Positions 1 through 64,000 of a DNA stretch of 64,000 nt are shown here, in pieces. Position 1 is the first letter of the stretch. The number at the start of each line of letters is the position of its first letter. This DNA is from Siphonodentalium dalli. Its lineage: Eukaryota > Mollusca > Scaphopoda > Gadilida > Siphonodentaliidae. The position numbers and the translations under genes were made by a program. Under the pieces are notes generated by a model. The model did not search any database, had not been told where the DNA came from, and was given only the letters and a program-made list of their open reading frames with translations. The DNA lies in NCBI GenBank assembly GCA_032622095.1, contig CP136064.1:260131863-260195862 (forward strand). The letters are read 5' to 3'.

Positions 1-65
1 CAAATATGGGTCTTTGAACACAACACACAAATCACTTCAGCCAATCAGCTTGCACTGTTCTATTT

Positions 66-108
66 AGTCCCGGTCAGAATTCTGAGTCCCGGTCAGAATT
101 CTGACCGG
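66..108. repeat. Short direct repeat ending in a perfect 20-bp palindrome
   Basis: A 19-bp unit beginning AGTCCCGGTCAG is present twice back to back (66-84 and 85-103). The second copy runs into CCGGTCAGAATTCTGACCGG at 89-108, a perfect palindrome. No gene is associated with it. It may be a terminal fragment of a small transposon, but no partner end was found. Confidence 0.75.
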
Positions 109-1806
109 AGATTCACAAAATGGCGATAGTCCGTACCGGTCTATAATAACGACGTCCAAAGCAGAGCGATGGCAATGCTTATTGTCCGGGGACCAGTCAA
201 GGGTCGTGTAGAGGTAAGAGGCGGGCGGGCGTACGTACTTGTGACGTCACGCATAATTTACAATATACCGTGTAGGTGAAATTTTTAGCGAACCAACTTT
301 TTCGTGAAAAAATCACGTGACTTCCGGCAGTGGTTTCCAAAATTGCGGAATCAGCAATGAAACGAATTTACTACTTCACAACTTCCGATATGTGGCAATG
401 GACAACTGAACTATTTATTTATTTATAAAATGTAAGTTGTTATGAATATGACCTGCAAAGGTTCATATTAGATCAGTTTCATTTGTTAGCTAAATGAAGG
501 CAGTTACGGCGTCATGCCGTCAAAACGTCATTTGTCTCCGCGGGTCAGAATCCAGACATGGCTGAAGGTGTCATGTCGTCTTCGCTTAATCGTATAGCGA
601 CGTACATTGTAGTCTATGGCATTCACTATATACATTACAATATACAGGGCCTGGAACCTACGCCATAAAAAAAAAATTCACCGAAAAATGGCGGCTGCTC
701 GGTGCGACTCGAAGTGAGTATTTATCGTTTTTGCGAACTATGTACATAAACCACCAAAAAAATCATTGCTTATGAGCTGTAAAACATTGTTTGCTAGCTC
801 ACAGTCATCTATACCGAGATATATATGTAACGTTGTAAAGATTATCGCGTTCAGGTGGTTTCCGTCACCAATTTTCGAGGCATGTTTCAGAGTTTTGATT
901 TTGAAATGGTAACGCCTACATTGGCTTTTAAAACTGGAATTGTGACATAAATGGTAACGCCTACATATAGTCAACATTTGATCCAACATCGGCAATTTGG
1001 CTGAATTCTTTCTTTCACTTGCCGAATACCACAATTAGTTTTAGGACTAGTGAGTAGTGTATGCCTTCACAGTTAATGGAACTTATGGAAGCGCAAGAGT
1101 ATAATTCTTCCCTTGCTAAGATCCCCCGAATATTGCCGAGGCGAATCGGTATACATCGGCTTAAAGGTAGACTGCTTCACTCGCGGAAGGCTAATTAATA
1201 CGTTTTTCACGGAATTACTATCACAAGACATAAATGAATAAAACAATAAGTAATTATATGACCTTTATATATCAATATTAGTATAGGGAATAAGAAAAAT
1301 GTCATTCTGGTTGATGCATCATATATAATTATAGGCTGAAATAAACCAACGTTTGATAAATGAATAAATCGCAATATCGCCACTGCTTGAGTTGAACCAG
1401 GAAGGAGCTTTAAGTTGTATTATTAAATTTTTGTTTCAAATTCAAATGTTTCTGAAATTAATAAAAGAAAAAACTTTTAATTAAAAGAAATTAATTAAAA
1501 TCACAAGCTCACACAAAGTCGCACTCTCGTGTACAGTAGTTACACTACATCGTCACACTGAAACATTTCACACAGTTTTTATGAACCCTACTCTAAAATA
1601 GTTTTTGAATGTCGTGTTGTTAGTCAGTAAATTCTTAATTAGCACCGATTGATGGTCGGGAATCATCGGGGGATCTTAGCGATGGAAGAATTCTATTATT
1701 GCTATGGAAGCATTAAATTCCACATGTGTTTAATTATTATTGAAATGTGTTTTGCCGGCAACCATTCATACTCGCTCGTTGATATTTAAAACTAATTAAG
1801 GGGTAT
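109..1806. other. AT-rich stretch with no recognised gene
   Basis: I see no convincing coding region, RNA gene or transposon end here. The longest open frame (738-1034, minus, 98 codons) has low-complexity composition and no recognisable domain. Local features are an A-rich tract near 668 and an AT-rich, TTAAT-repeating tract near 1440-1500. A TGACGTCA palindrome sits near 242. Confidence 0.5.
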
Positions 1807-2027
1807 AATTACCCTGGCCTGCCTTTAAGACCCTATAAATAGGAACACAAAGAGAAGGGACAAGGCACCATTTTGGCATCAAAATAATTTATTTTGCTGG
1901 ATAATGTTCACAATGAATTGGCACTTATGAACAAATAAATAATCTTACCACTCGCCTGTCATACCTCATTCATACACATACCATACACACCATACATTCC
2001 TGGAATACGCCTCAGTGATGTTTCACC
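1807..2027. repeat. Repeat module R1, copy 1
   Basis: A 221-bp sequence nearly identical to 2502-2722 with no length change. Read on the minus strand it contains an AATAAA polyadenylation-type signal. Read on the plus strand it has a CTATAAATAG box-like stretch. It could be part of a duplicated terminal exon or of an LTR-like repeat; the sequence does not decide between them. Confidence 0.8.
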
Positions 2028-2228
2028 CCCAACTCAATCAATATAAACATATTAACATTATTCATTACATATTCCAATCAATATGACCATTATCCAGTAC
2101 AATATTGAAGTACGGTAATTACTTATGATTATAACACATGGCTAACAGTTGCTTACTATTTCCATTAACTAATAGTCAAAAGTCGATAGGAATTTTACAG
2201 TACGATTTCTTGGGTTGGTGGGTGTGAG

Positions 2229-2502
2229 ATCGAAAAGTCGAGAAGTTGGCTCCCAGCCTCCCACATGGTCGGGAATCGATTGCCATATGACAGTGGCTGA
2301 CTATAACTAAGGTAGAGTGAATGGCCACATGTTAAACGTACTCAGGTTAAAAGAACTCAAAATGTCAGCAGCCGTGTACAGTGAAAGGTCACGACCTCTG
2401 AGTACATTTAACCTGTCACCTTTGGTTAAATATACTCAGAGTTTAAATGAACTCAAAGGTAATCGGCAATGTAATTAAATATTTTGAACCCAAAATAGTA
2501 CA
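2229..2502. repeat. Repeat module R2, copy 1
   Basis: A 274-bp block repeated at 3254-3527 with the same length and only a few substitutions. Internally it carries several variants of the motif ACTCA with opposite-oriented partners around TTAAACxTACTCAGGTTAAA. It abuts R1 copy 2 directly, so the order is R1, spacer, R2, R1, spacer, R2. That order looks like a head-to-tail duplication in which the two spacers (201 and 531 bp) have different sequence. Confidence 0.8.
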
Positions 2503-2722
2503 ATTACCCTGGCCTGCCTTTAAGACCCTATAAATAGGAACACAAAGAGAAGGGACAAGGCACCATTTTGGCATCAAAATAATTTATTTTGCTGGATAAT
2601 GTTCACAATGAATTGGCACTTATGAACAAATAAATAATCTTACCACTCTCCTGTCATACCTCATTCATACACATACCATACACACCATACATTCCTGGAA
2701 TACGCCTCAGTGATGTTTCACC
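2502..2722. repeat. Repeat module R1, copy 2
   Basis: Second copy of the 221-bp module found at 1807-2027. It joins R2 copy 1 without a gap. On the minus strand it would form the 3' part, with an AATAAA signal, of the candidate terminal exon at 2502-2845. Confidence 0.8.
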
Positions 2723-2845
2723 ACCAAGCCATCGACCGCCAGATATTCATACTGAGTCTTGGGGTGAAGAGGGAGGAGCCAAAGGCCAGTGGAGTCATCT
2801 GGACCACCGGTCACTTTGGCCAGAAGTTGTGGGTAACACTATCTC
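2502..2845 (-). other. Candidate minus-strand terminal exon (weak)
   Basis: On the minus strand a pyrimidine-rich tract ending TTTTTCAG lies just upstream of 2845 and resembles a 3' splice site. The sequence that follows is open for only 10-16 codons in the usable frames, then runs untranslated to an AATAAA signal inside R1. This could be a last exon with a long 3' UTR, or a chance splice-like motif in a repeat. The plus strand offers a competing 49-codon frame over the same DNA. No protein family is recognised. Confidence 0.2.
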
Positions 2846-3253
2846 CTGAAAAAGGAAGGTAAGAAATGGGAGAGACATCAGTATCAAATTCTAAACAAAA
2901 ATAACATCACTAAGGCGAGTCCACTTAAACAATAATTTACAATGTCAGTAAAGCATATATATGTGAGAACTACAACATAATTGAACCAATGCATTATATG
3001 TAGGGTGTTCTCTCATTTGTATTGACTTTATTTCACGCGCTCACATATGTATCTAACTTACTAACTAACTAATATACTACCATATGATCAACAGTAATTT
3101 AAATGCAATAATAGAAAACATGGCTGGATGTAATATGTATTATCTATCACAAATTAATAAACATATGAGACAATTCATGATACATATTTAACAACTTGTA
3201 TGAACAGATTTAGTTAGCACTCTAGATCCTCCCCAGTTGAGGTGCAAACCTCC

Positions 3254-3527
3254 ATCGAAAAGTCGAGAAGTTGGCTCCCAGCCTCCCGCATGGTCGGGAA
3301 TCGATTGCCATATGACAGTGGCTGACTATAACTAAGGTAGAGTGAATGGTCACAGGTTAAACGTACTCAGGTTAAAAGAACTCAAAATGTCAGCAGCCGT
3401 GTACAGCGAAAGGTCACGACCTCTGAGCACATTTAACCTGTCACCTTTGGTTAAATATACTCAGAGTTTAAATGAACTCAAAGGTAATCGGCCATGTAAT
3501 TAAATATTTTGAAGCCAAAATAGTACA
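3254..3527. repeat. Repeat module R2, copy 2
   Basis: Second copy of the 274-bp block at 2229-2502, same orientation. The flanking DNA to its right (from 3528) is unrelated to R1, so the second composite unit ends here. Confidence 0.8.
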
Positions 3528-3650
3528 CTGTACGCCATTTTCAATAAACTCTATAATATCTATAATCTAATATTATATAAACAAATAAGTAATTTGTGTC
3601 GAAGATGTATTCTATAACGATCAGGTTAATAGGTTATCCTAAAATCAAAG

Positions 3651-4088
3651 TTAAAGCTAATCAATCCGATTCGATGTCCCCCATATCATCAGATTCCAAC
3701 AACAAATATTTTTTGAAATGTCCGCTTCAGTTATCAGAATCGGTTAAATAACCAAAACTAATGCTAGCCACAGTCAAATATAGCATAAAGTTGGCCTAAA
3801 CTTGTTATTTATCAACATTTTGTCGGTTTGTCAAATATCTGACAAAAAAACTACTTTATTTTCGAGGTAACCATCTTCATCCGCAAATTTGGTCCGAGGC
3901 AGTCTTCTCGTCGACTTTTACTGGGCCACTAAATATTCCAGGTGGTGAAAAATAATAGATTTTAATAATCGATATCTGACCATTCTGAGCTTTGATTGGT
4001 GGGTTCCTCGACTCGAATAAAATATTATTTACCGCCGAAGCCAAATAAATAGTAGTTGAGTGGTGCATAATCGGATTGAGTGCTTTAA
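3651..4088. mobile_element. TTAA-flanked MITE, family T, copy 1
   Basis: 438 bp bounded by TTAA on both sides. The right terminus (minus strand) reads TTAAAGCACTCAATCCGAT, and the left terminus is a diverged TTAAAGCTAATCAATCCGAT. The interior matches four other copies in this window (36526, 42299, 43602, 44135). TTAA targets are typical of piggyBac and Kolobok families. No transposase is encoded, so it is non-autonomous. Confidence 0.8.
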
Positions 4089-4722
4089 TATTTGATACAT
4101 ATTTAATTTATGACTGGAGCCATAAAATAAGTTACGAATTAGTGATCATCAACTTAAACAACTAGGCGTACATAGCCTGAGAGCGGGGTGTCCAAATAAA
4201 TACTCTCTACGTTCAAATTTTGAATACACTCGAGTCAAGGGCATGTCCATATATGTTACACACATAACGGTCTTTCCGTTGCAATATAGTGGGATTTCCG
4301 ACATATGCTGGATATGCGTTAAAATGACATTTGAAGAGGGAATTTTTTGCGAGAAAATTATTTTCTGAAGTGATCAAAGGCCGTTTTTATCTATTAAACA
4401 GAGTGTTCCGCTCAAATGGAGCCCGCTTACGGTCGGCAAATGTGTATGTACAATATATGATTACGTTTATAGATGAGTTGCAACCGTGTGTCCGTCTCAA
4501 ACCTGGATTTTGTGGTGTTGTTGTGATATTTCTGTCACATTTACGTTCTAAAAATAGCATTTTTCGTCTTTTCGAAAACAACTTCCGATTTAATGTTTGT
4601 ACGGTTTATACCAGGCCATGCGCACGGGTGTATATATCAAACAATATGTGATCCTCCGTAGGATAGGGTATCATATAATGTGTGATCCTCGTCTCAGGAG
4701 TCACTCGTGGCTCAATGAAGGC

Positions 4723-4804
4723 AGGATCATATATCAAAATGAGAGGATATGGTGATCCCATGAAAAGGGGATCACCATATCCTCTCATTTTGATATGTGA
4801 TCCT
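4723..4804. repeat. Strong hairpin (37-nt arms)
   Basis: Arms 4723-4759 and 4768-4804 are reverse complements with one mismatch, separated by an 8-nt loop. The inner 29 bp pair perfectly. Related sequence containing ATCCTCCGTAGGAT occurs just upstream (about 4650) and again near 5210, so this belongs to a small repeat family. Confidence 0.85.
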
Positions 4805-4828
4805 AAAATAAGAAAATATTTTTATTAA

Positions 4829-4900
4829 CTAAATAACGGAGATATTTGAAGAAGTGTTTTTGACGAAATAACGGAAATATTTGAAGAAGTGTTTTAAAGA
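4829..4900. repeat. Two-copy tandem duplication
   Basis: A unit of roughly 33 bp containing GATATTTGAAGAAGTGTTTT is present twice in a row with one substitution near its start. No function is suggested. Confidence 0.7.
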
Positions 4901-5012
4901 GCGTACCCCAAACCTCCAACAAGCCCACCCACCCTATAGAAGAATTTGACTTATATTTCACCAGAGTTGATTTATTGTGGTGTTGTAATTTATTACATAC
5001 AAATCGCCGTTA

Positions 5013-5130
5013 GTGTAAACATATTTTTATTTCCAAATCCAAACATAATACACATAATACACAAATGACATAAATATACAACATATAAGAGATAATGTAT
5101 GGAAATGAGGATCAGACAACAAGCCCGTTA
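5013..5130 (-). mobile_element. 5'-truncated LINE: 3' tail only
   Basis: The minus strand matches the last ~118 bp of the full-length LINE (15285-15402) essentially base for base, ending in the same AATAAAAATATGTTTACAC terminus. Both copies start to differ at the same 3' boundary, which helps define the LINE 3' end. A short CGTTA on either side may be a target duplication. Severe 5' truncation is usual for target-primed reverse transcription. Confidence 0.85.
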
Positions 5131-6019
5131 TTTAGTAAAGGGACATTCTTTATAGAGTTATTACCCTTCATATAAAATCACTAAAAAGATCGCATATCAA
5201 AACCTATGTTATCCTCCGTAGGATCAGATATCGTTTATAGTCTACACTCGTGCGCATTAGGTGTTTATACACTGTGTTTAAGTGTCCATAGTAGATTACG
5301 CATAGACCTGCATGTTTGTAAATATATCCTGTATGTATGTATGTTTGACCGCACGGCGTTTGGAGTTAGTGGGGGACAAAACAGTAATAAATCGCGGAAA
5401 ATACCAAAATAAAGCGACTAAAATCAAAGGATATCATCTCTGACAGACTTCTGTGTTTAATTTGAATAATAAAATGGATAAAGTTCGAGAATTTACTCAG
5501 ATTATTACCGATTTTTGCATTATTTATCCCGGAGGAGAGAACTGTAGCGTATCAATTCTTGTATCATGAGAAAAGTAGCGTGCGAAAATCGGAAACGTAG
5601 CATGCATGTATTGTTTACAAAGCACGTTTTTGTCATGTAACGAATATAAGCGAACATTTTATAACTTCATAAACCTAAAGATGCAGGGCAAACTATATTT
5701 CGTTACTAAACGTCCAGGTGTAACTTTTTCACAGAAGGGGCGCACTTTTTAGTGGCATTTTCCAAATGAGCACCAAAAATCGAGCTGATAAATGACTATT
5801 ACGTCAAAATTGAGAAACATTTCTGTATTAATGTGAGGTACACACCATTGTTAAAATAGTCCGATCACATATTCCAATTGTTTCTTTGAGAAATAGTTTA
5901 TGAAAGCTAAAAAACTTACCATTTTGCGGTGTAGCATTTTTCGGAACTGCGGCGATTTTCGCGTAGCAGATGAGCCCCCGTGATCAAATTACAATAAATT
6001 ACAGCGACTATTAATTAAA
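5131..6019. other. No recognised gene
   Basis: AT-rich DNA with no coding signal I can support. A motif shared with 4640-4670 (ATCCTCCGTAGGAT) occurs near 5210. The 68-codon open frame at 5206-5412 has no domain features. Confidence 0.5.
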
Positions 6020-6776
6020 GGGATATGCAGGGGGGGGGGCGTAAAAAAGTTGCGAGACGTGGGGGTGTTTTTTTTACATTGCCATTTTTTTACACCCACC
6101 CACCATTTCTTGCATTTTTTTTTCATAAAATTTTAGACACCCACCCCCCAAAACCCCAAAACTTTATATTGGTCCCCTCTGTAACGACCAACCGCTCTAT
6201 ATTGGTCCCTTCTTTGAAAGACCAAATTAAATGTTACTTCCTCAGCTGACTTCCTGTTACAAACATGTGCAAAATTGAACTCTAAGCAATCGAACAAAGG
6301 TAGAATATGATGTGATTATATTGGTAAATTTATAACCCAGCCTATTCATCTGTGTGAGTAGATGAAAAATATATTGAATCCCCTGGAATGACAACAAAAT
6401 ATAACTAGGGCCAGTGTTAGGGCCTGTAATAGAATAAACAATTACACAAAATTAAATTTAACTGTTTTTCAGACATCAACCAGCATCAACTAGTAGGCCT
6501 AGAGCCTATAGTAATACAAAAAAGGAAAATGTGCATATGAACCAGTGTACGAATTAGCTTTTATGTATGCCTGCATGACCACCGACCCGACATCGCATTA
6601 CGACTTAGGATTGGCTAGGCCTAAAATAATGTTTAACCCTTTGAGTTTGAACGCGGATGGTCAATTTAGTGCGAAATCCATATACACGGATGTGCACTTT
6701 AGCGACGTGACCGTGGAGAAGAGGTCACAGTAAGCGTAACGTCATTGTGTTGGTGTAGGGAAGATAACTCCAATTT

Positions 6777-7194
6777 ATAGTGACGTCACGATGACGGGAA
6801 GATAAATATTTTTACGCGGAGTCGACCGATGGGGAAAATTGATAAAATACCAATTTAAAAGGCCTTACGAGGGATAATTATATGTGCAGTTGGATTCGTG
6901 TGTCAATATAAATCGCTCTCAATGTGTCATCTAAGTGTACAACTGATTTCTTGATGCTGTATTCTCGACTTTGTGTTTTCTTTGTTTCAAGAAGAACGGC
7001 CATTTTGATTTCCATAGAGACAACACCCAAACAAAGACAATCCGGTGAGACCATTCTAATTTCGACTATATATTACAATACGTGGATCTCGACTGTTGAC
7101 ATTCCTCGCAAAACTATTTAACCGATTACGCATTTAGCGCGTGCATACAATTCGCTTTATTGACAATTGTTCGTAAATCTGTACTCTACTCAAT
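6777..7194 (+). promoter_or_regulatory. LINE 5' UTR / presumed internal promoter
   Basis: About 418 bp lie between the 5' junction and the ORF1 start. The element starts ATAGTGACGTCACGATGACG, which includes a TGACGTCA palindrome (CRE-like) within the first 15 bp. LINEs need promoter activity inside the transcribed element, so this segment is the natural candidate. The promoter role is inferred, not shown. Confidence 0.45.
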
Positions 7195-8316
7195 ATGAGT
7201 GAGTTGCAATTACAGGGACTCGACGAAGCAACTATCGCCCCCTTAGACAGCTCCACACCGAACGAAGCAGAACAACCTGACTCAGTGGGCGCGAGTAACT
7301 ACGAACACGACAGTTCTGTTCCAATAACATTCATTCCTGATATTCGACAAAAGCCAGCCGACTTAAAGCGGAACCGACAATCTCCGTTCTCACCCTCCGA
7401 ATCTAATGACAACAAAAAGCCCAGAACTGTCTATCAGGACTCCCTGGTTGACGAAAGCCTAAACCATTCAAACTCATCAGAAATGGAAAATGACAATTAT
7501 GCGCCAGACATATACTTTGAATCAAGCCTAATAAAGGCTCTCGGGAGTGATCGTGTCCAGAGTTCCTTTAGTTTAATGATGGAAGGCATGCTCGAGCGCG
7601 TTATCACAAAAATAGCGCGGTCAGAAGTCGCAAAAATAACTAAAGATGCCTTCGTGCCCAGAGACAAGTATGAAAGCGACATAGCTGACATTAGGCATGA
7701 ATTATCCGAACTCAAACTTGAACTGAAAGCGGAGAGGGAAGCGCGTCAATACGACATTCGCGGAGTGAAGGTCGAACTCGACGACCTACAACAATATGGC
7801 CGCAGAACGAATCTTAGAATATCAGGTGTTCCAGAAAAATCAGGCGAAAACACTGATAACATTGTCCTTGACGTTGCAAACGAGTTAGGTATACCGCTCG
7901 GTAATTATGATATTTACCGAAGTCACAGGGTTGGCCCGAAACAAGGAAAACCCAATTCTGATTCAACTGAACCAAAAACTGTAGGGATAAACAATGCTCC
8001 AAAACCCAACCAACCACGCCAAATAATCTTCAGGCTTCCCTCCTATAAAATCAGGCGAGAACTATATGGGAGACGCACTGATAGTAAAAATCTGAAGTTA
8101 CCCTATCTCAACCAAAGGGTTTTCATAAATGAGGATCTCACTAGAACCCGCGCCGCAATCTACAAAAGGGCACGGCAGCTCCGTAAAGACGAGCTGATCC
8201 ATGACACGTGGACTATTGATGGAGCCATTCTCATCAGACTTAAAGAAAACGAGAAGCCCATCAGAATAACTACGCCACATGCAATGGACGAACTTGACAA
8301 TAAACTACGTGGCTAG
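7195..8316 (+). CDS. LINE ORF1 protein, coiled coil plus RNA-binding domain
   Basis: 373 residues. The N-terminal ~150 are acidic and Ser/Pro/Asn-rich, and probably disordered. Residues ~155-200 form a charged heptad-like segment (IADIRHELSELKLELKAE) expected to be a coiled coil for trimerisation. This runs into QYGRRTNLRISGVPE, the start of an L1-ORF1-like RRM. Later segments (QIIFRLPSYKIRRELYGRR and VFINEDLTRTRAAIYKRARQ) resemble the RRM end and C-terminal domain of transposase_22-type ORF1 proteins. Such proteins bind the element RNA and act as chaperones in the RNP used for retrotransposition. The chosen ATG follows the last in-frame stop and gives an intact frame. The ORF1/L1-type match is by motif recognition. 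Confidence 0.85.
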   Translation: MSELQLQGLDEATIAPLDSSTPNEAEQPDSVGASNYEHDSSVPITFIPDIRQKPADLKRNRQSPFSPSESNDNKKPRTVYQDSLVDESLNHSNSSEMENDNYAPDIYFESSLIKALGSDRVQSSFSLMMEGMLERVITKIARSEVAKITKDAFVPRDKYESDIADIRHELSELKLELKAEREARQYDIRGVKVELDDLQQYGRRTNLRISGVPEKSGENTDNIVLDVANELGIPLGNYDIYRSHRVGPKQGKPNSDSTEPKTVGINNAPKPNQPRQIIFRLPSYKIRRELYGRRTDSKNLKLPYLNQRVFINEDLTRTRAAIYKRARQLRKDELIHDTWTIDGAILIRLKENEKPIRITTPHAMDELDNKLRG

Positions 8317-11189
8317 ATGATGTATTCATCTAGTATACAGGACCGTCAGATCAATGCAACTTACGATCTGAATGTACATAGTGACAACGTCAATGGGGAA
8401 GGGTTCAGGTGTCCGTTTTGAATGGACTCACCGCAAATCTGCTTTTCAAAATACAGAATATAATCAGCATTTATTATGAGCGATGGTTTAATATGTGTAC
8501 AATGCACCGGCTCTCAATGTTTTCTACTTTAGCCAATAGATCCGCCAAGCAAACCCAACTATATATACGCCGAATGCAAGCATTTTCAAAATTGTTCCAT
8601 ACTAAGCTATTGCTCGGTTATTCTTTTAAGTGCACATCCATCCGTAACTGGAACATCTGACACACCCCCAGACTTAAAACAATCTATTACGTATTATAAT
8701 TATATATTAATATGTGTATATAATCCTATACATGGCGGGACGTAGGCAAACACGAAATTCGCACATATAAACTCACCTATCACCGACTCTTGTGTATATA
8801 TGCCGAAATCTCATGAAATAATCTTTGTGTACTTCATATTACTTCCTCTAAATTCGATAAACGGACATCTCTTTTTAATAATATGTCCAGTTTTCCGACT
8901 TGACGCATATATGGAAAACAGGCTTGTCAACTCTCCATATATAAACAATATCACACACACGGACATCCATGGTCTCATGAAGTAATCCAATCTTGCACAA
9001 ATGTCCAGACAATCTACAATATGACCTCTGTATGGTGAAATCTTATGGAATAATCCAATTTTGCACAAATACCCAGACAAACGAGTGTATCGCGGATGTT
9101 AGCTGACTTGTGCATGCACATGAGACGACTGCATAATGATTAGTCACGTTCATAATTACACCCATGAATGTGCTCAATCCACTAGTATGTATGCACAAGT
9201 CTACTACATCTGTTTGTTCAGCATACATACAACAATTCTCATACCACGAAGCACAATTTGCCATCACCATTATGAAATGAAACCGACCAGCACGCAACCA
9301 GTAGATTGGACGTATAATCACGACTTTTTCAGGTCAAACTCACACGAGACAATCATTTCCATGTCAAGCGGTCAGTCCGACTGGGTAATTATGTTAAACC
9401 AACAACGGCGTTGGTAGACCGAGGTTATGTGACGCGAATTCATGCCCATATGCGATAACATTTGGCATTCACTGAAGGGCGTATATATGCGCGCACTTTC
9501 ATACAGGTATATATACTCAACCAGCATCTATGCATATATTGTCTTATTATTTGAGTGTGCATTCGTTTTGTTTATCCTGGTCATATCGGTATGGTAGCCA
9601 TTGTATACATATATTATTCATCGACAGTATTTATACCCCCATAACATGATATGTATGGCACATACTTATACCATCACACCGTCCGTCTGTCCGTTCCGTA
9701 CTGGCTATGAACTGTTTAATTCCATTTGAGATATCTCAACACTTTCTGACCGTTTCATAGCAAACATAACCGCGTGTTGGTTTACATAGAATCCGATATT
9801 TATACATGCATGCGCATGCTCCACTTTTCTTAAATGTCCATCTAGATAATCATGTATATACCTTGTGTACAATGGTAAACAAACGGAATATACCTTAAAT
9901 CCGCACCCATTCACCAATTGAAGCGATCACACATTACTCATGTACCGGTATATAATCGTGCTTGTGTTTATCCAAACCGTACACATTGGCAGGTTGGGGC
10001 GGCAACACACATATCGCGGTATTAAGGATTGCCTTATAACCGACCGGTATGGTCGCCCTGATCTCTGATAACAAAAGGGAGCACACACGGATCGTGTACC
10101 GGTATATAGAGGCATATAATGTGTGTTCATCATCAAATTGCATGTGCACATGCATTGCTATGAAGGACTGGCATGTCACCACAAATTCAGACTCGTCTTC
10201 TCCAATGGGTAGCATCTATAATTTTCGAAACGCCGTTTCTCAGATATTTCAAATCACGCTGCTCACCTCTTGTGAAAACATAATCGTGCGTATCAAAAAC
10301 TACATTTAGTTATCTGGGAACACACACGTATATGTATGTAGGTATGTGTTTTGTGCATGCGTATGTGCATATATAGGTATGTGTGTGTTTATGTAATTAT
10401 ATGTAAGTGTAGTGGTGTGTCTTCCTGTTAGTCTTATGAATCGATCGCACTTAAATCTAACTGTGTGTCCACATAATTGCAGCGCTAAGACTCTGGTCAC
10501 TAGCATGAATGATTCAAACTGCCCAGGCACCGTAGTTAAAAATAGTTAATTATGTATTATATAATAATTAAATTATTATTATGCTTATATTTATAATTGT
10601 ATCCCTTGCTGAGTTTTGTAAATAATTTGTAGCATATGTATATGATACGCTCTCTCAAGTATGCAGGCAATCCTATTGCATTCCATAATTCCACACACCC
10701 ATCTACTCCTGACTTACCTCGTCGATCCACGTTCCCCTTAAAACCGTTCACGACATGAATATCTCTATCCCTCACTTTAGAAACATAACTCCTATAGTCA
10801 TTTCGGCTGCATATACATTTTCGTGATGAAGAGCTCCGAGCTCAAAACACACCCTAAGATTATCAAACTTAAGATGAACCCCTGTTTGGTCGACTCAAAA
10901 AACCCATCGGCCTGCACAACCACGATTGGTATACATTCTATTGCCACTCACTATTGCTATCTCATACTCTCATTCACTATACTCAACTGCCCTTCTGTTC
11001 TACTCTGTTCTCTTTCTCCTACCTACTCACACCTACCTGGCAAACAGACTGGGTTGAAAACAAATTTAAAACACACAACTGATATGTATACATTTACATG
11101 TATTACCAGAGTATGCTCTATTAATATGTTTGTTACTTTGCACCGAGGATGCCCAAAACAGAACTGCTCTCAGGATTTTGATATGACTT
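8317..11189 (+). other. Unusually long LINE inter-ORF region
   Basis: 2873 bp separate ORF1 from ORF2, far more than the short spacers usual in LINEs. Only short unsupported open frames occur. The DNA is AT-rich with scattered ATATATAC and TGTACCGGTATATA motifs (near 9942 and 10096). I found no terminal repeats or target duplication that would mark a nested insertion. It may be an insertion whose ends I cannot see, a true part of this family, or a decayed extension of ORF2. Confidence 0.55.
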
Positions 11190-14100
11190 TTGATAATGGG
11201 TGACATAATGTTACATAGGGCAAGAATCGGTGCATTTCACAATCTTGCTGTCAGGCTGTCCGGGAGGGGGCGTCTCTGTGTGAAACAATCAAAAACATGC
11301 TTGTTTTATATCATGTTACGCTTACGTGGACTGGATCTTATAACTGCCTTAACATTGACACTGTTGGTTTTCATTTTCTTCCCGATGGAACAATTCTGCG
11401 CTCTCAAACATATCTTGGCAGGCAAGAAACTATCTAATTCTCCAAATTCCGATGATAAAAAGTTGAACACTAAATTTGCGATGTCACACACAACTGTATT
11501 CCTCTTCACATGTGTGACATTTCTAACAGTATTAGCGGTATCTTTAGCAAAGGCTCTTTTGATCCTGGCAGGAGACGTGGAGACTAACCCAGGCCCCTCA
11601 ACCGAACAACACAATCACTCGGTACTTGTACTGAATACACAGAGTATCAGAAATAAAGTAGATATACTTACAGCCGAAACATCAAGTGGGGAATACGACA
11701 TATGTCTATTAACCGAATCATGGCTCGATCATTCTATCCCGGATTCAGAAATCCATCTTCCTGGCTACCATGATCCTGCCCGCAAAGACAGGATAGATGG
11801 CAGAACAGGAGGGGGTGTGTGTATTTACGTTCGTGACACTATACCATTCAAAATATGCGATGAACTTGACAGTGACGAAGTAGAAAATATCTGGATAGAG
11901 GTTACAATTAACACAAAACGTTGTCTTGTAGGATGTTTTTATCGCCCTCACAACTCCCCCGCAAGCCTGTGGACAAAAATTAATGATAACATTTCTCTTG
12001 CGCGCGATAGCGACCTGGATGTCATAATAGGTGGAGATTTCAATGAAAACTATGTACGCAACGGTAATGGTAAAATAAACGGCATATGTAGCGAACGAGG
12101 TCTGACCCAACTGGTCACTGATAAAACGCATTTTACTGAAAATTCCTCATCCATTCTCGACTTGCTCATGACTAGCAACCCTGACCTTGTTGATTCCCCT
12201 TGTGTTCTTGGCAACATATTCGACAACACAATTAGGTATCACTGTCCGGTCGTTGCTCAGATAAAACTTTTGAAAAATAAATCGGCTACAACTCTCACTA
12301 GACGTATCTGGAATTATAATCTGGCTGACTTCGATACCATGAACGAAGACTTCTTGAGCTGGAACTATGATGATAATATACCATTTGAACTTTCAGCTCA
12401 TGCAGATAACTTGACTGCAACAATTCAAAAGGTATGCAGTGACAATATCCCCAATAAGATAGTTCTTATCCGGAAAGGTAGTCCCCAATGGCTTACGTGT
12501 AATGTACGGAAACTGATGAGGCAACGAAATCGATTACATAAGATAGCTAAACGGAAAAACACACCACAAACATGGGCAAACTTCAGATCTAAACGTAATG
12601 AAACTACATCGGCTATTAGAAAAAGCAAACGTGATTATGACACCAAGAATGAGAACACATTGAATAGCCCATCACATGACCAGTCTTCCTGGTGGAAAAC
12701 CCTCCAAAAAATAGTATTTGCTACCAGTGATAGATCAATACCCCCCTTGAACACCAACGGCGACTTCCTGATCTCACCAACTGAAAAAGCAAATGCTTTC
12801 AATTCGTATTTTTGTAAAATTTCCTCAGTTGATGACATCGGGAAACGCCTACCAGTCCTTGAACCGGATAACTCCATATCCACATTAAGCGATATAAAAA
12901 TCACAGCCCCTGACATTTACAAAGCGTTAAAAAGTCTTAAAATATCTAAGTCAAGTGGGCCCGACGGAATAAGTCCGAGAGTTTTGAAAAGTTGTGCCTC
13001 CTCGCTCTGTGAACCTCTTGAATTCTATTTTAGAACATTTACCGAAAACAATTACTACCCACACCAGTGGAAGCGTTCACATGTTACACCTATATTTAAG
13101 AGTGGTGATCCCGGTCTTATATCAAATTACCGACCAATTTCTCTACTAAGCTGCGTCTCAAAGGTCTATGAAAAATGTATTTATAAATATCTATGGGAAT
13201 TTCTTGATGAAAACAAACTCCTATCATTTTATCAAGCTGGTTTCATGCGCAACGATTCAACAGTTTTTCAACTTACCGAAATATATGACAATATATGTCG
13301 ATCATTAGACGACGGAAAAGAGGTCCGGTGTATATTCTGTGACATAAGTAAAGCATTCGATAAAGTCTGGCACCGTGGCCTCTTGAACAAACTGACAAAA
13401 ATTGGTATAAGAGGAAACTTGTATAACTTGATGAAATCGTATCTAGAATGTAGACAACAACAGGTTGTCATAGACGGCACACGTTCGGAACTACAAGATG
13501 TAACAGCAGGTGTGCCGCAAGGCTCGGTATTAGGCCCACTTCTGTTTTTAATTTATATTAATGATATAACCGAAAATATACGGTGCAACATTCGTCTATT
13601 TGCTGATGACACTTCTCTATTTCTTACTATCGAAGACCCCACCATGGCCGCAAAACTAATCAACGATGACCTCGAAACTCTCATGTGTTGGGCATCAGAA
13701 TGGCTTGTAAAATTCAATCCCCTGAAAACGGAATCTCTCTTAATCTCCAGGAAAGAAACACCAGTATATCATCCACATTTGACCATGGGAACCGCGACAA
13801 TTGTTGAGGTTGACAGCCATAAACATCTGGGACTTACTTTCGACAAAATGGGCTCTTGGGGTATCCACATCAGATCTATGCTTGACAAAGCATGGAGTCG
13901 AGTAAATCTAGTACGTAAACACAGATACAAGCTAAGCAGAGTAACGCTTGAAAAAATACATTATACATTTATCCGACCAATACTGGAATATGCCTCCCCT
14001 GTTTGGGATAACTGCCCTGATTATCTTAGTGATGACATTGAAAAGGTTCAGTATGAAATGGCCCGAATAGTAACAGGTGCAACCATCAGTACGAGTAACG

Positions 14101-14753
14101 CGTGCCTTTTGTCAGAGACTGGCTGGGAACTCCTCTCTTCACGCCGTAGAAAACACAAGCTATGCCAATTTTTTAAAATGATACGAGGAACTGCTCCATC
14201 AATTTTAAGAAATTATGTACGACCAATTCAGGCAAATAATTCCAGATATAACTTAAGATTTGAACATATAAGACTACCCTCGAATATTAATTATGACTAT
14301 TATATGGATTCTTTCTTACCATCTGCAATTACCGAATGGAACAAACTGTCAGAAACTACAAAGAGCAGCAGTACAATCGAAGACTTCAAAAAGGAACTGA
14401 ACAGTGACAATATACGTCCACCTGCCTATTTTTATCATAGTAAATGTCGTAAATCTCATATCCTCCATACCCGGTTAAGATTGAACTGCAGCCACCTAAG
14501 TGGTGACCTGACAGATAACCATGTAAAAATTTCCCCCTTCTGTCTATGTGGGGAATTTGAGACAACTTACCACTATCTCTTTGAATGTACATTTTATCAA
14601 GAGCCCAGAAGAGAACTATATGACTCCCTACCAAATGTTGCCTTATCTGAGAATACACTAATGCGGGGGTCAAGAGAGCTTAGTCTTCGCGAAAACAAAC
14701 AAATATTTAATGCAGTACAGACATATATTATGAGAACAAAAAGATTTCCATGA
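11190..14753 (+). CDS. LINE ORF2: endonuclease / reverse transcriptase with N-terminal 2A motif
   Basis: 1187 residues, uninterrupted. Residues 1-136 hold two hydrophobic stretches (about 49-64 and 102-127), and the second leads straight into DVETNPGP at 129-136, a 2A ribosome-skipping consensus. An APE endonuclease follows: VLNTQSIRNK near 147, catalytic-type E176 in LTESWL, GDFN at 282-285, and a YHCPV histidine near 350. The reverse transcriptase spans roughly 580-830, with NYRPISLLS, DISKAFDKVWH, AGVPQG at 773-778 and the catalytic FADD at 804-807. A C-terminal C-x-C-x7-H-x4-C motif lies at 1118-1133. 2A would release the endonuclease/RT from a short membrane-prone leader co-translationally. 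2A motifs at this place are known in some CR1/L2-like LINEs. The true start codon is uncertain, since several ATGs precede the 2A. Confidence 0.9.
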   Translation: MIMGDIMLHRARIGAFHNLAVRLSGRGRLCVKQSKTCLFYIMLRLRGLDLITALTLTLLVFIFFPMEQFCALKHILAGKKLSNSPNSDDKKLNTKFAMSHTTVFLFTCVTFLTVLAVSLAKALLILAGDVETNPGPSTEQHNHSVLVLNTQSIRNKVDILTAETSSGEYDICLLTESWLDHSIPDSEIHLPGYHDPARKDRIDGRTGGGVCIYVRDTIPFKICDELDSDEVENIWIEVTINTKRCLVGCFYRPHNSPASLWTKINDNISLARDSDLDVIIGGDFNENYVRNGNGKINGICSERGLTQLVTDKTHFTENSSSILDLLMTSNPDLVDSPCVLGNIFDNTIRYHCPVVAQIKLLKNKSATTLTRRIWNYNLADFDTMNEDFLSWNYDDNIPFELSAHADNLTATIQKVCSDNIPNKIVLIRKGSPQWLTCNVRKLMRQRNRLHKIAKRKNTPQTWANFRSKRNETTSAIRKSKRDYDTKNENTLNSPSHDQSSWWKTLQKIVFATSDRSIPPLNTNGDFLISPTEKANAFNSYFCKISSVDDIGKRLPVLEPDNSISTLSDIKITAPDIYKALKSLKISKSSGPDGISPRVLKSCASSLCEPLEFYFRTFTENNYYPHQWKRSHVTPIFKSGDPGLISNYRPISLLSCVSKVYEKCIYKYLWEFLDENKLLSFYQAGFMRNDSTVFQLTEIYDNICRSLDDGKEVRCIFCDISKAFDKVWHRGLLNKLTKIGIRGNLYNLMKSYLECRQQQVVIDGTRSELQDVTAGVPQGSVLGPLLFLIYINDITENIRCNIRLFADDTSLFLTIEDPTMAAKLINDDLETLMCWASEWLVKFNPLKTESLLISRKETPVYHPHLTMGTATIVEVDSHKHLGLTFDKMGSWGIHIRSMLDKAWSRVNLVRKHRYKLSRVTLEKIHYTFIRPILEYASPVWDNCPDYLSDDIEKVQYEMARIVTGATISTSNACLLSETGWELLSSRRRKHKLCQFFKMIRGTAPSILRNYVRPIQANNSRYNLRFEHIRLPSNINYDYYMDSFLPSAITEWNKLSETTKSSSTIEDFKKELNSDNIRPPAYFYHSKCRKSHILHTRLRLNCSHLSGDLTDNHVKISPFCLCGEFETTYHYLFECTFYQEPRRELYDSLPNVALSENTLMRGSRELSLRENKQIFNAVQTYIMRTKRFP

Positions 14754-15402
14754 TCTGTATGGGTAACAAATTGCTTTGGATTCCGGCCGCGTTATGCGGC
14801 AGCACGATGTTCTCCATTATGTATGTAGTACTAAATGTCTTCCGATAACGATTATTTTGTAAGTTACTTTACTTGTCACTATCCTGTATATACGTGAAAT
14901 GATTCTACATGAAGAATGCAGCGATATTCACAGTGAACCCCATTGAAATAGGAATTGGCCATTGCGATTGACCCCCTCCCATGGAGCCTGACGCATGCAT
15001 ATTACTACGAGTATAATTTTCATCACGCAGCAACTAAATTATTGAAAACTCTGTCCCCTCTACTTTCTCACTCTCCCTCTCATTCTCTCTTCTCTCTCTC
15101 TCTCTCTCTCTCTCTGCCTCCTGCTATCCCTAACACTATCTTCCCGCTGTGTCCATCCCAACTTAAACTTAGTTACTTCTCCTTTAAAAAATATTATTTC
15201 TATTATTTCCCGTCTGATCGATACCCCTCCCTCACTTATTGGGGAAGGGGCATGTCGCCAAAGAGGAGAAGACTTCATATAAGCCCTCGGGCTTGTTGTC
15301 TGATCCTCATTTCCATACATTATCTCTTATATGTTGTATATTTATGTCATTTGTGTATTATGTGTATTATGTTTGGATTTGGAAATAAAAATATGTTTAC
15401 AC
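14754..15402 (+). other. LINE 3' UTR with CT microsatellite
   Basis: Untranslated tail of the LINE. A CT-repeat tract lies at about 15080-15116. The last ~118 bp recur as a solo tail at 5013-5130 and, diverged, at the 3' end of the minus-strand relative near 61990-62060. That conservation fits the 3' UTR being the template recognised by the LINE's own RT. Confidence 0.75.
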
Positions 15403-16052
15403 TAACTCCAATTTGGTCTTCTGTTTACAGTATACCGGCTGTACTCTTGATTTACTATTATATGTCTACCTGTGTCTACTATATATTATTAACTATACAT
15501 TATTCTGATACATTATTTCATACATTACACTCATGCATCAGCTAACTGTATGAGTAAAGAGACTGTCATGAAGTATAAGAATTATTGTAATATTCTGTCA
15601 TGAGTTGTTAGCTGATATTGTCAGGCTGCATTAAGTCACCCTACCCTAGAGCTATCTGAAGTATTTTTTTTATTGAACTACACCATGAACTAGACAAGTT
15701 TCAATATAAAAACTGCCAAGCAAGCTGAAACAGACACAATAAAAAAAATTTGCGCGCAAACAAAATCAATATCAATGAAAATTTTGGGACCCACCCCCAC
15801 AATATTCACTATTTTTCCATTTGATATCAACTTATGGGGGTAATTATAACAATATTGAATGTATTAGTGCTTCTCATATTGCAACAAGCCACAACATATA
15901 AACAAATATGTTTAAAACAGTTGAAAATATGTCAATGAGAAAAAAATGCAAAAAAGTGGTCAAAAACTGTTTCCGGCCTCGGGTACCCACCCACCCCCCT
16001 TACCTCACGTCTCGTAAAAAAAATTCGGCCCCCCCCCCCCCCCTGGGATATG

Positions 16053-16817
16053 CCGGATTTTGTCCACTGAAGGTCTCGCCTAATATTGATCTCACTTCGC
16101 CTCACATGACACCATATCCGACCACTAAGCGTCCCGTTACTTATAATATAGTTCCACGACTATTTGCAAGAACCTTCGCATTGCCCGTCTTCTTACTGTT
16201 ATGTCGGGGTCGTTCCATAATATGCCTTGCATATTGTCATATTATTTTATATAGTTTATTTCATGCTCGGTTTATCTGGCTATACATTTTGTGGCAAAGA
16301 ATTACAATACCGTATGAAACTTCGTGGAATCTTCGGATGGTGATAAAGTTATTTGGATCAGTCACGCAGTTTGTGTACACATTTCGATTTGTGTACTACA
16401 AGTAGATAACATGTAGTTCAAAATGAACGTAATACTGCATAAACTTCGTCAACTTGAACCAGATAATATGCTGGTGACGTGAGTACAACACTTTTCCATT
16501 TTTTATTCAATCTCGCACATATCTTATTTTAAGTCTACAGTTGTCTACGATGAGCAGTGTCCCCACCCAATAAGGTATGCGCACAATATTACAGTTAGAA
16601 TAATTTGGTATAGTTATACAGAAATTATCAAAAAATGACACTAGTTTAATACTAATAGGGCTGACTATATATATACCAGTGACATTATTAGCCCATAAGT
16701 GGACATGGGCAGACATTTGGCCCATGTTTGACCACCCCCTCATTTGTTTTGTGTATGTCATTTGTTTCTTTTTTGCACATTCGCTCACAATATTATGGGA
16801 TCACGTTTTATTTGTAA
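16053..16817. other. No recognised gene
   Basis: AT-rich flank between the hAT element and the first Helitron copy. No domain-bearing reading frame, RNA gene or transposon terminus was found. Confidence 0.5.
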
Positions 16818-17811
16818 CTGGGAGATTGCCCGTCAAAAATGACGGGTAAATAAATGTCCTTTGTTACTTTCTGGTGTTCGCGTGCATGATCAAATTATTA
16901 TTTATATTAGAAATGGAATGGCTAATAGTATTCTTCTCTTGCCACGGCGGCGTGGGAACACTTTATTTCACAAAGAAATGTATCCCCCCCCCCCCCCCCC
17001 CCCCCGCTTCAACGTGTATGCACGAATGGGCGTAGCTAGTTTGCTCTAAGGCGGATTCGTCAGCTGATAGCAACGGCATAATTGATACGGCGAGCCCAGT
17101 AGATGGGTGGAAATCTAATACGAATGGACGCTTCACACACACCAACACCTATAAGCTTCAGACTCTTGATGACGAACATTATGAATAATTAATTTTCATT
17201 TCCCTTATACACTGCACGGGAAGTTCGTGTGCGACATATGGACATACTATGCAAGTATTGTCTAAGTGGATTAATGCCAATAGTTTAGTACGAAAGGTTC
17301 TGGTCCTCTGGACGCCTACCAATTCTTCAGTTCGAGGGTATTCGGGTCACAACATTAATATTTAAATAGCACCCATTTCCAACGATGATTGAACGTTCGA
17401 TCTATTCATCTATGTACAACCCATGGACTTCCACGACAAAATCAACACCCTTACTTATTCACACTCAACCTGATGACTAATTAATTTTGCGCCCTTTTCC
17501 AATGTTATGGCAGAACGCATGGAAGTTTCGTCTGTACAATAGCAAAGCAAGTGTGGGTTTGTGTGCGACGTCATATGACGTCATTTCGACAAACGTCATA
17601 AGAAATAGTGTCTACTTGAATGTAGATACGGCGTTTTGGGTTTCGATCTCGTATTTTCTTTGACAATCGGCGTGAAAGTTGGTGAGTCATCTTCTACGAC
17701 ACAATGATGTAGGCAGTGGCTACGTTGGACGCGTGGTTGAAAAGTTATAAACGCGCCAAAAGCGTGACTGAGTTATACACGCACACAGACGACGGGTTTT
17801 ATAAATATAGA
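16818..17811 (-). mobile_element. Helitron-like family X, copy 1
   Basis: On the minus strand this unit starts TCTATATTTATAAAACCCG (5' TC) and ends with the hairpin CCCGTCATTTTTGACGGG followed by CAATCTCCCAG and then T. Family copies 2 and 3 end CTAG or CTGG, so CCAG here is a mutated CTRR. TC start, subterminal hairpin, CTRR end and a flanking T are the Helitron end rules. It carries a 23-24-bp C-run at about 16983-17005. No Rep/helicase frame, so it is non-autonomous. Confidence 0.7.
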
Positions 17812-18244
17812 CTAGGGGATTGCACGTCAAAATGACGGGTATATAAATGTTCTTCGTTACTTTCTGGCCTCCGCGGTCATGAACACAATATCATTTCTAT
17901 ATTAGTAATGCTTCTCTTTCACCGGAGGCGCGTGGGAACACTTTATTGAACTGAAACTGTATCTTGTACCCCCACCCTACCCCATATATATGCATGCACA
18001 TTTGGAACGCAACAAAATCAACATATTACTTTATTACTGTATTTACTAACCGAAACAGACTCCATTTGGGGGCGTTTATTCATCGGTGGAGGTGCATGCG
18101 GCCCCTTTGTGTGCCATGAGCCTATGATGGCTAGGCCCTAGGGAACACTATATTTCACTGACAAACTGTATTTTCTACCACCACGCACATATATGCATGC
18201 ACATATGGAAAGCAACAAAATAAACTTATATTAATTTATTACTA

Positions 18245-18822
18245 TCTCATATATATTGTGAAGACCTCTGTTTGTCTGTCTGTCTGTCTGTATGTCTGTA
18301 TGTCTGTCTGTATGTCATTTATACAAATCTACGATTCTCGACCGATCGGGACGAAACTTGGTACGTGTGTGTAGTTTGACCAGGCGGTGGACGTTGTCGT
18401 ATTGGCGAGTCCGTGCGACGCCCGCTTCGCGCATGCGCAGACGAGATCTCGGAAACGGGTGGAGCTATCGACTTGAAATTTGGTATGTGAATGTATCTTG
18501 CCCCGGATACGAATTTTATCGGGTCGCCGAGCCCATGCGACGCCAGCTTCGCGCATGCGCAGACGAGATATCGGAAACGGGTGGAGCTATCGACTTGAAA
18601 TTTGGTATGTGAATGTATCTTGCCCCGGATACGAATTTTATCGGGTCGCCGAGCCCGTGCGACGCCAGCTTCGCGCATGCGCAGACGAGATCTCGGAAAC
18701 GGGTGGAGCTATCGACTTGAAATTTGGTTTTTGAATAGCCCGGACAACGTCGGGCTGGGCAGAGCTATCGACTTGAAATTTGGTTTTTGAATAGCCCGGA
18801 CAACGTCGGGCTCATCGGATAG
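18245..18822 (+). mobile_element. Helitron array unit 1 (family A)
   Basis: Starts TCTCATATATATTGTG. It contains a TCTG microsatellite and the conserved leader CTACGATTCTCGACCGATCG. The 3' hairpin segment AGCCCGGACAACGTCGGGCT occurs twice near the end. The terminal tetranucleotide is ATAG instead of CTAG. Confidence 0.8.
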
Positions 18823-19620
18823 TCTCATATATATTTTGAAGATCTCTGTCTGTTTGTCTGTTAGTCTGTCTGTCATTTATACAAATCTACGATTCTCGAC
18901 CGATCGGGACGAAACTTGGTACGTGTGTGTAGTTTGACCAGGCGGTCGACGTTGTCGTATTGGCGAGCCCGTGCGGTGCCCGATTCGCGCATGCGCAGAC
19001 CAGATCTCGGAAACGGGTGGAGCTATCGACTTGAAATTTGGTACGTGTGTGTAGTTTGACCAGGCGGTCGTCGTTGTCGTATTGGCGAGCCCGTGCTACG
19101 CCCGTGCAGCGCATGCGCAGACGAGATCTCGGAAACGGGTGGAGCTATCGACTTGAAATTTGGTGTGTGAATGTATCTTGCCCCGGATACAAAATTTATC
19201 GGGTCGCCGAGCCCGTGCGGTGCAAGCTTCGCGCATGCGCAGACCAGATCTCGGAAACGGGTGGAGCTATCGACTTGAAATTTGCTATGTGAATGTATCT
19301 TGCCCCGGATACGAATTTTATCGGGTCGCCGAGCCCGTGCGACGCCAGCTTCGCGCATGCACAGACGAGATCTCGGAAACGGGTGGAGCTATCGACTTGA
19401 AATTTGCTATGTGAATGTATCTTGCCCCGGATACGAATTTTATCGGGTCGCCGAGCCCATGCGACGCCAGCTTCGCGCATGCGCAGACCATGTCTCGGAA
19501 ACGGGTGCGGCTACCGGGTACCATTTTTTCTTATTGAAACGCGTGGAGCTAAACATTTAAAAAATATATTTAAAAATGTCATGTTTCGGACAAGCCGCCG
19601 GTGGCGGGCTAACCTGCTAG
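18823..19620 (+). mobile_element. Helitron array unit 2 (chimera of family A 5' end and family B 3' end)
   Basis: Starts as family A (TCTCATATATATTTTG, leader and 122-bp repeats). From about 19500 it switches to sequence shared with the end of unit 3, including AAAAATGTCATGTTTC and the family-B hairpin, and ends AACCTGCTAG. One unit thus has the head of one family and the tail of another. Confidence 0.8.
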
Positions 19621-20739
19621 TCTATACTATATATTTTGAGACTTCGTATATATGTATGTATGTACTTCATAGAATCCAAAACGCGTGTACAGATTGAGCT
19701 CAAACTTCCTATGTAAGTGTCAAATCCCACCGACACGACCGTGGTCGCAGTTTAGAGAAGCTCAGAGCACCCGTTCTCCAATCTCAAATCACCGCAAAGG
19801 CACGGCGTGGGTTAATCAAGTGATTATTTAATGAGCGTTTGTTTTTGACGCATCTCTATAAAGAGCGTCTGTTTGCCATTCAACGTTATTTGCATCTGCA
19901 GTGAGATATACGGAACATACATTAAATTTAAAAAACATTTGTTTCTGACCAACCCTGCGAGCACGGATGGCGCGCTTTGTTTTTACAGTATATAGTTATA
20001 TACCGAAATCATCCCAGATAATCACGAATATAGCATCAGATTTCTCCCCAGATATACCGTTATAAAGCTACTGGAATCTGCCAATCTACGGGAAATTCCG
20101 TGGGAATGCCGATTGAGCTCAAACTTGCTACCCACGGGAAGTGTCATATATATGAGTGTGTCTTTTATAGACTCGAACCGATTGAGCTCAAACTTGCTAA
20201 ATAAGAAAATAGCCCCCAAGCCGTAAATATCAACAACAACGATATTACTAAATACACGTTTTTGGCAATGTGAGAGTTTTCGGGGAGCCGTGATGCCAAC
20301 AACAACGACCCGAAGCCCTGAATGCCAACAACAGATTCAATGCAGTGTTATCTATTATGCAGAGAGATTTCACGACATTACGACGGGTACGGCAGACTCA
20401 AAATATTATGCAGACAGATTTCCCGACGGGAAGCGTTTGTTTTAAATTCAATGCAATGTTATCGTAGAGAGATTTCACGAAACAAAGAATGCGTTGTCTG
20501 TCGTTCCTAGGAAGGGGGGATTTCTACGGGTAAATTTTTCCGCCAGAAACCAAAAAATTAATTAAAACAATTTACAATTTAATTAAAACAATTTAAAATT
20601 AAAAAAAATTAACAATACAAAAACAATTCAGAAACAAAATATATTAAATTTTAAAAACATTAAATTCATATTCAAAAATGTCATGTTTCTGAAACAAAGC
20701 CATGGGACGAATGCCGCCAGTGGCCGGCTAACCTGCTAG
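19621..20739 (+). mobile_element. Helitron array unit 3 (family B)
   Basis: Starts TCTATACTATATATTTTGAG and ends with hairpin GCCGCCAGTGGCCGGC plus TAACCTGCTAG. The interior differs from family A: it carries repeated GATTGAGCTCAAACTT motifs and A/T-rich DNA rather than the 122-bp repeat. Confidence 0.78.
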
Positions 20740-21119
20740 TCTCATATATATTTTGAAGACCTCTGTCTGTATGTTTGTTTGTCTGTCTGTCATTAATACA
20801 AATCTACGATTCTCGACCGATCGGGACGAAACTTGGTACGTGTGTGTAGTTTGACCAGGCGGTCGTCGTTGTCGTATTGGCGAGCCCGGGCGACGCCCGT
20901 GCAGCGCATGCGCAGACGAGATCTCGGAAACGGGTGGAGCTATCGACTTGAAATTTTCTATGTGAATGTATCTTGCCCCGGACACGAATTTTATCGGGTC
21001 GCCGAGCCCGTGCGATGCAAGCTTCGCGCATGCGCAGACCAGATCTCGGAAACGGGTGGAGCTATCGACTTGAAATTTGGTTTTTGAATAGCCCGGACAA
21101 CGTCGGGCTCATCGGCTAG
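20740..21119 (+). mobile_element. Helitron array unit 4 (family A)
   Basis: 380 bp, TC to CTAG, with little more than one full 122-bp repeat between the leader and the 3' hairpin. Confidence 0.8.
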
Positions 21120-21843
21120 TCTCATATATTTTGAAGACCTCTGTCTGTTTGTCTGTCTGTCTGTCCTTAATACAAATCTACGATTCTCGACCGATCGGGA
21201 CGAAACTTGGTACGTGTGTGTAGTTTGACCAGGCGTGGGCGTTGTCGTATTGGCGAGCCCGTGCGACGCCCGTGCAGCGCATGCGCAGACGAGATCTCGG
21301 AAACGGGTGGAACTATCGACTTGAAATTTGGTATGTGAATGTATCTTGCCCCGAGTACGAATTTTATCGGGTAGCCGAGCCCGTGCGACGCCAGCTTCGC
21401 GCATGCGCAGACGAGATCTCGTAAACGGGTGGAGCTATCGAGTTGAAATTTGCTATGTGAATGTATCTTGCCCCGGATACGAATTTTATCGGGTCGCCGA
21501 GCCCGTGCGATGCCAGCTTCGCGCATGCGCAGACGAGATCTCGGAAACGGGTGGAGCTATCGACTTCTCGGAAACGGGTGGAGCTATCGACTCGAAATTT
21601 GGTATGTGAATGTATCTTGCCCCGAGTACGAATTTTATCGGGTCGCCGAGCCCGTGCGACGCCAACTTCGCGCATGCGCAGACGAGATCTCGATCTTGCC
21701 CCGGATACGAATTTTATCTGGTCGCCGAGCCCGTGCGACGCCAGCTTCGCGCATGCGCAGACCAGATATCGGAAACGGGTGGAATTATCGACTTGGAAAT
21801 TTGTTTTTTTAATAGCCCGGACAACGTCGGGCTCATCGGCTAG
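21120..21843 (+). mobile_element. Helitron array unit 5 (family A)
   Basis: 724 bp with several internal 122-bp repeats. It includes a small internal duplication around CTCGGAAACGGGTGGAGC (near 21540-21590) and one shortened repeat at about 21688, which unit 7 shares. Confidence 0.8.
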
Positions 21844-22361
21844 TCTCATATATATTTTGAAGACCTCTGTCTGTATGTATGTTTGTTTGTTTGTTTGTCT
21901 GTCTGTCTGTCATTTATACAAATCTACGATTCTCGACCGATCGGGACGAAACTTGGTACGTGTGTGTAGTTTGACCAGGCGGTGAACGTTGTCGTATTGG
22001 CGAGCCCGTGCGGCGCCCGCTTCGCGCATGCGCAGACGAGATCTAGGAAACGGGTGGAGCTATCGACTTGAAATTTGCTATGTGAATGTATCTTGCCCCG
22101 GATACGAATTTTATTGGGTCGCCGAGCCCGTGCGATACCAGCTTCGCGCATGCGCAGACGAGATCTCGGAAACGGGTGGAGCTATCGACTTGAAATTTGC
22201 TATGTGAATGTATCTTGCCCCGGATACGAATTTTATCGGGTCGCCGAGCCCGTGCGACGCCAGCTTCGCGCATGCGCAGACCAGATCTCGGACACGGGTA
22301 GAGCTATCGACTTGAAATTTTGTTTTTGAATAGCCCGGACAACGTCGGGCTCATCGGCTAG
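21844..22361 (+). mobile_element. Helitron array unit 6 (family A)
   Basis: 518 bp, TC to CTAG, standard leader, tandem 122-bp repeats and 3' hairpin. Its 5' region has an expanded TTTG/TCTG microsatellite. Confidence 0.8.
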
Positions 22362-22700
22362 TCTCATATATATTTTGAAGACCTCTGTCTGTATGTATGT
22401 ATGTCTGTATGTCATTGATACAAATCTACGATTCTCGACCGATCGGGACGAAACTTGGTACGTGTCTGTAGTTTGACCAGGCGGTGGACGTTGTCGTATT
22501 GGCGAGCCCGTGCGACGCCAGCTTCGCGCATGCGCAGACGAGATCTCGATCTTGCCCCGGATACGAATTTTATCTGGTCGCCGAGCCCGTGCGACGCCAG
22601 CTTCGCGCATGCGCAGACCAGATATCGGAAACGGGTGGAATTATCGACTTGGAAATTTGTTTTTTTTAATAGCCCGGACAACGTCGGGCTCATCGGCTAG
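22362..22700 (+). mobile_element. Helitron array unit 7 (family A, short)
   Basis: 339 bp. It carries the same shortened repeat junction (CTCGATCTTGCCCCGG) and the same TATCTGGTCGCC variant as the end of unit 5. This suggests that 5 and 7 share recent ancestry although unit 6 lies between them. Confidence 0.8.
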
Positions 22701-23201
22701 TCTCATATATATTTTGAAGACCTCTGTCTGTATGTATGTATGTCTGTATGTCATTGATACAAATCTACGATTCTCGACCGATCGGGACGAAACTTGGTAC
22801 GTGTCTGTAGTTTGACCAGGCGGTGGACGTTGTCGTATTGGCGAGCCCGTGCGGCGCCCCCTTCGCGCATGCGCAGACGAGATCTCGGAAACGGGTGGAG
22901 CTATCGACTTGAAATTTGGTATGTGAATGTATCTTGCCCCGGATACGAATTTTATCGGGTCGCCGAGCACGTGCGACGCCAGCTTCGCGCATGCGCAGAC
23001 GAGATCTCGGAAACGGGTGGAGCTATCGACTTGAAATTTGGTATGTGAATGTATCTTGCCCCGAATATGAATTTTATCGGGTCGCCGAGCCCGTGCGACG
23101 ACAGCTTCGCGCATGCGCAGACCAGATCTCGGAAACGGGTAGAGCTATCGACTTGAAATTTGGATTTGAATAGCCCGGACAACGTCGGCCTCATCGGCTA
23201 G
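22701..23201 (+). mobile_element. Helitron array unit 8 (family A)
   Basis: 501 bp, TC to CTAG. Its leader is nearly identical to unit 7 (TCATTGATACAAATC variant). The 3' hairpin carries one change (GTCGGCC). Confidence 0.8.
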
Positions 23202-23829
23202 TCTCATATATATTTTGAAGACCTCTGTTTGTCTGTATGTTTGTCTGTATGTCTGTGTCATTTATACAAACTACGATTCTCGACCGATCGGGACGAAACT
23301 TGGTACGTGTGTGTAGTTTGACCAGTCGGTCGTCGTCGTCGTATTGGCGAGCAAGTGCGGCGCCCACTTCGCGCATGCGCAGACGAGATCTCGGAAACGG
23401 GTGGAGCTATCGACTTGAAATTTGCTATGTGAATGTATCTTGCCCCGTTACGAATTTTATCGGGTCGCCGAGCCCGTGCGACGCCAGCTTCGCACATGCG
23501 CAGACGAGATCTCGGAAACGATTGGAGCTATCGACTTGAAATTTGGTATGTGAATGTATCTTGCCCCGGATATGAATTTTATCGGGTCACCGAGCCCGTG
23601 CGACGCCAGCTTCGCGCATGCGCAGACGAGATATCGGAAACGGGTGGAGCTATCGACTTGAAATTTGCTATGTGAATGTATCTTGCCCCGGATACGATTT
23701 TTATCGGGTCGCCGAGCCCGTGCGACGCAAGCTTCGCACATGCGCAGACCAGATCTCGGAAACGGGTGGAGCTATCGACTTGAAATTTGGTTTTTGAATA
23801 GCCCGGACAACGTCGGGCTCATCGGCTGG
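23202..23829 (+). mobile_element. Helitron array unit 9 (family A, last)
   Basis: 628 bp. It ends CTGG, still a legal CTRR, followed by T and then family X DNA. It closes the array. Confidence 0.8.
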
Positions 23830-24363
23830 TATATATATGTATATATTACAGTAACTGAAACAGGGCCTTTATTCAGCGACGGAATGGCTCCTCTGTGCGC
23901 GAATAGAAAGCGCACATGCATTATGATCTTGAACAGGCTCCTTTCGGGAGCTTTTATTCAGCAGCGTGTATATAGGACCACAGGCCCCTGCACTGCGGCC
24001 CATTTGCGCACTTCGCGCCCATTTTCATATTGTATAAACATTATTTTATACATATCAATTTGCCGTCTTCCGTATATATATATGTACTCCTTCGATTCCA
24101 CACTCAATGCACTTTCATAACAGACACAATCTATTACTTATATTCACTGTTCAAAGTGGAATATTAAAAGACCATTTAACATCCATTTCCAACGATGGTA
24201 TAGCACGTTCGAGTTTCGACTCTACGCCCCATGCATGCACTTCCACGACAAAAGCAACATGCTTTACTTATATTCACACTCAACCTGATCTGACAAATTA
24301 ATTCATAGCGCCCATTTTCAACAACGTTTTGGTAGAGCGCATGGAAATTTCGCCAATACTATA

Positions 24364-24688
24364 GCTGAAGGGGTCACTCTCACCAAAAAAAGTGTTGAAG
24401 GGTACACAGTGTTTGAAAATGTGCTGAAGGGTACATGGGGTTTGTGATCGGCACGAACACCATTACTTAAATTGTGTTTATGAAAGTCTGGCGCCCATTA
24501 GTAGTTTGTTTTCAGTACATTTTGATATTCATTGAAACGTAATCAATTATTCTCTAACAGAAATCATGGCAGATACGAAGACTGAATGTCCTTTAGAATG
24601 ACATTTCAAACCCTGTGTACCCTTCAGCACATTTTGAAAATCCTGTGTACCCTTCAGCACTTTTTTTGGTGAGAGTGACCCCTTCAGC
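24364..24688. mobile_element. MITE with long TIRs and 9-bp TSD (Mutator-like)
   Basis: AATACTATA at 24355-24363 is repeated at 24689-24697. The ends are inverted: left GCTGAAGGGGTCACTCTCAC, right its complement, with about 75-bp arms that contain two further GCTGAAGGGTACA motifs each. The 325-bp element sits inside family X copy 2. A related uninterrupted site in copy 3 (GCAATAGCAACGCAAG near 26221) shows the pre-insertion state. A 9-bp TSD suggests Mutator, but no transposase is present. Confidence 0.78.
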
Positions 24689-25031
24689 AATACTATAGCA
24701 ACGCAAGTGTGGGTTTGTGTACGACGCTTCGACAACCGTCATAGGAAATAGTGTCTACTTGAGTGCAAACACGTGGCGTTTGGGGACCATGCTCGATCTC
24801 ATGTTCTCTCTGACCAATCGGCGTGAAAGATGGTGAGTCATCTTCTACGACACAATATTGCCCGTGTTCCAAATTTGGGCTATACATTGGACGCATGGTT
24901 GAAAAGTTATAAACGCGCCAAAAGCGTGACCCAGTTATACACACACAGATACACACACACACACTCACCCTCACGGGATCACACAGATACACACACACAG
25001 ACGACGGGTTATATATATATATATATATAGA

Positions 25032-26503
25032 CCAGGGGATTGCCCGTCAAAATGACGGGTATATAAATGTTCTTCGTTACATTCTAGTATCCGCGGTCAT
25101 GGGCACATTGTCATTGCTATATCAGCAATGGGTTGGTCAGGCTTCTCTTTCACCGGAGGCGCGTGGGAACAACACTTTTTTGAACTAAAACTGTATTCTG
25201 TACCCCCATCTACCCCACATATATATGCATGAACATTTGGAATGCAACACAATCAACATATATTACTTTATTACTGTATTTTCTATCTGAAACAGACTCC
25301 ATTTGGGAGCGTTTATTCAGCGGGGGGGGGGGGGTCTGCGACCCCTTTACAGTAAGCTATGAGCCTAGTTCGGGAGCACTGAAAAACTGTATTTTCTACC
25401 ACCATCCACATATATGCATGCACATATGGAATGCAACATAATCAACTTATATTATACTAGCCGATGAGCCCGACGTTGTCCGGGCTATTCAAAAACCAAA
25501 TTTCAAGTCGATAGCTCCACCCGTTTCCGAGATCTGGTCTGCGCATGCGCGAAGCTGGCGTCGCACGGACTCTGCGACCCGATAAAATTCGTATCCGGGG
25601 CAAGATACAATCACATACCAAATTTCAAGTCGATAGCTCCACCCGTTTCCGAGATCTCGTCTACGTATGCGCGAAGCTGGCGTCGCACGGGCTAGGCGAC
25701 CCGATAAAATTCGTATCCGGGGCAAGATACATTCACATACCAAATTTCAAGTCGATAGCTCCACCCGTTTCCGAGATCTCGTCTGCGCATGCGCTGCACG
25801 GGCGTCGCACGGGCTCGCCAATACGACATCGACGACCGCCTGGTCAAACTACACACACGTACCAAGTTTCGTCCCGATCGGTCGAGAATCGTAGATTTGT
25901 ATTAATGACAGACAGACAAACAGACAGACAGACAGAGGTCTTCAAAATATATATGAGATTACTTTATTACTATGATATATAACTGAAACAGAGCCTTTAT
26001 TCAGCGACGGAGTGGCTTGCAGCCCCCATGTGCGCTTCGCGCATATTACAGTTTATATTCACACGGAAGTGGCACATTAAAAGACCATTTAGCACCCATT
26101 TCCAACGATGGTATAGAACGTTCGAGTCTCGACCCTTCACACTCAACCTGATCTGACAATTAATTTATAGCGCCCATTTTCAACAACGCTTTTGGTAGAG
26201 CACATGGAAATTTCGTCAATGCAATAGCAACGCAAGTGTGGGTTTGTGTACGACGTCACAATCATGACGTCATTTCGACAAACGTCATAGGAAATAGTGT
26301 CTACTTGAGTGCAAATGTGGCGTTTGGGGACCATGCTCGATCTCATGTTCTCTGACCAATCGGCATGAAAGTTCGTGAGTCATCTTCTACGGCAGAATAT
26401 TGGCCTTGTTCGAAATTTGGGCTCCATTGGACACATGGTTGAAAAGTTATAAACGCGCCAAAAGCGTGACCGAGTTATACACACAGAGACACACACACGT
26501 TGA
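25032..26503 (-). mobile_element. Helitron-like family X, copy 3 (5'-truncated)
   Basis: Minus-strand 3' end: hairpin CCCGTCATTTTGACGGG, CAATCCC, CTGG, joined to the TC of copy 2. Its own pieces are 25032-25456 and 25959 to about 26503. It contains two internal copies of a ~190-bp segment. The expected 5' end (ACCCGTCGTC plus AT repeats and TC) is missing near 26503, so the copy is truncated there. Confidence 0.7.
25457..25958 (-). mobile_element. Solo family-A Helitron, minus strand
   Basis: 502 bp, the reverse complement of the array units: TC start at 25958, leader, 122-bp repeats, hairpin AGCCCGGACAACGTCGGGCT and CTAG at 25460-25457. It lies between A and T. The uninterrupted sister segment in the same element (about 25255-25275, CATATATTACTTTATTAC) shows the empty site, so this copy demonstrates the A|T target rule directly. 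Confidence 0.88.
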
Positions 26504-26759
26504 TCACTCACCCTGCTTTTCGCAAATGTACCCTCTCGGCCTAGAACAGTTCTCCATTGCCCAGTTGCCTTAAATATATTGCACCACACAATCGAATCCC
26601 TCCTGCAGGGTTGGTTCAGCGACATCCCAGAAACTTGTATGTGCAGCTTGGCCGTTGACCCAATTGAAACCAATAGCTCCTTTCATCAATGATATCCAAA
26701 CATTCTTTTGACCTGTCTCGCTTATTAAGTGGAAAGAAACTTGTTGTTATATAAAATAT

Positions 26760-27218
26760 GTGACCCGCCATATCAAATCCAGTTGTAAGTCGGGATTTGT
26801 TTTACCCTGTGCAAATGCATTCTCTTGTATATGCGAGTCGACCATAGGTCGCCTCGCATATATAAGATAATGCATTGGCCTAACAATTTTTTATCATGTT
26901 TTTTAAATAAATGTTTCTTACAATTTTTAGGACATAAAATAAACAAACATCCATTACCCTGCAGGGAGCTCCACGCATATACGGAAGCACATAGAAGAGT
27001 GTCGTCTGCTCATGTTTGTCTGGGGCTCTGTATGGGTGAAATTATAGAATTGTTAAAGAATACAAGAACAAATTATTAAAATTGTAAAAAATTGTTAGGC
27101 CAATGCATTCTCTTATATATGCGAGGCGACCTATGGTCGACTCGCATATATAAGAGAATGCATTGGCACAGGGTAAAAAAAATCCCGACTTCAGACTGGA
27201 TTTGATATGGCGGGTCAC
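26760..27218. mobile_element. Foldback MITE P1, copy 1
   Basis: 459 bp with ends GTGACCCGCCATATCAAATC in inverted orientation and ATAT on both sides (possible 4-bp TSD). Each arm includes a 69-bp palindromic module (26811-26879 and 27099-27167). The interior is shared with 46167-46621 and 57765-58012. No coding capacity; the superfamily cannot be named from a 4-bp AT-rich duplication. Confidence 0.8.
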
Positions 27219-27237
27219 ATATGCAGATGTACAAGCT

Positions 27238-27495
27238 CAATGCAGAGTTGAGTCCCCTACGCCAGACTAACCACTGCCCGCACCTACACGTAATGTGAAT
27301 GAATGCAGAGTTCTGTCCCCTACGCCAGACTAACCACTGCCCGCACCTACACGTAATGTGAATGAATGCAGAGTTGAGTCCCCTACGCCGGACTAACCAC
27401 TGCCCGCACCTACACGTAATGTGAATGAATGCAGAGTTCTGTCCCCTACGCCGGACTAACGACTGCCCGCACCTACACGTAATGTGAAGGAATGT
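27238..27495. repeat. 63-bp minisatellite, four units
   Basis: Units start at about 27238, 27301, 27364 and 27427. They alternate between GTTGAG and GTTCTG variants, so a 126-bp higher-order pair is repeated twice. Because 63 is divisible by three, the minus strand stays open and produces an artificial repetitive frame (27076-27531). Confidence 0.85.
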
Positions 27496-27707
27496 CACAT
27501 TTATTTGAGACTTTTGTAGATTACAATTCATTCTGCATTATTATGAGAAACTGAACTGTCCATATTGATTTACCTGTGATTTACCTGTGATCTTCGGTCG
27601 AAGAAAGCCTACCGGCTTGTATTGACCTCTTCTTTAGTTCTTAACACATTTTTAACTATCTGTTGTGTCTGGCGACTTGATTATATGTACAGTGCGTATT
27701 AAAAACA

Positions 27708-29030
27708 TTAAAATTTTGGTTTCTCGTTGTTGAATTTAAAATAGAATTTGTTGGCTCTTCCTCTCCAGGTGTCGTTTAGTATAGATTTAAAAGCATTCAC
27801 ATCTTCTGCTCCGATGCATAATTCTGTCAGGTTGTTCCAGTTGTTTGTACTGCGTGGAATGAAGCTATTTGCTGTGCTATTGTTTTTATGAATTTCTTTC
27901 TAATTTTTTTCTTTATGACCTCTTGTTCTGTTTGAGAGTGATTTCTTTAATGACCGGAGAACTGCTTTGTCCTTCTGGTTGATGATCTTGTACATTTGGA
28001 TCATATAACACCTCTCTCGTCGGTAGTACAGTGTTGGTAAGCCGAGCATTTTATTTCTTTCTTCATTGTCCAAATTTCTTAGCTTATTTGTTGTTGATAA
28101 TTTAGTTGCTCTTCTTTGGACATTTTCGATGGCAATCTGATGTTTTCTTAGGTGTGGGTTCCAAACGGACGACGCATATTCTACGATTGGTCTGATGAGC
28201 GATTTGAATAGGATTTTCAGCATTTCCTCGTCTATATGGTTAAAAGTTCTCCGAATCATTCCAATTCTCTGGTTTGCTTTGTTGACTGAAGATGATATAT
28301 GTTGACCCTTTACCCAACAGAAGGGCCCTGTGCCAATGCATTCTCTTATATATGCGAGTCGACCATAGGTCGCCTCGCATATATAAGAGAATGCATTGGC
28401 TTAACACATTAAAAATTATAAAATTGTTAAAGAATGTAAGAAAAAATGGTATAAAAGTGTTTTAAAAATATTTTTTTAGGCCAATGCATTCTCTTATATA
28501 TGCGAGGCGACCTATGGTCGACTCGCATATATAAGAGAATGCATTGGCACAGGGCATAACTGTAACCATCACAATGTGGTCAATGAACCGGTTCCAATGA
28601 TATCCATATATGTATGGTTTTATTGAGATAGACCGAAGATATTTTAGGCTGTTGAAGCTTTATTTGGGCGTTTTTGGCCGGTTTGTTGGGTAAAGGGTTA
28701 ATCATAGGTTAGCCCTGTGTCAAAGACAACCCCAATGTCTTTCTCAGTATCTGTGGATTGAATTTCTATATTGTTGTTGGAGTCACTGATTGAGTATGCA
28801 AACTTTGGGTTGTCTTTGCCGATGTGTAAGACCTTGCATTTAGCTGCATTGAATCTCAGTAGCCATCTTTCTGACCAGTCGAATAGTTTGTTTAGATCTG
28901 GTTGGAGTTGCAAATGGTCTTGCTCGTCCGTTATTTCTGTATAGATTTTTGTATCATCTGCGAACAGTTTGCAGCGAGAAGTTATTTCAGTTGTGATATT
29001 ATTTATGTATACAAGTGTAACAATTATACC
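27708..29030 (-). pseudogene. LINE ORF2 C-terminal part, broken by a TTAA MITE
   Basis: Minus strand: YINNITTEITSRCKLFADDTKIY near 28980 contains the RT catalytic FADD box. It is followed by WSERWLLRFNAAKCKVLHIG, then MITE P2 copy 1 (28302-28701), then MIRRTFNHIDEEMLKILFKS and IVEYASSVWNPH. After a frameshift near 27900 it continues IPRSTNNWNNL to a stop at 27708-27710. The order matches thumb and C-terminal regions of a jockey/CR1-clade RT of a different lineage from the intact LINE. The N-terminal RT half lies at 33077-33662. Confidence 0.8.
28302..28701. mobile_element. piggyBac-like MITE P2, copy 1
   Basis: Ends CCCTTTACCCAACA in inverted orientation, flanked by TTGA (mutated TTAA) and TTAA. 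Contains two copies of the 68-bp palindromic module (28333-28400, 28480-28548) in inverted orientation. It interrupts the LINE pseudogene between its RT and thumb regions, so it is younger than that LINE. Confidence 0.82.
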
Positions 29031-29039
29031 TTGTGTCAA

Positions 29040-30180
29040 TTGTATTGTAAATGAGTGAAGGCTCTTTAAACGTGGGTTATCGCATTAAATCGGAAAGGTA
29101 ATAGTCTCTTTAATATTTTTTGCATGGTATCGTTAAATTGTGTGACCTTAATTTACGAACACGAGAGCACCAACGGACAATTTACCAATTATGGCTAATT
29201 CTCGGGTGAATGCGCACTCGGTCAGAACGAAGTCTTTGTGTAAAGCATGGCGTTCACTCAGTGAGTGACCTCGTGGAAATCGAGTGAATGGAAATAATCG
29301 TGATTGGTCAATGGTGAATTTGGCCGGCCTTTATAATGTGGTGAAAATGTATAGGATTTTTAGACTGATTCGTATTTCCAACGACGCTGGTATGTATTGC
29401 TAATTTCTCCACAGTAGGGGGGTGGGGGGTAGATGAGAATATTTTTTTATTGGTATTGATGTGGCCATGATTCAACCGAGTTAATTTACCAAGCTGATAT
29501 TTTTTTTGTCTGAATATATTCTGATTTGAAATAATTCCCTGATATTCATATCCGTCACAAACACTATAATATTACACTATATTCATTGTGTACACTAGCC
29601 ACCGATGCATATCTGGCAAAAACTTTAGATTGGACGTTGTTATTATAAATTTCTAACACGTGTCAAGTATATATTCGGTCCGAGCGTATGGGGAACGGAA
29701 TATCGTCGCGACACTTGGCAGCAGAATGACTGTATTCTTGGACTCGCTTAATGTGCGGCATCAAATTGCCAATTCATGTCACTTGCGCATACCGCCAAAC
29801 AAATGTTGAAACCATGTAGATAAATTTGTTCATTCGAGAATTTAGACACCTCGCATAATTCCTCAAAAACATTGTCTGTTAAGAACCATATGTAAATGTA
29901 GTATTAATGTACTGTACTCATCGGCGTTGTCTGACAACTATACTCTCTGGACAAGCACCACTATTCTCTCTTAAGGCCATTATTATTGCATGCCCGCATT
30001 CTTTAGTTTGTTATTTTATTTAGTTTATACAATTCTGATGGAATAGACCAACTACGATGAGTACAGAGATGTGGAAAATTTAATTTAATGGACGGGTCGG
30101 CTTTGTCACCCCTTTCCGACATTTGGTGTTAAAGAGCAATATATCACTCAAACGGAAGGATGCGATGAGTCTATATGTCA
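29040..30180. other. Non-coding part of an insertion into the LINE pseudogene
   Basis: The LINE frame stops at about 29030 and resumes at 33077, so ~4 kb was added here. This first part shows no recognisable coding sequence or transposon end. TATACAAG next to 29010-29017 and TACACAAG near 33080 could be an 8-bp target duplication with one change. Confidence 0.4.
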
Positions 30181-30189
30181 AATAATGTG

Positions 30190-31035
30190 GATGATGGTTT
30201 ATAATATTCTCAAATAGAATTACCTCCCATTTATGTTTACATTATCGTTGGGAAATTTCGCGCCACGCCGAAATAACCTATGCCGGAAGTAACGAAAATC
30301 GTGTGTGATGCGAACCACGTACATTTGTAAAAATGTCATTTCTGTTCTGGTATGGTATTTGGGTAAATACGGCCCCAAAAATTTAGCCAAGATAAAAGCG
30401 AGCAGTTGTGGAATTATGATAAATTTTATGTCAAATAAACTTGTATGATGTTTCTAATTTTTCTCAAATACAATTACCCCCCATTTCTGTTTACATTATC
30501 GTTGGGGAAATTTCGCGCCACGCCGAAATAACATATACCGGAAGTAACGAAAATCGTGTGTGATGCGAACCACGTACATTTGTAAAAATGTCATTTCTGT
30601 TCTGGTATGGTATTTGGGTAAATACGGCCCCAAAAATTTAGCCAAGATAAAAGCGAGCAGTTGTGGAATTATGATAAATTTTATGTCAAATAAACTTGTA
30701 TGATGTTTCTAATTTTTCTCAAATACAATTACCCCCCATTTCTGTTTACATTATCGTTGGGAAATTTCGCGCCACGCCGAAATAACATATACCGGAAGTA
30801 ACTAAAATCGTGTGTGATGCGAACCACGTACATTTGTAAAAATGTCATTTCTGTTCTGGTATGGTATTTGGGTAAATACGGCCCCAAAAATTTAGCCAAG
30901 ATAAAAGCGAGCAGTTGTGGAATTATGATAAATTATATGTCAAATAACTTGTATTATGTTTCTAATGTTAATGGCGAGCAGGTGGAATTATGATAAAATT
31001 TATGTCAAGTGGACTTGTATGATGTTTCTTATTAG
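30190..31035. repeat. Tandem ~254-bp repeat, three copies plus a remnant
   Basis: Successive copies of ATTATCGTTGGGAAATTTCG occur near 30241, 30495 and 30750 (spacing 254-255 bp). Each unit includes GCGCCACGCCGAAATAAC and TCATTTCTGTTCTGGTATGG. A short degenerate fourth piece follows to ~31035. No coding capacity. Confidence 0.88.
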
Positions 31036-31625
31036 CTCAATTAGATATCACGCTCTGTTTTTTCCATGTAAAGGACATGTGCAATCGTTGAAAGGTGCAT
31101 CGTTTTTTCCCCTCGGGTGGGTAAGTTCCTACAACTTCGTAAGCTTTGGTAATCCCTTTACTCTCGAATCTGTCAGTACATGACCAACTCCTGGGAATTT
31201 TGTTTGCTGATTTATTCCCGATGGGTTCACCATAGATTTATGGGTCTAAATGTTTCTTTGTAAACGTAATCCGACGTTTGTTTGTCACAATTGTGAAACC
31301 ATATTTTCGAGGCTTATTACCTTGCGGAGACAACGCTCTTTATTGTTGTTGTTTTTCCAAACAGTAAATAATTCATGTTCAAATGCGTCTGTGTACGTAT
31401 TCTTGCTCTGTGTTTCATACACGACACATTATACTGAAGAGTCTGACTAACTCAAATAAACACGACGCTCTGAATTATACCATGGTCCATTAATGCTGGT
31501 ATATAACTGGTTATCTGCGAGTGTTGTCCTCTTGCTTTGACCGGTGTTTATAGAGTTTTCACTGCCTTACATCCTTTTTGGGTTTCAAACACAATCACTG
31601 GTCATATGAAAGTCATATGTCGGTG

Positions 31626-32065
31626 ATTTGATTAAGGGGTAATTGATATAATGAAAATAATTTGCTTTTGAGTATGCATTGGATTTGATTAAGGTGGTAG
31701 TTATTATAATACAATATTTTGCTTATGGTTATACATTGGATTTGATTAAGGGGTAATTGATATAATGAAAATAATTTGCTTTTGAGTATGCATTAGATTT
31801 GGTTAAGGTGGTAGTTATTATAATATAATATTTTGCTTATGGTTATACATTGGATTTGATTAAGGGGGTAATTGATATAATGAAAATAAGTTGCTTATGA
31901 TTATGCAATGGATTTGATTAAGGTGGTAGTTATTATAATATAATATTTTGCTTATGGTTATACATTGGATTTGATTAAGGGGGTAATTGATATAATGAAA
32001 ATAATTTGCTTATGATTATGCAATGGATTTGATTAAGGTGGTAGTTATTATAATACAATATTTTA
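31626..32065. repeat. Alternating-dimer minisatellite (~57 + ~57 bp)
   Basis: Two related half-units alternate: one has AAGGGGTAATTGATATAATG, the other AAGGTGGTAGTTATTATAAT. Both start GATTTGATTAAGG. About four dimers are present, then the pattern decays. Alternation shows that the pair, not the single unit, was amplified. Confidence 0.85.
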
Positions 32066-33076
32066 CTATGCTCGTATATTAGCACTGTTTAAAAGGGGGA
32101 TAGTCTTTAGGGATATGTTGGTAGTTATGCTTTATTATTATTAAGGGGGTGGACTTTGATAAATGGATTTGTTATTATTGGGGTGGGTAGATGAAAAGTT
32201 TTATTTTTTTGTTATGCCGTGACCTATTTTGACGCCCAGAGGTGAATCAGTTATGTCCCTTTATATAAATAAACTTAATGAGTTGCTCCCATGATTCTCA
32301 TGGGGTCGGCTGAGTTTGGATTTCCGGGAGACCGCCGAGATGGGATTTCTTAGGGATCCTTACTCAGTTAGCCCCTTTATACCACTGGATAACACTTCAG
32401 TATAATTTAATATTTATTGAATGATTTCATTTATGAATATTTAGACTCCACCTCACTATATTGTCACGGCATATCAAAATAGAAATAATCATCAAATATA
32501 TATAGACAATAAATCGCATCAATTTTTAGTTCTGTTTGTGTTATCTCCCTTTGTCATCAGCCTGGGTATATCCTTGTTAGGTTCCATCAGTTGTAGTCGT
32601 CTCTACCTTGCCATGTGAGCAAGACCCTTTGCGTTAGCTGCTCGTTTCTGTTAATAGATTGAACCTACATTTCTAAATCCGCTATTTATATTTATAAAAT
32701 AATCTTAACTTATTCCGAGTGGGGTCATAGTACAAGTTTCGACTTGGTCTTGTGACACTACTGGGAATAGGTAACAATTTGACTGCATTTTTTTGTTTTA
32801 TCTTAAGTTAAGGTATAAGTTGATCTATATTAAATGACACATAGTTCCCTTTTTTTATTTTCATTCTTGCACAAGTATAATTAGTCTTGACTACATTTAG
32901 TTCACCACACAACAAGTTTTGGGCTTATAACTGACTCCAAGTTATTCACAATTATGGAGTTCCATCGCTTAGCGCGTCAATGGTAACAATGAACCCCATT
33001 CCATTCTTGATTAACGGTCCTCCCATTAAAAGAGAAATAAAACTGTAGTTTCTATATGCCCCTCGAGTACAATTCG
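32066..33076. other. No recognised gene
   Basis: Last part of the ~4-kb segment that splits the LINE pseudogene. AT-rich, no domain-bearing frame, no clear transposon terminus. Confidence 0.45.
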
Positions 33077-33662
33077 CTACACAAGGAAGAGTGCTGGCCC
33101 CAACACTGAGCCCTGGGGGATCCCGCTGGTAACCTCTGCCACTGATATTGTTCCGTTGACTCCGACTGCTTGCCTCCGGTTTGTCAGAAAGTTCTGTAGC
33201 CATTGATGGATGTTGCCCCTGATTTTATATGTGTGTAATTTTTCCATAAGTCGCTTATGTGGGACGGTGTCAAAGGCTTTTCTGAAGTCGAGGTAAATTA
33301 CATCAATGTTATGTCCTTCGTCTGTGGATCTGGTGAAGTCATCCTGTACCTCCAATAGTTGTGTGACGCATGATCGCTTTGCCTGGAAACCATGTTGGTG
33401 TTCTGAGAGTATGTTGTTAGTCTCTATGTATTCCATGAGTTTATCCCTGATGATTTTTTCCATTAATTTGCAGATTATGCTTGTGAGGCTGACGGGTCTG
33501 TAATTTTCAACTTTCTTCTTATTCCCCTTCTTGAATATTGGACATACTGTTGCTGCTCTCCAGTCTGCTGGGACGTCCCCCGTGGCCAGGGATCTTGTAA
33601 ATAGATATGTTAGGGCAGGACAGATACTACTTGCCGCTTCTTTTCCATATTCATTTGAAAAT
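33077..33662 (-). pseudogene. LINE reverse transcriptase N-terminal half
   Basis: Minus strand encodes NYRPVSLTSIICKLMEKIIRDKL, then HQHGFQAKRSCVTQLL, VIYLDFRKAFDTVPHKRL (RT motif with the first catalytic Asp) and SGIPQGSVLGPALFLV, stopping at the segment boundary. The next expected residues, YINNI, are found at ~28990, so the two pieces were once contiguous. Upstream coding fades at about 33662. Confidence 0.82.
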
Positions 33663-35378
33663 TGTCTAGATCAAGCCAGAATGAATTGTAACTGACAAAA
33701 CACTTCAATAAAAATGTTAGATTTAATAAAGCGAATACACATTCCAGCAGCATTCAGACATAGCGTATCGAGGGGACTGAACTCTGTTTTACAGTTTGGC
33801 AGATGTATTCAACGATCGTCGAAACAAATATTGAGATACAAGCACAAAACACATCTGACTGAAATTGTCTTCTCAGCTGTTTTATGTGGATCAGAACAAA
33901 TGCAAAAAAACAAACAAAAATCAATAAAAACAAAACAAAGAAGCAAAGCCATATGTCCGCGTCGTTTCTCGAGATATTAGTTAATTATTATTAATATTAA
34001 TTATAATATTAACATAATTTCTCGAGATATTTGTGTGAACGTTTTGTCGAGATATTACGGTTTGGATTATGAGTGCCAAAAGTTCGTTCATTCGACACTG
34101 CGCCTTGATATATTATATGTCGTGATTATAGAAGATATCAGCCACCGGATACATTTCGAAAATTCGGATAGACGAATCGGTATATCATATTAAATATTTA
34201 AAATACGGTCACCATAGTGGACGCCATCATGGCTGGGGTCAAGACATTGTCCTCATTTTCTTCTCTCTTTTTTACATCTGATGAGAAAGCGGGCTGTTTT
34301 GCCACATCTGCCGTATAACAATGTGTTCCTTTGTTGTGTGTTTCAGTTTTAGACACTATAATAACTAAAGTTGTGATCGGCGGAAACTAAAAACAAATTG
34401 GTAAATTCAAATTCAAAACTGAGTTCAGTTTCACTCTGGACTAATTCATGATTCAGAGCCAAAATACGAACTTAGTCTGTATAATAAGCAAATTCTAGTC
34501 GACAACTGAACAGCAATATAACTTTGCCAACAGCGATCTGTCCGGAACAAAATTCAAAGGGACGTTCGAAATCGATTCATGCGAAATAAGGGTCTGAAAA
34601 ATAGCTTAACCAACAAGTACATGAAGAAATAGATGGCCGTTGTCCTTATGTTCATTATTGAAGGGTATCAACGGTGCAGTTTGTCATTATCCATGCCCGC
34701 TAATCCACTGAGCGCGTTGCCGAAAAGTTATGCCGATTCATACGATTGATTATTCCACCATGGATTATGCAGTCTGAATCGTTAATCTTCCTTCATGTGA
34801 CGTCAAAATGAGAATTCGCTTGTCAAAACACTAGTGTTATGTAAACGTTACTGTTACAGTGGAATTAAATATCAAAATCCAGTTAGTCCAATAACATATA
34901 TATATACCAAAGGTTGATAAAAACATGACGGTAAGCATTGAAAAAGGTCAAAGCATTGAAATATATTCTGAAATTCAATATTCAGACTAAAATATTTTAA
35001 CTTTAATACACAATTAGCTATGTCTGTTGACAAAACTATCAATAACATAGATTATCCTATTTCTCCATGTTGTTCTTAGTTGAAATATTTTACAGATTTT
35101 TGCACATTTACCCACTATCTCTTAGAAGATCTGCAATTTGCCGTGATTGAGGCTGGTATACATAACAAGATAGAGTTCTCCTTCGTTGTTCACTCTTGTT
35201 TGCTCCGAATGTTTTCGCGCGGATTTCAAGGGGTGAAGACCTTTCGGGCTAATTTGACCCAGGACTAGACCCCCCCCCCCCCCAAACCACCACTTTGTGT
35301 GCTGATTTCTGTTCTAAAAATAGTACCTAAAACTGTCCCGTGCACATTCGTCATAAGAAATTCTAAATAAAATTGATA
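33663..35378. other. No recognised gene
   Basis: AT-rich DNA with a repeated TTTCTCGAGATAT motif (33964 and 34018), and a C-run at ~35271-35284. No coding or RNA gene could be supported. Confidence 0.5.
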
Positions 35379-35840
35379 TTAACCCTTTACCCAACAAAGC
35401 GGCCAAAAACGCCCAAATAAAGCTTCAACAGCCTAAAATATCTTCGGTATGTCTCAATAACACCATACAAATATGGATATCATTGGAACCGGTTCATTGA
35501 CAACATTGTGATGGTTACGGTTATGCCCTGTGCCAATGCATTCTCTTATATATGCGAGTCGACCATAGGTCGCCTCGCATATATAAGAGAATGCATTGGC
35601 CTAAATAAATTCTTTTTTAACACTTTTTACCATTTTTCTTACATTCTTTAACAATTTTATAATTTTTTTTTACATTTTTTAACATTTTTATAATATTTTT
35701 CTACATTCTTTGACAATTTTATCATTTTTAATATGTGTTAAGCCAATGCATTATCTTATATATGCGAGGCGACCTATGGTCGACTCGCATATATAAGAGA
35801 ATGCATTGGCACAGGTCCGTTCTGTTGGGTAAAGGGTTAA
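35379..35840. mobile_element. piggyBac-like MITE P2, copy 2
   Basis: 462 bp with exact TTAA on both sides (35379-35382, 35837-35840) and inverted ends CCCTTTACCCAACA. Two palindromic modules lie near 35530-35600 and 35741-35810. The left arm keeps a ~140-bp subterminal region that copies 1 and 3 keep on their right arm, so it lies in opposite orientation to them. Confidence 0.85.
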
Positions 35841-36525
35841 TTGATAGAAGCTGTTGCGGACAAGTGCAATTAGTTATTACCCTGGGATCTACATAACGCT
35901 TACTGGGAGGCGATATACCATTACCAACACCGTTAATAAGAGTTGAAACTAACATTGTTATAATGTTTAAATCGATGCTCAGAGAAGATGAAGACCGGCT
36001 ACTTCTATTATAATGACCCCATCGAACACAGTCTTTCTATGTCAGAGAGGTGTGGTTCCTAATTAACGCACAAGGTGAACTTCATTAAAGACATGAATGC
36101 TCACGCAATTTGAAATTCCCGAAATAGAAATCGAAATGAAATTGCGGGCGATTCGATTTACACCACGAAGAACGAAAACGCCTAAATATCGACATGGCAA
36201 CCATGTTACATATCAGTCGAGGGCGTTTCAACAGTGGCAAATTTAATGCATGACACAACATCGATTGCATGGAAACTTCAGAACAGAACAGAATGGTTTG
36301 AGTTTAGTGTTCAATTAATTATCTACACATTTCCCACCAATGAATATGATTCCTTCTGTATTCTCTACTGTATTACAGGGGCTGCGGGGCCGGGGGCACA
36401 TGGGGCACGTGCCCCCCCCCCCCCACGTTTTCCCCAATTATGGTACATAATCTTCCAATACTAAATACATTGGAGAAAATAAAAAAAATTCCCCAAGAAA
36501 ACATTCCATTAGTAGACAAATGTGT
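35841..36525. other. No recognised gene; G/C-rich transposon-like end
   Basis: Mostly unassigned. At 36378-36425 a run resembling a hAT terminus (CAGGGGCTGCGGGG) is followed by the palindrome GGGGCACGTGCCCC and a C-run. No second end was found. Confidence 0.4.
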
Positions 36526-37010
36526 TTAAAGGTACTCAATCCGATAAAACTCCTCAATTACTATTTCAATGGCTTCGGGGGTCAAAAATATTTGATTCGA
36601 GTTGAGGAAGTCACCCATCAAAGCTCAGATTTGTTAGATATCGATTTTAGAAATCTATTATTTTTCATTATCGGGAATTCTTTCTGGCCCAGAAGACAGG
36701 CAAAATTTCGTTATTATTACCACTTGATTATAGAGTTATCCATCCTTGTCTGTTTGAATAGAGTTTTGGCGTAAAATCTCGAGCAGGTTACCAAATTGAC
36801 GGCAGTTATTAGTACTCATCTCGAGCAATTAACAAATTTCAAAAATCAATATCTAATAACTCTGAGCTTTGTTTGATGGGTTCCTCGACTCGAATCAAAT
36901 ATTTTTTACCCCCAAAGCCAAAGACATAGTAATATAGGACCCTCTGATCGGATTGTTGTTGTTGGAATCTGTTGAGATGGGGACCCTCTTTACGGATTGA
37001 GTACCTTTAA
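36526..37010. mobile_element. TTAA MITE, family T, copy 2 (cleanest)
   Basis: Bounded by TTAA. Both ends read TTAAAGGTACTCAATCCG in inverted orientation with no mismatch. 485 bp including the TTAAs. Interior halves are partly inverted copies of each other (CGAGTYGAGGAA and TTCCTCGACTCG). This copy defines the family termini. Confidence 0.88.
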
Positions 37011-37306
37011 TCTGATCAGTTATGCCACTATGGCTATGGCTAGCAAGATAGATAGTTAATCCCTTGGTCAGTATTAACACTGTGTCTGAGTAATTTCCCT
37101 CTGGGAATTTAACTACAGACTTTGAGTTCATTGTAGAGCTCAGGTCTTCTGGGGGCACCATCATAGCCATGTCTTGGACGCAGCAACTTGTCTAATTAAA
37201 ATCACATTCATCATACCAATCAAAGGATTAAATTTGAGTGTCTTCAATAAAAGTGCAAACCTGGGGCTTGGCATATGTACAATTTCATGCCAAGGTGGTC
37301 AAACTC

Positions 37307-37512
37307 TAGTCCAAGTCTTCTCGTACTAAAATCAGCTAAGATATTGGTATGGCGAGATGCTGGATTTTAAAATCCAGCATCTCGCCATACCAATATCTTA
37401 GCTGGTTTTAGTACGACATCTCGCCATACCAATATCTTAGCTGGTTTTAGTACGACATCTCGCCATACCAATATCTTTTATAGCTGGTTTTAGTACGAGA
37501 AGACTTGGACTA
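37307..37512. mobile_element. Foldback element with 9-bp TSD (Mutator-like)
   Basis: GTCAAACTC at 37298-37306 recurs at 37513-37521. The 206-bp insert begins TAGTCCAAGTCTTCTCGTAC and ends with its complement. The left arm runs to a centre at ~37366. The right arm contains three tandem ~39-bp copies (CATCTCGCCATACCAATATC...) where the left arm has one. A 9-bp duplication points to Mutator-type integration. Confidence 0.82.
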
Positions 37513-37521
37513 GTCAAACTC

Positions 37522-39150
37522 CTGATATGATATCATACTATATCAGTTGATGCTGAGTATTCATTGGAATAACTTGACTATGATTTTTTATCAACTCAGC
37601 TAATTCGTTATTACCGATAAATAAGAAGAGTTAGAATAATTATTTTCTACACGAAGTTTACTGTGTACATGCAAGTGTCTGTGTACATATATATTATAGT
37701 GTTATTTAATATTCAAAGTTACTTGTGATTATTGTTTCTTCGATATCAACGGTTGTCGTATGTGGAGTGAATTGGATTATACAGTATAGTTTATACTAAT
37801 TTCATCATAACATTTATGACAAAGGATGCAGGTTTTAGAAGATGTATCAACGTCATATGTCATCTTTCACAAATTGGCTGCAAAAATAAGTGAGTAGCAG
37901 ATCGAGTAGCATCATTTAAACTCTTTCTTATTTTCTACCTCCATAATGGTAGCCACGAATAACATCATACTAAACAATCTTTGCGCTGGCGCACGTTGGA
38001 ACAGTTTTCAATTCATACATGTAGTATATATTTTTTTAATGGTGCCCCCTCCCCACTTTTTTGTAGCTTCTGCCGCCCCTGCTGTCTGACGTAAACAAAC
38101 TACAGAAACACTTACCGATATTCATATGCAGGAGAAGCGAATTGGAAATAGTAAAATAATTAAAATATCTTGGGGTGTATTTTCTTTTATAATCGGGGGG
38201 GGGGGGGGGGGGGTCGTAACAAAATTTGGAGACAGAGGGTTGAAAAAAATAATGTCCGCTACCCGACCACCCACCCCACCGTCTGTGCATTTTTTTTTAA
38301 TTTCCAGGGCAACTTTTTGGGGAATAAAGCCACCCCCCCCCCCCCCCAATTAGTAAATAAAGCAGAATAATATGAAGAAATTTTTTTTATCAACCTGGTT
38401 TTTTCTAGCAATTACTATTACGTATATTAATACAACCCATAACAGTGGAATAGTAGTACTATGATCGGAAGCAAAATCATAAAAAAAAACAGTTCCCATA
38501 GTTATCTGCTTCCAATCTTTTTGCCAACATTTAAATACTTCAGAGTGTATTTAAATATATGCATATGGATTTCATCTTAGGCCTGTAACATTCACCTCAA
38601 TTCAAATGGTGCATGTGCACATAGTGTTCAAGTTTGTTGGCAAATGCACTCCATGTGGCATCCTAATGGACTGAGCAGTATGTCAGTGATTATTTGATTG
38701 TTATATTAATATATTGTATCTCACGTGACTTTGTTATTGAAATCAAGCTTTCCGATTGGTTGGCTACTCGACTCTATTAGTCGTAGTTGTATACTACGCC
38801 TTCAAGTCTCTCCCATCGTGCACTATGCATATGTAGTTTTGACTACTAAAAATAGTAACGAACACTACATCAAACTTTGTTCTGAAACTACTTGTTATTT
38901 CGCCGCTGATCCAAATTAAAGCTTCAGTAAGGCGAACATCAATTGTCTGAACTTAGTAAAAGTTGAAAATAGTAGTTTCCTACTGCTAATTAATTAAAAA
39001 CAAACAAACAAACAAACCTGAACAAAGATGAATTTAAAAATGTTTTTTTTTTTTTTTTTACATTATTTATTTTTATTTTTTTTTTAAATGGTGTTTGCCC
39101 CTTTGGTTTGCCTTTAATTTCTGCATTTGTTCGATACAATATAATAATTA
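37522..39150. other. No recognised gene; homopolymer G/C tracts
   Basis: Contains a ~19-bp G-run at ~38196-38213, a ~16-bp C-run at ~38332-38347, a CAAA microsatellite near 39000 and T-rich tracts near 39040-39085. A stretch at 38705-38780 (TATCTCACGTGACTTTG) is related to DNA just right of the hairpin at 39151-39279, so a larger unit may be repeated here. Confidence 0.45.
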
Positions 39151-39279
39151 GAGCATGACTTGTCGTGAAATACGCCGATATAGTGCATAGTGCGGTTGTG
39201 TAGTTCACTCCGCTTCGCGTCGTGAACTACACAACCTCACTATGCACTATATCGGCGTATTTCACTCCAAGCCATGCTC
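39151..39279. repeat. TC-framed hairpin H1
   Basis: A long hairpin in a fixed frame: GAGCATG-a-CTTG, TC (39163-39164), 44-nt arm, TC (39209-39210), 9-nt core CGCTTCGCG, TC (39220-39221), 44-nt arm, TC (39266-39267), CAAG-c-CATGCTC. The two 44-nt arms are reverse complements with one mismatch. The outer and core segments also pair. Only the four TC dinucleotides fail to pair, because all four lie in the same strand orientation. Confidence 0.88.
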
Positions 39280-39930
39280 TATTTATTAAATATTATATCT
39301 CGCGTGACTTTCTCGCATTCTGATTGGCTGCACACTGCTATACTATTTTACGATAGTACCCCAGTAGGATTCCTACAAGCCTACTATTCTTTTCTATTTA
39401 TAGAAACAAACTCATTTCACGAAATCGGTTTGCCACCTGAAGCTACGGCCAATCTTAAACTAAGATACCGTGTACGATAGTTGTTGCAATAGGATTAGAT
39501 TTATTGGTGAATTGTAATGATCTTACAAATATCCGATCATGGATAGCCAATGTATTTGATAGTTTGTCCGTTTGGTTGGCAAGCGGCCAGTCCTAATTTT
39601 GTAATGCATTGCAGCGGAAGAAATAACTTCCGCTCATTTCAGTTTTAATCGAAGTTAAGCCAGTTAACTTCTACAATTTCGCCAAAATATCTTTGCTAAT
39701 GACGTATTTATAGCAATAAATGCATGAACCATGAAGAGGTGTTGTTAGATGTAACTAATAACATAGCTATGCCCCCCCCCCCCCACCCTGCCATCGTCAA
39801 CAGAGATTGCCGTAAATTGTAAAATCTGAGACCGATTTCCAAAATTCACGGTAAATAAAAATGTGACAAAATCAGACACAGATATTGTGTGAGAATTGGC
39901 ACCAATGTTCGATAAAATATAATAAATAAT

Positions 39931-40055
39931 GAATGTCTTGTCGTTGACACTGCCAAAATAGTGGTCCTCGATGATGAATAGTCCACTCGCCTGCGGCTCG
40001 TGGACTATTCCTCCTCGAGGACCACTATTTTGTCATAGTCAACTCCAAGCCATTC
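39931..40055. repeat. TC-framed hairpin H2
   Basis: Same frame as H1 with identical spacing: CTTG, TC (39941-39942), 44, TC (39987-39988), 9-nt core GCCTGCGGC, TC (39998-39999), 44, TC (40044-40045), CAAG. Its arms pair at 40 of 44 positions. They match the H1 arms at only about 24 of 44 positions, so the arms have changed together. About 20 bp left of H1 and H2 are homologous (TTCGATAMAATATAATAA), showing common descent. Confidence 0.88.
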
Positions 40056-40803
40056 AGTATCTATATAATAATTTGCTACTGCTGACATGCGGATGTCACA
40101 TTGTGTTATTCAAAATGGGTTGTTTTATATATGGAGCCATGTATAGGACTACTGGTACATACCTAATGACTTTCAACAGGTCTAAACATAGTTATAAGTT
40201 CATCAACATAAGACAAAGACATGTGCGATATATTGAAAGTGTAATGCACTACCCGTACATATACATGTATGTGCATGGACTGTGACCACACACAAAAGTG
40301 CATGGTAATCGACATGGTGACGTGACATCTTCGAATGCGGGTTTTTGTACAGCGCATATAGGTCATGCTTGGGGCCCTGAGTCCTCCCTGAAAGATGTCA
40401 ACTATTGAAGGTAAAGTGAGAAACAAATGCTAATAATTACCCATGTTTGCATTAATAGCACCCATATAGCACGAATAAGCATCAAATATAGCCATTAGTG
40501 TGTAAAACAAGATGGCTGTCAATGTCACGTGACATCTGTGATGGCGGTATGCGTGGCTCTGAACTTGCGATGCCTTTGTCTAATCATATATGGAGTTCCA
40601 ACAAATTATTCCAAGCATACTTGAGATACAATATTCATACCGTATTTGGTCTACTTGGAATATATACGCCTGCCGTGCTGAGTGGCAGCGAAAGAGATAA
40701 AACAAAATAAGCCAACTCAATATAGTTACACTGACTGTGATTATGTGGCTAACATAATAGGGTGCATTATTTTGCTCTTGGTATTTCAGCTGATAGCCAT
40801 ACC
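40056..40803. other. No recognised gene
   Basis: No supported coding or RNA gene. The open frames at 39971-40285 and 40163-40426 have no domain features, and the first overlaps hairpin H2. Confidence 0.5.
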
Positions 40804-41030
40804 TTAAAGACATATTATGTACTTGTTCGGGTGCGTGAAACTGATACGTTAGTATTCAAGTGCTATGCCAACTGAAGGATTGTAGCATTCTACTAACATC
40901 ACTGAAAATCTCAAGCAAATCGACGGTACCACTCCACAGAAAACATCGCTAAATTGTAAATATTTACTACTCGAATCGGGACGCAACTATCGGCGATAAA
41001 CTAACGAAATCGATTTCGCCATCTAGTCAC
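40804..41030. repeat. Dispersed repeat M, copy 1
   Basis: Matches 56936-57168 in opposite orientation. Shared blocks include TTAAAGACATATTA, GTACTTGTTCGGGTGCGTGA, TGTAGCATTCTACTAACAT and GTAAATATTTACTACTCGA. The TTAA at the boundary hints at a TTAA-type MITE, but the second terminus was not identified. Confidence 0.75.
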
Positions 41031-41252
41031 TGCATTTAATTAATATATAAGAATGATGGTGTGTGTTGTCATTTTAGATATAATATTTGTTAAAATAACT
41101 GCTTTGAACAAGATTATTCTCCATTTCTATTTTATCACCCTACCGGAGTGTTTCACATCACTTTAAAGTAAACATCGTGTGTGTCAATACCCGCTTCTGT
41201 TGCCCAGTGCATGGGTGTGGGTTTCAAGTCAAGTGTCAATCTGTTAGAGACT

Positions 41253-41478
41253 TTAAAGATACGGGCGGCGTTGGCGGTGGGTATACATTTAAAATATTCA
41301 CCTCCGTCAAAAACCGCCATAAACAGAAAGAATAGTAAAATATAGACATACCTTGTTCTTATACCAATCAGAAATATGGCATAAACAGTATGTTATTGTC
41401 AATTATTTTTCCTTTGTTACGTAAACAAAAGCAAAACACGTTACGTTGCCTGGCTTTTGTTTAGATCCGAATATGGTA
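41253..41478. repeat. Dispersed repeat N, copy 1
   Basis: About 80-85% similar to 60489-60722 in the same orientation. Shared blocks include AAAATATTCACCTCC, AAAACCGCCATAAACAGAA, ATAAACAGTATGTTATTGT and GTTTAGATCCG. Both start near TTAAAGA(T/C)ACGGG. No coding capacity. Confidence 0.75.
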
Positions 41479-42298
41479 AACATTGTAGTCTATATACCTC
41501 TAGATATTTACTATGATAGTGGTACGATTTCTCTGATATAACGAAGATTTTTTTTAGATTTATTGTAAAAATAGCGCAATATATATAATGGAGGTGATTA
41601 TATAATATAGGTTTGCGTTTTGTGGAAATAGGCGACAGAAAAGTGTTTATCAATGCTGAGCCCCTCACCAAACCCCATCCCTGACTCCAACGGTCCCAGT
41701 TTGGAAAATTTAGACTACACCATCAGACTTCAGCTATATCACAGAGATACATATACATGTTAATTTTATAGCGTACAGACAGACCTACATTCGCAAATAT
41801 GGGTACAGATTAAACCAAAAAAAAGGGCGAATGAGCCATGTAAAAATATAAATCAATGCTTGCTAGGTCGCTGTGATTCCCGTGATTCCCGTCCCCATAC
41901 AAATATGACTGTTGAGAAGGTGTTTGTGCTAATTGATCGCCAAAATCTCCTTAAATCGAATCTTCGATATCCGTTTTTTTAAGTATCCGAGATGAGTTAT
42001 TGGAATAGTTCAGCATCCTAATAGCTTGCTGAAATCGTTTGAAGATATAGAAAAAAACGCTGAAATTTCGAGTAAATTATGACGTATGTTCCCACTCCTG
42101 GCACCGCTCTGCCAACTTAGGACCAAAAACTTAGACTCATGGGGATGGCTATATCTAATTGTTGTAACAATTGGCGGTAAACTGTTTATCAATTCTGGTG
42201 CTCTCCCTGACCCCAACCGCTGAGTCTGGTGGCGCCACTCTCGAAACTGACCGTGGACACCATTAGATTCCTCATGTCATGGAGATTTATATATCTTA
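41479..42298. other. Degenerate repeats, no recognised gene
   Basis: Contains motifs (CCCCATCCCTGACTCCAACGG near 41678, GACCCCAACCGCTGAG near 42210) that recur in the degenerate tandem region at 42590-43210. No gene supported. Confidence 0.4.
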
Positions 42299-42580
42299 TT
42301 AAAGTTACTCAATCCGATCAGAGGGTCCCCATATCACCAATATACAGCAACAACATTTCTTCTATCAGAATCGATTAATTGCTACAAAATAATGCTAACC
42401 ACTGTCAACTATGGTATAAAATTTCTCAAAACGTGTTATTTATCAAAATTCTGTTCAACAAAATATAGCCGTATTATCACTTGAGTATTCACGAAGTTTG
42501 GCCGTATTACCTCTTGTTTTTATAGTTATCCATCTTCATCCGCAATTTTGACCGAGACCATCGGTGTCAATTTTTTATCA
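42299..42580. mobile_element. TTAA MITE, family T, copy 3 (truncated)
   Basis: Left end TTAAAGTTACTCAATCCGAT, then family interior including GCTAACCACTGTCAACTATG and CCATCTTCATCCGCAATTTT. It loses similarity at about 42580 with no right terminus. Confidence 0.7.
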
Positions 42581-42589
42581 ATGTTGCTA

Positions 42590-43210
42590 TCCTCCCCTCC
42601 CTAATATATACCTCACCACAACGACGTCGCCTTTGCGTCATAGCAACATAAAGATGATGATATATAAGTTTGGTGAAAATTAATCAGCAACATTTTTATT
42701 CTCCCATTTTGGTGCCTCTCCCACTCCCCATCCCTAACTCGAATAGGGTAATTTTGTCTTCTTCAGATTCCTCGTATCAAGGAGATCACTGTATATATTA
42801 CTTTGGTGGAAATATGCGACTAAATCATCGTATTAATGTTAGTACCCCTCCCGCCCCCCACCCCTTGCACGAACGGCACCAATTTGGAGTCTTTAAACGA
42901 CGCGATTAGATTCGTCGTATCATGCAGAATAATTAGTATATTAATTTGGTGGAAATCGGTGACTAAAAACATTCTTATACACTTTAGTGCCTCTCCCCTT
43001 TCCCATCCCTGACACGAACGGTGTCACTTTTGGCACCTTTAAACCACAATATTAGCCTCCTCATATCATGGAGATTGGAGATGATTATTATATAAGTTTG
43101 GTGGAAATAAGAAACAAAAAATATATCATTGATGTGTTGCTCCTTCCACCTTTTTTGTCCCTGGACATTAGAATTTTTTACCTTCACCGTTATCTTCCAC
43201 GTAAAAAAAA
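42590..43210. repeat. Degenerate tandem repeat, roughly 170-bp period
   Basis: The phrases TTTGGTGGAAAT, CCTCTCCC...CATCCCT, CACGAACGG and CTCATATCATGGAGAT recur in the same order three to four times with substitutions and indels. An old decayed satellite-like array; no conserved reading frame. Confidence 0.6.
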
Positions 43211-43601
43211 CATGCCATTTTTGTACCCCTTTGTGGCCGTCTAGATACAGTAGATGGTCCACCGTTAATTTCTGTAGCGGGCGTACAGACAGACATATGG
43301 CAAATAAAGATATATTAAAATAGATATATGTATTCTGCGTACTTAACAATTACTTAAGTATCCCGCGAAGCACGGCGCCTATTCATCACTAGTGAGATAT
43401 AAGGAAATATGTAATGGCTTCTTAATGATATCATAGGGATTTCATGTGATATCAGGAAATATGGAATTACTTTTAAAATTATATGTTAGCGGTTTCGTGT
43501 GATAGATCAATATACGTTCTTTTGCTCAATTTATGGCCAAAAACTTCGATGTGGGTTCATGGGTAATAACATAAACTGTATAAAAGCCTGTAAAACTGTC
43601 G

Positions 43602-44070
43602 TTAAAGATGCATAATCAGAGTAAGCGCCCCTCAATTACTATTGATTTGGATTCGGGGTAAAAAATATTTGATTCAATTCGAGAAACCCACATATCATAT
43701 AGCTCAGAGTTATTAGATATCGATTTTTGAAATCTATTATTTTTCACCATCGAGACTTAATAGTGGCCCAGTAAAAAGTGGACGAGCCGACAGTCTCGGA
43801 CCAAATTGCGGATGAAGATGGATAACTCTGAACTCAAGAGGCCTTGTGTTGATAATAAGGCCAAATTGCGTCAAACAATATGTTGATAAATAACACGTTT
43901 CGGGAAATTTTATACTATAGTTGACAGTGGTTAGCATTTATTTTGGGCAAATAATCGATTCTGATAACTAAAGCGGCATTTCTTAAACAAATTGTTGTTG
44001 TTGTTGTTGTTGTTGTTGTCGTTGGAATCTGATCATATGGGGACCATCGAATCGGAATGAGTACCTTTAA
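43602..44070. mobile_element. TTAA MITE, family T, copy 4 (inverted)
   Basis: 469 bp with TTAA at both ends. The right terminus is GAGTACCTTTAA. Orientation is opposite to copy 3. Carries an expanded GTT microsatellite (~43993-44019) at the place where other copies have two or three GTT units. Confidence 0.82.
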
Positions 44071-44134
44071 CATGTACATATAAACATAGATCTACTTTGT
44101 TCTTATTCTTATTATTACATAATAACTCTCCAAT

Positions 44135-46019
44135 TAAAGGTACTCAATCCGTAAAGAGGGTCCCCATCTCAACAGATTCCAACAACAACAATCCGATCAG
44201 AGGGTCCCATATTACTATTTCTTTGGCTTTGGGGGTAAAAAATATTTGATTCGAGTCGAGGAACCCATCAAACAAAGCTCAGAGTTATTAGATATTGATT
44301 TTTGAAATTTGTTATGTTCTCGAGATGAGTACTAATAACTGCCGTAATCTCAGGGGTGGCGCCAGGATTTCCCCGACGGAGGGGCTATGATCCCCGACAG
44401 GGGGGCTAGACCGGTGACCGAAGGTCATCGGCGGCTGCCGAAGGCAGCCCCGGGGAGAGCGCGAGAGGGGTGTCCCCTCTCTCACGGGGGGTTTGGGGGA
44501 CCTCCCCCACGAAAATTTTGAAAATACATAGCCTGAGATCGATTCTGGAGTGTTCTGGTGTCAACATACACACTGTTCTAGGGGATCATAATTGTCACTT
44601 TTACTTGAGTATTTGGAGAAAAAAAATCAGCATATACAATAGTAATGACAATATGGAATTGATCGTTTTATAGAGCCCATATACAGAATGAGCAGGTGAT
44701 GCCACAGTGTCCTGGGCCTGTGCACAAACAAGGTACCCCGCCTTGCTCACCGGAAGCTTATATTATGCTAATGATGAACAGACAGTCTGCCGTAGGAGCA
44801 GTTTTAGCCAGTCAAAAATAAAAATAGTGTAAATAAAATTGTAGAGAATCCTGAATATCATGAATTGATTACACGATGGTATACACTTACAAAGCCCAAA
44901 ATTTACAACTATAAATTCAACAACAGTCGTAGTCAGGTTATATTGTTTACATAAACATCGGAGGTGCCCTTGCTGATGTTGTTAGCGGGAGTTATCGGAA
45001 TCCACCGAGATCGCATCGGGCGCATACATTCCTATATTTTACATATTTCCGCGTTATCATATGCGTATTTTACATATTAAATATAGTAGACACAAATTAT
45101 GGCATCCAGGTGAGACATAAAAATCTCTCGCGGAAAACAGACGCAAACGGACGGACGGGCGGACTGACTAAACGGCAGACAATGAATGTCGGCCACAAAA
45201 CGTTATCCTACATTATATATTAAATATATGTATTAGCGTCTTTTATGCGTGCAATGAGTTGGACGTCATTGTCAAATAATATTTGGTCTTCTTGTTTGAC
45301 ACCCATTACAGGGCTGTTTTTTCGGCGACGCATAGGGAACGGGAAAGGGAAGATTCGACAGTGTGAGTCTGTGTGGAATTTGTAATACATGTAACACGAC
45401 ACACACGAGGATGGTGACGGCATCTATGACACCCTAACCCTATAGTTCCATGCACGAATTTAATAAGTATACGATATGACTCACGGTAGTCTCACGAGTG
45501 ACTCGTGTCGAGTCTGTCGGACTAAAAATAGAACTCTGGTAATGTGATTCATTAACTCTGCACGCCCACGTCGATTTGTTAATCACCAGTGCACGTGTTT
45601 CGAGTCGCGGATTTTCCAATGTTTATCGTCTTTGCATAATTTTATCTCCCCGACGAATTTGGCAGATATCCCCGACGGGGGGGCTGACCATCCCCGACGG
45701 GGGGGCTGTAGCCCCCCCCCCCCCCCCTGACCCCCCCTTGGCGCCACCCCTGCGTAATCTGCTCTGGATGTGTATTCCAAATCTATTCAAACAGACAAGG
45801 ATGGATAACTCTAAAATCAAGTGGTAATTTTAACGCAATTTTGACTGAGTTCTGGGCAGATAGTATTCCCGATAATGAAAAATAATAGATTTCTAAACTC
45901 GATATCTAACAAAGCTGAGCTTTGATGGGTGACTTCCTCGACTCGAATCAAATATTTTTGACCCCCGAAGCCATTGAAATGGTAATTGAGAGGAGTTTTA
46001 TCGGATTGAGTACCTTTAA
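44135..46019. mobile_element. TTAA MITE, family T, copy 5, split by a hAT element
   Basis: Starts TTAAAGGTACTCAATCCG and ends CGGATTGAGTACCTTTAA. Taking out 44351-45752 and one 8-bp duplication leaves 475 bp, matching copies 2 and 4. Interior order is preserved on both sides of the insertion. Confidence 0.88.
44351..45752. mobile_element. Non-autonomous hAT element, 1402 bp
   Basis: Perfect 8-bp duplication CGTAATCT at 44343-44350 and 45753-45760. Terminal inverted repeats are CAGGGGTGGCGCCA at both ends. Subterminal CCCCGACGG...GGGGCT repeats occur on both sides, followed on the right by a long C-run. No transposase reading frame inside; the longest frames are short and low in complexity. 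Confidence 0.9.
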
Positions 46020-46166
46020 CGTGATTTCGCACATTGAAATCATTGTTATGTAAACTTTACTGTCACAGTGACAATGCCGATCAAAGTCCAATTAAAACAA
46101 TAAAATATCAAAGTTTAATAAAACCTTTATGGCAAACATTAGAAAATGTCAAAGAATTGAACAAAT

Positions 46167-46621
46167 GTGACCCGCCATATCAAATCCAGTCGGAAGTCGG
46201 GATGTTTTTACCCTGTGCCAATGCATTCTCTTATATATGCGAGTCGACCATAGGTCGCCTCGCATATATAAGAGAATGCATTGGCCTAACAATTTTTTAT
46301 CATTTTTTTAAAATAAATGTTTCTGACAATTTTTAGGACATAAAATAAAAAACATCCATTACCTGCAGGGAGCCCCACACATATATAGAAGCATATAGAA
46401 GAGTGTTGTCTGCTCATGTTTGTCTGGGGCTCTGTATGGGTGAAATTATAAAATTGTTAAAGAATACAAGAAAAAATTATTAAAATTGTAAAAAATTGTT
46501 AGGCCAATGCATTCTCTTATATATGCGAGGCGACCTATGGTCGACTCGCATATATAAGAGAATGCATTGGCACAGGGTAAAAAAATCCCGACTTCCGACT
46601 GGATTTGATATGGCGGGTCAC
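46167..46621. mobile_element. Foldback MITE P1, copy 2
   Basis: 455 bp, ends GTGACCCGCCATATCAAATC inverted, AAAT on both sides. Two palindromic modules near 46219-46287 and 46503-46571. The interior matches copy 1 closely, so both are recent. Confidence 0.85.
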
Positions 46622-46833
46622 AAATATTCTGAAAAATATATCTTTTTTACGACGCGATTAGGGCTGCTTGTTGACAAATCACTGTACTAGTTTGTTATGC
46701 GAAATTTTGTTATCATGGAGAGCTATCAATAATTGGTGATGTTTTTACAGAAGTATATAATTTTTTACACATTTACCCACTGCGAGTGCCTGTCACTTTT
46801 AACTTTTGATACAATCTGAGACAATTGGTATAT

Positions 46834-47501
46834 ATAGAGGATCTCACATGAGTTTCTATTTTATACGGAATTTATCAACCGAGTTCACTAAATTCGAGTT
46901 GAGCCGAGGTTTACCGAGGCTCAAATAGAATTTAGAGGACGAGGTTGATAAATTACGTATAAAATAGGACGAGTGTGAGATACCTTTTATCACATGATCA
47001 AATAAACCCGAAGCAACGCGAAATATTCATCGAAAACAACAATCATAAACTACAGCGATCGCAAGTTATTTGAAGAACGCCGTGACGTCATCGCACGCGC
47101 TGATATTAAACGTGTCTATTACCGATAATTTTGAAACTACTTTTATGGCCAAATTATGTGATAAATACTTTTATCACATAATTTGGCCATAAAAGCAGTT
47201 TCATAATTATCGGTAATAGACACGTTTAATATCAGCGCGTGCGATGACGTCACGGCGTTCTTCAAATAACTTGCGATCGCTGTAGTTTATGATTGTTGTT
47301 TTCGATGAATATTTCGCGTTGCTTCGGGTTTATTTGATCATGTGATAAAAGGTATCTCACACTCGTCCTATTTTATACGTAATTTATCAACCTCGTCCTC
47401 TACATTCTATTTGAGCCTCGGTAAACCTCGGCTCAAATCGAATTTAGTGAACTCGGTTGATAAATTCCGTATAAAATAGAAACTCATGTGAGATCCTCTA
47501 T
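46834..47501. repeat. 668-bp near-perfect palindrome
   Basis: Two 334-bp arms mirror each other around 47167 with very few differences. Each arm is one copy of the hairpin-bearing unit described for 47172-48177, the left one inverted. Each arm also contains its own ~130-bp hairpin with TC-opposed-TC interruptions, and a TGACGTCA palindrome in GATGACGTCACG. Confidence 0.9.
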
Positions 47502-48177
47502 TTATCACATGATTAGCACTATTTTCCGATGTAATATTCGAGCGTAATAGACACGTGTAATATCGTCGCGTGCAATGACGTCACGCTGCTCTTTGGGACA
47601 ATGATCGCTGGCTGCAGTTAATTGTTGTTTTCGATAATTTTTTTAGCGATTATATGATCATGTGATAAAAAGTATCTCAAACTCATTCTATTTTATACGT
47701 AATTTATCAACCTCGTCCACTAAATTCTATTTGAGCCTCGGTAAACCTCGGCTCAAATCGAATTTAGTGAACTTGGTTGATAAATTCCGTATAAAATATT
47801 AACTCGTTTGAGATCCTCTATTTATCACATATAATTTGCCCATAAAAGCAGTTTCATAATTATCGGTAAGACACACGTTTAATATCAGAGCGTGCGATGA
47901 CGTCACGCCGTTCTTTAAATGACTTGCGATCGCTGCAGTTTATAATCGTTGTTTTCGATGAAAACTTCGCTTTGCTTCGCGTTTATTTGATCTTGTCATA
48001 ACAGGTATCTCACATTCGTCCTATTTTATACGTAATTTATCAACCTCGTCCACTAAATTCTATTTGAGCCTCGGTAAACCTCGGCTCGATCCTCGGTAAA
48101 CCTCGGCTCAAATCGAATTTAGTGAACTCGGATGATAAATTCCGTATAAAATAGAAACTCATGTGAGATCCTCTATG
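47172..48177. repeat. Three direct copies of a hairpin-bearing unit
   Basis: Units are about 47172-47514, 47515-47829 and 47830-48177. Each has a leader containing TGACGTCA, then a hairpin that opens with ATCTCACAC-TC-GT and TATTTTATACG, passes ATCAACC-TC-GT and TTTGAGCC-TC-GGT, turns on AA, and returns the same way with TC at matching points. The leader is more diverged than the hairpin between units. Unit 3 has a 22-bp duplication of the hairpin tip. Confidence 0.85.
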
Positions 48178-48279
48178 TATAGCTCAGATTTATTACACAC
48201 TGAACTCAAGAGAGGCCAATCCACCCCTTTGTGTGGCAACGCATACCCCACTCGGGGGAGCTATTGCTGTTGCTTAATA

Positions 48280-48594
48280 GGTCATTGTCGCATGGTTTCG
48301 AGCAAAAAGACACCGACTGCTATTAATATTGGTCCAATTATCAAGGATACGGAACTGCGCTGCCAGTCAGGATCAAAACCCATTTAAATTTCGTTAATAT
48401 TTCACTCCGATCACAAACAAATAATTATCATAATTATATATATTAATAGCAGACGACTAAATAAAATTCCCGTTGTTTGGTGAGACTTTGAGATCCTGGG
48501 TGTCATTTTGCTTGTTTATGACACCCTGGGTGTCTTTTTGCCCGTTTGAGAGATCCTGGGTGTCTTTTTGCTCGAAACCATGCGACAATGACCT
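48280..48594. repeat. 37-bp inverted repeat and triplicated motif
   Basis: 48280-48316 and 48558-48594 are perfect reverse complements. Just left of the right arm, GATCCTGGGTGTCTTTTTGC or a close variant occurs three times (48490-48580). This may be a decayed foldback element; termini were not resolved. Confidence 0.7.
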
Positions 48595-48941
48595 ATTCAG
48601 CATTACTGTTCCCCTCTTGGGTGGCAACTTGTCGCTTTTGGAAAGAGTACTATCAAGACCACTCAAAGGTGCCAAGATATTTAACCGTTTTTTTTTAATT
48701 CTCTCGCATTTAAGTGGTGGATTTCTCAATTTATTAGGAGTTGTGTCTAAGTAATGTTAACCCACTGTGGTTGGTTTCACAACTAACTTGTGGCTCCGAA
48801 CACCCTTGGTGGGCAACATTAACTCATTTGAGTGTTCATTTGACAACTATAATCCTCTAGTTATGTCCATAATATAGCAGGTTTGCATGTCATGACATGC
48901 ATGGTGTTAGAAATAATGAGTGAATATTTGACATTACTTAC

Positions 48942-49080
48942 TCTCCTAAAATCTTCTCTAGAAAGTCTTTGAAGAAATCTCTCTCATGTTCGTCCTCTAT
49001 GACAACCAAGGTGAGACCGATGTTCTCACAACACTTCTCTGCTTCATCTCTCGGCGCTCCCATCGTGAAATAAATATACT
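48942..49080 (-). CDS. Candidate C-type-lectin-like exon (partial gene)
   Basis: Minus-strand exon of 139 bp bounded by ...GTGTTCAG (acceptor) and GTAAGT (donor). The encoded segment reads YIYFTMGAPRDEAEKCCENI, then GLTLVVIEDEHERDFFKDFL. The pattern D/E-A-x3-C-x3-G-x2-L-V-x-I-E-x-E-x-E-x-x-F-x-x-F is that of the first helices of a CTLD, whose cysteine forms a conserved disulphide. CTLDs bind carbohydrates or proteins outside the cell. No WIGL or WND-type downstream exon was found in this window, so it is a gene fragment, an exon with very long introns, or an isolated pseudo-exon. An ATG at 49061-49063 also opens the frame. Confidence 0.5.
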
Positions 49081-50161
49081 CTGAACACGAGATTTATCCT
49101 TTCTTTACCACATACTCATTGATGAGTATACTCCCCTTAGGAACTATTTACACTCCAATACCACATCGTTAGCATCGTTGAACACTTATCCGGAAGTCTC
49201 TCTGGCGATGTTGGATTGCCATGCGCATGCGCTGCGGGTTGTTGGTCGGTCAGGAAATTTGTTATAAATAATTTTCGGAGAATGTAATTGTTTAACCAGA
49301 ATAAATCATGAAATCATGGGATTATTAGACCGCATAATGTTTTCAGACAAATTCACATGTCCAAAATCTGAATTTTATTAAATATAGAAAGTCGACACTA
49401 GTACCGCCCTCATATTGTGAAACTCCACAGTTTCCACAGACAGGGGGCATAGACTCATTGAAAGTTATCGGAAATATGAACCCAAACCATTATAAATAAT
49501 ATATTTGTGAAATGAGTCCACAATAGGATTTCAGAATTTTATACGTAATGCCCATATTATTTGGTGTACCCAGAGTTATGGCCCTTGATTTTGTGACCGA
49601 AAATGTGATTTTTATGCAAAATATTGCATTTTCATACCTAAGGGGCACAACAACCAGATTTTGTCGATAATGATCACCTATCTGTTGGTTCAAAAGCCTC
49701 TGGCTTCCAACATCGAAATTTAAAACTTTCGACGTTTGCTTTTTCCAGAAAATTCAATTTTTAATGCAGATGGCAAATTTTGGATGCTAAAACTTGATAC
49801 AGTATACTTGCTTCCCTCTGTGGAACTTGAACACAGAAAGTTGGCTGGTTGAAATCGCGTCATGTGACATCGAGCGCGAATCACAACTTGTTTCCATGAT
49901 TGAGTTGTTAAATACTATTCCAAAATGTATAGTTTATAATCAAATGGGAAAGTCCATTTAAAGGCTCTCTTAATTTTCGAACCCCCAGATTACTTTATAT
50001 AAAATATATGCCGTATTATATACCATTTGAAAGAGGAAGCTCAAAAACATTGTATTATCAACTTATCCGGTGTAATAAACTGTGAACATGTTGTCTTTGC
50101 TGAATTACCGACGTGTTATTGTGCTTAAGTTTCATCTGGTTTTATTGTGCAAAACGTATTA
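49081..50161. other. No recognised gene
   Basis: AT-rich. No supported coding, RNA or transposon feature. Confidence 0.5.
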
Positions 50162-50221
50162 TTTCAATGGAGGGGAATAACTCAATATTTTAAAGATAGA
50201 GTTATTCCCCTTCCATTGAAA
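50162..50221. repeat. Hairpin, ~22-bp stem
   Basis: TTTCAATGGA then GGGGAATAACTC on the left pairs with GAGTTATTCCCC then TCCATTGAAA on the right, with a single bulged T and a 15-nt loop. It could be a short palindromic MITE or a hairpin RNA precursor; transcription cannot be judged. Confidence 0.75.
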
Positions 50222-50820
50222 ATATAATTTAGTTTGAATTCTGTTGCATTCTGGGAGCCATAACGGGGGGATCTTTTTATGATTTTTCTAATTCTCTATG
50301 GGCATCTTCTGCGACACAGACGTTTCAAATGGTGATGAATTATAGTATTTTATTCATATGTTATGGCATAGATTGTTATTAAAACCGTATATCAACGCAC
50401 TATAAAAAAAATCGGTGAATAGAAAATTAGGTGGGACTTTAAAACACTTTTTAGTGAAATGTATGCAACACCAGCAGTCAGATGCTCGTAGCCCGTTTAT
50501 ATATAACCATGGGTATATGTCAGATATAACCGTACAAAAAAAACGCCGTTCTTTTCACCGTGTATTTATCCATGGTGTGCGTGCCTGTGGTTGTCCGTAA
50601 CATGGTGCCCGGTGTTATTGCTTTGAAAGGTAATCATGTTCGACTGGTGTTGTCAGATTGGTAATATGAGATTAGCGGTTTCTATGTCTTGTCTGGTCAC
50701 ATTTACTGTTTGAACTTTGTCTGAAATAGACGCACTTTTTATACTAGAATTTGCGCAACAGGAGCGCAGGGAAATCGCACGTCGAGTTGGTTTAAGGGTT
50801 TTTAGAAAAAGTATTTATAT
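50222..50820. other. No recognised gene
   Basis: No supported feature. The stretch ends at the target duplication of the hAT element at 50829. Confidence 0.5.
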
Positions 50821-50828
50821 GATATAGA

Positions 50829-51866
50829 CAGAGACGTGGCGACAGGGGTGGGCGGTTGGGATGTCTTGCCCCCCAACTTTGGTCAAAATGTTCAACAGTT
50901 GGAAATTTCATACCTGCCAAAACATTAGTTGGAAATTTCACACCAACATTAAGTTGAAAATGTTCTTGTAGTTTGATTTTCAAACAAATTATTTGCATAT
51001 TTTCCTATTTTTGGTAAATATTTTGGACTGAAATGGTCATCAGTCGGAAATTTCCAACCTTAGGAGGGTGACAGGTTGGAAATTTCCAACACTTGGGACA
51101 GTTTGTGTCCTGGTCCCTCCCCCGTGGCCAGTCAAAAAAATGCTAGTTAATTTAAGAAAACAATATTGTCATGCATTTGGTAAATATTGTCATTGGAATT
51201 GTCATCAGTTGAAATTTTCCAACCTAAGTGGGGGTGTCAGGTTTGAAATGTCCAACTCTAGGAAGGTTTGAGGCTAGTCTAGATGCTAGGATTTTGAGAT
51301 TTTCTTGTTCAGATTAAAAAAAATTTGCCGACTATCGTTGTCATTGTCCATTCCCCCGTGGCCAATACAAAACTGCAAAACAATATTTTACTTCATTTGG
51401 TCAAACTTGTGGACTGAAATAGTCATCAGTTGGAGAGTTTTTCAACCTGAGGGGGAGTATGAGGTTTGAAATTTCCAACACCAGGAAAGGTTCAATTGAG
51501 GTCAGTCTAGATGCATGCTAGGATTTAATATTTTCTTTTATAGTTTTAAAAATTTTCTCACACCGGGCCGAAGAACCATGGTCAACCCGGTGTGTCCCCG
51601 CCTCTTGCCCGTAGCCGTGGGAATTTGTCTGGAGTTAGACCATTAGATGTTATGATTTATGCAATTGTTCAGGTTAAACTATCTGAATTTTCAAACCTGG
51701 AATATAGGTTTTTTTAAAATATATATAGGATATTAGGCGTGAGCACTGATGTAAGGGGGGTGGTGCAAATGGAATTTGTGTTTGGGGTGATTCTGATTCA
51801 AGGGGGTGCAGTTGGAATTTCCCATGGTGGACACCCCCTAACGGAAACCATATAGCCACGTCCCTG
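50829..51866. mobile_element. Non-autonomous hAT element, 1038 bp
   Basis: Perfect 8-bp duplication GATATAGA at 50821-50828 and 51867-51874. Ends are CAGAGACGTGGC (left) and CAGGGACGTGGC (right, reverse complement). The interior holds three degenerate repeats of a segment featuring GTTGGAAATTTCCAAC. No transposase frame. Confidence 0.88.
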
Positions 51867-52011
51867 GATATAGAGAGGCAAACAGAACGATGCCATATAT
51901 ATACAATATGCGGTTGTCTTTAGTGCACTTTTGTGGTTACGAGAGCTCATTTCCCCCTGATTTCTGTTCAATATGTGGTCTTCTTCTTTAAAAGTTTTAT
52001 ATGATTTCAAA

Positions 52012-52154
52012 CAGGGGTGGCACCAGGATATCCCCGTCAGGGGCGGGCTTTAGCTGGCGGGTTGACAATTACATAACTCACCGACGGGGGTGGCTATGAC
52101 TCCCCGACAGGGATAGGATGTAGCCCCTGACCCCCCCCCCCCCCGTGCCACCCA
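52012..52154. mobile_element. Short hAT-like MITE remnant
   Basis: Left end CAGGGGTGGCACCAGGATA resembles the hAT element at 44351. The right side has a C-run and GTGCCACCC. The two ends pair, but no 8-bp duplication is visible, so the boundaries are approximate. Confidence 0.5.
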
Positions 52155-52191
52155 ACATAACTTAGTATCGATTATTTAGAATAGGGTGTCA

Positions 52192-53135
52192 AGTAGGGAC
52201 TTGCCGACAGGGGTGGTTATGCAGGGGTCTTACCCCCAATTGTAGTCATACCTAATACCCCTAGCAAAATTAATTGGAAAATTCACACCAAAGTTAGGTT
52301 GAAATTGTTCTCGTAGTTTGATTTTCCAACACTTTCTTAGTGACGAATTCGTTGTTTTTAAACCAACATTTGCATATTTCCCTTTCATTTGCAAAATTAT
52401 GGACTCAAATGGCCATCAGTTGGCAATTTTGAAACCTATGGGTGAGTGTCAGGTTAATAATTTCCCAGAATTGGAAAACTTGAGGCCGGTCTATGCTATA
52501 GGATTGTCAAATGTTCATGTTCATATTTCAAAAATGTTTTCACATCGGGCCTACCATCGGCCGACCCGTGTGTTCTGTGTCCTTGCCAGTAGTTACTCGC
52601 TAATTAATTTAAGAAAAAATAGATCGGGGTGTAAATTTGTGTGGGGTTATACCACTAGATGTTAAGATGTTTTAATCTCATACTGGGCCGAACCATCTTT
52701 TTCACCCCCCCCCCCCCCCGCACGACAAGTGGCCACAGTATCAGTATCATTTATTTCGAAACAAGTCATCCGACTTTTTGTTCCGATTTGAAACATGGAT
52801 ATAAATTATAACGTGATCATAAACACAATATGTTAAAATCACTCATCGTACTCATATTTCTGGCTATAGAGATATGAGTCAAACAGTTCTTTGAACTGCG
52901 TCAGGTTGACGGATGAAACAATCATCTCTGGTAAATTGTTCCATGGTATAACAACTCTCTGTTTCATTTTGAATAGTCTACCATCTGGTAGTCTGTGAGG
53001 GAACATTTGGGAAAAATCAAGGGGGTGTAAATTGATTTACGCAAACTTATGAGTTTGGTGTGGTTCAATGGGGTGGGGTGCAGTTGGAAATTCCAAGGTG
53101 GAGACCACCCCAACGAAAACTCTCTAACCAAGTCT
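52192..53135. mobile_element. Second, decayed copy of the 50829 hAT family
   Basis: The left end (GGGACTTGCCGACAGGGGTGG) and right end (GGGTGCAGTTGGAAATTCCAA, then GAGACCACCCCAACG) match the corresponding ends of 50829-51866 with many changes. A LINE fragment lies within it at 52745-52985. No target duplication was found. Confidence 0.55.
52745..52985 (-). pseudogene. LINE ORF2 C-terminal fragment
   Basis: Minus strand: KQRVVIPWNNLPEMIVSSVN, then LTQFKELFDSYLYSQKYEYDE and a stop. The pattern R-V-V-x-P-W-N-x-L-P...F-K is the usual C-terminus of jockey/CR1-clade ORF2 proteins. Truncated at its 5' side. Confidence 0.75.
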
Positions 53136-53565
53136 CGAGTGCCAAATATCCCACACTCAACCAGGGGTGCCTCTCGCAACTTTAGTTTCTGCCCTCGGCA
53201 TAGGCTTATTTGTTTCTTATCCGATAATACACTTCACCGGCGGCAATGTATTAACCATACTCTGAAATAAAACGCTTCCGTGACGATCACACGATAAAGT
53301 CGTGCTGCAGGTAAGACGATAATTGTGTTGTAGAAATGATACGGAAGACCGATTGTCAAAAAATTCAACATCAAAATACACAGGGCAAGACTTATCGATC
53401 CAAACTGTGGAGTGTGTTTTCGTTGTGTATTTTCGCATATACCCATGGTTATATATATAAACGGGCTACGAGCATCTGACTGCAGGTGTTTCTCTTGTGT
53501 GTGTGTTTTTTTTTGTGTGTGCTCATATTAGTAATTGAATCGTGCCTTGATAAGGAGTTTCATAT

Positions 53566-53566
53566 A

Positions 53567-53605
<39 letters not shown>

Positions 53606-53606
53606 G
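53566..53606. repeat. GTT microsatellite
   Basis: About twelve GTT repeats immediately upstream of a LINE relic. Confidence 0.9.
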
Positions 53607-53619
53607 GAAGTGCTGTCGG

Positions 53620-53963
53620 GAAGAGACAACAGTAACCCGCTTACTTAAGTTCAGAACGAGAAACCATCATCTGCCAGTATAGAATCCGGATCATGGACCA
53701 ACAAGGACTACTCGATCAGATAGAAAATGTTCACTATGTAACGAGGAACTCGGGGATGAGTATCATATCATCCTTAAATGCAAGAAACTACTCGATCTAA
53801 GACAGAAACATATCAAACCCTACTACAGAGTTAGGCCCAACACATACAAATTGAATGCGCTTTTCACCTGCAGAAATAGACAAACTCTGACTAATCTAAG
53901 CATATTCATCCGCGACGCCCTACGTTTAATGGAAGCTCCTGTGGCAAACAACACCGCCTGAAT
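53620..53963 (+). pseudogene. LINE ORF2 C-terminal fragment with Cys/His motif
   Basis: Plus strand: FRTRNHHLPV, an in-frame stop, then NPDHGPTRTTRSDRKC and SLCNEELGDEYHIILKCKKL, which contains C-x2-C-x8-H-x4-C. The frame ends in VANNTA and a stop at 53959-53961. The Cys/His signature is the zinc-knuckle-like end of many LINE ORF2 proteins. The internal stop shows decay. Confidence 0.75.
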
Positions 53964-56935
53964 ATATATGAACAAACTAGTAACCGCAGTAACTAAGTAA
54001 CATGCCCCATGCACCCCTCACCCGTTCAATAAGACTGCAATATAACGCGCGCGAGTTAATGACACCCCATCCTTTCCGAAATAAACAGATTGACTTGTGC
54101 ATATGCTCCATATTACCCCGATCCAGGTCTGACCCCTTACTTTTACCAATTATATATTATTTATACAATGGACCCCCCCCCCCCCCCCCACATATATATA
54201 TATATACGTCAATTATAACACGCGATACTGTTTTACACCCCTACCTCCCCATGATTACATGTATACACCGTACCTACACCCATCCACGAATGTGCCCTAT
54301 TGGTATACATGTTATATGAAATGTTCAATTGGTCTATTCACATGTATATATATATTCTCACTCTATTCAGCGCATCCGCACACAATCCCGTCCAAATACA
54401 GATACGATAGGCGAGAATCGCATGCGTTTTGATATGTCGATGCCGTCTGGAGAGTTTGGCGGGACCAGCATCCCGTCTCGATTTGCTCAGTCTACCCTTG
54501 ATGCTATAAAGTGGTAGCCGCGGGCGCTTATATATAGAGTTGTTTTTATGAGCCATCAGGCCCCCGCGGCAGCGGTCGCTAGCGCGACCTGACTGCCTCG
54601 ATATCAATTTGAAAAAGGGGTGACGTTGCTTAACAGGTTAACAAGCAGGAGAACAGCGAGGGGTGTGAAATACCTCATCGCGTCGAATGTCCACTGGAAT
54701 GAGATTGTAACCCGCTCTCAAGTCGGACTTTTAACACGCAATATGCTCGATTTACGATCGATGGAGCAACAGAGTGAATATATTTCTAAGTATATGGAGA
54801 TTGATCAACATGAACTCAATTCGAGACGACCTGATCGAATTTATAATGCAGGACAGCATGCGGTCTCAATGAAATTGTTTTTACAAAACGTCACTTTTAT
54901 ATTTTATTATCTGTTTGGTGAAAATTAAGGCTGGAAAGAACGTATTACCGTTTTATGAAAACTAAAAAAAAGATCACATATCACTTGGACGAATCACTGC
55001 TGACCGCTATACATGTTGATGGATTTGTTCGTCTGTAAGTCGGCACACGTAACGGATAATCCACCTTCGGTGATATTTTATGACTAGATAATTCTCGTTC
55101 CATAATTAAAAATTCACTTGCCAAAATTTTAGAACTTTTTTTGGCGTATGAAGTCTACGCAATATGTTTTAATTTTGATTTTAAACAAATTGTGGAGAAA
55201 TGATATATGTCGGTGGAATTTTCTCAACATTGAATATGAGTTAATATGTGAGTGCATCATAGTTATTAGATGAGATGTGTTCTATGGAGATATAAAAACT
55301 CGCAAAGGCTACCACAGAACAAAATATTGGCAGCAGTTGTAAATTTGTTATACACAATCATTGTTTCTGTCAAAACTGTGGCAAATGTAAGAGATCGCGG
55401 AGAAATTACAGTTTTCTTATATGGAGTTACTCGTTCACTGGTAAAGTCCAAGAAGGATTAGTGACAAACTTGTACTCGCGCGGCTCGGAATATACTGCAT
55501 GTGTTTGACCTAAGTTCAGAACGATTTCTCAATCGTATTCATTGCGTTATTGCTTGGACTTGAAAGAAGTTCCGATCCGTATAATGCCCTGGGAAGAACA
55601 ATAATTGTCTGGAAAAATGTTTACATAAGGTAACTGGAAAGCGATTTCCGGCATGCGATTGCAAAACATGTGTTCCTCATTGTCTGTGAAATTTCAGAAG
55701 CGCGATTGGAGTTCTGGTTGAATTTACTTAATTAACTAATGCCAAGATGTCGACACTCGGATGTTTCTTTGATTTGGTCAATCCCGACCAACCATGTTCT
55801 GTGTCGAGCATGAGGTGCACGATAAATTATCAAATTGATGTGAGCAAAATGGCTGTCTCGAATCGCCTTCATTTATAGTTTTACAGTACCGTATAACAAA
55901 GGAGAAAACACAACATGATACCCAATTACACCTTTTACATGTAGTTGGAGCGACTTCGGCATCGATTTACATGTACACTTGTATTGTGGCCTGAAAGGCT
56001 ATTGTGTACCATGACTTGGTGATATTCAGAATCAAATCGTACCGTCTTACGAAGCCGTAAAACAATATTAGAAATATTTTTATTTTGGCCAATTTTGGAG
56101 AAATCGGATCAAATAGTTATTTCTTGTACTGTAGATGTTCTGGAATAATGTCAACACTATCTGATTTCGGTCTGCGTGTGAACCGGACAAGATGTTAATC
56201 TACAAAAAGCGACCAATGTTGATATTTTCGAGTTGTTGATTCGACTGTTCCATGCACTGTGTTCCAATCCAGCACGGTCCAAGCCAATGTTGATAGTGTT
56301 ACACTTGCCATTGTCAGTGTTGTGGCTGTTTATTAAGTTACACAGGAGTATAAACGCACCAGAATAATTCTCAAGAGACTGGTACATGAAAATAGCATGC
56401 AACAACAACGTAGAACGTTTAGTCGGAATAAGTTGGTCACAACTTGGTGTGTCGATATTCTCTTCTTCGGAATTAATTGTCGCGAAATGACGTGTGAACA
56501 CAAATCAGTGCATCATATATTGTGTAGTGAATCTAATTACCAAAGATCATTCCAGTTAATCAAATACAACTAAAGTTATCACCGGAAGCGAACAATGAGC
56601 TAGCGGACGAACAGACCAAATCATAATTCGCCCATTTTAAAATATTAAAAGAGCGTGTTAATTCTGAAGAATCACGCCCACGAAATCGAATTATCCACAA
56701 ATCGAATTACTGATATTTGGATACGCATGCATTTATCGATATTACTTTATATACATAAAGCGAAGGCCCCATGTACAAAGATTATGTTGCAACAGGAGGG
56801 TTTTTGGAAAAAAACTGAGACACATATGATGAACTTTTTACCTTTGGCCATTTTTTAGACCTACCCACCCCTCAATCCTAATTGTTTTTTCCGTTTTAGC
56901 AAGTTTTTTTTCCGACCATTTTTCGGTATCGAAAT
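53964..56935. other. No recognised gene
   Basis: Contains a C-run and TA repeat near 54173-54207. Several open frames of 60-114 codons exist (for example 54620-54928 plus and 56157-56501 minus), but none shows a recognisable domain, splice context or repetition. I cannot exclude a small real exon. Confidence 0.4.
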
Positions 56936-57168
56936 TGTTTTCGTTAGTTTATCGCCGATAGATGAGTCCCGAATCGAGTAGTAAATATTTACAATTTAGC
57001 GTATAGTTCAGACAATGTTTTCTATGGAGTAGTATGGTCGATTTGCTTCAGTTTTCCGCAATGTTAGTAGAATGCTACATTGCTCCAGTTGGCATAGCGC
57101 CTGGACACTAACTGATCAGTTTCACGCACCCGAACAAGTACGTATTAATTTAATATGTCTTTAATAAT
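56936..57168. repeat. Dispersed repeat M, copy 2
   Basis: Reverse complement of 40804-41030. Ends near AATATGTCTTTAA, matching the TTAAAGACATATT boundary of copy 1. Confidence 0.75.
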
Positions 57169-57323
57169 GTATTTCACGGTATATGTGAAGGTCCAAGCTC
57201 TACATGTATATTGTAGGTTGCATGTTGCAGGCAACTTTTGGCGATTTCGCTCTGCGTCCATACAACACTACTCACCCCGGGTAATCAATTCAATATTTAT
57301 CGCGAAATCGGCTCACGAAATAG

Positions 57324-57519
57324 GTGTAATATCTATTATATATACGGGTGTAATATCTATTATATATACGGGTGTAATATCTATTATATATACGGGTGTA
57401 ATATCTATTATATATACGGGTGTAATATCTATTATATATACGGGTGTAATATCTATTATATATACGGGTGTAATATCTATTATATATACGGGTGTAATAT
57501 CTATTATATATACGGGTGT
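57324..57519. repeat. 24-bp minisatellite, eight units
   Basis: Eight near-identical copies of a 24-bp unit (GTGTAATATCTATTATATAT plus ACGG). 24 is divisible by three, so open frames arise in several frames on both strands. These are artefacts of the repeat. Confidence 0.92.
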
Positions 57520-57764
57520 AGTCAAAGTAGATGTTCATGGCATGATATACGATTTGGGCCAGGGTGTCGAGTCCAAATTTACAGATGCACCCACTCGTTC
57601 TGGTGCCAGTAAATTCCAACTTGTGGAAATACCATGAGACCTCAACCTTGGAAAGTAAAAGTCCAATTTGCGAAAAAAGTACTATTCACTAATTATACGT
57701 AGTAGTAATAATAATAATAATAATAATAATAATCGATCCATTTGCATGTATTACATTTATCACC

Positions 57765-58012
57765 CATACAGAGCCCCAGACAACCATGAGCAGACGACAC
57801 TCTTCTATATGCTTCTATATATGTGTGGGGCTCCCTGCAGGGTAATGGATGTTTTTTATTTTATGTCCTAAAAATTGTAAGAAACATTTATTTAAAATAA
57901 ATGATAAAAACTTGTTAGGCCAATGCATTCTCTTATATATGCGAGGCGACCTATGGTCGACTCGCATATATAAGAGAATGCATTGGCACAGGGTAAAAAA
58001 AAATCCCGACTT
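57765..58012. mobile_element. Foldback MITE P1, copy 3 (partial)
   Basis: Contains the P1 interior in reverse orientation (GAGCCCCAGACAACCATGAG, CCCTGCAGGGTAATGG) and one palindromic module near 57919-57987. It breaks off inside the right terminus after AATCCCGACTT. The left half is missing. Confidence 0.75.
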
Positions 58013-58839
58013 CTAAAGTTGGACATTCAAACTAGAAAACTGGGAATTCCGGAACTTTTATTTTGAAATTACTGAATTTACATTAAATCTTAAATTTAAA
58101 TGGCAATCAGAAATGTAATTTCTTATGTTAGTTTGAAATTGTTGGGGTGACACACCCCTGTCGCTGCGTCCAGTCCAGGCACCTCAGGGTTCACTAGGGG
58201 AAAATCGGGGAAAGCTGGTTTATTTTTAAGGATTAATAACCAGATGGTTATGGACAACAAGGCAAAAGTCCTCCAGAACCCGAGTTGAGCTTTTTGAGAT
58301 ATCATAATTTTTCGGAATGGTTCAAATTCTTAAGAATTTCCATCAGGCGATATTCGAATGCCAACTTATTTGTAGTCTAATTCACGGACTCAATCTTCAC
58401 ACGTATCCGTCTATCTTGGAGCAGGTGTCGCTAGATATGCGCAATCGATTCTAGAGCTTACCACCAATCGATATTCCGTAATTGTATGACATTTGTTACC
58501 GAAGAGAGCATAGATATCGCATGATGATTCAAAATTTACCAAGATATTCAGACGACAATGAGTTGAACCATTATACTAGAACAGAGGTTAACTCAGAAAA
58601 TGAAACTGAAAAAAGATATATCGAAGCATCACCATTCGTAAGATTTCATAGCCGAAACTTAACACTACCACCTATAAAACGCTTCGAGTGCACATGTCTG
58701 AAAGGCAAAAAGAGCACATAATTGTCCAGGCGTTTGTCGTGACAATTGTGCAAATGGTGATAAAACCATGAAACTTGGCATATGTGGACATACATGCATC
58801 CTTTACAAGTTTATAATGTACGTACATGCATGAGCATGG
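58013..58839. other. No recognised gene
   Basis: No supported coding or RNA gene. The 79-codon frame at 58482-58721 is rich in charged residues but has no recognised domain. Confidence 0.45.
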
Positions 58840-59140
58840 TTGATTGACTGATTGGGGTTTAATGTCGCTTTCAGCAACTAAGGCATATCACGACATTGCC
58901 AGTTTTAGCGTTGTAGGAAATCCGCACACTTACGGCTAATCTAACAGTGGTTCCAATGGCTGATAAACTCGTCGACCATGCTGTGCGGCAAACTACCGGC
59001 CATCGGGGAGTAACTGACAACTCCACCAGATAACGATTACGAGCTACAAAGTCCACGATGAAACATGTGGATTTGAACCCTTACCGACAGCGCTGAATGG
59101 CTTGGAGTTGTACCCCTAACCGATTGAGCCACCGATGTCC
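58840..59140 (-). mobile_element. tRNA-derived SINE
   Basis: On the minus strand the head resembles a tRNA: TGGCTCAATCGGTTAGGGG (box A, 59131-59113) and GGGTTCAAATCC (box B, 59080-59069), the RNA polymerase III promoter pair. The element continues about 220 bp to a tail ending TTAAACCCCAATCAGTCAAT (read on the minus strand). The tail motif TTGACTGATTGGGGTTTAAT resembles conserved 3' domains of metazoan SINEs, as I recall them. The poly(A) or simple-repeat tail is not obvious. Confidence 0.72.
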
Positions 59141-59494
59141 TTATTTGCACTACATGTGGGGTTCACATGGGTCAATGGCTTATGAGTGGCTGGGATTATA
59201 TATAGCCATGGTATTCATGTAGCATGTATATACATGGGATGGGTTCATGTCTTACATATAAATGCCTATATATAGTGTTTTCACGCGGCCTATCTATAGG
59301 GACCTCCATCATATAGGGCGCTGGTCGAATGTGCGTACGCTAAATGGTATGTATATAGCGAAGTGGGTACATGCATATGAAGGTCCATGTTGTTCCATGA
59401 CTTACCCGTATATGGGCCTGGAATCCCAATAGAATCAGCGTGGAATGATTGAAATCGCACGTTCTTCTGGGTGTTCTTTCTCTCAAATTCGATT

Positions 59495-59895
59495 TTAACC
59501 CTTTACCCAACAGAACGGCCCTGTGCCAATGCATTCTCTTATATATGCGAGTCGACCATAGGTCGCCTCGCATATATAAGAGAATGCATTGGCTTAACAC
59601 ATTAAAAATTATAAAATTGTTAAAGAATGTAAGAAAAAATGGTAAAAAGTGTTAAAAAAAAGATTTTTTTTAGGCCAATGCATTCTCTTATATATGCGAG
59701 GCGACCTATGGTCGACTCGCATATATAAGAGAATGCATTGGCACAGGGCATAACTGTAACCATCACAATGCGGTCAATGAGCCGGTTCCAATGCTATCCA
59801 TATCCGTATGGTTTTATTGAGACAGACCCAAGATAATTTAGGCTGTTGCAGCTTTATTTGGCCGTTTTTGGCCGGTTTGTTGGGTAAAGGGTTAA
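59495..59895. mobile_element. piggyBac-like MITE P2, copy 3
   Basis: 401 bp with TTAA at 59495-59498 and 59892-59895 and inverted ends CCCTTTACCCAACA. Two palindromic modules near 59526-59593 and 59673-59741. The right boundary lies 1 bp before the start codon of the THAP gene. Confidence 0.87.
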
Positions 59896-59896
59896 A

Positions 59897-61769
59897 ATGC
59901 CTTTTACCTGTTGTTCTGTGTCACATTGTGGAGGACGGGGTGTACATATATTTCCGAGCAATGACAACACGAGATCAGCTTGGATTCATGCCATTAGACG
60001 ATCTAATAATGACGATAAATTCAAGAAATTTCAGCCGGTGAAATCAAGCGTTGTCTGTAAGAAACATTTCCTGGAATCGGACTACAAACAGATCACCCGA
60101 TACGGTAAGTTTATATAATATTGACATTGTATACATTTTATATAGAGGATATATACGTTTTTGTTTGAATATACCGGTACCAGAGATATATCTCATGCAT
60201 GCATGTGTGGCTCACCGTGACTGGACATAAATACCAGCCGAATCTGGCTGATTTTGCTATATTTTCCGAAAATTCCACAGTTTTGTCCAGCCACGAATGA
60301 CATGTTTCTTGTATCACAATAAATTTAAAATAATTATTCGAGTATGTGCCGTACTACATGTAAGTTGCGATAATTGTGTGGCATTATTTTCTATTTGATT
60401 AATTAATATGTTGTAAATTATTCCAGTATATTAAGCTGTTAGAATAAGTAGTAGAAAAACATCAGTTCAAAGGCGACAACGTTGTGTTAAATTAAAGACA
60501 CGGGTGGTGTTGGTGGTTGGTATGCTGTTAAAATATTCACCTCCTTCAAAAACCGCCATAAACAGAAGGGATAGTAAGATATAGACAGACTGTGTTCTTA
60601 TGCCAATCAGAAATATTGCATAAACAGTATGTTATTGTATATTCTCCCCCCTTTGTTATGTAAACAAAGGCAAAAAAAAGTTCCTTTTCCTGGCTTATGT
60701 TTAGATCCGGATATGGTAAACATAAAGAGCGTTATCTGTTACTACGTTCCTGATATGGAAATAATAAAGAGCGTTTATCATTATTGTGTGATTAACCAAT
60801 ATAATTGCGATGTGTTATGTAAACAGAAGCACAACTTCGGTAACACAATCTTAAGCAGTCTCATGTTTGCGTAGACCATCGTACGTCTTGACAATACTAT
60901 TTACGCGCTGATTATGTTTGGCATATGAGCAAAACTATATATATTTTAATATTCCTTCTGTTGGTGGCGATTTGAACAAATATGAATATTTCTACAACGA
61001 ACGCCGCCCGTGCATTTAAATACGTTAGTTGAGTGAAATGAACCCGCGTCCATTGGCTTTGCCATGTGCATGTTGCGGGTGTGTTGTTTTGAGAAATCAT
61101 ATGTACACGAAGTGACGATTTATGCACAACATCGTCCGATTTTTATGACATAAACTGTATCGTGTTACAGTTATACATGCATGCTGCTATCTCTTAAGTC
61201 TCCAAAATAAATAGAGGCTGCACAAGGGTGCAATACAATTATGTAATGACAGGGACGGGACGTCCTGGTATATACAGATGTGATTCCTGTCAATTCTCGA
61301 GTTATAAAAAAATAAATATGTCGGTGAGACAGAATGCCACTTCTTTACCAGTCATTGGTCAGTTGTCCCGCGATTATTTGATACAATATATCATTGTCAT
61401 CATGAATTATAAACTGAGTTAAGTGATCTATAGTTTCTGTGAGGTGTTTTATTTGTTATTGACCTCGTTCTCGTTAAATATTATATATATACATAGTCAA
61501 CATTCGCGAAACTGTGAATTTGTTGACATATGTGATTAAAGTTAGAATCAGGCATTGTTTTTATCTAGAACACTATTTTTCCTTCAGGGACAAAGCCAGC
61601 AGGTGATTATTTAAAGAAAACGGCGGTACCGAGTCGATTTCCGTGGGTGGATCCACCATCGCCGGCACAAATTAAAAGAGACATCCGTTTCAAAAAAAGA
61701 AAAAGCCGCTTCGGAAAGATGCGACGACAGGCGAAAGATGTTAAAACTGGACCATTCCATGTTTGCTGA
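59897..61769 (+). CDS. THAP-domain zinc-finger protein, two exons, 129 residues
   Basis: Exon 1 is 59897-60104, followed by donor GTAAGT. Exon 2 starts at 61588 after TTTTTCCTTCAG and ends with TGA at 61767-61769. Joined across a phase-1 junction the frame stays open. Exon 1 carries the C2CH zinc site: C6-x4-C11, then C54-x2-H57 (VCKKHF), plus the conserved Pro20 and Trp29. Exon 2 adds KKTAVPSRF, the AVPxxF box that closes the THAP fold, then a basic tail (KKRKSRFGKMRRQ) that could bind DNA or act as a nuclear signal. THAP domains bind DNA sequence-specifically and are found in transcription regulators and P-element-type transposases. The product is short for the family, so further exons or a decayed gene are possible. 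The 1483-bp intron contains dispersed repeat N. Confidence 0.8.
60489..60722. repeat. Dispersed repeat N, copy 2 (inside THAP intron)
   Basis: Homologous to 41253-41478 in the same orientation, about 80-85% similar by eye. Confidence 0.75.
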
Positions 61770-61988
61770 GAGAGATGTCGAGTTTATATGTGACAGACTT
61801 CGCCATTTCCGTGTGACACGAACTTCGAATGAAATACAGCTCACTCTTGTCGTCGAACATTGTCTTGATATATTTCAAGTATCTTTCTTTATACATAATG
61901 GCAGCCTTGTCATCCATAGACTTGTCGAAATCACTCAAGTAGGTTGTCACATACTCTCGCAAAACTATGGGCAGTTTGGATGCGCTAT
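61741..61988 (-). pseudogene. Minus-strand coding fragment cut off by a LINE
   Basis: An open minus-strand frame reads from the LINE boundary at about 61988 (ASKLPIVLREYVTTYLSDFD) through KAAIMYKERYLKYIKTMF and ELYFIRSSCHTEMAKSVTYK to a stop at 61743-61741. Composition is that of a normal protein, not a repeat. The segment RSSCHTEMAKSVTYKLDISL resembles sequence that precedes SWIM-type zinc fingers in some invertebrate proteins, but the fingers themselves are absent, so I hold that loosely. It overlaps the last ~29 bp of THAP exon 2 tail to tail. It is probably a truncated gene. Confidence 0.4.
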
Positions 61989-61989
61989 T

Positions 61990-64000
61990 GGTTTAAACAA
62001 TATTTTATTTGAACTAAACAGAACATAATTACAAACAATAAATACATAACATATAATCTTAAAGTGTTCAAACGAGGATTGGGCAACAAGCTTGGGGGCT
62101 TTTGTTAAGTCCTATCCTCAGTAAATAAATGTTACCCCAATAGATACCATTGGGGCATAGCAGACGGGTTTGGTTCTGTATGGTCCGAATAATAAAGTTT
62201 ATAGATGAAGGGATAGGAAAGAGAAAGGAAAGGGAGTGCAGGTAGTAGTTGAAAAGGGGGTAGATAAACTTACCATTAACATCAGGATAAGATATGTCAC
62301 GGAAAAATAAGAGAGGATTTTATCATGTTAAATTGATCACCATTTATTGTCACAAGCCAATGAAGAATCTAAATTCAAAACAAATTTGATCACGCTACGA
62401 CCCAATTGGAGATAATTTGAAAACAGCGGGTTATCAGAATTATTTCCATTCCATTAATGAGCTGTTTAGTTAATGTATTTAATAAGTATTTAATAAGTGA
62501 CGAAGTGTGTATGTGCCATAACTAATTATTCAATTATTGAGGGCGAGGTGGTAGGGCTAAAACACGCGCAGTGACTATAATTTAAGACTTTTACATATAG
62601 TTTATTAGTAACACGCGTGTTTCGGCTTTAACCATCTTACCCGTTAGTCAGAAACGCCCAGTACATATAATGAACTTCTGTACAACATCGAAAATTTTAA
62701 TGTTAAAATCATCAGCGAGTTCAAGCGACCCATACAGAAGTACATCAGGTGATATTCTAATCGGTGGCAGATCAGCAAACATTTCAGTTCTTGCTTGAGT
62801 ATATAATGGACATTTCAAGAGAAAATGATATGCAGATTCAATTTTCAAAGCCACCACAAGGACACATCGGGGACCCTTTAATGTGATTTGTGACAAGGTC
62901 TTTGTTCAGGTTACTGCATCCCAATCTGATTATAGTATGATAAACTTGAGCTTTACGAGAATAACTATGGTAATAAAATTTAGCAATCTTTGAACGACCA
63001 CTGTTAATGTTTCGTTTAAATTCTGCTAACGTTTCTGAGGACCTTACTCAGTCCGATAAGCTGTTCCAAGCACGTGTGGCAGATGGTAGAAATGTATACA
63101 TATAGTAATTATTATTACTATCAGGTGGGTGGATGCTGGGATGTCTAAAATTGTAGCCAGTTGAGGAAGAATCAGGTGGAATCATATTAGATATATAGGA
63201 TGGAGCTTTGTGTTTTGTCATATTGTATAACTGAATTAATTTCTTCTTATGCCTGCGTTGTGCAAGCGGTTCCCAACCTGTTTCAAGTAATAATTTCCTA
63301 TCGCTAGCACTTCTAGTTGCCCCAGTGACTATTCTTGCCATTTCATACTGGATATCCTCAATTCTATCACCCGTACACTTGGGGATATTATCCCATACAG
63401 GTGATGCATGCTCTAGGATAGGGCGAATAAATGAAAAATATATTGTTTCAAGAGACTTGCTGCTTAATCTAAATTTATGTCTTTTTACAAGGTTAACTCT
63501 CTCCCATGCCTTATAAATTATGCTACAGACGTGACTTTCCCATGACCCAGAACTATCGAAAGTGACACCAAGATGTTTGTGACTACTTACTTAAGTTATT
63601 TTAGATCCATTCATGAAGAGGGGCGGATGGTCTATGTTTGTTGCTTTCCTTGATATTACTATAACTTCGGTCTTTAGGGGGTTAAACTTTACTAACCACT
63701 TTTGTGACCATTCAAAAATAGTACTATTATCTTTGTTGATTATTTCAGCTGCGAGAGTTGGGTTTTCAACACATTGGTATATCGATGTGTCATCTGCAAA
63801 AAGACGGATGTTACACACTATTTTGTCCGTTATGTCATTTATGTAAAAAAGAAATAATAGAGGTCCGAGGATATACCCCTGGGGCACGCCCGCAGATATG
63901 CATTTCCAATCTGAACTAACATTATCTATAAATACTAGGTGTGTGAAGTTGGTTTGACATTGGACGTTGGACGTTCAACAAAAACGATCTAAACACCGCA
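61990..64000 (-). pseudogene. Decayed relative of the full-length LINE (3' half, runs off the window)
   Basis: Minus strand from the right edge: AGVPQGYILGPLLFLFYIND, IRLFADDTSIY (FADD catalytic box), WLVKFNPLKTEVIVIS, then MARIVTGATRSASDRKLLLE, YYMYTFLPSATRAWNSLSD and, near 62870-62648, a Cys/His-region remnant ending FIICTGRF. Every block aligns to ORF2 of the intact LINE (for example MARIVTGATISTSN). The serine in GSVLGP is replaced by a tyrosine. Stops and frameshifts split the frame (for example near 63590 and 63048). The 3' end near 61990 (TTCAAATAAAATATTGTTTA) corresponds to the intact LINE 3' terminus. The 5' part lies outside the window. Confidence 0.85.

Follow-up and report, generated by a model that had tools for sequence, protein, structure and literature searches.

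Palindromic MITEs and foldback elements of eukaryotes, like the palindromic repeats of giant viruses such as M1 and M2 of pithovirus, are short, non-coding and nearly fully palindromic, and occur in more than one copy amid transposon debris (PMC10664404, in the sections consulted). Bacterial REP sequences, which are 20-40 bp long, carry a GTAG or CGTC tag and belong to prokaryotes, combine a fixed 2x2 bubble with arms that vary in pairs, and are recognised as a single strand by RAYT; turning their AA/GC bubble into pairs abolishes RAYT cleavage, and in one REP family of Pseudomonas aeruginosa, GA residues are left unpaired at a set place in the stem (all from the excerpted text of PMC3733652).

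Copying between the arms of a hairpin offers a further point of comparison. The portions consulted of three studies describe the creation and maintenance of hairpins by template switching, with DNA-stable loops enriched at instantaneous compensatory changes (PMC8794818), the homogenisation of inverted-repeat arms (PMC8604942) and the concerted evolution of palindrome arms (PMC6649704). Co-varying palindrome arms, including those that arise by template switching, are already known. The terminal hairpins of parvoviruses are long palindromes as well, in which a conserved GA/GAA mismatch gives the two sides different roles (PMC1185569, in the excerpts consulted).

Here we describe a palindromic repeat of ~165 bp, H, present in two copies (H1 and H2) in a 64-kb window, by which we mean the whole stretch of Siphonodentalium dalli DNA that was analysed. 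H resembles the palindromic MITEs in all the respects listed above, but fixed tandem G·A bubbles and co-varying arms do not appear in the consulted sections of PMC10664404, and H is here without a demonstrated target-site duplication or related transposase. With REPs it shares a fixed mismatch bubble between drifting arms; unlike them, it is eukaryotic, has two bubbles, is several-fold longer and ends its framed part in a CTTG/CAAG foot, and no RAYT-like nuclease lies among the 7 ORFs scanned in the window. Its arms evolve together, as in hairpins maintained by template switching, whereas internal bubbles that resist homogenisation, as those of H would, are not described in the portions consulted of the three studies. 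The parvovirus hairpin, in contrast to H, is a viral replication origin and has one bubble with unequal sides, according to the excerpts of PMC1185569.

Results

Layout of the repeat

The hairpins H1 (39145-39285) and H2 (39923-40063) both follow exactly the layout CTTG-TC-N44-TC-N9-TC-N44-TC-CAAG, in agreement with an earlier sequence-only reading of this DNA, which had proposed a common TC-framed layout. The TC frames start at 39163, 39209, 39220 and 39266 in H1, and at 39941, 39987, 39998 and 40044 in H2. The parts of the two copies are as follows.

39128-39292, no strand assigned: H1, complete copy of the palindromic repeat (~165 bp), with gapless homology to H2; inverted repeat 39134-39296
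39159-39164, plus strand: H1 outer left CTTG and TC frame (GA on the minus strand)
39165-39208, plus strand: H1 left 44-nt arm, paired at 43/44 positions with 39222-39265
39209-39221, plus strand: H1 tip TC-CGCTTCGCG-TC; minus strand GA-CGC-GAA-GCG-GA, a GNA triloop
39222-39265, plus strand: H1 right 44-nt arm
39266-39271, plus strand: H1 outer right TC frame and CAAG
39906-40070, no strand assigned: H2, second copy of the repeat, by homology; inverted repeat 39922-40064
39937-39942, plus strand: H2 outer left CTTG and TC frame
39943-39986, plus strand: H2 left 44-nt arm, paired at 39/44 positions with 40000-40043
39987-39999, plus strand: H2 tip TC-GCCTGCGGC-TC; minus-strand tip GCC-GCA-GGC, a GNA triloop
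40000-40043, plus strand: H2 right 44-nt arm
40044-40049, plus strand: H2 outer right TC frame and CAAG

The earlier count of paired arm positions is correct for H1 and one too high for H2, where 40/44 had been given. The TC dinucleotides are also not the sole unpaired sites, as had been claimed: within its hairpin H1 has one further arm mismatch (C·T) and two in the flank (A·C and T·T), and H2 has four T·C or C·T and one A·A in the arms and three more in the flank.

Both copies are short non-coding units with terminal or full-length inverted repeats. The only ORFs of at least 80 aa that touch the region, of 104 and 87 aa, overlap H2 or lie beside it and are taken as chance. Neither copy has a clear target-site duplication; TC flanks GATA...TATC on both sides in H1, and this arrangement is absent in H2.

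The surrounding window is eukaryotic in character, with reverse transcriptases among its ORFs and many tandem and inverted repeats, and its retrotransposon and SINE-like debris fits an animal. A 29-nt stretch beside the right end of H1 (39284-39311) recurs 580 bp upstream at 38704-38732 with 90% identity, and may be what is left of a further copy. The right end of H2 (near 40040) shares an identical stretch of 18 nt, CAACTCCAAGCCATTCAG, with a tRNA-like SINE sequence at 59097-59114 (minus strand). A separate palindrome lies at 37306-37513, its right side holding a 39-nt unit in about three tandem repeats, and several arrays of a 122-bp GC-rich repeat occupy 18406-25817, one of them in the opposite orientation.

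Co-variation of the arms

An alignment of H1 (39128-39292) with H2 (39906-40070) runs over 165 nt without gaps and shows 66.7% identity (E 1.7e-7), which makes them two copies of a single repeat and not chance palindromes; the common ancestry proposed earlier from the left flanks thus extends over the whole unit. Their left arms are identical at 24/44 positions (2e-5 against shuffled arms), which matches the earlier estimate of about 24, and their right arms at 26/44. When the 44 arm pairs are compared between the copies, 22 are unchanged, 16 have changed on both sides and are still Watson-Crick pairs, and 6 have changed on one side, leaving a mismatch in H2 in five cases and in H1 in one. With flanks and tip included, both sides have changed in 20/61 pairs, where shuffles gave a mean of 10.0 and none of 500 reached the observed value, and sliding the partner by 1-3 columns as a control left 0-4 double changes.

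Wobble pairs are absent from all 88 arm pairs (44 per copy), so that 16/44 double changes stand beside no wobble intermediate, the pattern looked for in template switching. This fits copying at the level of DNA better than selection on RNA. Changes are not significantly clustered along the arm (runs test, p 0.15; scan, 0.22), and block-wise replacement of the arms, suggested by eye, was dropped on these values; from the H1/H2 pair alone, one event and several cannot be told apart with two sequences. None of the 8 frame bases differs between the copies, against 65% identity at the other 157 sites (0.032, assuming simple independence).

Frames and tips on the purine strand

A TC/TC bubble on the plus strand is, on the minus strand, GA facing GA, that is, a tandem G·A/A·G pair. 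When G-C pairs close them, tandem G·A pairs stack as ordinary base pairs do; in DNA such tandem pairs have an unusual stability, and so have C-GNA-G triloops. Each of the 8 listed frames has a closing G-C pair on either side, the window as a whole being 39% GC, and the tips of H1 (CGC-GAA-GCG) and H2 (GCC-GCA-GGC) are C-GNA-G triloops on the minus strand.

Folded as plus-strand DNA, H1 and H2 reach z-scores of -17.9 and -14.5. The purine strand is predicted to fold better than the other in all four hairpins folded as DNA, namely H1 (-68.2 vs -64.0 kcal/mol), H2 (-53.1 vs -45.8) and one hairpin each of two further families, P2 (-39.2 vs -33.7) and P3 (-37.8 vs -35.4), which are described below.

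The whole window was scanned for hairpins that combine a 2x2 bubble with a tip loop of 2-9, an inner stem of 3 or more and an outer stem of 6 or more. Six were found, five of them with TC/TC or GA/GA as the bubble, whereas 60 dinucleotide shuffles gave a mean of 1.8 such hairpins each and a single TC/TC or GA/GA bubble in total. Only two families contribute these five framed hairpins (two from H, three from P2), which therefore do not count as separate events; as independent evidence there are two cases, in each of which both frames point the same way. GA/GA bubbles are no general rule, since 93 kb of prokaryotic and phage DNA scanned as a control held nine such hairpins and no GA/GA. Applied to 50 kb of E. 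coli K-12, the same scan gave four hairpins at an outer stem of 6. Every one of them has the same AA/GC bubble, while their arms differ; we take these to be REPs by their GTAG foot and sequence, although the annotation does not label them so.

Further palindrome families

P2, in four copies between 46856 and 48154, repeats the architecture of H around a core of 8, with 23-nt arms (TC-23-TC-8-TC-23-TC), and has no similarity to the H region by blastn at E 0.01.

46856-46967, minus strand: P2 copy 1, inverted; GA/GA frames on the plus strand; no detected similarity to H
47368-47479, plus strand: P2 copy 2; TC(47393)-23-TC(47418)-8-TC(47428)-23-TC(47453)
47689-47798, plus strand: P2 copy 3; inner TC/TC frame intact, TT in place of TC at the right outer frame
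48021-48154, plus strand: P2 copy 4; tip duplicated internally

P2 belongs to a 320-bp tandem repeat. An inverted duplication of 336 nt, 99% complementary and with 4 nt between its arms, spans 46830-47505 and carries P2 hairpins in opposite orientation.

A third family, P3, consists of 69-nt palindromes; each of the 11 copies listed has a single T·C mismatch at a distance of five pairs from the tip loop. This T·C corresponds to a G·A near the tip, and the hairpin at 57919 (1/11) has no listed partner. P3 belongs to a MITE-like element family within 26811-59742 that has a 69-nt hairpin in each inverted end; examples are 46159-46629, 26756-27222, 28325-28555, 35527-35815 and 59518-59749.

Strand bias of single mismatches

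The frames mark out one strand without recourse to the remaining mismatches, which were entered by hand for the orientation test, with shared ones counted once. Before counting, loop bases and tandem frames were set aside, as were the outer flanks (in H2 the weakly paired positions 3-15, in H1 the part before 39145) and, in P2 copy 4, the duplicated tip. H and P2 together have 19 single mismatches: 10 G·A and 3 G·T on the strand whose frames read GA, one in the opposite orientation, and five A·A or T·T that cannot be oriented. On the frame-GA strand, then, 13/14 orientable mismatches read G·A or G·T (p = 0.0018), or 14/15 if the H1 outer flank, which holds one favourable C·A, is included. The bias is 8/9 in H (p 0.039) and 5/5 in P2 (p 0.063) taken singly. 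Adding P3 gives 15/18 (p = 0.0075) with the mismatch position common to two P3 copies counted once, and 16/19 with it counted twice.

As a class, G·A is not significantly enriched in H and P2 over the long-spaced inverted repeats of the window (11/19 vs 26/68, p 0.19), and the argument therefore rests on the direction of the bias and not on mismatch class. Some process thus appears to respond to one strand alone, in its folded form.

Searches for further copies, genes and RNAs

No third H copy was found in the window with nhmmer, the next match having an E of 0.86. The H frame pattern had no match in either a viral or a genome contig collection, and the P2 core, the P3 core, a further motif of this type and the reverse transcriptase of the window had none in the viral collection; a TC-frame motif matched in one of three other genomes. 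The H1 tip matched once in the viral contigs and four times in the genome contigs, and these five are taken as chance, none showing extended outward pairing. A Pfam scan of 7 ORFs from the window gave two matches, both reverse transcriptases, and among these ORFs there was no transposase, HUH/RAYT, other candidate nuclease or recombinase. The window contains no tRNA gene, and no Rfam 15 family matched it at the gathering score; weak matches (E up to 5), mostly to miRNA families, all fell below.

Discussion

Our best, still tentative, explanation is that H belongs to the foldback or MITE-like repeats, that copying within the hairpin keeps its arms matched, and that the folded purine strand tolerates the G·A frames. 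On this explanation, H1 and H2 are old, diverged copies of a palindromic non-coding repeat. During replication the purine strand would fold back on itself and a template switch would copy one arm from the other, rewriting mismatches and placing substitutions in both arms. A tandem G·A may neither hinder folding nor mark the site for correction, in which case the frames would persist, and single G·A and G·T mismatches would accumulate on the purine strand by the same tolerance; such repeats would require no host function. Template switching on one strand produces double changes without wobble intermediates and would also fit the strand bias, and the recurrence of the H architecture in P2, with another sequence and other arm lengths, counts for copying.

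Template switching alone leaves the survival of the frames unexplained. A copying tract running across a frame would be expected to remove it, but none of the 8 frame bases has been lost from either H copy, which leans towards selection; against copying stand also the lack of significant clustering of changes, which template switching would lead one to expect, the G·A class being not significantly commoner than in long-spaced inverted repeats, the lack of GA/GA bubbles in the prokaryotic and phage control DNA, and a comparison limited to two H copies. The sequence-only reading had gone further, arguing that templated repair must erase the TC mismatches. That argument assumes that all mismatches are equally visible and that tracts cross the frames, neither of which is established. 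In the part of the open-access literature covered by our search, nothing shows tandem G·A escaping hairpin-templated correction, nor did the same material contain persisting tandem G·A frames common to unrelated families.

A possible though less probable account is selection on a folded single DNA strand, in which a nuclease or transposase would recognise the purine-strand hairpin with its tandem G·A bubbles, as RAYT recognises REP, so that the arms drift while remaining paired and the bubbles stay fixed. Fixed bubbles with drifting arms are the REP pattern seen in our E. coli K-12 scan, and the conservation of 8/8 frame bases against 65% elsewhere, the closure of the frames by G-C pairs and the strand bias all accord with it. 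No candidate nuclease emerged from the 7 ORFs, however, whose only two Pfam matches are reverse transcriptases; neither collection scanned holds a copy from outside the window, the two H copies have no clear target-site duplication, and in one of the P2 copies a frame has become TT. More doubtful is an extension of this idea, that H and P2 belong to a eukaryotic group of mobile hairpins, a counterpart of REP, which would be moved or copied as a folded DNA strand and recognised by tandem G·A bubbles at set distances from the tip.

The layout could instead have originated by nested insertion, in which palindromic units inserted at a central TC and duplicated it each time, so that the frames would be 2-bp target-site duplications from one ancestor. 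Each layer does read as a palindrome centred on TC; in H and P2 alike, the layer just within the outer listed frame starts with GT and ends with AC, and H1 may have a further outer layer, TTC-GATA...TATC-TC. Both strands of the window were searched for an empty layer with five full-length forms and up to 2 mismatches, and none turned up, the bare 10-mer CTTGTCCAAG giving one-mismatch matches only; single T·C mismatches, strand bias and arm co-variation would also go unexplained. We regard this origin as unlikely.

The sequence-only reading had also suggested selection on a folded single strand or RNA with fixed loops. The folded strand gains from the tandem G·A reading, the strand lean and the P2 design, whereas the RNA half fares poorly. 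A functional hairpin RNA (hpRNA, miRNA-like or structural) transcribed from the minus strand, with its GA/GA internal loops under selection, would agree with the better folding of minus-strand RNA (-110.6 vs -100.4 and -85.6 vs -76.3 kcal/mol), but at an expected rate of 5% a count of 0/88 wobble pairs would arise by chance with probability 0.011, no Rfam match in the window rises to the gathering score, and the same design recurs in P2 as part of a 320-bp tandem repeat; we consider such an RNA improbable.

Finally, site-specific recombination sites with an asymmetric TC core and inverting segments between them, as first hypothesised from the short conserved borders CTTG-TC-GT and AC-TC, are very improbable, since directly oriented sites lead to excision and not inversion, the TCs within a copy all point the same way, inversion of one arm would break pairing and no inverted alternative is seen in two H and four P2 copies, and the 7 ORFs include no recombinase.

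Under the favoured explanation, copying within a hairpin whose purine strand tolerates tandem G·A, the mismatches that survive in arm-matched palindromes show which strand folded and which mispairs copying may overlook. If the tandem G·A rule holds genome-wide, palindromic repeats would be a natural record of hairpin formation and of the blind spots of correction; if the frames are selected instead, they would point to an enzyme acting on single-stranded DNA in animals.
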